A stretch of DNA of 56,570 nt from Streptococcus sp. HMSC078D09 (lineage in GTDB: Bacteria > Bacillota > Bacilli > Lactobacillales > Streptococcaceae), in the NCBI RefSeq assembly GCF_001813675.1, contig NZ_KV813678.1, forward strand, positions 143,340 through 199,909. The letters are read 5' to 3'. Under the pieces are notes generated by a model. That model ran no database searches, was not told the DNA's origin, and saw only the letters and a program-made list of their open reading frames with translations. Numbering within the stretch: the stretch's first letter is position 1; every line of letters starts with the position of its first letter. Made by a program: the position numbers and the translations under genes. This document shows positions 1 through 56,570 of this stretch, piece by piece.

Positions 1-120
1 TCTAGCACTTTTCTCACAGCGGAAAGTTTTAGTAGATGACTGAGTAATTCTAATAAATAAATTTTTTTGTTTTATAGAATTTATTAGATTTTAAAAAAAA
101 ACAGTTTGTCTATACTCTTA
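1..120. repeat. Intergenic repeat, copy 1 (cut by window edge)
   Basis: This stretch matches 1491-1612 closely over about 120 bases. Shared features are the start CACTTTTCTCACAGCGGAAA, the inverted arms AATTCTA and TAGAATT around an AT-rich middle, and the end ACAGTTTGTCTAT. The left side of the copy lies outside the window. Both copies are followed by a short hairpin and a T run. Function unknown; no protein is encoded. Confidence 0.75.
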
Positions 121-148
121 GAGGAACGGAAGCCTCTTTTTTGTATGC

Positions 149-171
149 AAAAACTGAAGCCGTTGCTTCAG
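149..171 (-). terminator. Intrinsic terminator of the small-multidrug-export family gene
   Basis: Read on the minus strand, a 7-bp stem CTGAAGC/GCTTCAG with a 4-base loop is followed by a T run, just past the stop of the gene that ends at 180. Confidence 0.7.
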
Positions 172-179
172 TCTTTTGC

Positions 180-650
180 TTAATGTGCGAAGGTATCGAT
201 TCCTAGGAGCAGGGACAGGGTTCCCATGATGAGGCCGGCTAGTATCACTCCGAGCATGACTGCGAGGCTACTGCGTTTGAAGTCCCAGTCAAGGATAGAA
301 GCTGCAAGGGCACCGGTCCAGGCACCAGTTCCCGGAAGAGGGATTCCAACAAAGAGCAATAAGGCCCAGAAGATTCCCTTGTCTCCTGCAGCTTTTTCTA
401 ATTTCTGTCCGCCTCTATGGCCCTTATTGAGACACCAGCTAAAAAAGCCTCCGATAATTGGTTTTTTTGCCCCCCAAGTAAGAATATGGCGGGCGAAAAA
501 GAAGATCAGAGGGACAGGGAGAAGATTTCCGATCACTCCGATCAGGAGCGCTGTCCATAAGGGAATACCATTTGCAATGGCAAAAGGGATGGCCCCGCGC
601 AATTCAACAAGGGGCACCATGGAGATCAGGAAGGTAAAGATATATTTCAT
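180..650 (-). CDS. Small multi-drug export family membrane protein (COG2426-like)
   Basis: A 156-residue, strongly hydrophobic protein with about four membrane segments. The sequence VELRGAIPFAIANGIP near the N-terminus, the Gly/Pro-rich GIPLPGTGAWTGALAA segment in the middle, and the length fit the family annotated as putative small multi-drug export protein (PF06695). The ATG at 650 follows an AAAGG-type ribosome site about 10 bases upstream. It is transcribed away from dpr and has its own terminator. The export role is a family label with little direct proof; the true substrate is unknown. Confidence 0.75.
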   Translation of the reverse strand: MKYIFTFLISMVPLVELRGAIPFAIANGIPLWTALLIGVIGNLLPVPLIFFFARHILTWGAKKPIIGGFFSWCLNKGHRGGQKLEKAAGDKGIFWALLLFVGIPLPGTGAWTGALAASILDWDFKRSSLAVMLGVILAGLIMGTLSLLLGIDTFAH

Positions 651-732
651 TAGTCAAGCCTTTCGATTAGTCTTCTTCATTCTATCGTATCTTTTCTCAA
701 TTGACAACTATGATCTTTTTTAATCTTTTATC

Positions 733-790
733 TTGACTTTCTGGTGGAGGAAGCATATAATAAAGACATAGTTAATTAGAATCATTATAA
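733..790 (+). promoter_or_regulatory. dpr promoter with PerR-type operator
   Basis: TTGACT (733-738) and TATAAT (756-761) are 17 bases apart. Just downstream, at 776-790, TTAGAATCATTATAA matches the PerR box TTATAATNATTATAA at all but one position. It ends directly before the AAAAAGGAG ribosome site. Repression by PerR, relieved by peroxide, is the expected control of streptococcal dpr; here it is inferred from the site. Confidence 0.8.
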
Positions 791-804
791 AAAGGAGAAA
801 TGAC

Positions 805-1326
805 ATGACAACTATGAAACATGAAGCAGCTACTGATGTAGCAACTTTTGCACCTTCAAATAAAGAAACTCTTCCAGAAACAAAAGCTCTCTTGAACCAA
901 GTCGTAGCAGATCTCTACGTGGCTCACATTGCCCTTCACCAAGTACACTGGTATATGCGTGGACGTGGCTTTATGGTTTGGCATCCAAAAATGGACGAAT
1001 ACATGGACAGCTTGGATGCAACCTTAGATGAAGTGAGCGAACGCTTGATCACTCTTGGTGGTGCGCCATATTCTAGCATGACTGAATTTTTGGAACACAG
1101 CAATATTGAAGAACGCCGTGGAACATTTACAAAAAATGTAGAAGAAAGCTTGACACGTGTTCTTGAAATCTTCCATTACCTTGATGGCCTTTACCAAAAA
1201 GCTTTGGATGTTACCGATGCTGAAGGCGACGATGTAACCAACGATATCTTTGTTGGGGCTAAAGCAGAACTTGAAAAGAACATTTGGATGGTGGCTGCTG
1301 AACTTGGTCAAGAACCAGGATTATAA
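805..1326 (+). CDS. dpr: Dps-like peroxide resistance protein (ferritin-like)
   Basis: A 173-residue Dps-family protein. These form 12-subunit shells that oxidise and store ferrous iron, which removes the Fenton partner of the peroxide that catalase-negative streptococci make themselves. The ferroxidase motif is visible: HQVHWYMRGRGF followed by HPKMDEYMDSLDATLDEVSE, with His, Asp and Glu ligands in the usual spacing. Streptococcal Dpr is noted for iron storage more than for DNA binding. The ATG at 805 has an AAAAGGAG ribosome site; a second ATG at 814 is possible. A PerR-type operator lies in the promoter. It is a single-gene unit ended by a hairpin at 1334-1361. Confidence 0.95.
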   Translation: MTTMKHEAATDVATFAPSNKETLPETKALLNQVVADLYVAHIALHQVHWYMRGRGFMVWHPKMDEYMDSLDATLDEVSERLITLGGAPYSSMTEFLEHSNIEERRGTFTKNVEESLTRVLEIFHYLDGLYQKALDVTDAEGDDVTNDIFVGAKAELEKNIWMVAAELGQEPGL

Positions 1327-1333
1327 GATCATA

Positions 1334-1361
1334 AAAAATAGAAGCCGTTGGCTTCTATTTC
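1334..1361 (+). terminator. dpr terminator
   Basis: Stem AATAGAAGCC/GGCTTCTATT with a 3-base loop, only a few bases past the dpr stop codon. The T run is short. Confidence 0.65.
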
Positions 1362-1490
1362 AGACTGAAGACAAAGTCTTCTTAGAAACTTTCCTTAGGT
1401 GAGTACGGACGTCAGCGAACTTCTTTGAAGTTCCATGACTAATTATTGAGCCTAAGGTCTCAATAATTCCGAGTGCCTGAAACGTTATTG

Positions 1491-1612
1491 TTTCAGGCAC
1501 TTTTCTCACAGCGGAAAGTTTCAGTAGATGATTGAATAATTCTAACGAATAAATTTTTTTATATTATAGAATTTATAAGATTTGTAAAAAAGAACAGTTT
1601 GTCTATGCTCTC
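1491..1612. repeat. Intergenic repeat, copy 2
   Basis: Second copy of the element at 1-120, in the same orientation, with scattered point differences. It lies downstream of the GTGCCTGAAAC hairpin, so the complete element may extend left to about 1340. Confidence 0.7.
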
Positions 1613-1768
1613 AATAGGAGCCGTTGGCTTCTATTTTTTGCCTCGTAGGGGATTTCCACTAATTAAAGGAATTCTTAATCTAACTATAGTTGGAGCGAAA
1701 TCGAGGCCTATCGCTCCTATTTTTTTGGTATAGTTAATATGTGATTTTCTGTAAGTGTTCGCAGACAG

Positions 1769-1784
1769 AAGAAAGCGCTTACAA
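1769..1784 (+). promoter_or_regulatory. Candidate cre (CcpA site) upstream of the beta-galactosidase
   Basis: AGAAAGCGCTTACAAA fits the cre consensus WTGNAARCGNWWWCAW at the central GAAAGCG and the CA near the 3' end. It lies 32 bases before the start codon, a position suited to repression on preferred sugars. Confidence 0.6.
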
Positions 1785-1815
1785 ATTTAATTGTTAATCC
1801 TAAGAGGAGGTTTTT

Positions 1816-4800
1816 ATGGGAAAGTCTTTTTTTGAAAAGCGTCCTGTTTTTAGTATTCGTAAGCTCTCAGTTGGAGCTTGTTCTGTTGTGATTGGGATTT
1901 CTGCCTTGGGTCTTTCAAGGGTCCATGCGGAAGAAAAGCCAGCCCTCGAAAGTGAACCGACTTCGATTGAGACACCAAGTGTTGTGACGGAAAACTCAGA
2001 AGCGGAAGTTCCTGGAGCTGGTGCAAGGGTTTCAGAAGCTCCAGCTGTCATCACCCCTACCAGAGCTGAGGAAAAGCCGGCGCCTCAAGGCGAAGGCCAG
2101 CCCGTTTCAGCTTCATCTGAGCGTGCTACAGGAACGGAAGAAACAGCTGCTCCAGATCAAAATCGTGTAGCGGAGGATATTGTGCAAGATCGAGAACGTG
2201 ATTTTAATAAAGATTGGTATTTTAAATTAAATGCAGCTCCTGGTGCAGAAGGGCGTCAAGTGGATGTCAAGGATTGGAAAAAATTAGATCTTCCTCATGA
2301 CTGGTCTATTTTCTTTGATTTCGATCACAACTCTCCTGCTCAAAATGAAGGGGGGCAATTAAACGGAGGGGATGCTTGGTATCGTAAGACCTTCCGTTTG
2401 GACGACAAGGATCTAGATAAGAAGGTCCGCTTGGAATTTGGCGGGGTTTATATGGATTCCAAAGTCTATGTAAACGGACAATTCGTTGGTCATTATCCAA
2501 ATGGCTACAATGCCTTTTCTTATGATATTACTCCTTATTTGAATGCGGATGGAAGCGAGAATACCATCGCCGTTCATGTGGTCAATCAACAACCAAGTAG
2601 CCGTTGGTATTCTGGTAGCGGGATTTATCGGGATGTTAAGCTGAGTGTAACGGATAAGGTTCATTTAGCGCAGTATGGGACAACGATTACGACCCCTCAG
2701 TTGGAAAAACAGCAAAATGGGGCAGTGGATACAGTAGTGAAGAGCCGCATTGTCAACCAAGATGATCAAGCCCATAGTATTTATGCGGAATATGAAATTG
2801 TCGATCAAAATGGCCAAGTGGTGAGCGAAAAAACGCGCAGTGAAGCACAAGCTGTTTTAGCAGGTCAAGAGATCAACCTTTCTCAAACCTTGCATGTTGA
2901 AAAACCAACCCTCTGGGATGTGAAAACGGATCATCCAGCTCTCTATACCTTGTATACACGTATCTATCGGGATTCGCAGTTGGTAGATGTGCAAAAGGAA
3001 CGCTTTGGTTATCGCTATCTCAACTGGACGCCAGAAGGTGGCTTCTTCCTCAATGGGGTGGCGACGAAATTCCACGGGGTATCTCTTCACCATGACCACG
3101 GGGCTCTTGGAGCTGAGGAAAATTACAAGGCTGAATACCGTCGTCTCAAACAGATGAAGGACATGGGAGTCAATGCCATCCGGACGACTCACAACCCAGC
3201 CAGTGAACAAACCTTGAAAATTGCGGCTGAGTTGGGCTTGATGGTCCAAGAAGAAGCCTTTGATACCTGGTATGGTGGCAAGAAGCAATACGATTACGGT
3301 CGTTTCTTTGAAAAGGATGCCACTCACCCAGAAGCTCGGAAAGGCGATACTTGGTCCGATTACGATCTACGGACCATGGTAGAGCGGGGCAAGAACAATC
3401 CAGCCATTGTCATGTGGTCAATCGGTAATGAAGTCGGTGAAGCAGATGGTTCAGACAAATCTGTCGCAACTGTTCGTCGGTTAGTCAAGACCATCAAGGA
3501 CGTGGATGCAACCCGTTATGTCACCATGGGAGCTGATAAATTCCGCTTTGGTGATGGCTCAGGAGGCCATGAAAAGGTAGCAGCAGAGCTTGATGCGGTT
3601 GGATTTAACTATTCAGAAGCCAACTATGAAAGCTTACGGGCAAAACATCCAAACTGGCTCATTTATGGTTCTGAAACCTCTTCTGCAACGCGGACACGGG
3701 GCTCTTACTATCACCCTGAAAGAGAATGGGTAGGAAGCAACCAAGAAGACCGCCATTATGAACAATCAGACTACGGCAATGACCGGGTTGGTTGGGGTCG
3801 GACAGCGACCGCCTCTTGGACCTTTGACCGTGAACATGCCGGCTATGCAGGACAATTTATCTGGACCGGTACGGACTATATCGGCGAGCCAACACCATGG
3901 CACAACCAAAATGACACACCTGTAAAAAGTTCTTATTTCGGTATTGTCGATACTGCCGGCCTTCCAAAGAATGATTTTTATCTCTACCAAAGTCAATGGG
4001 TGTCAGCTGAGAAACATCCAATGGTCCATCTCTTGCCACATTGGAACTGGGACAATCCAGAATTAGCCAATCGTGTCATGGATGAAGAAGGACGGATTCC
4101 TGTTCGGACCTTCTCCAATGCCCACAGTGTGGAATTGATTGTCAATGGGGAATCACAAGGAGTGAAGACCTTTACCAAGAAGACCACAGCTGATGGCCGG
4201 ACCTACCAAGAAGGGGCAAATCCGGATGAACTCTATCTAGAGTGGTTGGTCCCTTATGTACCAGGTAAAGTAGAAGCTATTGCGCGCAACGAAGCAGGAG
4301 AAGTGATCGCGAAAGATCAAGTCGAAACAGCCGGCAAGCCTGCGGGTGTTCGTTTGTTGAAAGAAGAACATGCGATCGCAGCGGACGGTAAGGATTTGAC
4401 CTATATTACCTACGAAATCATCGATGAAGCAGGTCGTGTGGTGCCAACTGCCAATAATTTGGTGCATTTCCATTTGCATGGACAAGGCCAAATTGTCGGT
4501 GTCGATAATGGGGAACAAGCCAGCCGTGAACGCTACAAAGCGCAGGAAGATGGCTCATGGCAACGCAAAGCCTTCAACGGCAAAGGGGTGGTCATTGTCA
4601 AATCAACTGAGCAGGCGGGTGCCTTTACCCTGTATGCAGACTCAGATCGCTTGCAATCAGACCAAGTCAGCCTCTTTACAGGTAAGAAGGACCAAGCAGA
4701 ACGCACTGTATTAGGTGTGGAACCTGTTCGACAAAGTGCTTATCTAGGAGAAAAACCAACCTTACCAAGTAAGGTCAATGTGGTCTATAGCGATGGCAAG

Positions 4801-7800
4801 GCCCAAGAAGAAGCCGTTGAATGGGATGCGGCAGACTATAGCCGTGCAGGCCAAGTCCGTGTGACAGGACATGTTCAAGGACGCACGGTCGAAGCTCTGG
4901 TCGATGTGATCGGCGTGGAACAAGTCCTTCCAGTCATCAAACAAATCCCACAGGGAGCAGATCTAGCAACGGTGGATAAAGCTGTGCAATTGGTCTTCAC
5001 AGATGGCCGGACAGTTAACTATGAAGTCGATCAATGGACCTTGGAAGCTGGTCAAGAAGATCAGTTGTCCACACCAGGAGCACGCTTGAAAGCGACAGGA
5101 CTCCTAGGCAATGGGGAAACGGTCCAAGCGACACTAGTGGTTGCAGGAGGAGATGTAGCCAAGGCTAAGAAACCAACGGTTCAGCTAGATGGAGTAGCTC
5201 TTCCAAAATTTGGTAGTGGCAACCATACCATTTTCCGTTCCCTCGCTTATGGTCAAGAGCCAGGTCAAGTCACAGCAAGTGCAGAAAATGCTCAAGTGAC
5301 GGTCCTACAAGCTAGCCGTGAAAATGGTTTGAAAGCTCAAATCTTTGTGACTGCTCAGGATACGGGAGCTGTACAGACCTATGTGGTCCAATTCCAAGAA
5401 GAAAGTCCACAGATCGAGCGTTTGGAATTGCGTCTGCCAGAAGGACAGGAACTCAAGGAAGACCAAACGGTACCACTTGAAGTCATTGCCCATTACCAAG
5501 ATGGTAGCCAGGCAAGTCTCAAAGCAGATCAAATCGATGTGAAAACAAGAGCTGGTAGCCAAGGAAAAGCCGTCGCAACCAATAAAGGTTTGGAATTGCG
5601 AGAAGCAGGATTGGTTCATTTAGAAGCCAACTACCAAGGACAAACGGGAGAAGTCACCTTTACCATCACGCCAAATCCAGAAGAAAAGACGGTTGTCAAG
5701 GTGCGTCCTGTACGGATTAGTACGGATCGAAACGTTTTGCCAGCTCTTCCAGAGACCGTCTTGGTCGAGTATGACAAGGGATTCCCGAAAGAAAAACGCG
5801 TGACCTGGGATGCTGTGACCGCAGATCAAGTCAAGGATTACCATAGCTTTACAGTTACCGGTCAGGTAGAAGGAGTGGAAAAAGAAGCCCAAGCTCAAGT
5901 GACCGTTGAAGGCATTATCGCTGTAGAAGAAGTCAGCACCACCACTCCAGTCGGAGAAAAACCAGCCCTTCCAGAAAGCATACGGACCTATCACTCTAAT
6001 GGCAAGACCTATGCTGCCAAGGTAGCCTGGGATGCGGTAGATCCGCAACTCTTGGCCCAAAAAGGAGAAGTTGTTGTCTCCGGTCGTGTAGAAGGAACCA
6101 ACCTTCCAACACGTCTTCATATTCGTGTTTCCGCAAACACAGTCAAAGGGGCCAATGTAGCAGAACAATGGACAGGCTCTGTCTTGCCACTCGCTTTTGC
6201 AAGTGATTCTAACGATGCGGATCCAGTTGCTAAGGTCAATGACAAGGCCATCTCCTTTACTGATGCTCCAGCCAACCGTTGGACCAACTGGGGCCGTAAC
6301 AATGCGGAAGATTCTGTCGGTATCTTGTTTGGGGACTCTGGTATCTTGACCAAGCGTGCAGTGGACAACCTCCATGTTGGTTTCCATGAAGACCACGGTG
6401 TTGGAGCTCCAAGTGAGTATGTGATTGAGTACTATACAGGGGAACAAATCCCAACGGTTCCAAGCAATCCAAATCGCGTCAAAGATGAAACAGACCATCC
6501 ATTTAACAACCCAGCTAACTGGAAAGAGGTCAGCCACCTAACCGTTGAAGAACCGGTAGCAGCTGGCAAGATGAATCATTTCAGTTTTGATAAAGTTGAC
6601 ACCTATGCTGTTCGGATCCGTATGAAGACGCCAGAAGGCAAGCGTGGAAGCTCTATTTCAGAGATTCAGATCTTTGCCAATAAGGTTGCGCCAGAAGAAA
6701 AGAGCCAGGTGACCATTCGTGTCAATGGTGAGGTATTGCCAGGTGTCAACCCAAGTGTGATAGATTACTACATCGATGCGCGTGATCGGGCTTATCCACA
6801 AGTGGAAGCGACAGCCAGCCATCACGGCCTTACAACGGTTGTGCCAAGCGTTCATGAAGGGGAGCCAATCCGTGTCATCCATAAAGCGGAAGATGGTACT
6901 ATCTTACAAGAATACCGCCTCCATCTCACAAGCGATGCAGAAAAACTGAAACAAGCTGCCCCAGTAGCAGTGGAAGCAGGTAGCCGTTTTGTGAAAGTCG
7001 GTCAAGATCTGGTTCTACCATCTACTGTAGGTGTTTACTTTAAAGGGGATACAGGCTATGAACGCAAGGATCTCACTGTGGATTGGCAGGCTGTCCCAGC
7101 TGATGCGCTTTCTCATGAAGGAAGCTTCACGCTGGAAGGAAAAGTCATCGGCTATGATCTGAGAGCTCAGCTGACCGTCCGGGTGTCAGAAAAGACAGGA
7201 GAAATCCTCTCTGTGAACCGTGACTACAATGCAGAGGATAGCAGAGCCTTTGCCAGTGAAACCAATGATCTCGATCCAAACCAAATCGACTATATCGATT
7301 ACATCAATGATGGTGGCTACAACGAGTACTATCGTTGGACCAACTGGAAGAGAGAACCAGATCAAACAGAAGTGTTTGCTGGTCTCATCTTCAAGAAAAA
7401 TGGTCAAGTAACAGAGCGTTTGGTCAATAAAGTAGCAGTCGACTTCTTTGCAGATCAGGAAACAGGCCTGCCAACGAAAACGGTTCTTGAACGCTATATT
7501 GGTCCAGACTTTGATGTCCCAGATGACTATGGCAATCTGAAAAATCTTCCAGATCACCCATTTAACCAGGCCTCTAACTGGGAAGAAATCCCGTACAGCT
7601 TGGATTATGCCTTTGAACCTGGTTATATCTCTAACCTCAGCTTCAATGAAACCAGAACCAAAGCCATCCGTTTAAGAATGGTTCGTGATGAAAATCTTAA
7701 AGGAATCGGAATTATTGAATTGAGTGCCTACGCCCCAACAGAAGAGGCTCAGGCAACAACTGATGTCACCATCCAAGTGAATGGCAAAGACCTAGAAGGC

Positions 7801-8652
7801 TTTAAACCAGATGTGACAGATTATCATCTAGAGTATGAGGGAGAACGTCCAATCGTTTCAGCACAAGGCAAGAATGGAACAGCCGTTACGGTCATCGATG
7901 CTAAAAGTGCCAATGCTCCGGTTCTTGTCAAGGTTGTCTCAGAAGATGGCAAGCTCGAAAAAGTATATCAACTTTCTCTATCCGCAAAAGCACCTACAGG
8001 CTCAGCTATTCCTGAAGAAGGGGTTAAGAATCTGGTTCATACCAAACCAGAGTTGGTGATTGAGCCAGAAGAGATGGACTTTGAACGCCTAGAACGTCCA
8101 AATGCGGATCTTCCAAAAGGTGAGAAACGTGTGGTTCAAGAAGGTCAAAAAGGCCGCAAATTGCGCTTGGTGGAAGTCTCTCAAGAAAATGGTGTAGAAA
8201 GCCGGAAGGAACTAGATGCCTTTGTAGAGCTAGATCCAGTGGCAGAGATCACAGAGGTGGGCACGAAAGAAGTACTTCCAGATACTCCACAACCAGAGCC
8301 ACAGCCAGAGCCACAGCCAGAACCACAACCAGAGCCACAGCCGCAACCACAACCACAACCGCTTCCGAACCCAGAGCGCCCTCATGTCTTAGAAGGACCA
8401 GAGCCAACAGAAACTTCTAAGTCATCTGTTGGGGTGGAACCTGTCAGTCAGAAAGGAATCGTTTCAGAAAGGAAGGAAGTCGAGAAAACAGCTCAAACAC
8501 CAGCAGTTTCAGCTGCTCCAGTTTCCGAAGGAAGATTACCAAATACAGGAACGGAAGAAAGCGTCGCAAGCCTCGTTGCTGGAATCTTAGCGGCAGGCCT
8601 TGCCAGTGCTGTGCTGGACGATCAGAAAAAAAGAGCCAATAAGGCCAAGTAA
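1816..8652 (+). CDS. bgaA: Cell-wall anchored GH2 beta-galactosidase (BgaA-like)
   Basis: A 2278-residue surface exoglycosidase that should remove terminal beta-linked galactose from host N-glycans. A YSIRK-type signal (FSIRKLSVGACSVVIG) ends near VHA38. GH2 domains cover about 125-710: acid/base Glu539 in SIGNEVGE and nucleophile Glu620 in YGSETSS. The 81-residue spacing equals that of pneumococcal BgaA as I recall it. Next come a GH2 C-terminal region, several bacterial Ig-like repeats (about 965-1440, e.g. LGEKPTLPSKVNVVYSDG), two CBM71-like modules (about 1460-1640 and 1815-1990), a G5-like domain (about 2075-2150), Pro-Gln-Glu repeats and LPNTG (2241-2245) with a hydrophobic tail ending KKRANKAK. 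AAGAGGAGG precedes the ATG. A cre-like site suggests CcpA control. The next gene is another glycan-cleaving surface enzyme. Close to the ~2230 residues of BgaA. Confidence 0.93.
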   Translation: MGKSFFEKRPVFSIRKLSVGACSVVIGISALGLSRVHAEEKPALESEPTSIETPSVVTENSEAEVPGAGARVSEAPAVITPTRAEEKPAPQGEGQPVSASSERATGTEETAAPDQNRVAEDIVQDRERDFNKDWYFKLNAAPGAEGRQVDVKDWKKLDLPHDWSIFFDFDHNSPAQNEGGQLNGGDAWYRKTFRLDDKDLDKKVRLEFGGVYMDSKVYVNGQFVGHYPNGYNAFSYDITPYLNADGSENTIAVHVVNQQPSSRWYSGSGIYRDVKLSVTDKVHLAQYGTTITTPQLEKQQNGAVDTVVKSRIVNQDDQAHSIYAEYEIVDQNGQVVSEKTRSEAQAVLAGQEINLSQTLHVEKPTLWDVKTDHPALYTLYTRIYRDSQLVDVQKERFGYRYLNWTPEGGFFLNGVATKFHGVSLHHDHGALGAEENYKAEYRRLKQMKDMGVNAIRTTHNPASEQTLKIAAELGLMVQEEAFDTWYGGKKQYDYGRFFEKDATHPEARKGDTWSDYDLRTMVERGKNNPAIVMWSIGNEVGEADGSDKSVATVRRLVKTIKDVDATRYVTMGADKFRFGDGSGGHEKVAAELDAVGFNYSEANYESLRAKHPNWLIYGSETSSATRTRGSYYHPEREWVGSNQEDRHYEQSDYGNDRVGWGRTATASWTFDREHAGYAGQFIWTGTDYIGEPTPWHNQNDTPVKSSYFGIVDTAGLPKNDFYLYQSQWVSAEKHPMVHLLPHWNWDNPELANRVMDEEGRIPVRTFSNAHSVELIVNGESQGVKTFTKKTTADGRTYQEGANPDELYLEWLVPYVPGKVEAIARNEAGEVIAKDQVETAGKPAGVRLLKEEHAIAADGKDLTYITYEIIDEAGRVVPTANNLVHFHLHGQGQIVGVDNGEQASRERYKAQEDGSWQRKAFNGKGVVIVKSTEQAGAFTLYADSDRLQSDQVSLFTGKKDQAERTVLGVEPVRQSAYLGEKPTLPSKVNVVYSDGKAQEEAVEWDAADYSRAGQVRVTGHVQGRTVEALVDVIGVEQVLPVIKQIPQGADLATVDKAVQLVFTDGRTVNYEVDQWTLEAGQEDQLSTPGARLKATGLLGNGETVQATLVVAGGDVAKAKKPTVQLDGVALPKFGSGNHTIFRSLAYGQEPGQVTASAENAQVTVLQASRENGLKAQIFVTAQDTGAVQTYVVQFQEESPQIERLELRLPEGQELKEDQTVPLEVIAHYQDGSQASLKADQIDVKTRAGSQGKAVATNKGLELREAGLVHLEANYQGQTGEVTFTITPNPEEKTVVKVRPVRISTDRNVLPALPETVLVEYDKGFPKEKRVTWDAVTADQVKDYHSFTVTGQVEGVEKEAQAQVTVEGIIAVEEVSTTTPVGEKPALPESIRTYHSNGKTYAAKVAWDAVDPQLLAQKGEVVVSGRVEGTNLPTRLHIRVSANTVKGANVAEQWTGSVLPLAFASDSNDADPVAKVNDKAISFTDAPANRWTNWGRNNAEDSVGILFGDSGILTKRAVDNLHVGFHEDHGVGAPSEYVIEYYTGEQIPTVPSNPNRVKDETDHPFNNPANWKEVSHLTVEEPVAAGKMNHFSFDKVDTYAVRIRMKTPEGKRGSSISEIQIFANKVAPEEKSQVTIRVNGEVLPGVNPSVIDYYIDARDRAYPQVEATASHHGLTTVVPSVHEGEPIRVIHKAEDGTILQEYRLHLTSDAEKLKQAAPVAVEAGSRFVKVGQDLVLPSTVGVYFKGDTGYERKDLTVDWQAVPADALSHEGSFTLEGKVIGYDLRAQLTVRVSEKTGEILSVNRDYNAEDSRAFASETNDLDPNQIDYIDYINDGGYNEYYRWTNWKREPDQTEVFAGLIFKKNGQVTERLVNKVAVDFFADQETGLPTKTVLERYIGPDFDVPDDYGNLKNLPDHPFNQASNWEEIPYSLDYAFEPGYISNLSFNETRTKAIRLRMVRDENLKGIGIIELSAYAPTEEAQATTDVTIQVNGKDLEGFKPDVTDYHLEYEGERPIVSAQGKNGTAVTVIDAKSANAPVLVKVVSEDGKLEKVYQLSLSAKAPTGSAIPEEGVKNLVHTKPELVIEPEEMDFERLERPNADLPKGEKRVVQEGQKGRKLRLVEVSQENGVESRKELDAFVELDPVAEITEVGTKEVLPDTPQPEPQPEPQPEPQPEPQPQPQPQPLPNPERPHVLEGPEPTETSKSSVGVEPVSQKGIVSERKEVEKTAQTPAVSAAPVSEGRLPNTGTEESVASLVAGILAAGLASAVLDDQKKRANKAK

Positions 8653-8691
8653 AACAGCTAGAGAAACTAGCAAAATACGGTGAAAAGTTCA

Positions 8692-8736
8692 CAGGTAAAA
8701 AGAAGGAGGATGGGGAAGCCCCACCCTCTTTACCTG
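8692..8736 (+). terminator. Stem-loop between the two glycosidase genes
   Basis: Nested arms AGGTAAA/TTTACCT and AGGATGGGG/CCCCACCCT form a strong hairpin 40 bases after the beta-galactosidase stop and about 20 before the next start. There is no T run, so it may be a processing site or weak attenuator and need not be a full terminator. Confidence 0.5.
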
Positions 8737-8756
8737 GTGACATAAAGGAATAGAAT

Positions 8757-8956
8757 ATGGGAAAAAGATTAGTTGATCAGAGAAATCGATTTGGCATTCG
8801 TAAACTCTCAGTGGGCGTCTGCTCGGTAGTCGTAGCGACTTGTTTTTTTAGGAGCTACTACCAGTTACGCAGAGGAACAAGCTGAGAGGAGTGAACCACG
8901 TGAAGAACGGGTTGAAACGAGCGATGTCGATCACCAAGGAAAGGAGGAAAAAACTG
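8757..8956 (+). pseudogene. Frameshifted 5' end (YSIRK signal peptide) of the alpha-L-fucosidase gene
   Basis: An ATG at 8757 with an AAAGGA ribosome site opens a frame reading MGKRLVDQRNRFGIRKLSVG, a YSIRK-type signal peptide. After TGT (8841-8843) the frame runs through seven T residues (8843-8849), reads off-frame and stops at 8886. With one T fewer the signal continues CFLGATTSYAEEQAE straight into the long frame used from 8956. The intact ancestral gene is therefore 8757-12468. The state could reflect real inactivation, a phase-variable T tract, transcript slippage or a sequencing error; the sequence alone cannot decide. Confidence 0.85.
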
Positions 8957-11900
8957 TGAACGAGCACCAAGAAGAATCAGAACAGCCCTCACCAGCTACT
9001 AGTGAGAAAGAAAATCGCACAGTCAGCCAAGGGACAGAAGCCACTCAACCTGCCACTTCTCTAGACGAGGAGACTGAGATTGCGGATTACGGACCACTTC
9101 CAAGCAAGTCTCAGATGCAATACCACCGCGAAGAACTAGCAGCTTTCATCCACTTTGGGATGAATACTTACTACGATCGTGAGTGGGGAGATGGGCAAGA
9201 AGATCCTTATTATTTCTATCCAGAGCATCTGGATACCGATCAGTGGATCAAAACCCTGAAAGATGCTGGCTTTAAACGGACGATCATGGTCGTCAAGCAC
9301 CACGATGGCTTTCTCTTGTACCCTTCCAAATACACCGACCATACCATTGCCAAAAGTGGTTGGAAGGAAGGAAAAGGCGATGTCCTAGCCGAGGTTTCTG
9401 CTTCTGCCAGCAAGTATGATATGGACATGGGGGTCTATCTCTCTCCTTGGGATGCCCACAGCCCGCTCTACCATGTGGATACAGAGGACCAATACAATGA
9501 ATACTATCTCAACCAGCTTAAGGAAATCCTTGAAGATCCAAAATATGGGAACAAGGGTAAGTTCGTAGAAGTCTGGATGGATGGTGCGCGTGGCGATGGA
9601 GCTCAAAAGGTCACCTATACCTTTGACAAGTGGTTTGAAGCCATTCGCAAGGCCCAAGGGGATATAGCTATCTTCTCAGCTGAGCCGACCAATGTTCGTT
9701 GGATTGGAAATGAAAAGGGGATTGCTGGAGATCCGGTTTGGCAAAAGGTCAATCCGGATAAGATCCGCAACAATCCATCTAATAGCTACCTCAATCACGG
9801 GGATCCGGAAGGGAATCAATACTCAGTGGGAGAAGCCGATGTCTCTATTCGCTCCGGCTGGTTCTACCATGACAACCAAGAGCCTAAGTCCTTGCGCGAA
9901 TTGATGGACATTTACTTCAAATCGGTTGGCCGTGGAACTCCACTCTTGCTCAATATTCCACCCAACCAAGACGGAAAATTTGCGGAGGCTGACGTGGCCC
10001 GTTTGAAAGAATTCCGTCAGACCTTGGACCAACTCTACAGTGTGAACTATGCGGCAGGAGCTTTGGTAGAAGCTGACTCAACACGACGCAATCCTCTCTA
10101 CAAGGCCAGCCATTTGACAGATGGCGATGAAAAGACCAGTTGGGCCCCGGCTGATGATGCCAAGACCGGCTCTTTTGTCCTGGATCTTGGAAAAGAACAG
10201 CATTTTGATGTGGTAGAGCTCAAAGAAACCATCGAGAAAGGCCAACGGATTTCTGGTTTCACCATTGATGTGGCAGTGAATGGCCAATGGGTTCCATATG
10301 GGGCTGGCTCAACTGTAGGATACCGCCGATTAATCAAAGGGCAACCAGTTGATAGTCGCTATATCCGGGTGTCCATCACCGATGCCCAAGCTACTCCAAT
10401 CTTGAACGGAGTCTCTGTCTATAAGACGCCAGCCAGCATTGAAGAAACCGATGGCTATCCGCTTGGTTTGACTTATCATTCCGACCGGACAGCAGAGCGG
10501 GCCAATGGCCAGTGGAATGAAGAGGGAGAAGGCGTTCGAGGCACCTCTATGTGGACCAAAGAAAAGGGAGCTTCGGTGACCTATCAGTTTGAAGGCACCA
10601 AGGCTTATGTCGTCGCAACTGTCGATCCTGGTCATGGGGAAATGGATGTCTATGTCGATGGCCAAAAGCTAGCGACCGTCAATACCCAAAGTCCAAGCCG
10701 CAAACGCAGCCAAAAGGTCTATGAAACACCGGATTTGGCAACAGGATCTCACACCTTGACCTTGGTCAATAGCAAAGGAGATGCGATCGCAACGGAAGGG
10801 ATTTATGCCCTCAATAATCAAGAAAAGGGGCTCTTTGAGTTTGCTCAGCCAACCCTAGCTGTTAAAAAAGGCGACCCAGCACAAGTCGTCGTCAAGAGAA
10901 AAGGTGGCTCTAAAGGAAGTGCTAGTCTTAAATTGATCACAGAACCAGGAACAGGGGTTCATGGCAAGGTCTATAAAGATACCAACGTCACCCTTGAGTT
11001 CGCAGATGGCGAGACAGAAAAAACAGTCCAAGTTCCAACCCTTGATTTTGCAGGAAAAGCGACCGACGTCTATGACTTTAAGGTCAAATTGCTCCATCCG
11101 GATCAAGGAAGCCTGGTCGGCTTTATTCCAGAACTGACAGTCCAAGTGATGAATGAAGACCAGTTGCCAGAAAATCGCAAAGAAGTGGATGATCAAGATC
11201 CAAAACTGCATTACAGTGAGGGTTGGCACCACGAGACAGACAATCCAAACTTCTCGAATGGCACAGAATCTTGGTCGAGCTTTAACCAAGTGACCGATGA
11301 GGAAGGCAAGAAACACATTGAAGTGACCATTACCTTTAAGGGCACAGGTGTGGAGGTTCGAGGAGTGGTCGACCCAAGTCATGGTCTCTACAGCGTCACT
11401 TTGGATGGAAAAGAAATGGCCTTCGAAGAAGGGCGTGGCCATGATTATGAGATCGACGGCGATCATTATTTCAGTGGCTACGGAGATCAACGCAAGCTCG
11501 ACCAGAGTTTGGTCAATCTGCAAGGCCTAGCAAAAGGCTACCACCAGCTACGCTTGCATCTGGATCCAGCCCTCAATGACCCTCAGTCATCCAGAGCCAT
11601 CCAGGTAGATCAATTTATCCTATCAGGGAAAGATAGCCAGTTGCTCAGTCAAGAAGAGCTGCAACAGATCATCAGAGAAGGAGTAGAAAAGATCAAGGCT
11701 ACTTCTCTCGATCGCTTGAAAGCAGACCTCAAACCGACGGTTCAAGGACAATTGACGGACTTGACTCAGTTGTTGAATCAAGAGCGACCAGATTTGGTTG
11801 CTGCAGCTAATCAAGTGGAAGCCCTTGAAACCATCTTAGGAGATGCTCACAATTATGAACCGCTGACGCAGACACGACCAGAAGAAGGTGTTCGGGATTT

Positions 11901-12468
11901 GATTCTTGAAAAACCAGAACTTCTCATCGAAGCGGAGGAGATTCCATTTGAGAGTCAAACACGTGAGAACAAGGACTTGGCCAAGGGCGAAAGCCGGATC
12001 CTTCAAGCAGGGAAGGTCGGACGCCGGTTGAAATTGATCGAGGTTCGACAAGAAGAAGGCAAAGAAATTCGGACAGAAGTCGATGCCTTTGTCGAAGTGG
12101 AGGCCCAGGACCAGATCACAGAAGTCGGAACGAAGGAAGCGGAAAAAAGTCCGTTGATAGCTGATATGCCGACTCCAACCACTCCTGTCACCCCAAGTAA
12201 GGTGCAACCAGAAGTTATGACTCTTTCTCAAGCTGAAGACAAAAAAGAAAAAGGAAGACCTGTTCTCTTGCAACCGAAAACCCCAGAAGCAGTTTCTGTT
12301 TCGACTTCAGACCATTCGGAAAAAGAAGGTGTTGAAAGTCCGTCTCTACAATCGGAAGGAAAACTTCCTCAAACCGGTACAAAACAAAGTGGATTGTTTG
12401 CTTGGTTAGGTCTTCTTGGTCTAGGATTCTTGGGCGGAGGCGCCAAATTCGCTCGTCGCAAAGAGTAG
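8956..12468 (+). CDS. LPXTG alpha-L-fucosidase, GH29 (signal peptide out of frame)
   Basis: From a GTG at 8956 the frame encodes 1170 residues. The GH29 domain (about 45-360) includes FIHFGMNTYYDREWG, the KHHDGF motif, and probable nucleophile Asp209 in EVWMDGARGDG; the type resembles 1,3/1,4-fucosidases that act on Lewis-type glycans. Then come an F5/8 type C (CBM32-like) domain (about 365-490), two carbohydrate-binding-like beta domains separated by a Calx-beta-like segment, a short helical region, a G5-like domain closely related to the one in the upstream beta-galactosidase, and LPQTG (1137-1141) with a hydrophobic tail. The signal peptide is encoded upstream but separated by a T7 frameshift. 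AAGGAGG lies 8 bases before the GTG, so a non-exported protein could be made. Context suggests joint trimming of fucosylated host glycans. Confidence 0.85.
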   Translation: MNEHQEESEQPSPATSEKENRTVSQGTEATQPATSLDEETEIADYGPLPSKSQMQYHREELAAFIHFGMNTYYDREWGDGQEDPYYFYPEHLDTDQWIKTLKDAGFKRTIMVVKHHDGFLLYPSKYTDHTIAKSGWKEGKGDVLAEVSASASKYDMDMGVYLSPWDAHSPLYHVDTEDQYNEYYLNQLKEILEDPKYGNKGKFVEVWMDGARGDGAQKVTYTFDKWFEAIRKAQGDIAIFSAEPTNVRWIGNEKGIAGDPVWQKVNPDKIRNNPSNSYLNHGDPEGNQYSVGEADVSIRSGWFYHDNQEPKSLRELMDIYFKSVGRGTPLLLNIPPNQDGKFAEADVARLKEFRQTLDQLYSVNYAAGALVEADSTRRNPLYKASHLTDGDEKTSWAPADDAKTGSFVLDLGKEQHFDVVELKETIEKGQRISGFTIDVAVNGQWVPYGAGSTVGYRRLIKGQPVDSRYIRVSITDAQATPILNGVSVYKTPASIEETDGYPLGLTYHSDRTAERANGQWNEEGEGVRGTSMWTKEKGASVTYQFEGTKAYVVATVDPGHGEMDVYVDGQKLATVNTQSPSRKRSQKVYETPDLATGSHTLTLVNSKGDAIATEGIYALNNQEKGLFEFAQPTLAVKKGDPAQVVVKRKGGSKGSASLKLITEPGTGVHGKVYKDTNVTLEFADGETEKTVQVPTLDFAGKATDVYDFKVKLLHPDQGSLVGFIPELTVQVMNEDQLPENRKEVDDQDPKLHYSEGWHHETDNPNFSNGTESWSSFNQVTDEEGKKHIEVTITFKGTGVEVRGVVDPSHGLYSVTLDGKEMAFEEGRGHDYEIDGDHYFSGYGDQRKLDQSLVNLQGLAKGYHQLRLHLDPALNDPQSSRAIQVDQFILSGKDSQLLSQEELQQIIREGVEKIKATSLDRLKADLKPTVQGQLTDLTQLLNQERPDLVAAANQVEALETILGDAHNYEPLTQTRPEEGVRDLILEKPELLIEAEEIPFESQTRENKDLAKGESRILQAGKVGRRLKLIEVRQEEGKEIRTEVDAFVEVEAQDQITEVGTKEAEKSPLIADMPTPTTPVTPSKVQPEVMTLSQAEDKKEKGRPVLLQPKTPEAVSVSTSDHSEKEGVESPSLQSEGKLPQTGTKQSGLFAWLGLLGLGFLGGGAKFARRKE

Positions 12469-12482
12469 TTCATTCTTCGCAT

Positions 12483-12516
12483 AAGAGGTTAGTTCTCGCT
12501 AGCCTCTTTTGTTTTG
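12483..12516 (+). terminator. Terminator after the fucosidase gene
   Basis: Stem AGAGGTTAG/CTAGCCTCT with a short loop, followed by TTTGTTTT. Confidence 0.8.
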
Positions 12517-12553
12517 CCTTCTTAAGAGATTCCTATTTCCATGGAGTCTTTGC

Positions 12554-12599
12554 TTTATTTACAGCCGTAAAAATTGTATAATAGTCAAATAAGGTCAAT
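12554..12599 (+). promoter_or_regulatory. ctsR promoter with CtsR operator
   Basis: TATAAT at 12577-12582, with a weak TTTATT at 12554 17 bases upstream, is followed at once by AGTCAAA-TAA-GGTCAAT (12583-12599). This fits the tandem CtsR heptad RGTCAAA-NAN-RGTCAAA and overlaps the expected transcription start. It implies autoregulation of ctsR-clpC and induction by heat or misfolded protein. Confidence 0.85.
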
Positions 12600-12685
12600 G
12601 ATGAGAAGGAACACTCCAAGGCCATTTTTTATGGGCCAAAGAGCAGAGTATCCATCTAGAAAAAAACAAGCCAGAAAGGAGCATC

Positions 12686-13150
12686 ATGGCAAATAAGAAC
12701 ACATCTGATAGCATTGAAGCTTATATCAAGGCTTTGCTGGCTCAAGCTGGCATGGCAGAGCTCAAAAGAAGTGAGTTAGCCGATGTCTTTCAGGTTGTAC
12801 CCAGTCAGATTAACTATGTCATTAAGACTCGCTTTACCGAGAGTCGAGGCTATATTGTAGAGAGCAAGCGCGGTGGTGGGGGCTATATCCGCATTGGCAA
12901 GGTCCAGTTTTCAGATCACCATCAGATGCTCCAAGACTTGGCAGCCAATATTGGAGAGACCATCAGCCAGCAGGTCTTCAATGATATCCTCCAGATGCTC
13001 TATGAAGAAAAATTATTGACACAACGTGAGACTCAGCTCTTTCTTGCGACGACCTCCGATGAGGTCCTAGGTCGAGATGCTCTCATCCTACGAGCAAGTA
13101 TGCTGAAAAAAATCATTCAACAAGTAGATAGAAAAGGAAATACCGACTAG
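12686..13150 (+). CDS. ctsR: Class III heat-shock repressor CtsR
   Basis: A 154-residue CtsR. The N-terminal winged helix (about 10-70) carries the recognition segment PSQINYVIKTRF and the Gly-rich wing RGGGGYIRIG, the part known to sense temperature. The C-terminal dimer domain follows. AGAAAGGAG precedes the ATG. The stop codon is immediately followed by the clpC ATG, so the two are co-translated. The mcsA and mcsB genes found in the Bacillus operon are absent, as is usual in streptococci. Its own operator lies at 12583-12599. Confidence 0.96.
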   Translation: MANKNTSDSIEAYIKALLAQAGMAELKRSELADVFQVVPSQINYVIKTRFTESRGYIVESKRGGGGYIRIGKVQFSDHHQMLQDLAANIGETISQQVFNDILQMLYEEKLLTQRETQLFLATTSDEVLGRDALILRASMLKKIIQQVDRKGNTD

Positions 13151-15580
13151 ATGAACTATTCAACAGCACTGTTAGAAAGTATAGAAGCGGCCCAAATACT
13201 AGCAGGCCACTATCAGGGGCATACCTTAGATACTTGGCATCTCCTGACGGCTATGGCCAATAATCCCTATAGCGTGGCAGGTTCTGTGCTTAATGATTAT
13301 CCTATGCAGATCGATGAGTTTCAGGATGCAGCGGAGCATATTACAGGCCAAGCTTTTCAAAGCGACAATCGGTATGAAATCTTCCCATTTTCTTATCGGA
13401 TGGAAGCCATTATGAAGCACGCAAGAGAGATTGCCCAGGTTCTTCATGCCAAGACCTTGGGAACAGAGCATGTGCTCCTCTCTCTTCTAGCAGACCGTGG
13501 GACCTTGGCGAGCCAAGTCATGGAGTTTGCCGGCTTTGCCTTTACAGAGCAAGACAAGGGAGTTCCTATTGCCTCCCTTCGCAAGAATTTAGAAGACAAA
13601 GCAGGCTGGGACAAGAATGATATCAAAGCCATTCGAAGCCTCTATCGGGCCCAAAACCCTAACCGCCAAACCATGGGAAATATGATGGGCATGCCCCCAA
13701 GCACCAGTGGAGGTCTTGAAGATTATACTCGTGATTTGACAGAAATGGCGCGTGCAGGCCAGCTTGAGCCTGTGATTGGTCGGGATGCAGAGATTTCACG
13801 CATGATCCAAATCCTCAGCCGCAAGACGAAGAACAATCCTGTATTGGTGGGAGAAGCAGGGGTCGGAAAAACCGCCCTTGCCTTAGGTCTGGCCCAGCGT
13901 GTCGCTAGCGGCAATGTTCCAGCTGAAATCGCGCAGATGCGTGTTCTGGAATTGGATCTCATGAATGTCGTTGCTGGGACGCGCTTCCGTGGGGACTTCG
14001 AAGAACGGATGAACAATATCATCCAGGACATCGAAGAAGACGGTCACGTGATTCTCTTTATCGATGAACTGCATACCATTATGGGCTCAGGATCCGGTAT
14101 TGATTCGACCTTAGACGCAGCCAATATTCTAAAACCAGCCTTGGCGCGAGGAACCTTGCGTACAGTTGGGGCCACGACTCAAGATGAGTACCAAAAGCAT
14201 ATCGAAAAAGATGCAGCCCTCTCTCGGCGTTTTGCGAAAGTCACCATTGAAGAGCCAAGTGTTGCAGATAGCATCCAAATTCTCCAAGGCTTGAAAGAAA
14301 CCTACCAGGACCACCATCATGTGACCATTACCGATGAAGCGATCGAAACAGCTGTCAAATATGCCCACCGCTATTTGACCAGCCGTCAATTGCCAGATTC
14401 AGCCATTGATCTCTTGGATGAAGCGGCAGCTACTGTACAAAACCGCGATTCCAACGGTCACGTAAAAGAAGAGTTGACCGCCTTGGATCGGGCCTTGATG
14501 GACGGCAAGTGGAAGAAAGCAGCCCAACTCTTACAAGTAGAGGCCGCTCCCATTGTCTACAAAAAAGAAGTCACTGACCAAGATGTCTTGCTGACCTTGA
14601 GCCAATTATCTGGTATTCCAACTCAAAAACTGACTCAAACCGATGCCAAGAAGTACCTCAACTTAGAAACAGAATTGCACAAGCGCGTGATTGGTCAAGA
14701 CCAAGCCGTTTCGAGTATCAGTCGGGCTATTCGACGCAATCAATCAGGTATCCGTAGCAACAAGCGTCCGATCGGTTCTTTCATGTTCCTGGGACCTACC
14801 GGTGTCGGAAAAACAGAGCTAGCCAAAGCTTTGGCGGAAGTTCTGTTTGATGATGAATCGGCCCTCATCCGTTTTGATATGAGTGAGTATATGGAAAAAT
14901 TCGCAGCGAGCCGCCTCAACGGTGCCCCTCCAGGCTATGTGGGCTACGAAGAAGGAGGCGAGTTGACCGAGAAAGTCCGCAACAAACCGTATTCGGTCCT
15001 CTTATTTGATGAGGTGGAAAAAGCCCATCCAGATATTTTCAATGTCCTTTTGCAAGTCTTGGATGACGGAGTCTTAACCGATAGTAAAGGCCGGAAGATT
15101 GACTTCTCCAATACCATTATCATCATGACCTCAAACCTGGGAGCAACAGCCCTTCGGGATGATAAGACAGTTGGCTTTGGTGCCAAAGATATCCGCTTTG
15201 ATCAAGCTAATATGGAAAAACGCATGTTTGAAGAGTTGAAGAAGACCTATCGTCCAGAGTTTATCAACCGGATTGATGAAAAGGTGGTCTTCCATAGCCT
15301 ATCCAGCGAGGACATGCAGCAGGTGGTGAAAGTCATGGTCAAACCGCTCATCGCGACCTTGGCCGAACAAGGCATGACCCTCAAATTCCAGCCTTCAGCG
15401 CTCAAGTTGCTAGCAACCAAAGGCTATGATCCAGAAATGGGAGCTCGCCCACTGCGTCGTGTCTTGCAGACCGAAGTGGAAGATCAGTTAGCAGAGCTAT
15501 TGCTGAAAGGTCAAGCCCAAGAAGGACAAACGATCAAGGTTGGAACGACAGCCGGAACGATCAAGTTCGAGATTGTCTAG
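13151..15580 (+). CDS. clpC: ATP-dependent Clp protease ATPase subunit ClpC
   Basis: An 809-residue Hsp100 unfoldase that, with ClpP, degrades misfolded or tagged proteins in the cytoplasm. Visible parts: Clp_N repeats (about 1-140), AAA1 with Walker A GEAGVGKT (234-241) and Walker B VILFIDE, a short middle coil (about 430-470), and AAA2 with GPTGVGKT (548-555), the pore-loop segment GAPPGYVGYEEGG, and the sensor-2 stretch GARPLRRVLQ near the end. The length is normal for streptococcal ClpC. The ATG follows the ctsR stop without a gap. The next gene begins 9 bases after the stop, with its ribosome site overlapping the clpC stop codon. Confidence 0.96.
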   Translation: MNYSTALLESIEAAQILAGHYQGHTLDTWHLLTAMANNPYSVAGSVLNDYPMQIDEFQDAAEHITGQAFQSDNRYEIFPFSYRMEAIMKHAREIAQVLHAKTLGTEHVLLSLLADRGTLASQVMEFAGFAFTEQDKGVPIASLRKNLEDKAGWDKNDIKAIRSLYRAQNPNRQTMGNMMGMPPSTSGGLEDYTRDLTEMARAGQLEPVIGRDAEISRMIQILSRKTKNNPVLVGEAGVGKTALALGLAQRVASGNVPAEIAQMRVLELDLMNVVAGTRFRGDFEERMNNIIQDIEEDGHVILFIDELHTIMGSGSGIDSTLDAANILKPALARGTLRTVGATTQDEYQKHIEKDAALSRRFAKVTIEEPSVADSIQILQGLKETYQDHHHVTITDEAIETAVKYAHRYLTSRQLPDSAIDLLDEAAATVQNRDSNGHVKEELTALDRALMDGKWKKAAQLLQVEAAPIVYKKEVTDQDVLLTLSQLSGIPTQKLTQTDAKKYLNLETELHKRVIGQDQAVSSISRAIRRNQSGIRSNKRPIGSFMFLGPTGVGKTELAKALAEVLFDDESALIRFDMSEYMEKFAASRLNGAPPGYVGYEEGGELTEKVRNKPYSVLLFDEVEKAHPDIFNVLLQVLDDGVLTDSKGRKIDFSNTIIIMTSNLGATALRDDKTVGFGAKDIRFDQANMEKRMFEELKKTYRPEFINRIDEKVVFHSLSSEDMQQVVKVMVKPLIATLAEQGMTLKFQPSALKLLATKGYDPEMGARPLRRVLQTEVEDQLAELLLKGQAQEGQTIKVGTTAGTIKFEIV

Positions 15581-15589
15581 GAGGATGTC

Positions 15590-16078
15590 ATGACGCTTCA
15601 GCGATTAACCCGTATTTCGCTTTTGGCGGCCCTTTGTGTCGCTCTACGTCAGGCTTTTGCCCCTTTCCCAAATGTCCAACCTATTTCTGCTATCTTTTTT
15701 CTCTTGGTGATATTTGAAGGGTATAACTTTGCTTTTCTTGTGATGATGATCACCATGTTTGTCTCTGCCTTTTTCCTGGGGATGAGCTTGATTGTGTTCT
15801 TTCAGATTGTCGCCTTTGGCTGTTTGATGCTCATTTGGCGCATCAGTTACAAGTGGTTGCCCTTTGTCCTTCAGATCCTTTTTGTGGGCCTACTGTCCTT
15901 TGCTTATGGGGTCTTGATCGATAGTGTTCATGCCTTGATGTACCATATTCCTTGGTGGACCTATGCTTTGGTCAATGGTTTTAGTTTTAACCTTGCCCAT
16001 GCTCTGTCGACGATCATTTTCTATCCCATTATCTATCAAATCTTTAGGAGATTTTATGTTGAAAAAAACCATTTCTAG
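15590..16078 (+). CDS. ECF-transporter S-component-like membrane protein
   Basis: A 162-residue protein with about five or six membrane helices. The opening LTRISLLAALCVALRQAFAPFPNVQPI resembles the start of S components of ECF vitamin transporters, which bind a substrate and dock to a shared EcfAA'T module encoded elsewhere. The AGGAGG ribosome site overlaps the clpC stop. The lipoprotein gene downstream starts inside the last 23 bases of this gene, so the two are translationally coupled. The substrate cannot be read from the sequence; a cobalamin-like or related cofactor is possible given the DUF4430-like partner. Confidence 0.7.
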   Translation: MTLQRLTRISLLAALCVALRQAFAPFPNVQPISAIFFLLVIFEGYNFAFLVMMITMFVSAFFLGMSLIVFFQIVAFGCLMLIWRISYKWLPFVLQILFVGLLSFAYGVLIDSVHALMYHIPWWTYALVNGFSFNLAHALSTIIFYPIIYQIFRRFYVEKNHF

Positions 16079-16463
16079 CTTGATGACCTTACTTGCAGCT
16101 CTTCTTTTAGCGAGTTGCGCTTCGTCTCATAGCACAAACCATCAAACAACAGCTTCTAGCACAGAAGTTGCCAAGAAAAACGAAATTTCGATTACGATTA
16201 GCGTGACGCCAGAAGGTCAAAAAGCGCAATCGAAAACCTTGAAAGTAGCAGAAGAGAGCAACCTTATGAAAGTGCTCAAAGCCAACTACAAGATTGAAGA
16301 AAAAAATGGCATGATCACCTCGATTGACGGTCACAGCCAAGATGAAGCAAAAGGTCTTTACTGGATGTACAAGATCAATGGCGAAATGGCTCCAAAAGGT
16401 GCTGCTGAAACCACCGTTAAAAAAGGGGATAAGATCGAATTCTATCAAGAAGTGTATAAATAA
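16056..16463 (+). CDS. DUF4430-like lipoprotein coupled to the ECF S-component-like gene
   Basis: Starting at the ATG at 16056 (AGGAG 6 bases upstream), the product has 135 residues. It has a lipoprotein signal with lipobox LLAS-Cys, a Ser/Thr linker, and a domain (about 45-135) with ITISVTPEGQKAQSKTLKV, NLMKVLKANYKI and KGLYWMYKINGE. This pattern fits DUF4430, the beta-grasp fold also found at the C-terminus of transcobalamin-like proteins. An earlier in-frame start would bury the signal peptide and lacks a ribosome site. Overlap with the membrane gene suggests a surface capture protein that hands a ligand to that transporter. The ligand is unknown. Confidence 0.75.
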   Translation: MLKKTISSLMTLLAALLLASCASSHSTNHQTTASSTEVAKKNEISITISVTPEGQKAQSKTLKVAEESNLMKVLKANYKIEEKNGMITSIDGHSQDEAKGLYWMYKINGEMAPKGAAETTVKKGDKIEFYQEVYK

Positions 16464-16470
16464 TGAGGAG

Positions 16471-16651
16471 AGAGTGGGACAGAAATCGGTAATTCGTTAG
16501 AATTCGATTTCGTCGTCCCACCTCCGCACAGTTGAGTAGGGCTGTAAAAGCTGATGAAATCAGCGTAGTAGAGCCCACTCAACCACTGCGTCTTGCTCAA
16601 CAATCCAAAAATAATTGAGAGGCTAGGACTTTTGTCCCCAGCCTCTTTTTT
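16471..16651 (+). repeat. Three-hairpin intergenic repeat, copy 1
   Basis: About 180 bases, near identical to copies at 20340, 26152 and 39927. Hairpin 1: GTGGGAC/GTCCCAC. Hairpin 2: GTTGAGT-A-GGGCT with AGCCC-ACTCAAC, with GCTGAT/ATCAGC inside. Hairpin 3: GAGGCTAGGAC/GTCCCCAGCCTC with a TTTT loop and a T run, a typical intrinsic terminator. It begins 8 bases past the stop of the lipoprotein gene and probably ends that operon. Confidence 0.9.
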
Positions 16652-16710
16652 GCTAAAGTTTAGAACTTACTTAAAACTTCTTTCAAATTAGAAAAATATT
16701 TGAGAAACTA

Positions 16711-16768
16711 TTGACAGCCTCATATAACAGTGTTACAATAATGTTACAAAATATTACAAATGTTACAA
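16711..16768 (+). promoter_or_regulatory. Promoter with phased TGTTACAA repeats
   Basis: TTGACA (16711-16716) and TACAAT (16734-16739) are 17 bases apart. The octamer TGTTACAA occurs at 16731, 16742 and 16761, and as TATTACAA at 16752, so the starts are 11, 10 and 9 bases apart, about one helical turn. The palindrome TAACAGTGTTA spans 16725-16735. This looks like a regulator binding array; the regulator is unknown. Confidence 0.7.
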
Positions 16769-16782
16769 AAAGAGGTTCTGTT

Positions 16783-17517
16783 ATGAAAAACAAAAAAATC
16801 ATTTCCCTAGCAGCCCTAGCTTTGACAGCTAGTCTTTTCCTAGGAGCTTGTGGCGGGAATAAAGAAGAAAAGACAACAGAAGCAAGTAGTTCAAAGACCA
16901 GTCTGGTTAAACAAACAAGTTCTTCTTCTAAGAAAAAAGTGATCACTAGTAAAGATCCGATTGCCTCTTCATCCTCTGATAGCAAATCAGAAGAAAGTCA
17001 TACTGTTGGTAGCAAAAATAACCAAGCTGCAGCTAGTCAAACACCTGCTCCAGCCAAAGAAGCAACACCAGCAGCACCCGTAACAAAAGAAACAAAAGAA
17101 ACAAAAGAAGTAGCCACTCCAGCAACACCAGCGAAAGCAAAATTGCCAAGTCTAGAAGACGGTCATGCCCATGCTAAGAAGCAAGCTTCTGCTACGGAGA
17201 ATGCCCAATACAAGGGAGTCTATTCTGTAGCAGCAGGGGATTTCTCTGCAGCAGCTGGGAATTGGTCTGACAAACGCGACACTGGAGTCACTATTGGCCA
17301 AGGTGGTCAAGTGACCATCCAACTTCCTGGGGGCCAACCCGTAGCCTATGGTATCAGTGCTTATAACTATACCTTGGATGATGGCCATTACCATGCTAAT
17401 CTCTCAGCAGGCGATGGGTCTGCGGCTACTCTAGATATCGTAGTTGGAAAAGATGGCTCTGTATCTAGTGTGACGGTTTTGAAAGACGGTGTCAGCCACT
17501 CCCTCACTCGTGAATAA
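16783..17517 (+). CDS. Secreted lipoprotein of unknown function, DUF6287-like C-terminus
   Basis: A 244-residue lipoprotein: signal MKNKKIISLAALALTASLF, lipobox LGA-Cys, then a long Ser/Thr/Ala/Lys linker (about 25-125). The C-terminal domain contains GVYSVAAGDFSAAAGNWSD, which resembles the short DUF6287 motif found in streptococcal lipoproteins. Two His pairs, DGHAHAKK before this domain and DDGHYHAN within it, could bind metal, but this is speculative. The ATG at 16783 has an AGAGG ribosome site; an earlier in-frame ATG at 16711 lies inside the -35 box. It is a single-gene unit with its own promoter and terminator. Exact role unknown. Confidence 0.7.
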   Translation: MKNKKIISLAALALTASLFLGACGGNKEEKTTEASSSKTSLVKQTSSSSKKKVITSKDPIASSSSDSKSEESHTVGSKNNQAAASQTPAPAKEATPAAPVTKETKETKEVATPATPAKAKLPSLEDGHAHAKKQASATENAQYKGVYSVAAGDFSAAAGNWSDKRDTGVTIGQGGQVTIQLPGGQPVAYGISAYNYTLDDGHYHANLSAGDGSAATLDIVVGKDGSVSSVTVLKDGVSHSLTRE

Positions 17518-17523
17518 AATTCG

Positions 17524-17565
17524 AAAGATCTGAAAGGATAAGCTTCTCTTTTCAGATCTTTTTTT
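17524..17565 (+). terminator. Terminator after the lipoprotein gene
   Basis: Stem AAAGATCTGAAA/TTTCAGATCTTT followed by a T run. Confidence 0.85.
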
Positions 17566-17598
17566 GTTGGTTTGAAGAAAAATATATTTTTTTATAAA

Positions 17599-17632
17599 AA
17601 ACTATTGACAGATGGAAAATATAGTTTATAAT
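17599..17632 (+). promoter_or_regulatory. nadR operon promoter with inverted repeat
   Basis: TTGACA (17605-17610) and TATAAT (17627-17632) are 16 bases apart. The arms AAACTAT (17599-17605) and ATAGTTT (17621-17627) form an inverted repeat with centres about 22 bases, two helical turns, apart, straddling the promoter. It is a candidate operator for the NrtR encoded third in the operon. Confidence 0.65.
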
Positions 17633-17681
17633 AAAAACATAAAGAAAATCTATTTATAAAAAATTATAAAAAGGAGTTCAT

Positions 17682-18743
17682 ATGAAAAAAGAAAGAATTG
17701 CCCTGGTTTTTGGAACCTTTGCGCCTCTTCATCAAGGGCATATTGACCTGATCCAGCGGGCCAAGCGTCAGTGTGATCGCGTTCGTGTCATCGTATCTGG
17801 TTATGAAGGGGATCGTGGCGAAGAAGTCGGGTTGACTTTACAAAAACGCTTCCGTTATATCCGCGAAGCCTTCTCTAATGATGAGTTGACCCAAGTCTAT
17901 AAGCTAGATGAGACAGAACTTCCTCGTTATCCTTTGGGCTGGGAGCCTTGGTTACAAACAGCCCTTGACACCATCCAGTATCAAACAGAGACAGAAGAGT
18001 TGATCTTTTATGTAGGGGAGAAAGCCTATAAGGAAGAGTTGGAAGCTAGAGGGTTTGAAGTTCACTTAGAAGAGCGTCGCTTTGGGATCTCTGCTACCAT
18101 GATCCGGGAAAATCCAAGCAAATACTGGAAATACATTGCCCAGCCCTTCCGTCGCCAGTTCACGAAAAAAGTCTTGATCATGGGGAGCGCCAGCAACGGG
18201 AAAACGACCCTTGCAAAGGACTTGGCTCGCTTTTACGATGCACCTGTTAGTCTTGAGTATGCACGTGAATACCAGATCAAGAACAATGTTCGAGATGATG
18301 AGCTCACGCCAAAAGATTACTATTACCTACTCTTAGGACAGTATGATCAAACCTCTAAGCTCATCGATAGTAGTGCCAATCGAGGCCTAGTCATCGCAGA
18401 TACCAATTCCCTGGTGACCAAGGGTTACTACGACTACTACATGGAAGTCGAAGGCCAGGATACCAGCATGACCGATACCTTTGACAACCTCTTTGTTAGT
18501 ATTTTGTCCAAAGAAAAATGGGATTTGATCCTCTTTGTACAGCCGATCGGCTCTTATGTCAATGATGGTTTCCGAGATATGACCATGGCTGATGAAAAGA
18601 TCCGCACCAGCTTTTCAAATTACCTGGACCAATTGCGCCAGCAATACCTAGGAAACATTCCGACTACTTTCCTCGCATCAGACTACCTCGGCAACTACGA
18701 AGAAGCCAAGAAGGTGATCGATGCCATCTACCAAGCCGACTAA
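17682..18743 (+). CDS. nadR: Bifunctional NMN adenylyltransferase / ribosylnicotinamide kinase NadR
   Basis: A 353-residue two-domain enzyme. The N-terminal nucleotidyltransferase (about 1-155) shows GTFAPLHQGH and the closing motif GISATMIR. The C-terminal kinase (about 160-350) has the P-loop GSASNGKTT. The kinase turns nicotinamide riboside into NMN, and the other domain can adenylate NMN to NAD. There is no N-terminal DNA-binding domain, unlike enterobacterial NadR. AAAAAGGAG precedes the ATG. pnuC follows 10 bases after the stop: it imports the riboside that this enzyme traps by phosphorylation. Confidence 0.93.
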   Translation: MKKERIALVFGTFAPLHQGHIDLIQRAKRQCDRVRVIVSGYEGDRGEEVGLTLQKRFRYIREAFSNDELTQVYKLDETELPRYPLGWEPWLQTALDTIQYQTETEELIFYVGEKAYKEELEARGFEVHLEERRFGISATMIRENPSKYWKYIAQPFRRQFTKKVLIMGSASNGKTTLAKDLARFYDAPVSLEYAREYQIKNNVRDDELTPKDYYYLLLGQYDQTSKLIDSSANRGLVIADTNSLVTKGYYDYYMEVEGQDTSMTDTFDNLFVSILSKEKWDLILFVQPIGSYVNDGFRDMTMADEKIRTSFSNYLDQLRQQYLGNIPTTFLASDYLGNYEEAKKVIDAIYQAD

Positions 18744-18753
18744 GGAGCAGCTT

Positions 18754-19536
18754 ATGAAAAACCTATCTGAAAAATTCGCAACTTTTAGCCAAGACTTTAG
18801 AAATGTTCACCAAGAAGCGAAAAAGCAAGGCTTTGTCAATATTATGAAACTCCTGTGGAAGGACCTTTTTGTAGGACGCACAGCCTTTCAATGGATCTAT
18901 CTCCTGCTTCTTTCCAGTGTTCCCTTCTTCTTAGAATGGACCAATCGGACAGGACAGCATGATTGGCTGGGACTGTTTGCCTCTTGGACAGGCATTGTTT
19001 GTGTTATCCTGGTTGCCGAAGGACGTGCGAGTAACTACCTTTTTGGAGCAGTGAATTCAGCGATCTACCTCGTTTTAGCCCTCAATAAGAACTTCTACGG
19101 GGAAGTTCTGACAACTCTTTATTTCTTCATCATGCAACCAATCGGCCTTTATGTTTGGCTCTCTAATCGGATCAATGATCAAGGTAAGGTCGAAGAATCT
19201 CACTTTGAAGCCAAGAAATTGAACTTGATTGAGTGGATGCGCTACTTGGCCTTGTGTGCTGTGATTTGGATTGGTATGGGCTTCGCGTATCAGAGTATCC
19301 ATAGCGCTCGCCCTTTCCGTGATAGTATCACCGATGCGACCAATGGGGTCGGCCAGCTCCTAATGACCCGCCTTTACCGGGAGCAATGGATCTTCTGGAT
19401 TGCGACCAACGTCTTTAGTATCTATCTCTGGTGGGATCAGAGTCTTCACATTCAAGGGATGTACTGGGTTTACACCCTCAATAGTCTAGTGGGCTGGTAC
19501 CAATGGACCAAAGCCCTCAAGAAGGAGGTGGCTTAG
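18754..19536 (+). CDS. pnuC: Nicotinamide riboside transporter PnuC
   Basis: A 260-residue membrane protein with about seven hydrophobic segments and the PnuC hallmarks FGAVNSAIYLVLALNKNFYGE, here in part, and WVYTLNSLVGWYQW near the C-terminus. It moves nicotinamide riboside by facilitated diffusion, driven by the kinase NadR. The ATG at 18754 is chosen because AAGGAG lies 9 bases upstream; an earlier in-frame start inside nadR has no such site. The stop abuts the ATG of the Nudix gene, so all three are one operon. Confidence 0.92.
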   Translation: MKNLSEKFATFSQDFRNVHQEAKKQGFVNIMKLLWKDLFVGRTAFQWIYLLLLSSVPFFLEWTNRTGQHDWLGLFASWTGIVCVILVAEGRASNYLFGAVNSAIYLVLALNKNFYGEVLTTLYFFIMQPIGLYVWLSNRINDQGKVEESHFEAKKLNLIEWMRYLALCAVIWIGMGFAYQSIHSARPFRDSITDATNGVGQLLMTRLYREQWIFWIATNVFSIYLWWDQSLHIQGMYWVYTLNSLVGWYQWTKALKKEVA

Positions 19537-20313
19537 ATGGCAAGTCTCTCAATTCCAGCAGGAATGACGGAGAAAGAGTATTTTGAGACGGCCGCTAGTG
19601 AAGCAGACTTTCTCAAGTGGTACAAGGAGCAAGACCTGCCGACTTATGAAACTCCAAGTGTCACAGCGGACATGGTAGCTTACTGTTTTGTTGAAGGCAA
19701 GCTCAAGCTCTTAGCCATTCGCCGCAAGGCCCACCCTTATCAACACCGCCTCGCCTTGGTGGGGGGCTTTGTGAACAAGGATGAAGATGCGACCCATGCC
19801 TGCATCCGAGAAGTCAGAGAAGAAGTTGGGCTCGATCTGCCAGTGAATAAGGTGGAGCAGCTCATGACCGTTTCCACCCCTGGGCGGGACCCCAGAGGCT
19901 GGGTCATTACCATTGCCCATCTGGTCTATCTGCCAGCAGAAGCAGTAGACTTAGCCCACGCAGGGGACGATGCCAAGGAAGTCGTTTTTCTCGATGTCGA
20001 TTTCAAACAGTCACAGTGTTTGCTTGATGGAGAACCCTTAGCTGCTTCTGATTTTGCCTTTGACCACTACCAGATTATTCAAGAATCGATCAAGCGGATT
20101 CAGGGGCGTCTGGATTGGAATCCAACCTTCCTCTATCTGTTAGAGGAGCCCTTCACCGTCTATGAAGCGACGGAGTTGGTTAACCTGATCAATCCAGGAC
20201 GCCCCATCGTTAGCAATAACTTCCTCGTAAAATTCGGAGAATTCGTGGAAGAAGTGGGTGTCAAGCGGGTACCTAAGAAAAAACCGCGCAAGACCTATCG
20301 CTTAAAACAGTAG
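19537..20313 (+). CDS. nrtR: Nudix-type NAD-metabolism regulator NrtR
   Basis: A 258-residue protein with a Nudix domain (about 40-170) and a C-terminal winged-helix region (about 175-240, containing FTVYEATELVNLINPGRP). The Nudix box is complete (GX5EX7REVREEVGL), so ADP-ribose hydrolysis may be retained. NrtR proteins repress NAD-salvage genes and are released by ADP-ribose. The position behind nadR and pnuC, and the same gene set known in S. suis, support this call over a plain hydrolase. The likely target is the inverted repeat in the nadR promoter. It starts directly after the pnuC stop. Confidence 0.87.
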   Translation: MASLSIPAGMTEKEYFETAASEADFLKWYKEQDLPTYETPSVTADMVAYCFVEGKLKLLAIRRKAHPYQHRLALVGGFVNKDEDATHACIREVREEVGLDLPVNKVEQLMTVSTPGRDPRGWVITIAHLVYLPAEAVDLAHAGDDAKEVVFLDVDFKQSQCLLDGEPLAASDFAFDHYQIIQESIKRIQGRLDWNPTFLYLLEEPFTVYEATELVNLINPGRPIVSNNFLVKFGEFVEEVGVKRVPKKKPRKTYRLKQ

Positions 20314-20339
20314 GTAGAGTCGCGTTCTTTCCGGAAATG

Positions 20340-20521
20340 AGAGTGGGACAGAAATCGGTAATTCGTTAGAATTCGATTTCGTCGTCCCACCTCCGCACAG
20401 TTGAGTAGGGCTGTAAAAGCTGATGAAATCAGCGTAGTAGAGCCCACTCAACCACTGCGTCTTGCTCAACAATCCAAAAATAATTGAGAGGCTAGGACTT
20501 TTGTCCCCAGCCTCATTTTTT
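20340..20521 (+). repeat. Three-hairpin intergenic repeat, copy 2
   Basis: Essentially identical to copy 1 over about 175 bases, with an A before the final T run. It lies 27 bases after the nrtR stop and ends the nadR operon. The 316 bases between nrtR and the Xre gene hold only this element and the Xre promoter. Confidence 0.9.
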
Positions 20522-20560
20522 TGTTCTAGTAAGAAATATTTAAAAATATGTCAAAAATAG

Positions 20561-20593
20561 TTGACATTTTATATTCAGAATACTATACTATAG
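20561..20593 (+). promoter_or_regulatory. Promoter of the Xre-DUF3278 operon
   Basis: TTGACA (20561-20566) and TATACT (20584-20589) are 17 bases apart. CTATA-C-TATAG (20583-20593) is a short palindrome over the -10, a possible site for the encoded repressor. Confidence 0.75.
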
Positions 20594-20629
20594 TCAAATA
20601 TATGCGACATTCATTGAATAGGAGGAAAC

Positions 20630-20824
20630 ATGAACCGTGTGAAAGAATTCCGCAAGGAATTGGGCATGTCTCAACTCGAACTTGCTAAGGATATCGGTGT
20701 CTCAAGGCAAACCATCAACATGATTGAAAACGACAAGTACAATCCGACCCTGGAACTCTGTCTCAATCTCGCTCGTACCCTCCAAACAGACCTTAATAGT
20801 CTCTTTTGGGAAGATGATTTTTAA
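20630..20824 (+). CDS. Xre-family helix-turn-helix regulator
   Basis: A compact 64-residue Cro/CI-type protein that is almost entirely DNA-binding domain: KEFRKELGMSQLELAKDIGV-, SRQTINMIENDKYNPTLELC. This YgzD/YozG-like type commonly sits next to genes for small membrane proteins. AGGAGG precedes the ATG. The DUF3278 gene follows 17 bases downstream, so this protein probably controls its own operon. The ligand or signal is unknown. Confidence 0.85.
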   Translation: MNRVKEFRKELGMSQLELAKDIGVSRQTINMIENDKYNPTLELCLNLARTLQTDLNSLFWEDDF

Positions 20825-20841
20825 CAAAAAGGAAAAAGAAA

Positions 20842-21384
20842 ATGAAACAAGAAACTTTTACTGAAAAACTGATTAAACGCACATATGGCATTTCTGGACC
20901 ACTTGATGAACACAAACGACGCGAGGCAGATCGCATTGGAAATAAGGTCTTTATGGTCCTCTTTTACCTGATGATATTTGGCAATCTCATTCCCTTTGTC
21001 CTTGCTTATAAGTATCCTCAGGTTGTCGCTTTTGGTTATCCAATCATTATCCTTCTGGTTTCTATGGTTTGTGCTATCTATGTCAGCACTCAAACTAAAA
21101 AAACAGGTATTACTGCTATTGATCCTGATATGTTGAGCCAAAAAGAAAGCAAACAATTGCGCTACCCTGGTCTTAAAGCTGGTCTGCTCTATGGAGTTTT
21201 TATGTTCTTTGGAATACCACTTCTCAATGTCTTAACGGATAATAGCAAGAACTATTTTACCTATCTTTTCAATCTAGGTCATTTTATATCAATCCTTTTC
21301 GCAGCTTTCTTCTTCGGATTGGTGATGCAAATTATCGTCTGGCTTCGCATTCGAAAAGCCAAAAATGATCAAGACGACGATTAG
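20842..21384 (+). CDS. DUF3278-like membrane protein
   Basis: A 180-residue protein with a charged N-terminus (SGPLDEHKRREADRIGNKVF) and four hydrophobic segments at about 37-55, 62-80, 113-130 and 143-165. These features and the neighbouring small Xre regulator fit the DUF3278 family. AAAAAGGA lies upstream of the ATG. The stop overlaps the ribosome site of the next small membrane gene. Biochemical function unknown. Confidence 0.75.
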   Translation: MKQETFTEKLIKRTYGISGPLDEHKRREADRIGNKVFMVLFYLMIFGNLIPFVLAYKYPQVVAFGYPIIILLVSMVCAIYVSTQTKKTGITAIDPDMLSQKESKQLRYPGLKAGLLYGVFMFFGIPLLNVLTDNSKNYFTYLFNLGHFISILFAAFFFGLVMQIIVWLRIRKAKNDQDDD

Positions 21385-21394
21385 GAGGAAGCTT

Positions 21395-21730
21395 ATGAAA
21401 TCATTACAAACTTTAATCTTCAGTCATATTTTAGTTAGCATCTTTGTTACCTTTTTCCTAGTCTATGGCCAAGTTACGCGTCCTTTTCTGATCATTTTCC
21501 TTTTAGTTCTTCCAGTCTTGAATAAGGGACAAAGATTTCAGAAAATCACATCAAAAAAAATACGCTTCTTGAACGCATCTCTCTGCTTTATCCTCGTATC
21601 TCTCCCACAATTGATAACGAATTCTATGGATTGGAGATATCTCCTATTTCTAACCATCTGTATTATTTTTAGTCTCATTTATATCTATACTCTCTATCAA
21701 CTCTTTAAAGAAGGCAAACAATGTTTTTAA
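21395..21730 (+). CDS. Small membrane protein, unknown
   Basis: The product is 111 residues with about three or four membrane helices and no recognised motif. The ATG at 21395 is taken because TAGGAGG, overlapping the upstream stop, is well placed; the longer frame from 21365 lies inside the DUF3278 gene. It is the third gene of the Xre operon. Base composition is AT-rich compared with flanking genes. An 11-codon frame at 21743-21778 after it may be a remnant. Confidence 0.6.
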   Translation: MKSLQTLIFSHILVSIFVTFFLVYGQVTRPFLIIFLLVLPVLNKGQRFQKITSKKIRFLNASLCFILVSLPQLITNSMDWRYLLFLTICIIFSLIYIYTLYQLFKEGKQCF

Positions 21731-21969
21731 GAGGTCACTACCATGAAAAAAGAAGATAGGACAACGGACTTATTTTGAACTTTCTTTCACGAACTACGAA
21801 AGTTATGAATTAGGATTCTCTTAGCACTATACTGTGATAGGAAAACTCTAATTATTGATGATCTTGATGTAAACCACTTGTTTGATGAGTGGTTGTGATT
21901 GATTTTCAATACTCAGCTATGGTGCAAAGTGGTATAATAAAAATAATTGAAACCACAAGGGACAAGACT

Positions 21970-22656
21970 ATGGAAGAAAAAATAATTTTACCACAAAATA
22001 CACGACTGATGGGGGCTCTGCTTGGTTTTATCGGAGGAGGTCTCGATGTCTTTTGCCACATGCACTACCGGAGTTTGGTCGCAACACAAACTGGGAACCT
22101 CTTACTCCTTATCGCTGATTGGCACGATCCTCGTGTTGAAAATACCATCATGCGTTTTTCATCTATTATATTTTTCTCGATCGGCTTTCTGGTTGCCCTC
22201 CATATCAAAGAATATCGCAAGACAGCCTTTTGGCGGACCAAGATGTTGCTTCCTTTATTTGTGGTGACGCTTCTAATTCCCTTGGTATCTGTTATACCGC
22301 CCATCGAAGTCCCCTTTATTGCTTTTGGAACAGGGATGATGATGTTGACCTTTACAGGGAGCTTGATTGAAAACCACCCTTATGTGATCTTTATGACTTC
22401 CGGTAATTACCGCAAGATGTTGACAGCCTTGTACCGAATCGCTCGAGGTGAGGGGAATTTGGTCGAGTATCGCAGACAGGCGATGAATTACGGGATTGTT
22501 GTTGGAAGCTTTGTTGCGGGAGCTATTAGTGTCGCCATCCTCATGCATTTCATTCACCAATGGGCCATCTGGCTGATCACAGTGAACCTCTTTTTGATCA
22601 TGACCTACTACACCGCCAGAGTCAAACAACTCGGCCTGCAAACAGATAATCTATAA
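21970..22656 (+). CDS. DUF1275 (YoaK-like) membrane protein
   Basis: A 229-residue protein with about six membrane segments. GGGLDVFCHMHYRSLVATQTGNLLLL carries the family pattern in part: a Gly-rich first helix, then a conserved TQTGN. A second TSGNYRKM stretch repeats the TGN-type motif. The ATG at 21970 has AAGGGA 10 bases upstream; the frame extends upstream to 21889 without a ribosome site. Substrate and role of DUF1275 proteins are unknown; transport is assumed by some annotations. Confidence 0.8.
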   Translation: MEEKIILPQNTRLMGALLGFIGGGLDVFCHMHYRSLVATQTGNLLLLIADWHDPRVENTIMRFSSIIFFSIGFLVALHIKEYRKTAFWRTKMLLPLFVVTLLIPLVSVIPPIEVPFIAFGTGMMMLTFTGSLIENHPYVIFMTSGNYRKMLTALYRIARGEGNLVEYRRQAMNYGIVVGSFVAGAISVAILMHFIHQWAIWLITVNLFLIMTYYTARVKQLGLQTDNL

Positions 22657-22687
22657 AAACAGGACCTCATGCGAGGTCCTGTTTTTT
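22656..22687. terminator. Bidirectional terminator between the DUF1275 gene and dusB
   Basis: Stem ACAGGACCTC/GAGGTCCTGT with A and T runs on either side can stop transcription from both converging genes. Confidence 0.85.
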
Positions 22688-22693
22688 GTGTTC

Positions 22694-23671
22694 CTATGCT
22701 TTTAATTGAAGAAGTTCTTCAATCTCTGCTAGAGTGCTAGCTTGCGAGATGGCTCCGCGGAGTTTGGCTGCGCCAGAGGTTCCACGAAGGTAGTGAGGGG
22801 CAAGTCCGCGGAATTCACGAACGGCAATGTGCTCACCTTTGAGATCGATCAAGCGTTTCAAGTGTTCGTAAGCGATCTTCATCTTGTCTTCAAAAGTCAA
22901 ATCAGGCAGAATTTCTCCTGTTTCAAAGTAGTGATTGATTTGGTTGAAGAGATAAGGATTGCCCATAGCAGCGCGACCAATCATGACCGCATCAGCACCG
23001 ACTTCTTCGATCCGTTGTTTGGCATCTTGAACCGTACGGATATCTCCGTTTGCGATAAATGGAATCTTAGTTAGGGCCTGTGCAACCTTGTGAAGGGTCT
23101 CAAGGTCCGCATGACCCGTATACATTTGCTCTCGAGTCCGTCCATGCATGGCGAGGGCAGAGACACCTGCGGCTTCAGCAGCAAGGGCATTTTCAACTGC
23201 TAGGGAAGGATCCGACCAACCCGTCCGCATTTTAACAGTGAGGGGGATATCGAGGACGGATTGAACCTTATTGATGATGGAGTAGATCTTGTCTGGGTCC
23301 TTGAGCCACATCGCACCAGCCTCGTTCTTGACGATTTTATTCACCGGGCAACCCATGTTGATATCGACGATATCGGTCTTGGTATTTTCTTGGATAAATT
23401 CAGCTGCGCGTGCCAGGCTATCTTCGTCACTTCCAAAGAGTTGGATCGATACAGGGTTTTCTCCTTCATCGATATGGAGCATGTGAAGCGTCTTTTCATT
23501 GTTGTACTGGATTCCCTTGTCAGAGACCATTTCCATCACAACGAGCCCTGCCCCCAGTTCTTTGGCAATGGTCCGGAAAGCTGAGTTGGTCACTCCGGCC
23601 ATTGGGGCTAGGACGGTACGGTTAGGGATTTCGACATCCCCGATCATAAATGGCGTATTAAGATTTGTCAC
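22694..23671 (-). CDS. dusB: tRNA-dihydrouridine synthase (DusB type)
   Basis: A 325-residue flavoenzyme that reduces uridines in tRNA. Visible: [18 protein letters not shown] at the start of the TIM barrel, active-site Cys in [15 protein letters not shown], and [16 protein letters not shown]. The start is a GTG at 23671: GGAGG lies 9 bases upstream, and the longer frame to 23755 runs into hslO without a ribosome site. The gene overlaps the 3' end of hslO by 14 bases and is co-transcribed with it, an arrangement common in streptococci. Confidence 0.93.
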
Positions 23672-24530
23672 GAATGAGTTCCTCCAAGTCATTTTCGTCA
23701 AAGTGGTAGTGTGTTTGGCAGAATTGGCAGGTAATCTCTGCACCGTGATCTTCATCTTTCATCTCTTCTAGATCACTAGCTGGCAGACTTGCTAAAGCGT
23801 TCAAAAAGCGCTCACGGTTGCAGTCGCACTGGAAGCGAAGTTCTTCTTCAGAGAGGCGTTTGAAAGGTTCATCCCCATAGATAGCAGAAAGAAGAGCTTC
23901 AATATGATCTTCAGATTCCAAAAGTGTTGAAATAGCAGGCATTTCTTGGATGCGTTTTTCAAAGCGCGCGATTTCTTCTTCCTTGGCATTTGGCAAGACC
24001 TGAAGCAAGAAACCACCAGCCACCTTGACCTTGTCTTCGTCATCCAACAGAACATTGAGTCCAACTGCAGAAGGTGTTTGTTGGCTTTCCGTCAGATAAA
24101 AGGCCAGGTCTTCTCCGATTTCACCTGTGACAAGAGGGGTCATGGAGTTATAAGGATTGCCCGTACCATAGTCAGTGATGACCAGGAATTCTCCGTTTCC
24201 GACAAATGGTCCCACCAGGACTTCACCAGTTGCTGTCTTCTTGATATCCACTCCAGGATTTTGTACGTAGCCTTTAACATTTCCCTTGGTGTCTGCCACG
24301 GTGATGATGGCTCCGAGTGAGCTAGTCCCAAGGACTTTGACCGTAATTTTAGTATCTCCTTTCTCGTTTGCTGCCAAGATTTGACTGGCAATGAGGGTAC
24401 GGCCAAGTGCGACCGTGGAGCTAGCTTGTGTATGATGTTTTTCTTGGGCTGTTCGTACAGTTTCTGTACTGTCTAGTACATAGGCACGAAAAGCGCCGCT
24501 TTCTGAGATAGTTTTAATAATTTTGTCCAT
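23658..24530 (-). CDS. hslO: Redox-regulated chaperone Hsp33
   Basis: A 290-residue Hsp33. The C-terminal zinc centre is complete: CDC near residue 240 and CQFC near residue 271. On oxidation by peroxide or hypochlorite these cysteines form disulfides and the protein becomes a holdase for unfolding proteins. The ATG at 24530 gives the usual [17 protein letters not shown] start; an in-frame ATG 13 codons upstream lacks support. First gene of the hslO-dusB unit. Confidence 0.95.
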
Positions 24531-24728
24531 ACCTACTATTTTAGCACAAATCAAGCAAAGTGGGGACAAGGAGAATTCCGAAAATCAGTCGTTTCAGAAG
24601 AAGGACAGGAAGAAAAGAAAATTCCGAACGTTATTTTTAGAAAGAAGCAATTTCCAAGTAAAAGACGAGTTTCATAGAGAAGTTGGTTTAAAAAGGAAGG
24701 AGAAAAATAAACGATAGCTGAGTGGATC

Positions 24729-26142
<1,414 letters not shown>

Positions 26143-26151
26143 TTTAAAAAA

Positions 26152-26331
26152 GAGAGTGAGACAGAAATCGGTCATTCGTTAGAATTCGATTTCGTCGTCC
26201 CACCTCCGCACAGTTGAGTAGGGCTGTAAAAGCTGATGAAATCAGCGTAGTAGAGCCCACTCAACCACTGCGTCTTGCTCAACAATCCAAAGACAATTGA
26301 GAGGCTAGGACTTTTGTCCCCAGCCTCTTTT
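26152..26331 (+). repeat. Three-hairpin intergenic repeat, copy 3
   Basis: Same element as at 16471, with point changes. One of them (GTGAGAC for GTGGGAC) weakens hairpin 1, another is CATTCG for AATTCG. The terminator hairpin is intact. It starts about 10 bases after purA and ends 21 bases before the HAD gene, leaving no room for a separate promoter. Confidence 0.9.
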
Positions 26332-26352
26332 TGAAAGCAGAAAGAGGAAAAA

Positions 26353-26997
26353 ATGTATCAAACGATTTTATTTGACCTAGACGGCACCTTGACCAATTCA
26401 GAACTAGGGATTACCAACTCGGTGGCCTATGCCTTAGGAAAATATGGGATTCAAGTGCCAGACAAGAAAGCATTGAGAGTTTTCATCGGTCCGCCCTTGC
26501 AGGAGTCTTTTGAGCGCTTTTATGGATTTTCTAAGGAAGAATGTTTAAAGGCCATTGACTACTATCATGAGTATTTTTCCGAAAAAGGCCTTTATGAAAA
26601 TGAGGTCTATCTAGGCGTTCCTGACTTGCTGGCTTCTCTCAAGCAGGCTGGCAAACAGTTGATTGTAGCTACGTCAAAGCCTGAAGAATTTTCCATTCAA
26701 ATTCTCAAACACTTTGGTTTGTATGATTATTTTGACTTTGTCGCTGGTGCGACCATGGATAGAAAACGTAGTAAAAAAAGCGATGTTATCCAGTATGCCT
26801 TGGAGCAAAATGGGATTACAGATTTGGCGCATACCATCATGATTGGAGACAGGGAGCACGATGTGCTTGGCGCTCAAGCGCAAAAGCTTGATTCTATCGG
26901 TGTCCTTTATGGCTTTGGAAGCAGGGAAGAATTGGAAGAAGCCGGCGCCACCTATATTGCTCAAGAAGTTGGCGAAATTGCAGCTTTTATAGGATAA
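26353..26997 (+). CDS. HAD hydrolase, phosphoglycolate-phosphatase-like
   Basis: A 214-residue HAD phosphatase. Motif I FDLDGTLTNS (with nucleophile Asp8), motif II VATSKPE, the Lys of motif III in KKSDVIQ and motif IV MIGDREHDVLGA are all present. An alpha-helical cap (about 15-85) follows motif I, as in Gph/PpaX enzymes that remove phosphate from small metabolites. AAGAGG precedes the ATG. Its promoter is unclear: the space after purA is filled by the hairpin repeat. The substrate cannot be assigned. Confidence 0.85.
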   Translation: MYQTILFDLDGTLTNSELGITNSVAYALGKYGIQVPDKKALRVFIGPPLQESFERFYGFSKEECLKAIDYYHEYFSEKGLYENEVYLGVPDLLASLKQAGKQLIVATSKPEEFSIQILKHFGLYDYFDFVAGATMDRKRSKKSDVIQYALEQNGITDLAHTIMIGDREHDVLGAQAQKLDSIGVLYGFGSREELEEAGATYIAQEVGEIAAFIG

Positions 26998-27071
26998 CCT
27001 TTTCCAAAATATTAAAAGTTGGAACTTTTCTAATCTGCTGAATATTGCTTTATTTAATATTTCTATCGGTG

Positions 27072-27077
27072 TATACT
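27072..27077 (+). promoter_or_regulatory. Probable -10 box of the radical-SAM remnant locus
   Basis: TATACT with a weak TTTATT 16 bases upstream (27050-27055), located 39 bases before the start codon. Confidence 0.4.
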
Positions 27078-27115
27078 TACTGTAGGTTAAGTCACACAGA
27101 TTAAGAGGTGATAAT

Positions 27116-27394
27116 ATGAATTTGTCACGATATATATTAAAATATAGTACTGATGATGGTACGTTGTATTTTAATACTAAAACCAATCATTCATTTTTTC
27201 TTACGAATGAATTGAATAGAGTAGTCGACAGCAATGATGTGATTAGGAAAGAGTTTCATGCTTATCTTGATAAAAATAAATATTTAAGTGAGGGTGAGTA
27301 TGAGGTCGAAAAGTATCTATCTAAAATAAGCGATACAGATGCTGAATTATTGGAACTAACAATTTTGACACATGGAGATTGTAATTTTCGGTGA
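27116..27394 (+). pseudogene. Truncated radical-SAM peptide maturase (N-terminal fragment)
   Basis: A 92-residue frame with an AGAGGTG ribosome site. Its N-terminus (YILKYSTDDGTLYFNTKTNH) and the ending LLELTILTHGDCNFR look like the start of SPASM-type radical-SAM enzymes, where the latter runs into the CxxxCxxC cluster motif. The frame stops after the first Cys of that motif, so the catalytic barrel is missing and the product cannot be an active radical-SAM enzyme. The region is AT-rich. An ABC transporter gene lies just downstream, as in many ribosomally made, modified peptide clusters. The assignment rests on pattern recognition only. Confidence 0.6.
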
Positions 27395-27402
27395 AGGTTA
27401 AA

Positions 27403-27474
27403 GTGAATAACAAATTCGATGACAAAATGAATGCTAAACCTAGAGTATTTAACTATAATTGTGATTGTAAATAA
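27403..27474 (+). CDS. Short Cys-containing ORF, possible peptide precursor or remnant
   Basis: A GTG at 27403 with GAAGG 5 bases upstream opens a 23-codon frame ending NYNCDCK; an in-frame GTG at 27391 would add 4 codons. The basic, polar N-terminal part and the two cysteines near the C-terminus are what a small modified-peptide precursor might look like. It lies between the radical-SAM fragment and a hairpin before the ABC transporter gene. It could equally be debris from the deletion that truncated the maturase. Expression is unproven. Confidence 0.3.
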   Translation: MNNKFDDKMNAKPRVFNYNCDCK

Positions 27475-27498
27475 TCACGATTTTAAATAAATTAGAGA

Positions 27499-27524
27499 AG
27501 AGGGTTGTGCTAGCCCTCTATTTT
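27499..27524 (+). terminator. Hairpin before the ABC transporter gene
   Basis: Stem AGAGGG/CCCTCT with a 9-base loop followed by TATTTT. It sits between the small Cys ORF and the transporter, where peptide operons often have partial terminators that lower transporter expression. Confidence 0.65.
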
Positions 27525-27538
27525 GATGGATGATAATT

Positions 27539-29116
27539 ATGAGAAATATTTATAAGTACATTGATAAGAAGTATCTTTTTCCTATTTTTTTAGGGCGTAT
27601 TGTGAATAGTGGTTTGGTGTTGGCGCAACCTCTGATTTTAACGAAGGCCTTGAAGTTAGATCAAGACGGCCTTTCTTATGGAAAAATTCTCAATTTTGTT
27701 TTATTTGGTTTGTCTGTCTATCTTGTTATTTATAGTCTGATGCTGTTTTCAAACCATTCGCACAATATATTCCGAAGAGAAATCAACAAAAGTGTCCGTG
27801 CCCTTTTATTTAAGAAAGTCATATTGAATCCTAAATTTTCCAATGATGAAAAAGTTAGTCTGCTAACTCAAGATATGGAATATGTGGGCGATAATTATTT
27901 GGAAAATATAAATGTTATGGTGAGTTGGGGATTTGTCGCCCTTGTTACAGCCATTTATATTGTTTCACAAAATTTTCTCTTAGGACTTATTTTTGTCATT
28001 TTTACGATTATGAGACCTATTCCTCAGTTCATCATGAATCGTCGTTTACAAGATTCGGGAGACAGCTGGTCCAAGCTTAGAACGAAATTACATGGGCTTG
28101 TCTCGGATAGTATGCAAGGCAGCCAAACCTTACGGATTAATCAGGCCATGAGGCTGAATGAAGAGCGCGTGAATGATTTAAACGGAGAATATCAAAAAGC
28201 CATCCAAAGATTTTGTTTCACACATAATATTATTTTTTTCTTTAATGGATTTATGGTCTTTTTTAGTCAGGTTGTTCCTCTTGCTTTAGGCTTTTATTTG
28301 AGTTTACAGGGAAATTCTATTTCTATTACAAGCCTCATCTCTATGTATGTTGCTGCGGGGATGCTGGTAGAACCGATCCAAACTCTGATGTACAGTGCAG
28401 CCAATCTCCAAGGTGCCTTGCCGACTGCGAACCGCCTGTTTAAGATTATCGAGGAAGAACCTGATTTCGAAGAGACAAAGGATCAATTTGTTGAAAATCT
28501 CGAATCGTTGCGCTTAAATCATATTTCAAAAAGTTTTGCTGAACGTCAGCTTTTTTCTGATTTGACGGCGACGATTTCAGTAGGTCAGAAGGTCTTAATC
28601 AAAGGACCGAGCGGGTCTGGAAAGACGACTCTTTTTCGCTTGATTTTAGGAGAAGAAGTATGTGATGAGGGTGACATTTTCGTTCAGTATGATGGAAATC
28701 AAATAACGAGTCATTTCCAAGGGAATATCGGTTTAATTAGCCAGCATCCCTTCCTGTTTAACGATACTATCCGCTATAATCTAACTTTTGGTCAGCCTTT
28801 TCAGGACCATGAATTATTGGAGGTATTGGACCGAGTTGGCTTAATAGATGAATTTCAGGATATTTTGAATGTAGAAATTCATAATAATGGTGAAAACATT
28901 TCAGGAGGTCAGCGTGTCAGATTAGAGTTGGCTCGTTTTCTCTTACGCGAGAAGGATATTTTATTAGCGGACGAAGTGACATCAGCTTTGGACGAAAAAA
29001 ATAGTCGTCTGGTTAGAGACCTAATCTTTTCTTTGCCGATCACGGTACTAGAAATAGCCCATCATATTGATGAAGAAGAGCGCTATGACCAAATCCTTGA
29101 GTTACGTAAAGGATGA
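27539..29116 (+). CDS. ABC transporter, fused permease and ATPase (exporter type)
   Basis: About 525 residues. An N-terminal membrane domain with about six helices (about 10-300) is fused to a nucleotide-binding domain: Walker A KGPSGSGKTT (355-364), signature ISGGQR (about 454-459), Walker B ILLADE, and His in the switch region AHHIDE. This is the layout of half-size exporters that act as dimers. It has no C39 peptidase domain. Two starts are possible (27530 and 27539); the second is better spaced from GATGGA. The coding sequence is AT-rich and unlike its neighbours. The context suggests export of a peptide from the decayed radical-SAM locus; the real substrate is unknown. Confidence 0.8.
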   Translation: MRNIYKYIDKKYLFPIFLGRIVNSGLVLAQPLILTKALKLDQDGLSYGKILNFVLFGLSVYLVIYSLMLFSNHSHNIFRREINKSVRALLFKKVILNPKFSNDEKVSLLTQDMEYVGDNYLENINVMVSWGFVALVTAIYIVSQNFLLGLIFVIFTIMRPIPQFIMNRRLQDSGDSWSKLRTKLHGLVSDSMQGSQTLRINQAMRLNEERVNDLNGEYQKAIQRFCFTHNIIFFFNGFMVFFSQVVPLALGFYLSLQGNSISITSLISMYVAAGMLVEPIQTLMYSAANLQGALPTANRLFKIIEEEPDFEETKDQFVENLESLRLNHISKSFAERQLFSDLTATISVGQKVLIKGPSGSGKTTLFRLILGEEVCDEGDIFVQYDGNQITSHFQGNIGLISQHPFLFNDTIRYNLTFGQPFQDHELLEVLDRVGLIDEFQDILNVEIHNNGENISGGQRVRLELARFLLREKDILLADEVTSALDEKNSRLVRDLIFSLPITVLEIAHHIDEEERYDQILELRKG

Positions 29117-29231
29117 GCGATGCCACAATAGTTGGTTCTGCGACAAAGCGGATAGTAGTAAGCCAGCAATTTGTCAGATATTTTTGAGATTCTAAGTGGT
29201 GATATTTCCAAAATCATCAATACTCAGAGAA

Positions 29232-29264
29232 CTTAAGCTTTATTTAAGATAGGCCAGCTATACT
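29232..29264 (+). promoter_or_regulatory. CiaR-type promoter
   Basis: CTTAAG-CTTTA-TTTAAG (29232-29248) matches the CiaR repeat TTTAAG-N5-TTTAAG with one mismatch. TATACT (29259-29264) starts 11 bases after the second half. This spacing is that of CiaR-activated small-RNA promoters. Confidence 0.75.
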
Positions 29265-29270
29265 AGAAGC

Positions 29271-29360
29271 ATAAACAAAGACCTCCTAACTTTATTTAAA
29301 CCTCCTAAACTTTTTCATAATAATCTCCCATAAGAGTCGCCCAATCGGCGGCTTTTTTTG
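29271..29360 (+). ncRNA. Probable CiaR-dependent small RNA (csRNA)
   Basis: About 90 bases from the predicted start 7 bases after the -10 box to the T run of an intrinsic terminator (AGTCGCC/GGCGGCT, about 29334-29358). The unpaired 5' part holds two copies of ACCTCCTAA (about 29281 and 29304), complementary to ribosome binding sites, which is the hallmark of streptococcal csRNAs that block translation initiation. Length, promoter, anti-SD motifs and terminator all agree. No protein is encoded. The mRNA targets cannot be predicted here. Confidence 0.75.
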
Positions 29361-29387
29361 TGAGTCGTAAGCTGCCTATGGTATAAT
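29358..29387 (+). promoter_or_regulatory. tadA promoter
   Basis: TTGTGA (29358-29363) and TATAAT (29382-29387) are 18 bases apart. The -10 overlaps the upstream in-frame ATG at 29386, which argues against using that ATG as the start. Confidence 0.6.
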
Positions 29388-29418
29388 GAACAAAGAAACT
29401 AAAAGGAAGAAGGAAGAG

Positions 29419-29928
29419 ATGGACTACACGATAGAGGAAAAAGCGATGTTTATGAGGGAAGCCCTGAAGGAGGCGGAGATTGCCTTGGCCCATGAGGAAA
29501 TACCGATTGGCTGTGTCATTGTCAAAGACGGTGAGATCATTGGACGTGGCCACAACGCACGAGAGGAATTGCAACGAGCGGTCATGCATGCGGAGGTGAT
29601 GGCGATTGAAGAAGCCAATCAGCATGAAGAGAGCTGGCGTTTGCTGGATACGACTCTTTTTGTGACCATTGAACCCTGTGTTATGTGTAGTGGTGCCATT
29701 GGACTAGCCCGGATTCCCCAGGTGATTTACGGTGCGACCAATCAGAAGTTCGGTGGAGCAGGTAGTCTCTACGACATTTTGGCAGATGAACGCCTCAATC
29801 ACCGAGTCGAAGTAGAAACAGGAATCTTGGAAGCAGAATGTGCAGCCATCATGCAGACCTTCTTCCGCCAAGGTCGAGAACGAAAAAAACAAGCCAAACT
29901 CGCAGCCAAGGCCGAAACACAAGAATAA
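29419..29928 (+). CDS. tadA: tRNA-specific adenosine deaminase TadA
   Basis: A 169-residue zinc deaminase that converts the wobble adenosine of tRNA-Arg(ACG) to inosine. HAEVMAIEEA holds the zinc His and the catalytic Glu, and PCVMCSGAI the two zinc cysteines. The C-terminus ends in a Lys/Arg-rich tail. The ATG at 29419 follows AAGGAAG; the in-frame ATG at 29386 lies inside the -10 box. In pneumococcus tadA follows purA and precedes dut; here a HAD gene, the RiPP-like locus and the csRNA come before it, and about 19 kb after it. Confidence 0.93.
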   Translation: MDYTIEEKAMFMREALKEAEIALAHEEIPIGCVIVKDGEIIGRGHNAREELQRAVMHAEVMAIEEANQHEESWRLLDTTLFVTIEPCVMCSGAIGLARIPQVIYGATNQKFGGAGSLYDILADERLNHRVEVETGILEAECAAIMQTFFRQGRERKKQAKLAAKAETQE

Positions 29929-29939
29929 AAACCGGACCT

Positions 29940-29967
29940 TTGCAAATCGAACAAATTATGATATAAT
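29940..29967 (+). promoter_or_regulatory. SRP RNA promoter
   Basis: TTGCAA (29940-29945) and TATAAT (29962-29967) are 16 bases apart, directly before the SRP RNA gene. Confidence 0.7.
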
Positions 29968-29971
29968 ACCT

Positions 29972-30050
29972 ACCGGAGCAACAGTTCTGCGTGAAGCGGG
30001 TCAGGGGAGGAATCCAGCAGCCCTAAGCGAAGTGAACTGTGTGCTCTTTT
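29972..30050 (+). ncRNA. ffs: Signal recognition particle RNA (4.5S-type)
   Basis: The conserved SRP core is clear: GTCAGGGGAGGAATCCAGCA then GCCCTAAGC, with a GGAA-type loop. The outer arms GAGCAACAGTTC and GAACTGTGTGCTC pair, and TTTT follows. With Ffh the RNA targets nascent membrane and secreted proteins. About 78 bases, the short bacterial form. Confidence 0.9.
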
Positions 30051-30290
30051 CTATTGCTCTTGATGCGTCAAGTCCAAGGGACGCAGACGAATCCTAGAGC
30101 AATGGATGCAGTTTTTCCCGTTAGGGAAAAAGCTGTAAACCTATAAAAGCTCTTAACGAATCAAGACTGAAAGTCGCAGATGAGTTTAGAGATATTGACC
30201 CTGAGGAGCGAAGCGACGTGAGGGCTATAGCTCACCAGAGTCATGTAGAAATGACTTTGATATCCAAAGAATAAAAGAGAAAAAATAGAG
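30051..30290 (+). ncRNA. Unassigned structured RNA segment downstream of ffs
   Basis: No gene fits in the 430 bases between ffs and pgi. The first 240 form successive stems: ATTGCTCT/AGAGCAAT (30053-30103) with TGCGTC/GACGCA inside; CAG-TTTTTCCC/GGGAAAAA-G-CTG (30109-30135); GACT/AGTC (30165-30175); CCCT/AGGG (30199-30224); and AGTCAT/ATGACT (30239-30256). A weak GAAGCTTC-T7 ending lies near 30299-30315. It may be a separate small RNA, a 3' extension of the ffs transcript, or a BOX-like repeat. It is not tmRNA or RNase P RNA by sequence. Confidence 0.4.
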
Positions 30291-30397
30291 TTTCGTGAGA
30301 AGCTTCTTTTTTTGATTTTCTAGCCAAAAATAGTGCAAATATGCAAACGATTGCTATTGCGTCGTTGCTTGATTTGTGAAAATAAAAAAATTAGCAA

Positions 30398-30454
30398 ATG
30401 AAAACGTTTTATAGATTGGTTTCCCTTGATTAAATCCGTGTAAAGCGATATCAT
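30398..30454 (+). promoter_or_regulatory. pgi promoter with candidate cre
   Basis: ATGAAAACGTTTTATA (30398-30413) matches the cre consensus at all but two 3' positions. TTGATT (30426-30431) and TATCAT (30449-30454) are 17 bases apart. The site lies just upstream of the -35 box, a position that can also serve activation by CcpA. Confidence 0.6.
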
Positions 30455-30482
30455 AGAGAAGAACAAAATTTGGAGGAATAAC

Positions 30483-31832
30483 ATGTCTCATATTAAATTT
30501 GACTACTCAAAAGTTTTGGGTAAATTTGTTGCCCCACATGAAGTGGAATATATGCAACCACAAGTGACTGCAGCTGATGAATTGATCCGTAAAGGAACAG
30601 GTGCTGGTAGTGACTTCCTAGGTTGGTTGGACCTTCCTGAAAATTATGACCGTGAAGAATTTGACCGCATCTTGAAAGCTGCTGAACAAATTAAATCAGA
30701 CAGCGATGTCTTGGTCGTTATCGGTATTGGTGGGTCATACCTTGGAGCGAAAGCTGCCATTGACTTCTTGAACCACCACTTTGCAAACTTGCAAACAAAA
30801 GAAGAGCGCAAAGCGCCACAAATCCTTTACGCTGGAAACTCAATCTCATCTACTTACCTTGCTGACTTGGTAGAGTACGTAGCAGACAAAGACTTCTCAG
30901 TAAACGTGATTTCTAAATCAGGTACAACAACTGAACCAGCGATCGCTTTCCGTGTCTTCAAAGAACTCTTGGTGAAGAAATATGGTCAAGAAGAAGCCAA
31001 CAAACGTATCTATGCAACAACTGACCGTGCCAAAGGTGCTGTAAAAGTAGAAGCAGATGCCAATGGTTGGGAAACATTTGTAGTTCCAGATGATATCGGT
31101 GGACGCTTCTCAGTCTTGACACCAGTTGGATTGCTTCCAATTGCTGCATCAGGTGCTGATATCAAAGCCCTTATGGAAGGTGCGAATGCAGCCCGTAAAG
31201 AATACACTTCAGACAAACTTTCTGAAAACGAAGCTTACCAATATGCAGCTGTTCGTAATATCCTTTACCGTAAAGGTTATGCAACTGAAATCTTGGTCAA
31301 CTACGAGCCATCACTTCAATACTTCTCAGAATGGTGGAAACAATTGGCTGGTGAGTCAGAAGGGAAAGACCAAAAAGGAATCTACCCAACTTCAGCTAAC
31401 TTCTCAACAGACTTGCACTCATTGGGTCAATTTATCCAAGAAGGAACTCGTATCATGTTTGAAACAGTTGTCCGTGTGGACAAACCACGTAAGAACGTGA
31501 TCATCCCTACTTTGGAAGAAGACCTTGACGGACTTGGTTACCTTCAAGGAAAAGACGTTGACTTTGTAAACAAAAAAGCAACTGACGGTGTTCTTCTTGC
31601 CCACACAGACGGTGATGTACCAAACATGTACGTAACTCTTCCTGAGCAAGATGCCTTCACTCTTGGTTATGCCATCTACTTCTTCGAATTGGCCATCGCC
31701 CTTTCAGGTTACTTGAATGCAATCAACCCATTTGACCAACCAGGTGTTGAAGCCTACAAGAAAAATATGTTTGCCCTTCTTGGTAAACCAGGATTTGAAG
31801 AACTTGGAGCAGAACTCAACGCTCGTCTTTAA
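30483..31832 (+). CDS. pgi: Glucose-6-phosphate isomerase
   Basis: A 449-residue cytoplasmic enzyme interconverting glucose-6-phosphate and fructose-6-phosphate. [14 protein letters not shown] and [14 protein letters not shown] bind the substrate phosphate; catalytic His and Lys regions near [15 protein letters not shown] and [14 protein letters not shown] are intact. GGAGG precedes the ATG. Codon use is that of a highly expressed gene. A single-gene unit with a terminator at 31842. Confidence 0.97.
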
Positions 31833-31841
31833 TCAATAGAC

Positions 31842-31870
31842 AAAACGACTTCGCAAGAGGTCGTTTTTTT
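31842..31870 (+). terminator. pgi terminator
   Basis: Stem AAAACGAC/GTCGTTTT followed by a T run. Confidence 0.85.
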
Positions 31871-32129
31871 ACTTGTAAAATAATTTCATAAACTTTCCCC
31901 TTAGATCCAATTATAAAAACACTAATTAGTTATTATTCTTAATCATTTGCTAATCTCATTTCTAAAATACTGATGATGCAGGCTTTCTAGCTAGGCGATA
32001 GCTAACGGCACGGATTTTATACTCAAATCCTTTAATATAAAAAGTTATTTGAACATAAAAGTTGTCATTTGTCGTTTCATATTATAAAATATAAAATGAA
32101 TGAAAATATTTGAAAAAGGAATGAAAATT

Positions 32130-33017
32130 ATGAAAAATAACTTGGCTAAATTCTTGTTACTTTCATCTATGCTTGGTGGTATGGCTATTGCTCACCCAGT
32201 TTCTGCGAATACAAAAGCTGCGATTTATGAGTACAAAAATGGTCAGCTAGACCTTGTTCAAAAACCAACATATGAAGGTTTCGAATCGAATCAGCTTTCT
32301 TTGAAATTGAAAACAGGTCGTGTCGATGTAGTGGGAGCGCGTGAAGGCAAGAAAGAAAGTGCGCATGATGCAGGAGCCTACCAATTTGCATTGATCTACA
32401 AATCTGAAGGTGGCGAAGAAGAGACCGTTGCTAAAGGGCAAAATACAGCTGATGGGACGATCGAATTTGATGACGTGGATCTCTCTGGACTGAATTCTGG
32501 AACTGTTAAACTCTACATTCGTCAAACTACAAAAGATGATGGTCGCTTCAAACAGTTGGATAATGGAGAAGGGGAAGTAACAGTGTCCCTTGCTTATGAT
32601 GGGTCAGGACGCTTGATGGTGGATTCACTTGAAAGTTCAAACCCAATTTATCGTAATTTCATTACAGGCTATAAAAGTCCTGGTACAGATGGGTCGACTT
32701 CACCAAGTACAACAAGCCCATCCTCAAGTTCAAGTAGCTCAAGCAGTTCGTCTTCTAGCTCAAGTAGTTCCTCTTCTAGCTCAAGTAGCTCATCGAGCTC
32801 ATCTTCAAGCAGCTCATCTTCAAGCTCCTCAAGTTCAACTTCTTCATCGAGCTCAAGTTCTTCTTCTAGTTCTTCCTCAAATTCAAGCGACTCAAGCAAA
32901 TCTGTAGTTGGCCGTTTATTGCCAAAAACAGGTCAAGAAACAGGTGTCGTTTTGGCAACATTGGGCTTGCTCTCACTTGCAGGAATTGCTATTGTCTCCC
33001 TTCGCAAGAAATTTTAA
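32130..33017 (+). CDS. LPKTG surface protein with pilin-like domain and poly-serine stalk
   Basis: A 295-residue protein: signal peptide ending near VSA27, a globular domain (about 28-190) with AGAYQFALIYKS and TADGTIEFDDVDLSGL that recalls the Spy0128/FctA pilin-linker fold, then about 65 residues that are nearly all serine (DNA about 32710-32895), and LPKTG plus a hydrophobic tail ending RKKF. The Ser tract uses mixed codons (AGT, AGC, TCA, TCT, TCG), so it is not a simple slippage repeat. Such stalks are often glycosylated. The ATG at 32130 has AAAAAGGA 9 bases upstream; earlier in-frame ATGs at 32100 and 32121 are badly placed. TTGTCA (32062) and TATAAA (32084) form a possible promoter. 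Partner unknown. Confidence 0.8.
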   Translation: MKNNLAKFLLLSSMLGGMAIAHPVSANTKAAIYEYKNGQLDLVQKPTYEGFESNQLSLKLKTGRVDVVGAREGKKESAHDAGAYQFALIYKSEGGEEETVAKGQNTADGTIEFDDVDLSGLNSGTVKLYIRQTTKDDGRFKQLDNGEGEVTVSLAYDGSGRLMVDSLESSNPIYRNFITGYKSPGTDGSTSPSTTSPSSSSSSSSSSSSSSSSSSSSSSSSSSSSSSSSSSSSSSSTSSSSSSSSSSSSSNSSDSSKSVVGRLLPKTGQETGVVLATLGLLSLAGIAIVSLRKKF

Positions 33018-33027
33018 GATAAGCATC

Positions 33028-33059
33028 TAAAAGGTCGGATATCTCTCCGATCTTTTTTA
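33028..33059 (+). terminator. Terminator after the poly-serine gene
   Basis: Stem AAAAGGTCGGA/TCCGATCTTTT followed by T residues. Confidence 0.8.
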
Positions 33060-33135
33060 GTCCATCAAGACAGGAGTTGGTCCTTGCTTGGTTTTATGTT
33101 ATAGTAGAAGAGAAGAATAAAAAGGAGAATTCGAA

Positions 33136-34221
33136 ATGTCCGAGAAAGATCAAGAACAATTTATGAAACATACTCCCGTAGAGGGTGCGCCTCAATTTGA
33201 TGTGGCTGCGCCAGCCTTTGTCCCAAAAGAAGAAGCCGAAGAGTTGGTCGTTCCAGAAGCTAGTGGCCTTTCAGTGACGGAGACGAAAGCAATGAAAGAA
33301 GAGGCAGAGCCAGCTATATCAGAAACTATGGAGCATCCAAAAGCAGATGAAGCAACTGTTGGAGAAAATCCAGATGTAGTTGCTGCTCCTCAACTGACTC
33401 CTCCATTCCAACCTGCGCCTCAAGCTCCTCAAAACATGGCAGCTGAACCAGTTGGTCCGCAAACAGTGCCTGTTCCTGAGACACCTATTCCACAAGCTCC
33501 TCTTTCTCCTGTTGGAAGACCGATGGATACTGCAGACAAGAAGGCGATTCGTTTTGCCCTTGGGATTTTAGTTGGGCTTCTTATCGGTGGAGTCAGCGGC
33601 TATTTAATTGGTCATGCTAGCCCTAGTACGTCACCATCTAGAAAGCAGACTTCTTGGTCAGGTAACCAGTCTGGTTCTTCTTCCAATATCGATTTGGAGC
33701 AATTGACCGCAGAAGACGCGGAAGCCAATTTTAGCTGGGAACAATCTGATATCGAGCAACTTCAGTTTTTGACCGGAAAGGATTCTGGGGAGACTCCTGA
33801 GGCAATGGTCGACGCTTATGGAAAGGCTAGTTCTGTCCAATTTGATAGTGGAGAATTGAAATTATTCTGGGATGATAACTCTTATAATAAAGAGGTCAAA
33901 GCGACCTACTCTAAGAAAGGAAAAGAATTACAGCTTGTCAAATTTGAGTTTAATCAATTTGGGAAAAATCTTACGGTTGAGGACAACTTTGCAGATGGAT
34001 TCAAAGTTGGAAATAGTGAGACCGGTGCTGGAGGAACCTCTTACAAAGAGCTTTTAGAAAAATACGGTGATGCAGTCAATCTGACGGTGAGTTCATCTGA
34101 TGATTCAGACGAGATAGAATTGGTCATGGACTTCCAAAAGAAAAACGGGGACTATGTAGATTTGACCTTTATTCGCCAAGAAAATGGAGATTTCCTCTTA
34201 AGTAGTAAAGACAGCTATTAA
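33136..34221 (+). CDS. Single-pass membrane protein A of four-gene paralog cluster
   Basis: A 361-residue protein: an acidic, Pro-rich cytoplasmic part (1-135), one membrane helix (about 138-160), and an outer domain. The outer part has two related motifs, MVDAYGKASSVQFDSGEL and LLEKYGDAVNLTVSSSDD, of the pattern hh-x-x-x-G-x-[PA]-x-x-h followed by a beta strand. The same pair occurs in each of the three genes that follow. It recalls the BLIP/SmpA-like fold used in small lipoproteins for binding, but no function is known. AAAAAGGAG precedes the ATG. It has its own terminator at 34239. Confidence 0.75.
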   Translation: MSEKDQEQFMKHTPVEGAPQFDVAAPAFVPKEEAEELVVPEASGLSVTETKAMKEEAEPAISETMEHPKADEATVGENPDVVAAPQLTPPFQPAPQAPQNMAAEPVGPQTVPVPETPIPQAPLSPVGRPMDTADKKAIRFALGILVGLLIGGVSGYLIGHASPSTSPSRKQTSWSGNQSGSSSNIDLEQLTAEDAEANFSWEQSDIEQLQFLTGKDSGETPEAMVDAYGKASSVQFDSGELKLFWDDNSYNKEVKATYSKKGKELQLVKFEFNQFGKNLTVEDNFADGFKVGNSETGAGGTSYKELLEKYGDAVNLTVSSSDDSDEIELVMDFQKKNGDYVDLTFIRQENGDFLLSSKDSY

Positions 34222-34238
34222 ATCACTGAATAAAAGAA

Positions 34239-34259
34239 AGAGGCAAGCGCCTCTTTTTT
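34239..34259 (+). terminator. Terminator after membrane protein A
   Basis: Stem AGAGGC/GCCTCT followed by a T run. Confidence 0.8.
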
Positions 34260-34338
34260 GGGATAAGACGAGACAAATACGCTAATTTTCTATACAATAG
34301 AAAGAGTTTGAATAGAAAGAGCATGAAGGATGGAAGAA

Positions 34339-35037
34339 ATGAAAGAGTGGATAGAACGTCATAAGCGGATCCTCCAAAAAGCTGCAAGTGCTTTGCTGGC
34401 TTTTATGGTTGGTGTTTGCTTGGTGTTTATGATTCATCCAGTGAAAATCTTGCCCAAAGATCGCTTGTTGAGTTTGTCTCGCATGCAAGAAGATAGCCAG
34501 CGATTTGTTGCGTCTTCTTCCAAAGAGCCGGCTTTAGAAGACTTGTTGTCATTGGACCTTACAATGAAAGAAGGAAAGACGCAAAAAAATTGGGTGACTT
34601 TGTCTGCATTTGTCAAAAAATTTGGAAAAGCAGCGAGTTTTACACAAGAAGATACGAGTTTTGGAGCGCAAGTCCAGCTAGGCTATGGGACTCCTGTGCA
34701 GGGGATTCATCCTTATACCATAGAATTTCAAAAGCAGGATGATACCTTTTATTTGAACTCGATTCAAAGCTTTTCACCCAAGTCGGCTCACTATCAGAGC
34801 AAAAAGAACTTAAAACTGGTAGATTTTACAGGCTATCAGACGCTAGATGGAAAAAAGGAAAAAGGAACGTCAGTAGAAGATGTTTTGAAAAAATCAGGTC
34901 TTCCCAATTCTCTTAGTTTGACCTCTGCAAAGGACAAGCAAGTCTTAGCCCTGTCTTATCAGGTGACAGATGGACTGGTCTCTTTGACCTTTGAACGCGA
35001 CCAGACTGGTCAGTATCGTTTGACGAAGAAGGGGTGA
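34339..35037 (+). CDS. Single-pass membrane protein B of the paralog cluster
   Basis: A 232-residue protein with a short basic N-terminus, one membrane helix (about 15-35) and an outer region with the paired motifs FVKKFGKAASFTQEDTS and VLKKSGLPNSLSLTS. The ATG at 34339 is chosen over the one at 34330 because AAGG touches the earlier ATG but is 9 bases from the later one. The outer domain is clearly related to those of its three neighbours. The next gene begins 5 bases after the stop. Function unknown. Confidence 0.72.
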   Translation: MKEWIERHKRILQKAASALLAFMVGVCLVFMIHPVKILPKDRLLSLSRMQEDSQRFVASSSKEPALEDLLSLDLTMKEGKTQKNWVTLSAFVKKFGKAASFTQEDTSFGAQVQLGYGTPVQGIHPYTIEFQKQDDTFYLNSIQSFSPKSAHYQSKKNLKLVDFTGYQTLDGKKEKGTSVEDVLKKSGLPNSLSLTSAKDKQVLALSYQVTDGLVSLTFERDQTGQYRLTKKG

Positions 35038-35042
35038 AGCAG

Positions 35043-35732
35043 ATGATCGAGTGGATGAAAAAGAATCGAAAAGAACTCTTGCTGCCGTTTTTGTGTTTTG
35101 TTTTAGGGCTCTTACTTGCGATTGGAAGCATCCAGGTGCAAGAGCAGGGAACCGATACCAAGGAGGACCAAACACTGACTCATTTCCAGCCAAAGGATTA
35201 CAAGAATTTGGTCAGCAAGGAACAAGAAATCAAGCAGTTTAAATGGACCATCGAAGCTGTGGCGAATTTGAAAGTTCGTCTTAAGCAGAGTCAGCAACCA
35301 GGAACCCGCTTGGAAACAGTTGTGACGGAATGGGGAAAAGCTCAAAAAGTTCGCTACACTAAGACAGCCCAAGGGGATAAAACGGTTCTTGTCTTGACTT
35401 ATGCGGCTAAGCAAACCGATCAGGGCAAGAAAAGTGTGACCTTGTGGTTTGAACAGGAAAGAGACCAGGGGTATCGCTTGACGATGGTGGATGCGACGAA
35501 TTTGTTGGATGCAAAAGAAAAAGCAAGCAGTGAGAAAGAAATCACTACTGAAAAAGAGAAAAAAGGTACAGAATTCGCCCAGCTCATTAAGAAACTAGGA
35601 AATCCTCAACGCTTGGTCTGGGGGGAAATGCCAGATGGCGGAATGGGCTATCGCGCGACTTACCAGCTACCAGGGCAACCAGAAGTGGTGATGGAATTCA
35701 AGAAAAAAGCCAAGAAATTGGTGTTGGTATAA
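35043..35732 (+). CDS. Single-pass membrane protein C of the paralog cluster
   Basis: A 229-residue protein: basic start, membrane helix (about 12-30), outer domain with VVTEWGKAQKVRYTKTA and LIKKLGNPQRLVWGEM. The ATG at 35043 lies 6 bases after GGGG; a GTG at 35034 overlapping the upstream stop is possible. An acidic and Lys-rich linker (about 155-180) separates the two motif copies. Co-transcribed with gene B and gene D. Function unknown. Confidence 0.72.
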   Translation: MIEWMKKNRKELLLPFLCFVLGLLLAIGSIQVQEQGTDTKEDQTLTHFQPKDYKNLVSKEQEIKQFKWTIEAVANLKVRLKQSQQPGTRLETVVTEWGKAQKVRYTKTAQGDKTVLVLTYAAKQTDQGKKSVTLWFEQERDQGYRLTMVDATNLLDAKEKASSEKEITTEKEKKGTEFAQLIKKLGNPQRLVWGEMPDGGMGYRATYQLPGQPEVVMEFKKKAKKLVLV

Positions 35733-35746
35733 GAAAGGAGACATCA

Positions 35747-36661
35747 TTGGACGATCAACGGACAGACATCAAGGCAGCTTCCTCTCACCAGGGTGGGAGC
35801 CGCTTGATTTCAGAAGCGGACCTGGCTTCAATAGGGGGAAGCAGGCATTCAGAACCAAGACAACCTGTACTAGACTCCCAATCGGATAGGGCGAAAACCT
35901 ACTCTCCTTCCTCTAATAGTGGAGGGTCTTCGCTGGCAGCCTTTTTTGGATTATTGGCCATGCTGGGATTATTTGCCTATCTGGCTTCAGGAGGTATCCA
36001 TAGTGAGGAACATCCTTCTTCTACTACTAGTGAATACGGAAGTACTGGCCGGTCTTATGGAACCAGAAAGGAAACCTTGAAGAGTGGTACGAGTACCTTG
36101 ATTGCACCGGAAGGTGAATTTCAGTTTCAAGTGACCTATGAGAAGGCGATTTCCCTGATTCCTGGTTTAAGTGAGGAGGATCAAGGCCGTACCTCTTCAA
36201 CTTATCTGTCTCCGCAGGATGTGGTAGCTGTACTGGGCAAGGCTAGTAGTGGGGAAGAAACCTACCAAGAGGGTAGTGTCGGTCCTTTCATGACAAGCTT
36301 GGATTATGAGGCTGAAGGATCCCCTTCTTCTGTATCTGTTTTGCTTTCAAATATGATTAGTAGCCGTCTATCTTCTCTTAATTTTGAGAACTTAAACAGT
36401 GAGCGATTAGCCAATAAAAATGGCAGTTTGAACAGAGAGGATTTTGCCAATATTAAAATAGGAATCAGCTATGCAGATCTTGTGAATACCGTAGGAATTC
36501 CTAGCCGTGTTTCTTGGTCAAGTATGATGAGTTCAGAGTCCTTCTTAATCTTTTACTATAAACTTTCTGATTCGCACTCAGTCATTATTCACTTTGGAAG
36601 CAATCGTACCATCAGTGAAATGACAGGCCTGGAGGATTCGGCTACAACCACGTCGCCTTAG
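35747..36661 (+). CDS. Single-pass membrane protein D of the paralog cluster
   Basis: A 304-residue protein that starts with TTG at 35747 (AAAGGAG 7 bases upstream). It has a polar cytoplasmic region (1-60), a membrane helix (about 62-83), a Ser/Thr-rich linker, and the paired motifs VVAVLGKASSGEETYQ and LVNTVGIPSRVSWSSMM. It differs most from the others in its N-terminal part. It lies 14 bases after gene C. Together the four genes look like repeated duplication of one outer binding module. Function unknown. Confidence 0.72.
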   Translation: MDDQRTDIKAASSHQGGSRLISEADLASIGGSRHSEPRQPVLDSQSDRAKTYSPSSNSGGSSLAAFFGLLAMLGLFAYLASGGIHSEEHPSSTTSEYGSTGRSYGTRKETLKSGTSTLIAPEGEFQFQVTYEKAISLIPGLSEEDQGRTSSTYLSPQDVVAVLGKASSGEETYQEGSVGPFMTSLDYEAEGSPSSVSVLLSNMISSRLSSLNFENLNSERLANKNGSLNREDFANIKIGISYADLVNTVGIPSRVSWSSMMSSESFLIFYYKLSDSHSVIIHFGSNRTISEMTGLEDSATTTSP

Positions 36662-36726
36662 GTGTTCATCTCTTTGGGTTTGTGGTATAATATGGATACC
36701 TTTAATTGAAAAGAATGGAGAATCTC

Positions 36727-37425
36727 ATGACTGCACAAAAAATGTCTGCACAAGAAATTATCGCTTTTATCGGGAATGCAGAAAAGAAAACAAATGTGAA
36801 AGTAACCTTTGAAGGGGAATTGGCAACAGCTGTTCCTGCTTCTGTTACCAAGCTGGGCAATGTGTTGTTCGGTGACTGGAAAGATATCGAGCCCCTTCTT
36901 GCCAACTTAACGGAGAACAAGGATTATGTGGTGGAACAAGATGGTCGGAATTCAGCTGTTCCATTGTTGGATAAGCGTCACCTGAATGCGCGTATCGAAC
37001 CAGGTGCTATTATCCGTGACCAAGTAACTATCGAAGACAATGCTGTCGTGATGATGGGGGCTGTCATCAATATTGGTGCTGAAATCGGTGCAGGAACTAT
37101 GATTGATATGGGGGCTATCCTTGGTGGTCGTGCAACAGTTGGTAAAAACAGCCACATCGGTGCAGGTGCCGTTCTTGCGGGTGTCATTGAGCCAGCTTCT
37201 GCTGAGCCTGTTCGGATCGGTGACAATGTCTTGGTCGGTGCCAATGCAGTTGTGATTGAAGGGGTTCAAGTTGGAAACGGTTCAGTCGTTGCCGCTGGAG
37301 CGATCGTTACTCAAGATGTCCCTGAAAATGTGGTCGTAGCTGGTGTCCCAGCTCGCATCATCAAGGAAATCGACGAAAAAACACAACAAAAAACAGCGTT
37401 GGAAGACGCCTTGCGTAATTTGTAA
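36727..37425 (+). CDS. dapH: Tetrahydrodipicolinate N-acetyltransferase
   Basis: A 232-residue left-handed beta-helix acyltransferase. The N-terminal helical domain (1-80) is followed by hexapeptide repeats such as [20 protein letters not shown], with [12 protein letters not shown] in the active region. It acetylates tetrahydrodipicolinate in the acetylase branch of the diaminopimelate/lysine pathway. The ATG at 36727 has GGAG 9 bases upstream and gives the usual family length; the frame from 36706 would add 7 residues without support. TATAAT is seen near 36685. dapL follows 53 bases downstream. Confidence 0.94.
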
Positions 37426-37478
37426 GATATGAATGGTAGAGGCCGCAAGGCCTCTATTCTAATAGAAAGAAGACGACG

Positions 37479-38612
37479 ATGACATTGGATTTAATCAAAA
37501 TCAGACGGGATTTGCACCAAATCCCTGAAATTGGCTTGGAAGAATTTAAAACTCAAGCCTACCTCTTAGAGCGAATCGCAGAGATCACAGCGGGCAAGGA
37601 CTTTGTTGAGCAACGGACTTGGCGGACTGGGATCCTAGTTTATCTCCATGGGTCTGCACCTGAAAAAACTATCGGCTGGCGGACGGATATCGATGGCTTA
37701 CCGATTGTGGAACAAACGGGCCTTGATTTTGCCTCCAAGCACGAAGGACGGATGCATGCTTGTGGTCATGATATGCACATGACGACAGCCCTTGGACTTT
37801 TGGATCAACTGGTTCAAGTACAACCAAAAAATAACCTTCTATTTTTATTCCAACCAGCTGAAGAAAATGAGGCTGGTGGAATGCTCATGTATAAGGACAA
37901 TGCTTTTGGCGACTGGCTTCCTGATGAATTTTATGGTCTGCATGTGCGCCCTGATTTGAAAGTGGGGGACATTGCGACCAATACGGGTACCCTTTTTGCA
38001 GGGACCTGTGAAGTCAAGATCACCTTTACAGGAAAGGGAGGACATGCTGCCTTTCCACATGAGGCCAATGACGCTCTTGTAGCAGCCTCTTACTTCATTA
38101 CCCAAGTCCAATCGGTCGTGAGTCGAAATGTCGATCCGATTGAAGGGGCTGTGGTGACCTTTGGTTCCATGCATGCAGGAACAACCAATAATGTGATTGC
38201 TGAGACAGCCTTCCTTCATGGGACCATTCGGACCTTGACCATGGAGATGAACCTTTTGACTCAAAAACGGGTCAAAGCCATTGCAGAAGGAGTTGCAGCA
38301 GCCTTTGATGTGAAATTGGACCTGGAACTCAAGCAAGGAGGCTACCTGCCTGTGGAAAACCAACCAGAATTGGCCAAAGAACTCATGGACTTTTTCACAG
38401 CTGAGGAAGACGTGAACCTGATTGATATCCTGCCTGCGATGACAGGAGAAGACTTCGGCTTTCTCTTGAGCAAGGTCCCCGGAGTCATGTTCTGGCTGGG
38501 AATTGATACCCCTTATGCCTTGCACCATCCGAAGATGAGCCCAAATGAAGCAGCCCTTCCCTTCGCTGTGGAAAACATTGGTAAATTTTTGAAAATGAAG
38601 GCTAACCAATAA
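37479..38612 (+). CDS. dapL: N-acetyldiaminopimelate deacetylase
   Basis: A 377-residue M20-family metallo-amidase. HACGHDMHM holds metal ligands, EENEAGG the catalytic Glu region, and TGEDFGFLL a late conserved motif. With DapH it forms the acetylase route to LL-diaminopimelate and hence lysine, which these bacteria need for peptidoglycan cross-links. A weak hairpin (GAGGCC/GGCCTC, about 37439-37454) lies between the genes but they are likely one operon. Some annotations use the symbol ykuR. Confidence 0.92.
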
Positions 38613-38622
38613 AGGAATGATT

Positions 38623-38648
38623 CAACTCCGTCTGGAGTTGGATTTTTT
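38623..38648 (+). terminator. dapL terminator
   Basis: Stem CAACTCC/GGAGTTG with a 4-base loop, then GATTTTTT. Confidence 0.8.
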
Positions 38649-38721
38649 CTTTGTCGTATAAAAACTGTTCGGATCTTTCCTAAAAAATGATACAATAAAA
38701 GCTAGACAAAAGGAGTAGGGA

Positions 38722-39261
38722 ATGAAGAAAACACTACGAAAAGAAACCATTGCAGCCATGAAAGCACTGCCGCAAACTGTGAAAACCCAAGCAGATGAAG
38801 AGCTGACTCAGCGCCTCTTGGAGCTCCCAGCTTTTCAAGAGGCAAAGACCCTTGCGACCTATCTGTCTTTTGACCATGAAGTTTCCACAGCTGGCTTGAT
38901 CCAAGCAGCTCTTCAACTTGGGAAACGCGTCTGTGTTCCCCGTACCTATCCACAAGGGCGAATGGAATTTGTGGAATACGATCCTGACATTTTGGAAAAG
39001 ACACGCTTTGGTTTGCAGGAGCCCAATGAAAAAGGGAAGCTTGTGGATCAGTCAGAGATTGATCTGATCCATGTACCAGGCGTGGTCTTCCAGTCAAAAG
39101 GCTACCGAATTGGCTATGGTGGTGGCTATTATGATCGTTATTTGGAAGATTTTACTGGAAAAACGGTTAGTACGATTTATTCCATCCAGCAGAAGGAGTT
39201 CCAGCCAGATACGTTTGATCAGGCAGTTCAGGAGGTGCTAGTCTATGAAGTTACTCTTTGA
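38722..39261 (+). CDS. 5-formyltetrahydrofolate cyclo-ligase
   Basis: A 179-residue enzyme converting 5-formyl-THF to 5,10-methenyl-THF with ATP. The C-terminal motif RIGYGGGYYDRYL and the VPGVVFQSKG stretch are diagnostic, and the N-terminal KKTLRKETIAAMKAL helix is typical. An AAAGGAG ribosome site lies upstream. The rhomboid gene starts 17 bases before its stop, so the two are translationally coupled, a pairing conserved in many Gram-positive bacteria. Confidence 0.94.
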   Translation: MKKTLRKETIAAMKALPQTVKTQADEELTQRLLELPAFQEAKTLATYLSFDHEVSTAGLIQAALQLGKRVCVPRTYPQGRMEFVEYDPDILEKTRFGLQEPNEKGKLVDQSEIDLIHVPGVVFQSKGYRIGYGGGYYDRYLEDFTGKTVSTIYSIQQKEFQPDTFDQAVQEVLVYEVTL

Positions 39262-39922
39262 TCGTCGTTATCCTGTGACCAGCCTCTTATTGCTCGTGAC
39301 AACGGCAGTCTTTCTTTCCATGTTTATCCGATTTGGAGGCGACTACCAAACAGGTGCCGCTGTTTACTATAGCGGTGGGATTATTGGAGAGGTTGTGAAA
39401 GTCGATCCTAGCCAGTTATGGCGAATCGTGACAGCTACATTTGTTCATATCGGCCTAGAACATTTTGTGCTCAATATGATCACTCTCTATTACTTGGGAC
39501 GTTTGGCAGAAGATCTCTTTGGATCGAAGGCTTTCTTAGCTCTCTATCTCTTATCAGGCATGATGGGCAATGTCTTTGTTGCTATTTTTACGCCAGATGT
39601 GATTGCAGCAGGAGCTTCTACAGCCCTCTTTGGACTGTTTGGGACCATTGGTGCTCTGCGCTTTATTGTCCAAAGTCCCTATATTCGCCACTTGAGTCAG
39701 TCCTATACCAGCTTGATTGTGGTCAATTTGATCTTTAGCTTCATGCCAGGAATCAGTATGGCGGGGCATATCGGTGGCTTAGTAGCTGGGGTCATGTTGG
39801 CTTATGTCTTTCCAGTAAGAGGGGAAGCTCGTTTTATGAACCGAACCTATCAGATGAGTGCAGCCCTATCTTATCTCTTGCTTTTGCTTTATTTCTTAGG
39901 TAAAATCTTGAATCTATTTTAA
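39245..39922 (+). CDS. Rhomboid-family intramembrane serine protease
   Basis: A 225-residue membrane protein with about six helices. Catalytic Ser lies in GASTALFG and catalytic His in AGHIGGLVAG; the HIGLEHFVLNM segment of helix 2 is also typical. It resembles GluP/YqgP without the cytoplasmic extension. Such proteases cut membrane proteins within or near the bilayer; the substrate is not known. It overlaps the cyclo-ligase gene by 17 bases and is followed by a hairpin repeat. Confidence 0.92.
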   Translation: MKLLFDRRYPVTSLLLLVTTAVFLSMFIRFGGDYQTGAAVYYSGGIIGEVVKVDPSQLWRIVTATFVHIGLEHFVLNMITLYYLGRLAEDLFGSKAFLALYLLSGMMGNVFVAIFTPDVIAAGASTALFGLFGTIGALRFIVQSPYIRHLSQSYTSLIVVNLIFSFMPGISMAGHIGGLVAGVMLAYVFPVRGEARFMNRTYQMSAALSYLLLLLYFLGKILNLF

Positions 39923-39926
39923 GAGT

Positions 39927-40109
39927 GAGTGGGACAGAAATCGGTAATTCGTTAGAATTCGATTTCGTCGTCCCACCTCCGCACAGTTGAGTAGGGCTGT
40001 AAAAGCTGATGAAATCAGCATAGTAGAGCCCACTCAACCACTGCGTCTTGCTCAACAATCCAAAAATAATTGAGAGGCTAGGACTTTTGTCCCCAGCCTC
40101 CTTTTTTTC
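39927..40109 (+). repeat. Three-hairpin intergenic repeat, copy 4
   Basis: Same element as at 16471, with one change in hairpin 2 (AGCATAG for AGCGTAG). The GTGGGAC hairpin and the terminator are intact. It follows the rhomboid stop by a few bases. The rest of the 449-base gap before the peptidase gene holds AT-rich sequence, several hairpin-like stretches and a cre site, and no gene. Confidence 0.9.
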
Positions 40110-40266
40110 TAAAAAATGTAGCAAAATCGTAAACTAACAGAAAATTGTTTGAAATGCAAAGAATTGTATATATTTATTATAATATGTTTGCATGAGTCAA
40201 GTGAGCCCTCTATTGCTAGGTCCATAGAGAAGGCAATCATGGGTAAAGAGGTATAAAAACGCAAAA

Positions 40267-40283
40267 TAGAAAGCGCTTGCAAA
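40267..40283 (+). promoter_or_regulatory. Candidate cre upstream of the C69 peptidase
   Basis: TAGAAAGCGCTTGCAAA is close to the cre consensus and almost the same as the site before the beta-galactosidase gene. It lies about 90 bases before the start codon. Confidence 0.55.
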
Positions 40284-40371
40284 AGGACTGAGAAAGGTGT
40301 AAACTGGAGATATAAAAATCAAAAATAGTGCTATTTTGTCAAAAGTAGTGCAAAAACAAAGGAGATTTGCC

Positions 40372-42336
40372 ATGAAAAAATGGTTGTTAAAACTCTCATT
40401 GGTAGCGATGACACTTTTGCTCCTACCAATTCAAGCTGTTCAAGCCTGTTGCGGTTTTATCATTGGTCGCCAATTGACCAAGGATGGGACCACTCTCTTT
40501 GGTCGGACAGAAGACTACCCTTACTATCCAAATGGTGGCAAGCACAACAAAAACTTTGTAGTTGTTGATGCGAAGAACTATAAGGAAGGGGATCAACTGG
40601 AAGACGAATCCAATGGTTTTACCTACCTACATGCTGCTAGTGAAATGAAATACACAGCGACTTATGACTCTGCTCGTGGAGATGGTAGTAACGGTGCTTT
40701 TGGTGAACATGGATTTAACGAAGCCGGCGTCTCTATGACATCAACTGTTACAGCAATTCCAAACAAAAAAGTCTTGAAGACTGACCCATTGACAGAAAAC
40801 GGAATTCCTGAAGCTGCTATGTTGGACGTAGTTTTACCACGCGTTAAGTCTGCTCGTGAAGGGGTTGAATTCCTAGCTAAAGTCATTGAAGAAAAAGGAT
40901 CAGCAGAGGGGAATGTTGTCGTTTTTGCGGACCAAAAAGAAACTTGGTATATGGAAATTCTTTCTGGTCACCAATATGTAGCTGTTAAAGTCCCAGAAGA
41001 CAAATATGCAGTCTTTGCAAATACCTACTACCTTGGTCATGTGGATTTGAATGACAAGGAAAATGTAATCGCTTCGAAAGATGTCGAAAAAGTAGCCAAA
41101 GAATCTGGTAACTACAAGACAGACAAAGATGGTAACTTCCATATTGCTAAATCTTATGGACCAGAAAAATATGCTGAAGGAGACCGTTCACGTACATACG
41201 CAGGAATCACTCTTTTGGATCCAAATTCAAAAGTGACTTATGAAGATGATGAATACGAACTCTTCCGCTCACCAACAGATCCAAACAAGAAATTTACTTT
41301 GGAAGATGCCTTTGCTTTCCAACGCAACCGTTTTGAACATTTGAATGGTCGTTTTGTTCCAGACGATCAAATTGGTGTCAAGAAACAAGGGGATAATGGT
41401 AGCAATGATGCTGTTCGTAAAGACCAATACAAGTATGCTTTAGGAAACGAAAACGTTATCGATGCCCATGTCTACCAAATCAATCCAAAACTTCCAAAAT
41501 CATTTGGTGGTACTTTATGGCTTGGTATGGGACCATCTCGGAACACACCTTATGTTCCATTCTACGGTAATCTAAAAGATACTTACGAAGCCTTCAAACC
41601 TCAAACAGCAACTTATGATCCAAATTCATGGTATTGGACAGTATGGCACATTGACAATATGGCGATCAATAACCAAGATGTCTTTGGAAAATCAGTCCAA
41701 GATCACTGGAAAGCTCTTGAAAAACAATTTATTGTTGATCAAGAAAAGAAAGATATTGAATATTATTCATTGAAAGATCAACCTGAAGCTGCAAAAGCTG
41801 CTGAAGATAAGGTGACGAAAGATGCACTGGAATTGTCTGATCGTCTTTTCCAACACTTCAAAGATTATGAAAAATTAATGGAAAAACAATTAGAAGCAGC
41901 TGGACGTAAATCTGATCCATATCGTGCTTCTCAACCAGATAATTATAAAGATCCTGAAGAATCTAAGAAACCTGAAGAACCTAAGAAACCAGATACACCA
42001 AAAGTTCCAGAAAAACCACAAGTTGACGGAAATATTACAAAAATTGAAATTCCTGCTTCATATTATAGAGCTACCCCTTCTAATAAGGATATCCCAGCAA
42101 ATGCAGAAGGAAATCCAAATAACCGTTTTGGCTATGCAGCAACAAAAGCAATGCCTACATATGGATCTGGAAAAGCAGAAACGGTTGTAAAACCAGAAGC
42201 GAAAGTTCAATCTACTTCAGAGGCTACTGTAGCAGAAAATGTGAACAACAATAATAATCGCTTCGGTTCTAATTTCAATCCAGGCGAAATTGAAACTTTC
42301 CCAAATACCAATTATTCTTACAATGTTCATCCTTAA
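40372..42336 (+). CDS. Secreted C69-family dipeptidase
   Basis: A 654-residue protein with a signal peptide (1-25, ending VQA) and a C69 domain (about 26-520). Maturation should expose an N-terminal Cys (Cys26 or Cys27) as the nucleophile; GRTEDYPYYPNG and GEHGFNEAGVSMTST fit the family. The C-terminal part is a Lys/Glu/Pro linker followed by low-complexity Asn-rich sequence with two NNRFG motifs. There is no LPXTG or membrane tail, though FPNTN near the end looks like a vague trace of one. The ATG at 40372 has AAAGGAG 7 bases upstream; the frame from 40336 is less likely. A cre site suggests CcpA control. A role in peptide supply or wall turnover is inferred. Confidence 0.85.
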   Translation: MKKWLLKLSLVAMTLLLLPIQAVQACCGFIIGRQLTKDGTTLFGRTEDYPYYPNGGKHNKNFVVVDAKNYKEGDQLEDESNGFTYLHAASEMKYTATYDSARGDGSNGAFGEHGFNEAGVSMTSTVTAIPNKKVLKTDPLTENGIPEAAMLDVVLPRVKSAREGVEFLAKVIEEKGSAEGNVVVFADQKETWYMEILSGHQYVAVKVPEDKYAVFANTYYLGHVDLNDKENVIASKDVEKVAKESGNYKTDKDGNFHIAKSYGPEKYAEGDRSRTYAGITLLDPNSKVTYEDDEYELFRSPTDPNKKFTLEDAFAFQRNRFEHLNGRFVPDDQIGVKKQGDNGSNDAVRKDQYKYALGNENVIDAHVYQINPKLPKSFGGTLWLGMGPSRNTPYVPFYGNLKDTYEAFKPQTATYDPNSWYWTVWHIDNMAINNQDVFGKSVQDHWKALEKQFIVDQEKKDIEYYSLKDQPEAAKAAEDKVTKDALELSDRLFQHFKDYEKLMEKQLEAAGRKSDPYRASQPDNYKDPEESKKPEEPKKPDTPKVPEKPQVDGNITKIEIPASYYRATPSNKDIPANAEGNPNNRFGYAATKAMPTYGSGKAETVVKPEAKVQSTSEATVAENVNNNNNRFGSNFNPGEIETFPNTNYSYNVHP

Positions 42337-42382
42337 ACAATAAGAATTAAAAAGTGAATTGGACCAAGTCCAATGAAATGAA

Positions 42383-42412
42383 AGAGGCCGGATTTTATCT
42401 AGCCTCTTTTTT
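42383..42412 (+). terminator. C69 peptidase terminator
   Basis: Stem AGAGGC/GCCTCT with a long loop, followed by a T run. Confidence 0.75.
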
Positions 42413-42413
42413 A

Positions 42414-42467
42414 TAAAAAAAACTGACCATTGTAAGGCAGCAAAGCTCTTACATGATATGGCCAGTC
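42414..42467 (-). terminator. galU terminator
   Basis: Read on the minus strand, a long imperfect stem (outer arms ACTGGCCAT/ATGGTCAGT, inner arms GTAAG/CTTAC) is followed by a run of T, just past the galU stop. Confidence 0.75.
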
Positions 42468-42496
42468 TCTTTTGTATTCTTTAGATTTGAGAATGA

Positions 42497-43405
42497 TTAG
42501 TCTGCAGTTTGTTCAGATGCTTCTAATTTTTTTCCAAGGTCGATAATATATTGTTTGAGATCATCTTTGACTTGAGGGTGTTTCAAGGCATAGTCAATCG
42601 AAGTTTTCATGAAGCCGAATTTATCACCTACATCGTAGCGTTGGCCTTTAAATTCACGGGCAAAGACTCGTTGGGTCTTATTGAGGGTATCGATCGCATC
42701 CGTCAATTGAATTTCATTGCCAGCACCTGGTTCTTGATTTGCAAGAATATCAAAGATCTCAGGAGTCAAGAGGTAGCGTCCGATAATGGCAAGGTCACTT
42801 GGTGCCTCCTCGGGTGCTGGTTTTTCGACAAAAGTTTCAACGCTATAAAGACCGTTAATGCCTTCGCCTTGAGGTGCGATCACACCGTAAGAAGAAACCT
42901 CTTCGTGAGGGACTTCCATCACAGCGATGGTTGACGCATGGGTTTCATCGTAGTCGTTCATCAACTGTTTGGTCAATGGCAAGGCATCATCATTGGTGAT
43001 GTCCATCAGATCATCTCCCAACATAACGACAAAAGGCTCATTTCCAACAAAGGCCTTGGCTTGAAGAACAGCGTCCCCTAAACCTCGAGGGTGACTTTGG
43101 CGGATGAAATGAAGATTGATCGCTGTTGTATCATTGACCAACTTGAGTAAGTCAGTCTTTCCTTTTTGCTCGAGATTGTATTCCAATTCGAAGTTAGAAT
43201 CGAAATGGTCTTCGATCGAACGTTTGGCCTTCCCTGTTACGACAAGGATTTCCTCAATTCCAGATTTCAGAGCTTCCTCTACAATAAATTGAATCGTCGG
43301 TTTGTCAACGATTGGCAACATTTCTTTTGCCAGAGCTTTGGTAGCTGGGAGGAAGCGGGTCCCTAAGCCAGCTGCAGGAATGACTGCTTTTCTAACTTTA
43401 GTCAT
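42497..43405 (-). CDS. galU: UTP-glucose-1-phosphate uridylyltransferase
   Basis: A 302-residue nucleotidyltransferase that makes UDP-glucose for capsule, glycolipid and teichoic acid sugars. [20 protein letters not shown] is the nucleotide-binding signature, [13 protein letters not shown] and MLGDDLMDI follow. AAAGGA lies upstream of the ATG. It forms a unit with gpsA, whose stop lies 45 bases upstream, a gene order known in streptococci. Confidence 0.96.
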
Positions 43406-43450
43406 GCGGTTTCCTTTCTAAAAGGTAGGATTTGTGATGGGGTGGTTGAC

Positions 43451-44467
43451 TTATTTCCACTCGTTTTCTTCTTTAAATTCATTGCTCATCATGTGGTGGA
43501 TGGCTTCGCGGATATCTTTCCCCTCATAAATGACTTGGTAAATGGCTTGTGTAATCGGCATGTAGACATCCAATTCTTGGGCCAGCTCGTGGGCGACTTT
43601 GGTCGTAGAGATCCCTTCGATGATCATACCCATGTTGGCTTCGATATCTTCCAATTTTTCGCCACGTCCGAGAGCATCCCCAGCTCGCCAGTTGCGAGAG
43701 TGAACAGAAGTACCAGTAACGATCAAGTCACCGACCCCTGATAAACCGCTATAGGTCAATGGACTAGCTCCGAGCTTAACGCCAAGGCGCGTGATTTCAG
43801 CGAGACCGCGCGTGATGATGGCTGCTTTGGCATTGTCACCATAACCAAGACCGTGCAAAGCTCCAGCTCCGACTGCGATGATATTCTTCAAGGCTCCAGC
43901 AGTTTCCACTCCGATAACATCTGTATTGGTATAGAGACGGAAGTAGTGATTGCTAAAGAGTTCTTGAACATAGCGAGCAACTTCTAAATCTTTTGAGGCT
44001 GCTGTAATAAGGGTGATATCCCGTACGATGGTCTCTTCCGCGTGACTTGGTCCAGAAACAACTACAATCTCACTGCGAAGAGAAGCAGGAATTTCTTCTT
44101 CAAGGATTTGAGAAATCCGATCGTGTGTACCAGGTTCTAGTCCCTTGGAAGCATGCATGACTGTTACAGGGTGATCTAGTGTTTCAGCGACTTGTTTAGC
44201 AACCAAGCGGGTCACCTTTGTAGGAACGACAAAAAGGATAGCATCCACACCGTCCAAAGCAGCTTTCAGATCGGTCGTAGCGGTAATTTGATCGCTAATA
44301 ACGATGTCTTTGAAATAGCGTTGATTGGTATGAGTGGTATTAATTTCATCGATTTGTTCTTGGATATTTCCCCAGAGACGGACTTCATGGCCGTTATCAT
44401 TGAGGACTTGTGAAAGGGCTGTTCCCCATGAACCAGGACCCAATACTGCAACGGTTTGTTTTTCCAT
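43451..44467 (-). CDS. gpsA: Glycerol-3-phosphate dehydrogenase (NAD(P)+)
   Basis: A 338-residue enzyme reducing dihydroxyacetone phosphate to glycerol-3-phosphate for phospholipid and lipoteichoic acid synthesis. The Rossmann motif GPGSWGTAL is at the N-terminus, followed by [16 protein letters not shown] and the catalytic-Lys region [15 protein letters not shown]. The ATG at 44467 follows GGAAG and is chosen over an in-frame ATG 4 codons upstream. The ~270-base gap to the divergent amidotransferase gene holds promoters but no gene. Confidence 0.96.
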
Positions 44468-44740
44468 TGTATCTTCCATTTCTATGTCTATTTTTTCAAC
44501 AAGGCTAGGAATCTAGCACTTGCACCTTCGAAACGGCCTAATGTGTGCCTTGAAGGACGATTCTATTTTCCTCTCTATTTTAACATAATATAGGTAAAAA
44601 AACTTGTATGATCATCAATTGTTTTGTGAGGAAGGTGAGGGTGATAAATAAAATCTATCACGGTTTTAAAAAATACATATTAGACACGATCGCTAATGGG
44701 TGGTAAGATAAGTAGTAGTTAAAATGAAGGAGGAATGAAT

Positions 44741-45430
44741 ATGTGCAGAACAATTGTTGGAGTATCCGCTAATCTCTGTCCGGTGGACCCGGAAGGGAAA
44801 AACCTTCATTCCTCCGTGTCTAGTCAGTTTGCGGAAGGGATCCGTCAAGCAGGTGGACTTCCAATGGTCATCCCGATGGGAGACCCTTCTTTGGTTAAGG
44901 ACTATGTTGAAACGATTGACAAGTTGATCTTAAGTGGAGGCCAAAATGTCGATCCTAGTCTCTATGGCGAAGAAAAAACCATCGAAAGCGATGATTACAA
45001 TATCGAACGGGACCAATTTGAGCTTGCCCTGCTGAAGGAAGCGGTTCGCCAAAACAAACCGGTTCTAGGAATCTGCCGTGAGGTTCAGTTGATCAATGTG
45101 GCTTTTGGAGGAACACTCAACCAAGAGATTGAAGGACATTGGCAAGGTCTTCCATTTGGGACTTTCCATTCTATCGAGACTAAAAAAGGCAGTGTGGTGG
45201 AGCAGCTCTTTGGTCGGGCTAGTCGAATCAATTCTGTGCACCGTCAAAGTATCAAGGATCTTGCACCAAATTTCCGTGCAACTGCCTTTGATCCGCGTGA
45301 TCACACCATCGAAGCCATTGAAGCAGTAGACGGTCATCGGATTATGGGATTACAATGGCATCCAGAATACTTGGTCAATGAAGAAGAAGGGAATTTAGAA
45401 CTCTTCCGTTATTTATTACAGGAATTGTAA
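44741..45430 (+). CDS. Gamma-glutamyl-gamma-aminobutyrate hydrolase-like (class I amidotransferase, C26)
   Basis: A 229-residue peptidase C26 family protein. The nucleophile Cys is in LGICREVQLINVAFGG, and the His-Glu pair in LQWHPEYL; LSGGQNVDPSLYGEE is the family signature near residue 70. PuuD-type members cleave gamma-glutamyl amide bonds. The usual GICRG is GICRE here, a mild change. AAGGAGGA is 7 bases from the ATG at 44741; the ATG at 44735 sits too close to it. It is transcribed away from gpsA and has a terminator at 45434. Confidence 0.87.
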   Translation: MCRTIVGVSANLCPVDPEGKNLHSSVSSQFAEGIRQAGGLPMVIPMGDPSLVKDYVETIDKLILSGGQNVDPSLYGEEKTIESDDYNIERDQFELALLKEAVRQNKPVLGICREVQLINVAFGGTLNQEIEGHWQGLPFGTFHSIETKKGSVVEQLFGRASRINSVHRQSIKDLAPNFRATAFDPRDHTIEAIEAVDGHRIMGLQWHPEYLVNEEEGNLELFRYLLQEL

Positions 45431-45433
45431 GAA

Positions 45434-45466
45434 AAAGAGAGGTTGGACTTGAGCCAATCTCTCTTT
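45434..45466 (+). terminator. Terminator after the C26 gene
   Basis: Stem AAAGAGAGGTTGG/CCAATCTCTCTTT. Confidence 0.8.
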
Positions 45467-45579
45467 GTGTGTCTAAGGAAATATAGACAAAACGCTGGTA
45501 ATAAGATGAAAAAATAGGATAATCGTTACGAAAAAACAGGTTCATTTAGCAATGCTAGATGAATACCTGTTTTAAGAAC

Positions 45580-48486
45580 TTATTCGTGGCGTTTTTTAGC
45601 AACGAGCATGCTTCCAGCACCTGCAAGGGCAAGTCCTGTCATGAGAAGTCCAGCACTTACTGTCTCACCAGTAGAAGGAAGACTTTGTTTTTTACCTTCT
45701 TTTGATTGTTTACCAGAAGGCTGATTTCCTTTCGGTTTATCAGTTGAAGGCGTTGGAGGTGTTGAAGGAGTAGTTGGCGGAGTTGGAGGTGTCTTCTTGT
45801 TAACGACATTTCCTTTATCCACTACACTGTTTGAACCAACCAAATCACTAGCTGCGATCTTGATGACTTCATCTGATAATTGGTAACCGTCTGGAGCTGT
45901 AAGCTCTCTTACTACATAATCTTTTGCTTCTAATCCTGTAAAGGTTACAAGACCGTTTGCATCAGAGGTAGCAGTTGCTTGACCTGCACCATAAGGGTTC
46001 GCTACAGGAGTCGTACCATCGGCTTCAAAGAGACCGAATACGGCACCAACAAGAGCTTTCCCTTCTTGGTTCACTTTGTGCAATTGGATGCTGTAGAGTT
46101 TCAATTCAGGTTTGTCAACAGTCGGAGGAGTTGGTGGAATTGAAGTGAATGGTTTGTTGACCACTGTTCCTTTGTCTACGACGAGGTTAGTCGCAGCTTT
46201 CAACTCGCTAGCAGAAACTTTAATCACATCTGCTGATAGTTGATAACCTTCTGGAGCAGTAAGTTCTTTCACCACATAATCTTTTGCTTCAAATCCTGTA
46301 AAGGTTACAAGACCATTTGCATCAGAAGTTGCAGTCGCTTGACCTTCACCGTAAGGGTTAGCGACTGGAGTAGTCCCATCTGCCTCAAAAAGCCCGAATA
46401 CAGCACCTGCAAGAGCATTTCCGTCTGCGTTAGCTTTGTGCAATTGAATGTTGTACAGTTTCAATTCTGGTTTGTCAACAGTCGGAGGAGTTGGTGGAAT
46501 GGAAGTTGTTACCAATTTGTTAGTGAATGATTTCTTATCACCATATGCCACAGAAGCTTTGAGTGTATTGCTTGCATCATCTTTTGTGACAGTTACAGTA
46601 GCATCAATACTTCCTTCATCGTAGGTCATTCCTTTTGCTTTGCTTTCAGGAACAACTTCTTTAATCGTGTAGTGGAAGGTTTTTCCTGCGTCCTCTGATG
46701 AATATGAAATGTCATCAAAGGTTACCGTACCATCTGCAGCATTTTGTTTTGTTTGAAGAACTTTTCCGGTTTCATCCAACAATTGGAAATTGAATTCGCC
46801 ATTCTTCAATTCAGCACCTTCTAAAATCTTGCTAGCTGAAATTTTAGCTTTTGCTGGTTGAGGAGCCGTATAAGTGTTGTTAAATGTTTTATTCTCTGGA
46901 TAGACAAGATCAGCTTTTAGAGCTTGTCCGTCTTGTGTAACCTTCACGGGCACTTGTTTTTCAGTTGTATCATAGGTGATACCTGGTGTATTTCCAACAA
47001 CTTCTTTTACAGTGTAAGTGTGTTCTCCTGCTTCCTTATAAGAAATCGGATCAAATGTGACCTTGCCGTTTTTATTGGTAACAGTTTGAAGCTTAGTTGC
47101 ACCCTCGTACAATTCAAAGCTAAACTCACCGTCTTTTAGATCACGACCAGTAAGAGCTTTATCCAGTTCGATGGTAGCTTTTGTTTCTTTTGGCTTCGCT
47201 TTTGGATTGACGATCGTCTTCGTAACCTTATGGTCCTTACCAAAATCTTCAGCATTTACGAAGGTGTCAGCCTCCTTGATCGTATAACCCGCAGGGGCCT
47301 CGGTTTCTGTTAAGATGTATTTATCTTTTAAGAGCGCATTAACCGTAATATCTCCGTTCTCATCTGTAACGTATTCCCCAATCACTTGGTTGTTGGCTTG
47401 ACGAACGATTTTAAACTTAGCCCCAGCAAGTGGTTGGTTTTCATCGTCTACTTTGTGGACATGAATGGTAAAGACGTAACCAACGCCAAAACCATAGGGA
47501 ATTTGAACTGCTGCAACATTTGTCACATCTTTTTGATCAAATTGTTTTCCTTTCAGGGTAGCATCATTTTTAAGAAGTTCCCCGTCCACAGGGTCGTAAT
47601 TTAAACGAACATCATAAGCGATTCGGTATTGATCGTTTTCGCTAATGTCTCCCAGTTTAATGACAAATGATTGTCCATCTTCACTAATGGTAGCAGGGTG
47701 TTGATTCGTCACATCAACGCGATCTGAAAAGACCCATTCTCCTGTTTCAAAAGAGAATTTCCCTTTTAGGACTTTAATACTATCTGGTACGTAGGAAGCA
47801 TTTGTAAACTTCAAATGGTCTTCAATAGTAACTTCTTTAATATTCTGTTTTTTTCTGTTAACTGAAATAGTATAGGAAACTGTTTTATGGTCGTTTGTAT
47901 TGACCCAGCTAGTTTTTGTTAAAGCTCTTGGATTCCCATCACCAATTCCTTTAAAGGAAACTTTCCCACCTATCTTGGTTTCCCCGTTGACGGTCATTTC
48001 AACAGGAATCTCACCTTTTTGGGGATGTTTTTTAAAGTCAATACGTGCATAAAAGAAAAATGATCCTTTGATATCTGAATGTGTTTGAACATAATCGGTG
48101 TATGTCAGTGATAATCTCTTATTGTCTTTATCGACCTTGGCATTGGCAATGACCTCATTCGTATTAACATCACGAATTTTAAAATTGTCAGAGGTGATCA
48201 TCAATGCGTCTGGAACAGTGATATCAGTTGTGTCGCCTGCTTTGACATCCTTACCTGCTAAGTCGAAATCAGCATTGATACGGAACGTTGCCCATTGTTC
48301 TAAATCCCAAGTAAGGTTACCACCTTCATTGTTGGTTACTTTCATATTTTTGATTGTATCGACCAATTTTCCGCTTACTGTCACTCCAGGAGTTTCTGCT
48401 GAAGTGCGATGCAGACCTAAAGCGAAAAGCATGGTCACTATACAAAGGACAAATGAGAAAATTTTAATATACCTTTTCTTTTTCAT
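45580..48486 (-). CDS. LPSTG pilin/adhesin with Cna-B-type and FctA-like domains
   Basis: A 968-residue surface protein. After the signal peptide (ending TSA) comes an adhesin-like beta region (about 30-360), then a Cna-B/SpaA domain (VHKVDDENQPLAGAKFKIV), two FctA/Spy0128-like linker domains (RDLKDGEFSFELYEG and ELKNGEFNFQLLDET), two nearly identical SpaA repeats whose DNA units are exactly 360 bases apart, a Pro/Thr stalk and LPSTG (DNA 45667-45681) with a tail ending KKRHE. Lys and Asn/Glu patterns suggest isopeptide bonds. The ATG at 48486 follows AAGGGAAG; the longer frame to 48612 lacks support. A promoter lies about 175 bases upstream. No sortase C is nearby, so it may be a wall-anchored adhesin that is not polymerised into a pilus. 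Confidence 0.88.
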   Translation of the reverse strand: MKKKRYIKIFSFVLCIVTMLFALGLHRTSAETPGVTVSGKLVDTIKNMKVTNNEGGNLTWDLEQWATFRINADFDLAGKDVKAGDTTDITVPDALMITSDNFKIRDVNTNEVIANAKVDKDNKRLSLTYTDYVQTHSDIKGSFFFYARIDFKKHPQKGEIPVEMTVNGETKIGGKVSFKGIGDGNPRALTKTSWVNTNDHKTVSYTISVNRKKQNIKEVTIEDHLKFTNASYVPDSIKVLKGKFSFETGEWVFSDRVDVTNQHPATISEDGQSFVIKLGDISENDQYRIAYDVRLNYDPVDGELLKNDATLKGKQFDQKDVTNVAAVQIPYGFGVGYVFTIHVHKVDDENQPLAGAKFKIVRQANNQVIGEYVTDENGDITVNALLKDKYILTETEAPAGYTIKEADTFVNAEDFGKDHKVTKTIVNPKAKPKETKATIELDKALTGRDLKDGEFSFELYEGATKLQTVTNKNGKVTFDPISYKEAGEHTYTVKEVVGNTPGITYDTTEKQVPVKVTQDGQALKADLVYPENKTFNNTYTAPQPAKAKISASKILEGAELKNGEFNFQLLDETGKVLQTKQNAADGTVTFDDISYSSEDAGKTFHYTIKEVVPESKAKGMTYDEGSIDATVTVTKDDASNTLKASVAYGDKKSFTNKLVTTSIPPTPPTVDKPELKLYNIQLHKANADGNALAGAVFGLFEADGTTPVANPYGEGQATATSDANGLVTFTGFEAKDYVVKELTAPEGYQLSADVIKVSASELKAATNLVVDKGTVVNKPFTSIPPTPPTVDKPELKLYSIQLHKVNQEGKALVGAVFGLFEADGTTPVANPYGAGQATATSDANGLVTFTGLEAKDYVVRELTAPDGYQLSDEVIKIAASDLVGSNSVVDKGNVVNKKTPPTPPTTPSTPPTPSTDKPKGNQPSGKQSKEGKKQSLPSTGETVSAGLLMTGLALAGAGSMLVAKKRHE
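46090..46510 (-). repeat. Tandem SpaA-repeat units in the LPSTG adhesin
   Basis: The segment coding PPTPPTVDKPELKLY and the following ~105 residues occurs twice (units from about 46506 and about 46146 down the minus strand), offset by exactly 360 bases with few differences. Such repeats can change number by recombination. Confidence 0.8.
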
Positions 48487-48666
48487 TTTATCTTCCCTTT
48501 TCATAAAAAAATAGTGCCTAATCATCAATGTCTGATTACTCTTAAAGATCGGGATTTTTCGAATCCTATCTGTTGGTAATAAGAATTGAATGCTGAGACA
48601 CGACCTCCACAAAATAATTTTACAGGGTAAAATTTTTTAATTTCAAAATTATTCCCTACACAGGGA

Positions 48667-48695
48667 ATTATAGCAAAAATAATGCTTATCTTCAA
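48667..48695 (-). promoter_or_regulatory. Promoter of the LPSTG adhesin
   Basis: On the minus strand TTGAAG (48695-48690) and TATAAT (48672-48667) are 17 bases apart. A TCCCT/AGGGA hairpin begins just after the -10 box, so it would lie at the 5' end of a leader of about 170 bases. No gene is seen between this adhesin and dut (48487-48903). Confidence 0.7.
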
Positions 48696-48857
48696 GCTTA
48701 AAATAGCATTATTTAGCACAAGTTATATGTCAAATCTGTCATAATAGCATATCATTTTCAGAAAAAACATGAAAACAACATGTAACTTCCAAATTGAAGA
48801 GAATTTTTAAAAAAATACGAATAGTAGTATAGGGGAGACGCTAGGGCGAAGTGATGG

Positions 48858-48863
48858 TATAAT
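48858..48863 (+). promoter_or_regulatory. dut -10 box
   Basis: TATAAT about 40 bases before the dut start; no strong -35 box is seen. Confidence 0.5.
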
Positions 48864-48903
48864 AGAAAAAATAGAAACAATTTAGAATAAAAGAGGAATT
48901 ATG

Positions 48904-49350
48904 ATGACAAAAATTCGTGGATTTGAACTTGTATCAAGCTATACCAATCAGGATTTGCTGCCAAAACGGGAGACAGCGCATGCGGCCGGCTATGACTTAA
49001 AAGTGGCCGAGCGCACGGTCATTGCTCCTGGGGAAATCGTCCTCGTGCCAACTGGGGTCAAGGCTTATATGCAAGCGGGTGAGGTGCTTTATCTTTACGA
49101 TCGCTCGTCCAACCCTCGCAAAAAAGGCCTGGTCTTGATCAACTCTGTTGGGGTTATTGATGGAGACTACTATGGCAATCCAGGAAATGAAGGCCATATC
49201 TTTGCTCAGATGAAAAACATTACTGATCAGGAAGTTGTCCTTGAAGTTGGCGAACGCGTGGTTCAGGCTGTCTTTGCTCCTTTCTTGATTGCAGATGGAG
49301 ATGAAGCAGACGGTGTTCGTACTGGTGGATTTGGGTCAACAGGGCACTAA
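48904..49350 (+). CDS. dut: Deoxyuridine triphosphatase
   Basis: A 148-residue dUTPase that hydrolyses dUTP to dUMP and keeps uracil out of DNA. Motifs in order: AGYDLKV, DRSSNPRKKGL, GVIDGDYYGNPGNEGHI, and the C-terminal GGFGSTGH arm. The second of two adjacent ATGs (48904) is better spaced from AGAGGA; 48901 is also possible. The phosphatase gene follows after one base and radA after that, as in pneumococcus. Confidence 0.94.
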   Translation: MTKIRGFELVSSYTNQDLLPKRETAHAAGYDLKVAERTVIAPGEIVLVPTGVKAYMQAGEVLYLYDRSSNPRKKGLVLINSVGVIDGDYYGNPGNEGHIFAQMKNITDQEVVLEVGERVVQAVFAPFLIADGDEADGVRTGGFGSTGH

Positions 49351-49351
49351 G

Positions 49352-49891
49352 ATGAAGATTATCTTTGTCCGTCATGGGGAGCCAGATTATCGTATGCTTG
49401 ATAAACTTGAAAATCCGCAACTCTATAGTGGTTTTGGTCGTGATTTAGCACCATTGACAGGAAAAGGTCGCAGTCTGGCAAAAGAAGTTGCTAAAACTGC
49501 ATGTTTTGGAAAGGCAGAGATTATTATTTCATCGTCTGTGACGAGGGCTTTAGAAACAGCACATTATATAGCAGTTGAAACAGGATTGGACTTATTTGTG
49601 GAGCCATTTTTTCATGAGTGGCGTCCAGACTTAGATGGCACTAACTCTGATTTAACTAGTGTATTGGTAGCTCATGAATATTATCTAAAACATCAAGGAG
49701 GTTTATCTGAAGATTCTCCTTATCGCTATGAAACTGATATAGAGATGCGTCATCGTTTTTTAAGAGCTTTGGGAAAATATAAAAATTATAAAACTATTAT
49801 CATTGTAACTCACGGAATGCTCATGCGCCAGTTTGTGCCAAATGAGAAGATTGATTTTTGCCAAGTGATTGAGTGTGAGATAGAGATTTAG
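49352..49891 (+). CDS. Histidine phosphatase family protein
   Basis: A 179-residue phosphoglycerate-mutase-like protein. FVRHGE at the N-terminus has the phosphorylated His8, and TRALETA and VTHGML complete the active site. The dut stop is one base upstream, and no good ribosome site is seen, so translation may be coupled. The second half has lower GC and different codon use than dut and radA around it. The substrate is unknown; a pneumococcal gene of unknown role occupies the same place. Confidence 0.8.
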
Positions 49892-49904
49892 AAAGAGGTT
49901 TATC

Positions 49905-51266
49905 ATCGCAAAGAAAAAAACGACATTTGTCTGTCAAAATTGTGCCTATAATTCACCCAAATACCTAGGGCGCTGTCCTAACTGTGGTTCTTGGTCTTCC
50001 TTTGTCGAGGAGGTCGAGGTCGCAGCGGTCAAGAATGCACGGGTATCCTTGACGGGTGAAAAGACCAAACCCATGAAACTGGCGGACGTGAGCTCCATCA
50101 ATGTCCATCGGACCAAGACCGAGATGGAAGAATTCAACCGCGTCCTTGGTGGCGGTGTGGTACCAGGGAGTCTCGTCCTTATCGGGGGAGATCCTGGGAT
50201 TGGGAAATCAACTCTGCTCTTACAAGTCTCAACCCAGCTGTCTCAAGTGGGGACAGTTCTCTATGTCAGTGGGGAGGAGTCTGCTCAACAGATTAAACTC
50301 CGAGCAGAGCGTTTAGGTGATATTGATAGTGAGTTTTATCTATACGCCGAGACCAATATGCAGAGCGTGCGGGCAGAAGTGGAGCGCATCCAGCCTAACT
50401 TCCTCATCATCGACTCGATTCAGACCATTATGTCTCCTGAGATTTCAGGGGTGCAGGGGTCTGTTTCTCAGGTGCGTGAGGTGACAGCTGAGCTCATGCA
50501 GCTGGCCAAGACCAATAACATCGCTATCTTTATCGTAGGCCATGTGACCAAGGAAGGAACCTTGGCAGGTCCTCGGATGCTGGAGCACATGATGGACACG
50601 GTGCTCTACTTTGAGGGTGAGCGCCACCATACCTTCCGGATCCTGAGAGCGGTCAAAAACCGTTTTGGTTCCACTAATGAAATCGGGATTTTCGAGATGC
50701 AGTCAGGCGGGCTGGTTGAGGTCCTTAATCCGAGCCAGGTCTTTCTAGAAGAACGTTTGGATGGGGCGACTGGATCGTCCATCGTTGTGACAATGGAAGG
50801 GACTCGTCCGATTCTAGCCGAGGTGCAGGCCTTGGTGACTCCGACCATGTTTGGTAATGCCAAGCGGACGACGACTGGGCTTGATTTCAATCGAGCCAGT
50901 CTCATCATGGCGGTGCTAGAAAAACGCGCAGGCCTCTTGCTTCAAAATCAGGATGCCTACCTCAAGTCTGCTGGTGGTGTCAAGTTGGATGAGCCAGCTA
51001 TCGACCTAGCCGTAGCTGTAGCCATTGCTTCCAGCTACAAGGACAAGCCAACTAACCCGCAAGAGTGTTTTGTTGGAGAGTTGGGCTTGACAGGAGAAGT
51101 TCGCCGGGTCAACCGAATCGAACAACGGATCAATGAAGCTGCTAAGCTCGGTTTTACCAAGATTTATGTTCCGAAAAATTCTCTGACGGGGATCATGACG
51201 CCGTCGGGGATCCAGGTGATCGGAGTGAGTACATTGTCTGAAGTCTTGAAGAAAGTATTTCAATAG
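49905..51266 (+). CDS. radA: DNA repair protein RadA (ATC start)
   Basis: A 453-residue RadA, a RecA-like helicase acting in recombination and natural transformation. The frame encodes the full zinc finger (Cys10, 13, 24, 27 in CQNC and CPNC), Walker [11 protein letters not shown], the RadA motif [11 protein letters not shown] and a Lon-like C-terminal domain. Between the AGAGG ribosome site (49894-49898) and the zinc finger there is no ATG, GTG or TTG. The codon at the right distance is ATC (49905), preceded by another ATC. The first standard start, TTG at 50049, would delete the finger and has no ribosome site. Inefficient ATC initiation may keep RadA low. It follows the phosphatase gene by 13 bases. 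Confidence 0.9.
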
Positions 51267-51269
51267 TAG

Positions 51270-51303
51270 AAAAGTCTTAAACGGGAAGTTTAAGACTTTT
51301 TTT
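51270..51303 (+). terminator. radA terminator
   Basis: Stem AAAAGTCTTAAAC/GTTTAAGACTTTT followed by T residues. Confidence 0.9.
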
Positions 51304-51400
51304 CAGATGTGACAGATGACAGGAGGTATCCCCTGACAGAAAGGATCGGATATGGTAAAATAATAGATGATTTGAATTTCAAAGGAATAAAGGAGAGACC

Positions 51401-51895
51401 ATGTCTTATTTTGATAATTTTTTAACAGCCAACCAAGCTTATGTGACGCTACATGGAGACCTCCGTCTTCCGATTAAGCCCAAAACAAAAGTCGCCATTG
51501 TGACCTGTATGGATTCCCGCCTTCACGTGGCACCGGCACTAGGTCTGGCTCTTGGAGATGCCCATATTTTGCGGAATGCTGGAGGGCGCGTGACAGAGGA
51601 CATGATTCGGTCTTTGGTCATCTCCCAGCAGCAGATGGGTACCCGTGAAATTGTGGTCTTGCACCATACAGACTGTGGTGCTCAGACCTTTGAAAACGAG
51701 AGCTTCCGTCAGTATCTCAAGAAAGAACTGGGAGTGGATGTGGGAGATCGAGATTTCCTTCCCTTTCAAGACATTGAAGAGAGTGTCCGCGAGGATATGG
51801 ATCTTTTAAAGGCTTCTCCTTTGATTCCAGAGGATGTCGTTATTTCGGGAGCTGTGTATGATGTCGATACTGGTTTGATCTCAGAGGTGAAATAG
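51401..51895 (+). CDS. Beta-class carbonic anhydrase
   Basis: A 164-residue enzyme interconverting CO2 and bicarbonate. Zinc ligands are the Cys of TCMDSRLHV and the His and Cys of HHTDCGAQTF; the Asp-Arg pair of CMDSR is present. It is the short type found in pneumococcus, where it is needed in ambient CO2. AAAGGAGAG precedes the ATG. It follows radA as in related species and ends with a terminator at 51895. Confidence 0.93.
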   Translation: MSYFDNFLTANQAYVTLHGDLRLPIKPKTKVAIVTCMDSRLHVAPALGLALGDAHILRNAGGRVTEDMIRSLVISQQQMGTREIVVLHHTDCGAQTFENESFRQYLKKELGVDVGDRDFLPFQDIEESVREDMDLLKASPLIPEDVVISGAVYDVDTGLISEVK

Positions 51896-51926
51896 AAGAG
51901 GTATCAAATTGATACTTCTTTTTTTG
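51895..51926 (+). terminator. Carbonic anhydrase terminator
   Basis: Arms GAAG..GTATC and GATACTTC pair around AAATT and are followed by a T run. Confidence 0.8.
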
Positions 51927-52040
51927 GTATGTTAAAAAATCGTCTATTATAGGAAAAAAATAAAAAAAAGTGCTAAATTTCCTACTGTTTTGTAATATGC
52001 TAAAAGAAAATAACGAATTATATTTTTTTAGTACAACAAA

Positions 52041-52069
52041 TTGACACTATATGTTTCTTTTGATAAAAT
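52041..52069 (+). promoter_or_regulatory. Promoter of the large adhesin
   Basis: TTGACA (52041-52046) and TAAAAT (52064-52069) are 17 bases apart, 47 bases before the start codon. Confidence 0.65.
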
Positions 52070-52115
52070 TCAAAATGGGTCGTAAGATCAAAAAAAAACA
52101 AGGAGATCCAACAGG

Positions 52116-55100
52116 ATGAAGGATATTTTCAATAGACGCCAGCGCTTTTCATTGCGAAAATATAGCGTTGGGGTTTGTTCAGTTCTTTTAGGAACGGCAC
52201 TCTTTGCTGCAGGAGCTCAATCTGCATCAGCGGATGAAGCAACAGCAGCCTCTGAATCTGCGGGGACAGCAGCTTCAGAAGCAGCACAACCTGCTAAAAC
52301 AGAGTCAAGTCAAACAGGAGCACCAGCTGCTTCTAAGGCATACGGGGAAGGGGCATCAGTTCCAAAAATTGACCTTTCTGGAACAACTGCTGCAACTTCA
52401 GAAGCACCAGCGCCAGCGACTGAAAAATCTGAAGGAACTGAGAAACCAGTTGCTACAGAAAACAAGGAAGCAAAAGCTGAGCCTAAAAAAGAAGAAAAAG
52501 CTGAAACTAAAAAATCTGAAGAAGCTCCAAAAACGACAGCGTCATCAGAAACAAGCAAACCTGTAGAGAAGAAAAAAGAGTCAAGCTCTAAACCAGCTTC
52601 TACACCAGCTGCTACTACAGAAAAATCTACTGCAACTCATGCTGCAACAAGTGAAAACTCAGAAGCACCAGCAGCAAGTGAAGCACCAGCAGTAACAACT
52701 ACTTTTTCAGCTACTGTAAATCCAGCAGCTCCAATCACTGGTACGGAAGCAGCTGCACAAGATAGAGCGGCAAGTACAGATGCTGCTGCGGCTGTGGCAA
52801 CTGCTAATGAAGAACGTACAAATGCAGGAGCTTTAGCAGTAAGTAGCCGTCGTCGTAGCCGTCGTGCTGTTACTGATGAAGCTGTAACTGGAGACCACAA
52901 CTCTAACCCAGTAGCGGTAACTACTTACTTAAAAGATGGGGAAAAAGTAACTCCGGAAATCAAAGATGCTAACGGTGCAACTGTAAGATCTCAAACAGTA
53001 CCATCTGGTTACTCTGCTAAAGAAGGAGATTGGTACACTTACAGTATCGTAGATCTTACTAAGTTTAATGAACGTTATGGTAGAAATTATTATACACGTG
53101 CGTACAAGAGATTTGATGAATCTACAGAAACTATAGTAGAATTAATTGATAAAACTACTGGTAATGTACTAGAAACTAGAACTGTTAATGCATCTAGTGG
53201 TGTTCAAAAATTCACTACTACTACAGCAGCGTCTAATGGAGAATTAACTTGGCAAGTTGAATACGATAAAGGAGAAGGTGCTGGACCTGGGAAAACTAAC
53301 CAACCATTTATTCAATTGCAGTATGAAGTTGGTGCTCATATCCAAGCTTTTGTAGCTTCTGGACATAACCTTACTCCAGATGAGCAAAAATTATACGATG
53401 CTGTTTATGCTGCTCGTAGATCAACAGATATTATTAACGTTGTAGAACCAGCTTACAATGGGCGTTCAATTACTGAAACTAACGCTAAAATTCCAGTGTC
53501 AGTTGACAAAACAACTTACTATAGAGTAGTTGATAAAAATAACCCAACATTTAACGCTAATAAAACAGATAAAACTGTTCAAGACTACGTACCAAATGGT
53601 AATGAAGTAGACTTAGCTAGATACACTCTTAAAGCTATGGAAGGTCAAAGCTTTACAGCATCTGGAGAGCGTCAATTCGATGGATATAAACTTTATCAAA
53701 CAGCTGATGCGAACGATAAATCAGGTTTTGTAAGCCGTCCTTATACAGTTGGTACTAAATTCATGGATGCGGACCGTTATGGTATTAAACGTATTAAAGA
53801 AATAGTAGGTGAAGATGGAACTGTAGTAGTTCGAGTTTACTTACTAGATCCAAAACAACAAAGCAAACGTTCTGATGGTACATTAAGCACAGATGGATAT
53901 ATGTTACTAGCAGAAACTAAACCTATTAAACCAGGTGATTACAATAAAGAAGATTTAGTAGTTAAGAAATCACCTCTTAACACAATTGCTTTCACTGGTA
54001 CTGACGGTGTTAATCATCCTAATGGAGTAGAAGTTGATTTTGGTTTCCAAACTGCAGCAGGATATACACCTAAGAAAACAGTATTTGTACCATTCTTAGG
54101 GGATGGTATTGGTCACTCTTCACCAAATTCACAGTTAGAACGTGGTGTAGGAGGTATTGGTGTAAATGTTGACTTATTAAACTCACTAACACCATATAAA
54201 CAACCAATTTACTACTATGTAAAACAAGAGCCAGTTGAAGTAACTCCAGAAGTTGAAAAACAACTTGAAGGACGTGTATTAGCAAATGGTGAGTTTACAT
54301 TCAAACTAAAAGAAGTACAACCAAACAAATCAATCTCAGCTCATGAAGAAACTGTAACTAACAAAGCAGACGGAAAAGCTACATTCAGCAAATTAACATT
54401 TAACAAAGCGGGAACTTACACTTACACAATCACTGAGACTCCAGGTTCAGATGCAAACGTTGAATACGATGCAATGACAGTAACTATGACTGTTAATGTA
54501 ACTGAGAACGCTCAAGGTGATTTACAAGCTACAGTTAAATACAGTGCTGAAGGTGGATTCAAATCAAGTGCTGATGATAAAATCTTCAACAACTACGTTG
54601 TAGCACCTGTTAAAACTAAATTCGACTTCACTAAGAAATTAGCTGGGCGTGAACTTAAAGACGGAGAATTCAAATTCGTTCTTAAAGATGCAAACGGACA
54701 AGAAGTTGAAACAGTAACTAACAAAGCTGATGGAACTGTAACATTCACTGAAATCTCATTCGACAACTCTAAAGTTGGTACTCACACTTATACTGTAGAA
54801 GAAGTTGTTCCTGCAGCTAAAGAAGCTGGTATGACGTATGATACTATGAAAGCTACTATTACTGTAGAAGTTGCTAAAAATGGTCATGCATTAACAACTG
54901 TAACTAACGTAGTTTCTACAGGTGGGGTAGATGCGAATGGTAACGCAACTGATGGAACAGCGGATAAAGAGTTCAACAACAAGATCACTCCTCCAGAAAC
55001 TCCTGAGTTCCAACCAGAAAAATTCGTTCTGAACAAAGAAAAATTTGACATCACTGGTACAAAACTCGTTGACGACGATGATGAGTTGACAGATGAGTAT

Positions 55101-56570
55101 GCAGATACAAATGCAAACCCATATGCTGACAAAACTACTAACAACGAAGCAGAAAACATCAATACCAAGACTGTTGAACGCGGTGAAAAATTAGTTTACC
55201 AAGTATGGTTGGATACTAAGAACTTCACTGACAAGAACAACATCCAAGCTGTAGGTATCTCTGATACATACGATGCAGATAAATTGACTGTCAACACTGC
55301 TGATATCAAAGCATATGACAGCGTAACTGGTGAAGATGTGACAGCTAAATTCGACATCAAGGTTGAAAATGGTGTCATTACTGCAACTTCTAAATCTTCT
55401 ATGAACAAATCTTTAGGTGATGCTGATAACACTCAAGTTATCGACACAACTAAATTTGCATTTGGTCGCTACTACAAATTCGATATTCCAGCAACTGTTA
55501 AAGATTCAGTAGCAGGTGGAGTAGACATCGAAAACAAAGCTAACCAAATCGTTCACGTTTACAACCCAGTAAGCAAATCTGTAGAAACTCCAGAAAAACC
55601 AACTCAAAAACGTGTGAACAGTGTCCCAATCACTGTAGAATTCAACTTCACAAAACGTTTGGAAGGTCGTGAGCTTAAAGCTGGCGAATTTACATTCGAG
55701 TTGAAAGACAGCGACAATGTTGTGATTGCGACTGCAACCAACGATGCAGCTGGTAAGATCTCATTTGCTCCAGTGTCTTACACAAATAAAGCTGGCGAAA
55801 CTGTCACTGCCCTTAAATACAAGAAGGGTCAAGAAGGTACATACACTTACTCTGTAACAGAGGTGAAAGGTACAGACGCGACTGTCACTTACGATACAAT
55901 GAAGGCAGAAGTAACTGTAACAGTATCTCACGACGGTACAGCGAAAGCATTGATTGCTAACGTAACTGAACCAGCTGACAAAGAGTTCAACAATACAGTA
56001 ACTCCTCCAACAGAACCTAAGTTCCAACCAGAGAAGTATGTATTGAATACAGCTAAATACTCAATCACTGATAACAAACTTCTTGATGATGACGCTGAGT
56101 TGACTGATAAATATGGTGAAACAAATACGGATCCATATGTTGATAAAACAAACAACAACGAAGCAGAAAACATCAATACCAAGACTGTTAACCGCGGAGA
56201 TAAGATCTACTATCAAGTATGGTTGGATACAACTAAATTCTCAGCAACTAACAAAGAAAACGTTCAATCAGTAGGAATCACTGATGACTTCGATGAAACA
56301 AAAGTTGATGTCGTTGCTTCTGAAATTAAAGCTTACGACTCAGTAACTGGTAACGATGTAACAAACAAATTCGATATCAAGGTTGAAAATGGTGTGATGA
56401 CTGCAACTCTTAAAGATGGCTTTACGAAGTCATTGGGTGATGCAGAAAATACTCAAATCATTGACACAACTAAGTTCTCATTTGAACGTTACTACAAATT
56501 TGATATCCCAGCAACTGTTAAAGCTGACGTTGCAGGTGGAGTAGACATCGAAAATACTGCGGCTCAAGTA
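52116..56570 (+). CDS. Large repetitive YSIRK-signal adhesin, 3' end outside window
   Basis: The frame stays open for 1485 codons to the window edge. It starts with a YSIRK-type signal (RFSLRKYSVGVCSVLLG, cleaved near SASA-DEA), then an Ala/Glu/Ser/Thr-rich region (about 40-235) ending in SSRRRSRRA, a motif common in streptococcal adhesins. An N-terminal beta region (about 245-700) follows. Then FctA/Spy0128-like domains (GEFTFKLKE, GEFKFVLKD, GEFTFELKD) alternate with antigen I/II-type isopeptide domains (FQPEKFVLN, INTKTVERGEKLVYQVWLDT). One unit repeats after exactly 1014 bases (54987 and 56001). AAGGAG lies about 11 bases before the ATG. An LPXTG signal is expected beyond the window. Confidence 0.88.
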   Translation, partial: MKDIFNRRQRFSLRKYSVGVCSVLLGTALFAAGAQSASADEATAASESAGTAASEAAQPAKTESSQTGAPAASKAYGEGASVPKIDLSGTTAATSEAPAPATEKSEGTEKPVATENKEAKAEPKKEEKAETKKSEEAPKTTASSETSKPVEKKKESSSKPASTPAATTEKSTATHAATSENSEAPAASEAPAVTTTFSATVNPAAPITGTEAAAQDRAASTDAAAAVATANEERTNAGALAVSSRRRSRRAVTDEAVTGDHNSNPVAVTTYLKDGEKVTPEIKDANGATVRSQTVPSGYSAKEGDWYTYSIVDLTKFNERYGRNYYTRAYKRFDESTETIVELIDKTTGNVLETRTVNASSGVQKFTTTTAASNGELTWQVEYDKGEGAGPGKTNQPFIQLQYEVGAHIQAFVASGHNLTPDEQKLYDAVYAARRSTDIINVVEPAYNGRSITETNAKIPVSVDKTTYYRVVDKNNPTFNANKTDKTVQDYVPNGNEVDLARYTLKAMEGQSFTASGERQFDGYKLYQTADANDKSGFVSRPYTVGTKFMDADRYGIKRIKEIVGEDGTVVVRVYLLDPKQQSKRSDGTLSTDGYMLLAETKPIKPGDYNKEDLVVKKSPLNTIAFTGTDGVNHPNGVEVDFGFQTAAGYTPKKTVFVPFLGDGIGHSSPNSQLERGVGGIGVNVDLLNSLTPYKQPIYYYVKQEPVEVTPEVEKQLEGRVLANGEFTFKLKEVQPNKSISAHEETVTNKADGKATFSKLTFNKAGTYTYTITETPGSDANVEYDAMTVTMTVNVTENAQGDLQATVKYSAEGGFKSSADDKIFNNYVVAPVKTKFDFTKKLAGRELKDGEFKFVLKDANGQEVETVTNKADGTVTFTEISFDNSKVGTHTYTVEEVVPAAKEAGMTYDTMKATITVEVAKNGHALTTVTNVVSTGGVDANGNATDGTADKEFNNKITPPETPEFQPEKFVLNKEKFDITGTKLVDDDDELTDEYADTNANPYADKTTNNEAENINTKTVERGEKLVYQVWLDTKNFTDKNNIQAVGISDTYDADKLTVNTADIKAYDSVTGEDVTAKFDIKVENGVITATSKSSMNKSLGDADNTQVIDTTKFAFGRYYKFDIPATVKDSVAGGVDIENKANQIVHVYNPVSKSVETPEKPTQKRVNSVPITVEFNFTKRLEGRELKAGEFTFELKDSDNVVIATATNDAAGKISFAPVSYTNKAGETVTALKYKKGQEGTYTYSVTEVKGTDATVTYDTMKAEVTVTVSHDGTAKALIANVTEPADKEFNNTVTPPTEPKFQPEKYVLNTAKYSITDNKLLDDDAELTDKYGETNTDPYVDKTNNNEAENINTKTVNRGDKIYYQVWLDTTKFSATNKENVQSVGITDDFDETKVDVVASEIKAYDSVTGNDVTNKFDIKVENGVMTATLKDGFTKSLGDAENTQIIDTTKFSFERYYKFDIPATVKADVAGGVDIENTAAQV
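54987..56570 (+). repeat. 1014-base repeat unit in the large adhesin
   Basis: The sequence beginning ACTCCTCCA at 54987 recurs at 56001 in the same frame, coding for PPETPEFQPEKFVLN and PPTEPKFQPEKYVLN. The similarity continues at least to 56570. A unit is one isopeptide domain plus one FctA-like domain (338 codons). Confidence 0.8.

Follow-up and report, generated by a model that had tools for sequence, protein, structure and literature searches.

Why would an oral streptococcus keep an intact ABC exporter beside a peptide maturase gene that has lost its catalytic part? The question is raised by a locus within a stretch of 56,570 nucleotides of Streptococcus sp. HMSC078D09 (contig NZ_KV813678.1), here called the window, which comes from a genome of 2.16 Mb. 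A sequence-only reading of this DNA had proposed that a formerly complete RiPP cluster lost the barrel of its maturase, and that the exporter may survive for immunity or for another peptide.

Organization of the locus

From left to right, the site carries a HAD hydrolase gene, the 92-codon fragment, a small Cys-containing open reading frame (ORF), the hairpin, the ABC exporter gene, a csRNA, and tadA, and the features given coordinates here all lie on the forward strand. Both flanks that had been named were recovered, the HAD-family hydrolase gene on the left (26353 to 26997) and tadA on the right (29386 to 29928; NF008113, above cut-off). They are the only flanks, and no adjacent Rgg regulator occurs at the window site. 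The block described as AT-rich has a GC content of 0.28 to 0.31 (500-base segments, 27000 to 27749) versus 0.42 to 0.49 nearby (25000 to 26999 and 29250 to 29999). The exporter-type ABC gene, at 27530 to 29116, is indeed intact, being open over 528 amino acids with matches to PF00664 and PF00005, and its export function is predicted from sequence. Over these 528 amino acids the protein is identical to the exporter of G086, a genome that carries the whole cluster.

When genomes were searched from the left flank, 28 proved to carry the HAD gene with an identity of at least 84%. Of these, 22 contain the locus, and none of the 22 lacks the exporter gene, which is open in 18 and broken in 4. The remaining six have about 165 bp between HAD and tadA, a stretch in which a csRNA-like sequence was recognized by eye, and they likely show the state before insertion. 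Downstream of the inserted cluster, the segment at 29201 to 29238 looks, by eye, like the 3′ end of HAD in these six cluster-free genomes and is likely what remains of the gene's original 3′ end.

The maturase fragment and the intact enzyme

The 92-codon frame had been read as ending just after the first cysteine of a CxxxCxxC motif, and the fragment at 27116 to 27394 does end HGDCNFR-stop, just past C89, the first cysteine of that motif. It is 100% identical to residues 1 to 92 of an uninterrupted 431-amino-acid protein found between the same flanks in L022 and L026. By this comparison, the segment comprises codons 1 to 92 of the gene for a 431-amino-acid radical-SAM/SPASM peptide maturase; codons 93 to 431, and with them C93 and C96, are missing from the window. 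The intact relative matches PF04055 (E 3.7e-13), and C89, C93, C96, and the C-terminal cysteines are invariant across 48 aligned maturase sequences. A radical-SAM maturase with both CxxxCxxC and SPASM cysteines is present in the intact relatives and not in the window, which holds residues 1 to 92 only. The fragment has one of the three CxxxCxxC cysteines and therefore, given the radical-SAM mechanism, cannot work as a maturase. No close homologue that could supply maturation in trans was found in the window's genome, which has five other radical-SAM matches, four of them over cut-off, that might still act in this way.

For the intact relative P0001, the best NCBIfam models were TIGR04463 (134.8 bits against a cut-off of 525) and NF038107, CefB (130.5 against 600), both far below cut-off. 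An AlphaFold2 model of the intact relative, built with the 48-sequence alignment, has a mean pLDDT of 92.3, and its top fold matches in the PDB are 5why and 5wgg (thioether bond formation, sactipeptide biosynthesis), which we take to be CteB. In the secondary structure of this model, the portion retained in the window consists of three strands and three helices (residues 7 to 76) followed by the first barrel strand, and residues 7 to 76 may be read as an RRE-like, leader-binding N-terminal domain.

The deletion junction and the precursor ORF

Compared with the intact allele of G223, the window allele lacks 1,034 bp, with a 2-bp TG overlap at the join (27392 to 27393). The claim that a complete cluster had lost its maturase barrel is borne out by full maturases at the same flanks in four genomes, which align through the junction. 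Nine of the 284 genomes searched, counting the window's own, share this junction, and the cluster of window-type 92-amino-acid proteins has 259 member sequences versus 430 for the full enzyme, these being database counts and not strain frequencies. Such recurrence argues that the allele is not due to chance. In a six-frame search, the 92-residue query matched 20 of 147 genus genomes, several in full-length frames. Its 28 matches in the protein collection, some of which may be assembly errors where the records are short, include the window type, a 96-amino-acid type, P0123 (another internal in-frame loss in the maturase), and fusions, with maturase sequence joined in frame to the precursor in 6 of the 28 records.

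The small Cys-containing ORF is present and ends NYNCDCK, as had been described, while the length and start assigned to it were not correct: the frame has 27 codons and runs from 27391 to 27474, its start overlapping the stop of the fragment. The GTG at 27403, from which 23 codons had been counted, lies inside this frame and was dropped as the start because intact relatives begin at the codon matching 27391. Conservation in strains with a complete maturase, which the sequence-only reading had made a touchstone for this ORF, was observed: with its two C-terminal cysteines, it is the short precursor beside the maturase in those clusters. The deletion that truncated the maturase also took the precursor's own ribosome site and changed the ATG at the precursor start to GTG. 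A GGAG at 27374 to 27377 lies 13 nt upstream of this GTG, so that translation of 27391 to 27474 is possible in the window allele.

Putative promoter and hairpin

The region at 27025 to 27077 appears to be a retained operon promoter, with a conserved element (27025 to 27046), a −35-like TTTATT (27049 to 27054), and a −10-like TATACT (27072 to 27077). A consensus promoter scan did not report it. The element and hexamers recur ahead of the cluster in intact relatives and in most maturase-less loci: by eye, a −35/−10 pair related to the upstream region of intact loci was seen in 37 of 43 maturase-less loci and was not visible in G136, G244, G095, G001, G106, and G041. A regulon sharing the element was set aside, since the window's genome holds only the element's own copy with up to three mismatches allowed.

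The hairpin noted earlier, with a T-rich run after it, was located at 27499 to 27519, in the gap between precursor and exporter. The loop GTGCTAG is common to related loci, the hairpin is conserved within the cluster family, and the fold of 27493 to 27527 has a z score of −3.26; it may act as the attenuator that had been proposed. Rfam gave no family at the hairpin.

Recurrent loss of the maturase

The exporter was searched over all 284 genus genomes; 60 matched at E up to 1e-110, and the 58 loci of at least 52% identity were all read. This exporter-led survey favors exporter-bearing loci by design, and the maturase-led and flank-led searches served as controls. Full maturase is present at 15 of the 58 exporter loci and a remnant at 22, with nothing detectable by tblastn at 21. 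Full-length homologues of the 92-residue frame thus exist, and the exporter is not always found alone, either of which would have told against the sequence-only reading had it been otherwise.

Clade A comprises the 22 loci with exporter identity of at least 91%, and HAD and tadA lie on either side in 22 of 22. Only 4 of these loci (G086, G097, G223, and G257) have a full-length maturase between the flanks. The same exporter, at 91 to 100% identity, occurs in S. parasanguinis, S. australis, S. cristatus, and S. sinensis, and whole and broken alleles both occur among contigs named S. parasanguinis. Within the 18 genomes closest to the window's (HAD about 99 to 100% identical), the production gene is lost in 14 while whole alleles coexist in 4; the exporter is open in 14 of the 18, and the four broken ones are all maturase-less.

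Seven kinds of loss were distinguished at the HAD-tadA site: the window type, G030/G138, G094, G224, G246, G040, and G243/G102/G159. Five of them have measured junction overlaps (2, 7, 3, 1, and 7 bp), and the other two were viewed only. The idea of a programmed or site-specific switch was dropped because alleles have different junctions, with overlaps of 1 to 7 bp at the five that were measured. When maturase state is mapped on the tree of the 58 exporters, at least nine changes are required on well-supported branches. Similar maturase losses have happened many times in related streptococci.

A search of the same 284 genomes with the full maturase gave matches in 51 of them at E up to 0.001. 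Every match of at least 38% identity has an exporter gene directly downstream, and no case of the converse loss, a maturase whose exporter is gone, was seen among these matches. They include the distant ones in G231, G026, G218 (two), G220, G248, G143, and G266.

Retention of exporter and precursor in maturase-less loci

The exporter frame is open in 37 of the 43 maturase-less loci and broken in six (G227, G262, G225, G138, one of the two clade-B copies of G248, and G041). The first four of these belong to the window's closest relatives, where 4 of 14 maturase-less loci have a broken exporter. No exporter is broken among the 15 maturase-bearing loci, a difference from 6 of 43 that is not significant (p 0.32). 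A second, clade-B exporter is present in all four genomes in which exporter A is broken versus 5 of the 14 in which it is open (one-tailed Fisher p 0.041, with relatedness ignored).

The precursor fared differently. Its ORF is complete in 14 of 15 maturase-bearing loci (it is frameshifted in G153) and full in 13 of the 43 maturase-less ones, nine of these 13 being the window-type allele. It is absent or frameshifted in 25 of the 43 and doubtful in five: G246 lacks a normal start, G113, G188, and G282 start inside the −10 box, and G106 has no stop. On this tally, the notion that the losses deliberately keep the precursor was dropped, and it follows that the exporter is not kept for exporting its own precursor.

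Selection on maturase-less exporters

Window-type exporter alleles are too alike for a selection test (mean dS 0.003). Selection was therefore assessed in groups of maturase-less exporters that share an arrangement (25 genes, of which 8 do not belong to the 58), in which allele sharing by transfer is indistinguishable from descent. The dN/dS ratio is 0.061 for three S. cristatus/sinensis-type exporters at the window's own site, 0.093 for ten clade-B exporters at a second site, 0.117 for eight clade-C exporters (those outside the 58), and 0.131 for four clade-B exporters whose maturase 5′ part is gone and which may share one loss. For comparison, three maturase-bearing clade-C exporters gave 0.121. 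Nine of the ten clade-B second-site loci share a common 105-bp leader from promoter to exporter, G138 having a 96-bp version, and one of the ten exporters is frameshifted close to its start, in a part left out of the comparison. In the four groups taken together, 1,553 nonsynonymous changes and 98 nonsense codons would be expected in the absence of selection; 161 and 0 were counted. Maturase-less exporters in four related groups are under purifying selection, with dN/dS of 0.06 to 0.13. The exporters of G113, G188, and G282 gave 0.197 in a shallow comparison (mean dS 0.016).

Proposed role of the retained exporter

On balance, we favor the view that the locus is a radical-SAM RiPP cluster from which the catalytic part of the maturase was deleted and that its intact exporter likely serves as self-standing immunity against the mature peptide that sister strains with the whole cluster would secrete. 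As found at the same site in sister genomes, the intact cluster comprises a promoter region, the 431-amino-acid maturase, the 27-amino-acid precursor, the hairpin, and the exporter. The maturase would crosslink the C-terminal cysteine residues of the precursor, the mature product would inhibit related streptococci, and the exporter would pump the peptide out of the cell or membrane. Loss of the maturase would save the cost of production with immunity kept, leaving an immune non-producer. It is simplest to suppose that the mature peptide is what the exporter protects against, strains giving up production again and again without losing protection. The suggestion of immunity made from the window's letters is compatible with the purifying selection on related maturase-less exporters. 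The retention of a promoter region in 37 of 43 losses and of an Rgg in the NEF-type clade, and the confinement of broken copies of exporter A to genomes with a second, clade-B exporter, also speak for it.

The main rival is plain decay, because the closest relatives hold broken exporters. The cluster would have become useless and the maturase been lost first, the window's exporter being simply not yet broken. With 4 of the 14 maturase-less closest relatives already carrying a broken exporter, the window lineage may be decaying; window-type alleles are also young, and varied deletions with 1- to 7-bp overlaps at five junctions are what unselected loss would leave. Decay does not, however, sit easily with the low dN/dS and the absence of nonsense codons in the four maturase-less groups, nor with the fact that exporter-first loss is unseen among maturase matches of at least 38% identity, and we regard it as unlikely, if worth keeping in mind. 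We give little credence to the possibility that the exporter now serves some other substrate, perhaps another peptide or a membrane compound, and has nothing more to do with the RiPP. The exporter is mostly kept even though the precursor is absent, frameshifted, or doubtful in 30 of 43 loci, and the match to GggC is far under cut-off, both of which would agree with such a role. Nevertheless, the exporter tree interleaves maturase-bearing and maturase-less loci, with those nine or more changes on starred branches, a pattern that does not point to a single new role acquired on one occasion. Very improbable, finally, is that the precursor is the kept product, its start over the fragment stop allowing an unmodified peptide to be made and exported in a new role. 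A frame of 27 codons and a start that could be used do remain at the junction, and in-frame maturase-precursor fusions account for 6 of 28 protein records, but a search that finds proteins of 51 to 161 amino acids favors such fusions, and most of the 25 loci with a lost or frameshifted precursor have an open exporter.

Beyond the immunity role favored for the window's exporter, it is conceivable, though doubtful, that the QMP-, NEF-, and window-type exporters are the missing immunity determinants of their clusters, that these clusters repeatedly become stand-alone immunity genes by maturase deletion, and that non-producers of the Rgg-bearing clade switch immunity on via the producers' pheromone. 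Self-protection in RaS-RiPP systems is an open question: in the accessible part of the tryglysin study, an induced immunity factor was sought and none was found; SHP pretreatment, which induces the wgk operon (wgkD being a predicted transporter), gave no immunity to tryglysin (PMC8092268), a result from a related system that tells against immunity by the exporter. Repeated maturase loss with a selected exporter points to one candidate immunity gene, and natural matched alleles are available, with the whole cluster, the exporter only, or a broken exporter.

Relation to known systems

The window peptide is apparently an undescribed relative of the QMP (suisactin) group. QMP is the naming motif of the suisactin subfamily, and NEF is another named RaS-RiPP subfamily, without known function in the part of that source available (PMC13361665). 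Clade-B loci G120, G016, and G270 have precursors ending in QMP (CQMP), share the order maturase, precursor, hairpin, exporter with the window family, and encode maturases 57 to 59% identical to those of that family; the G120 maturase is 98.6% identical to an S. suis protein named radical SAM protein. Unlike the QMP/suisactin (QmpB) system, however, the window family has no paired N-x-C and no QMP, its core ending CDCK, and there is no Rgg at the window site. The core contains NYNC; the NxxC subfamily is marked by an Asn-x-x-Cys core together with an NxxcB-type enzyme. Streptosactin (GggA/B/C) likewise has a short Cys-bearing streptococcal precursor, and its exporter GggC (NF050039) is the best NCBIfam match of the window exporter, which nonetheless lies far below cut-off (186.8 of 750 bits). 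No GGG motif is present, and no streptosactin maturase model was among the 25 listed of the 46 matches for the intact maturase.

In the clade-C loci, precursors end CDEDGNEF, and the maturase has also been lost with the exporter kept. They differ from the window in having an adjacent, retained Rgg, and their exporter is only about 40 to 42% identical. Among 13 NEF-type exporter loci, the maturase is full in G179, G259, and G283, disrupted in G193, and a remnant in G276, and the other eight have one common deletion. Those eight keep an adjacent 287-codon gene with dN/dS of 0.079, and in L148, the one profiled, it is an Rgg (PF21259). Four neighbors of 280 to 282 amino acids at clade-C and two-exporter loci are all Rgg as well, and an shp-like ORF pattern gave no match in two clade-C loci.

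A literature search, mostly outside subscription journals, yielded no title that we recognized on this locus or on exporter-only remnants of such clusters. The accessible part of one study (PMC6120550) discusses, as cheaters, partial pneumococcal streptococcin clusters in which immunity and/or transporter genes survive, and the pattern there is the same, with the production part lost, the protective part kept, and alleles coexisting in one species. For blp, the accessible part of another report describes several independent frameshifts that break the exporter gene blpA, with separate immunity proteins encoded (PMC12150690). The exporter is broken there and kept here, where no other gene was seen at the window site; if the immunity reading is true, the cheater pattern would be the opposite of that in blp.

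Two further arrangements were observed among more distant loci. G168, whose exporter is 41% identical, represents another type: it has an additional exporter that is partial, and no maturase was seen there. In G131, of the two-exporter type, both exporters are open and the maturase has an internal deletion.

Probable insertion site of the cluster

The cluster seems to be located within the 3′ end of the HAD hydrolase gene (window positions 26953 to 26997 and 29201 to 29238). We place it there because the HAD-tadA gap is only ~165 bp in six genomes from which the cluster is absent and because the stretch 3′ of the exporter gene (29201 to 29238) is likely a relic of the original HAD end.

Other broken or altered clusters

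Protein records P0133, P0136, P0144, P0147, P0148, and P0150 join maturase sequence and precursor in one reading frame; of these, P0147 was found on 27 contigs that are up to 2.2 Mb long. At the NEF-type loci L148, L150 to L153, L155, L156, and L158, the maturase is absent, and an Rgg-type gene and the exporter are retained. A distant maturase gene of genome G143 (loci L039 and L168) is interrupted by an apparent transposase gene, presumably IS256-like, and the exporter gene downstream is open. At locus L130 of genome G153, the precursor is frameshifted, yet the maturase is full length and the exporter is present; this frameshift is a predicted additional route to ending production.

Conserved elements and neighboring genes

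Upstream of the predicted promoter, the window carries a palindrome-like element, AAAAGTT-N2-AACTTTT, followed by CTAAT (27014 to 27046). The element and its CTAAT are also present at some other loci, and it may be the binding site of a regulator. The hairpin that precedes the exporter gene (27499 to 27519) has the loop GTGCTAG, which is conserved across loci despite a maturase identity of only about 55 to 60%.

The gap between the exporter gene and tadA contains the Cia-dependent small RNA csRNA1 (29270 to 29358; Rfam RF02379, 88 bits). The bacterial small SRP RNA (RF00169) was found at 29970 to 30055. Further along the window, positions 32100 to 33017 encode a surface-type protein of 305 amino acids that contains a long run of serines and, close to its end, an LPKTG motif.
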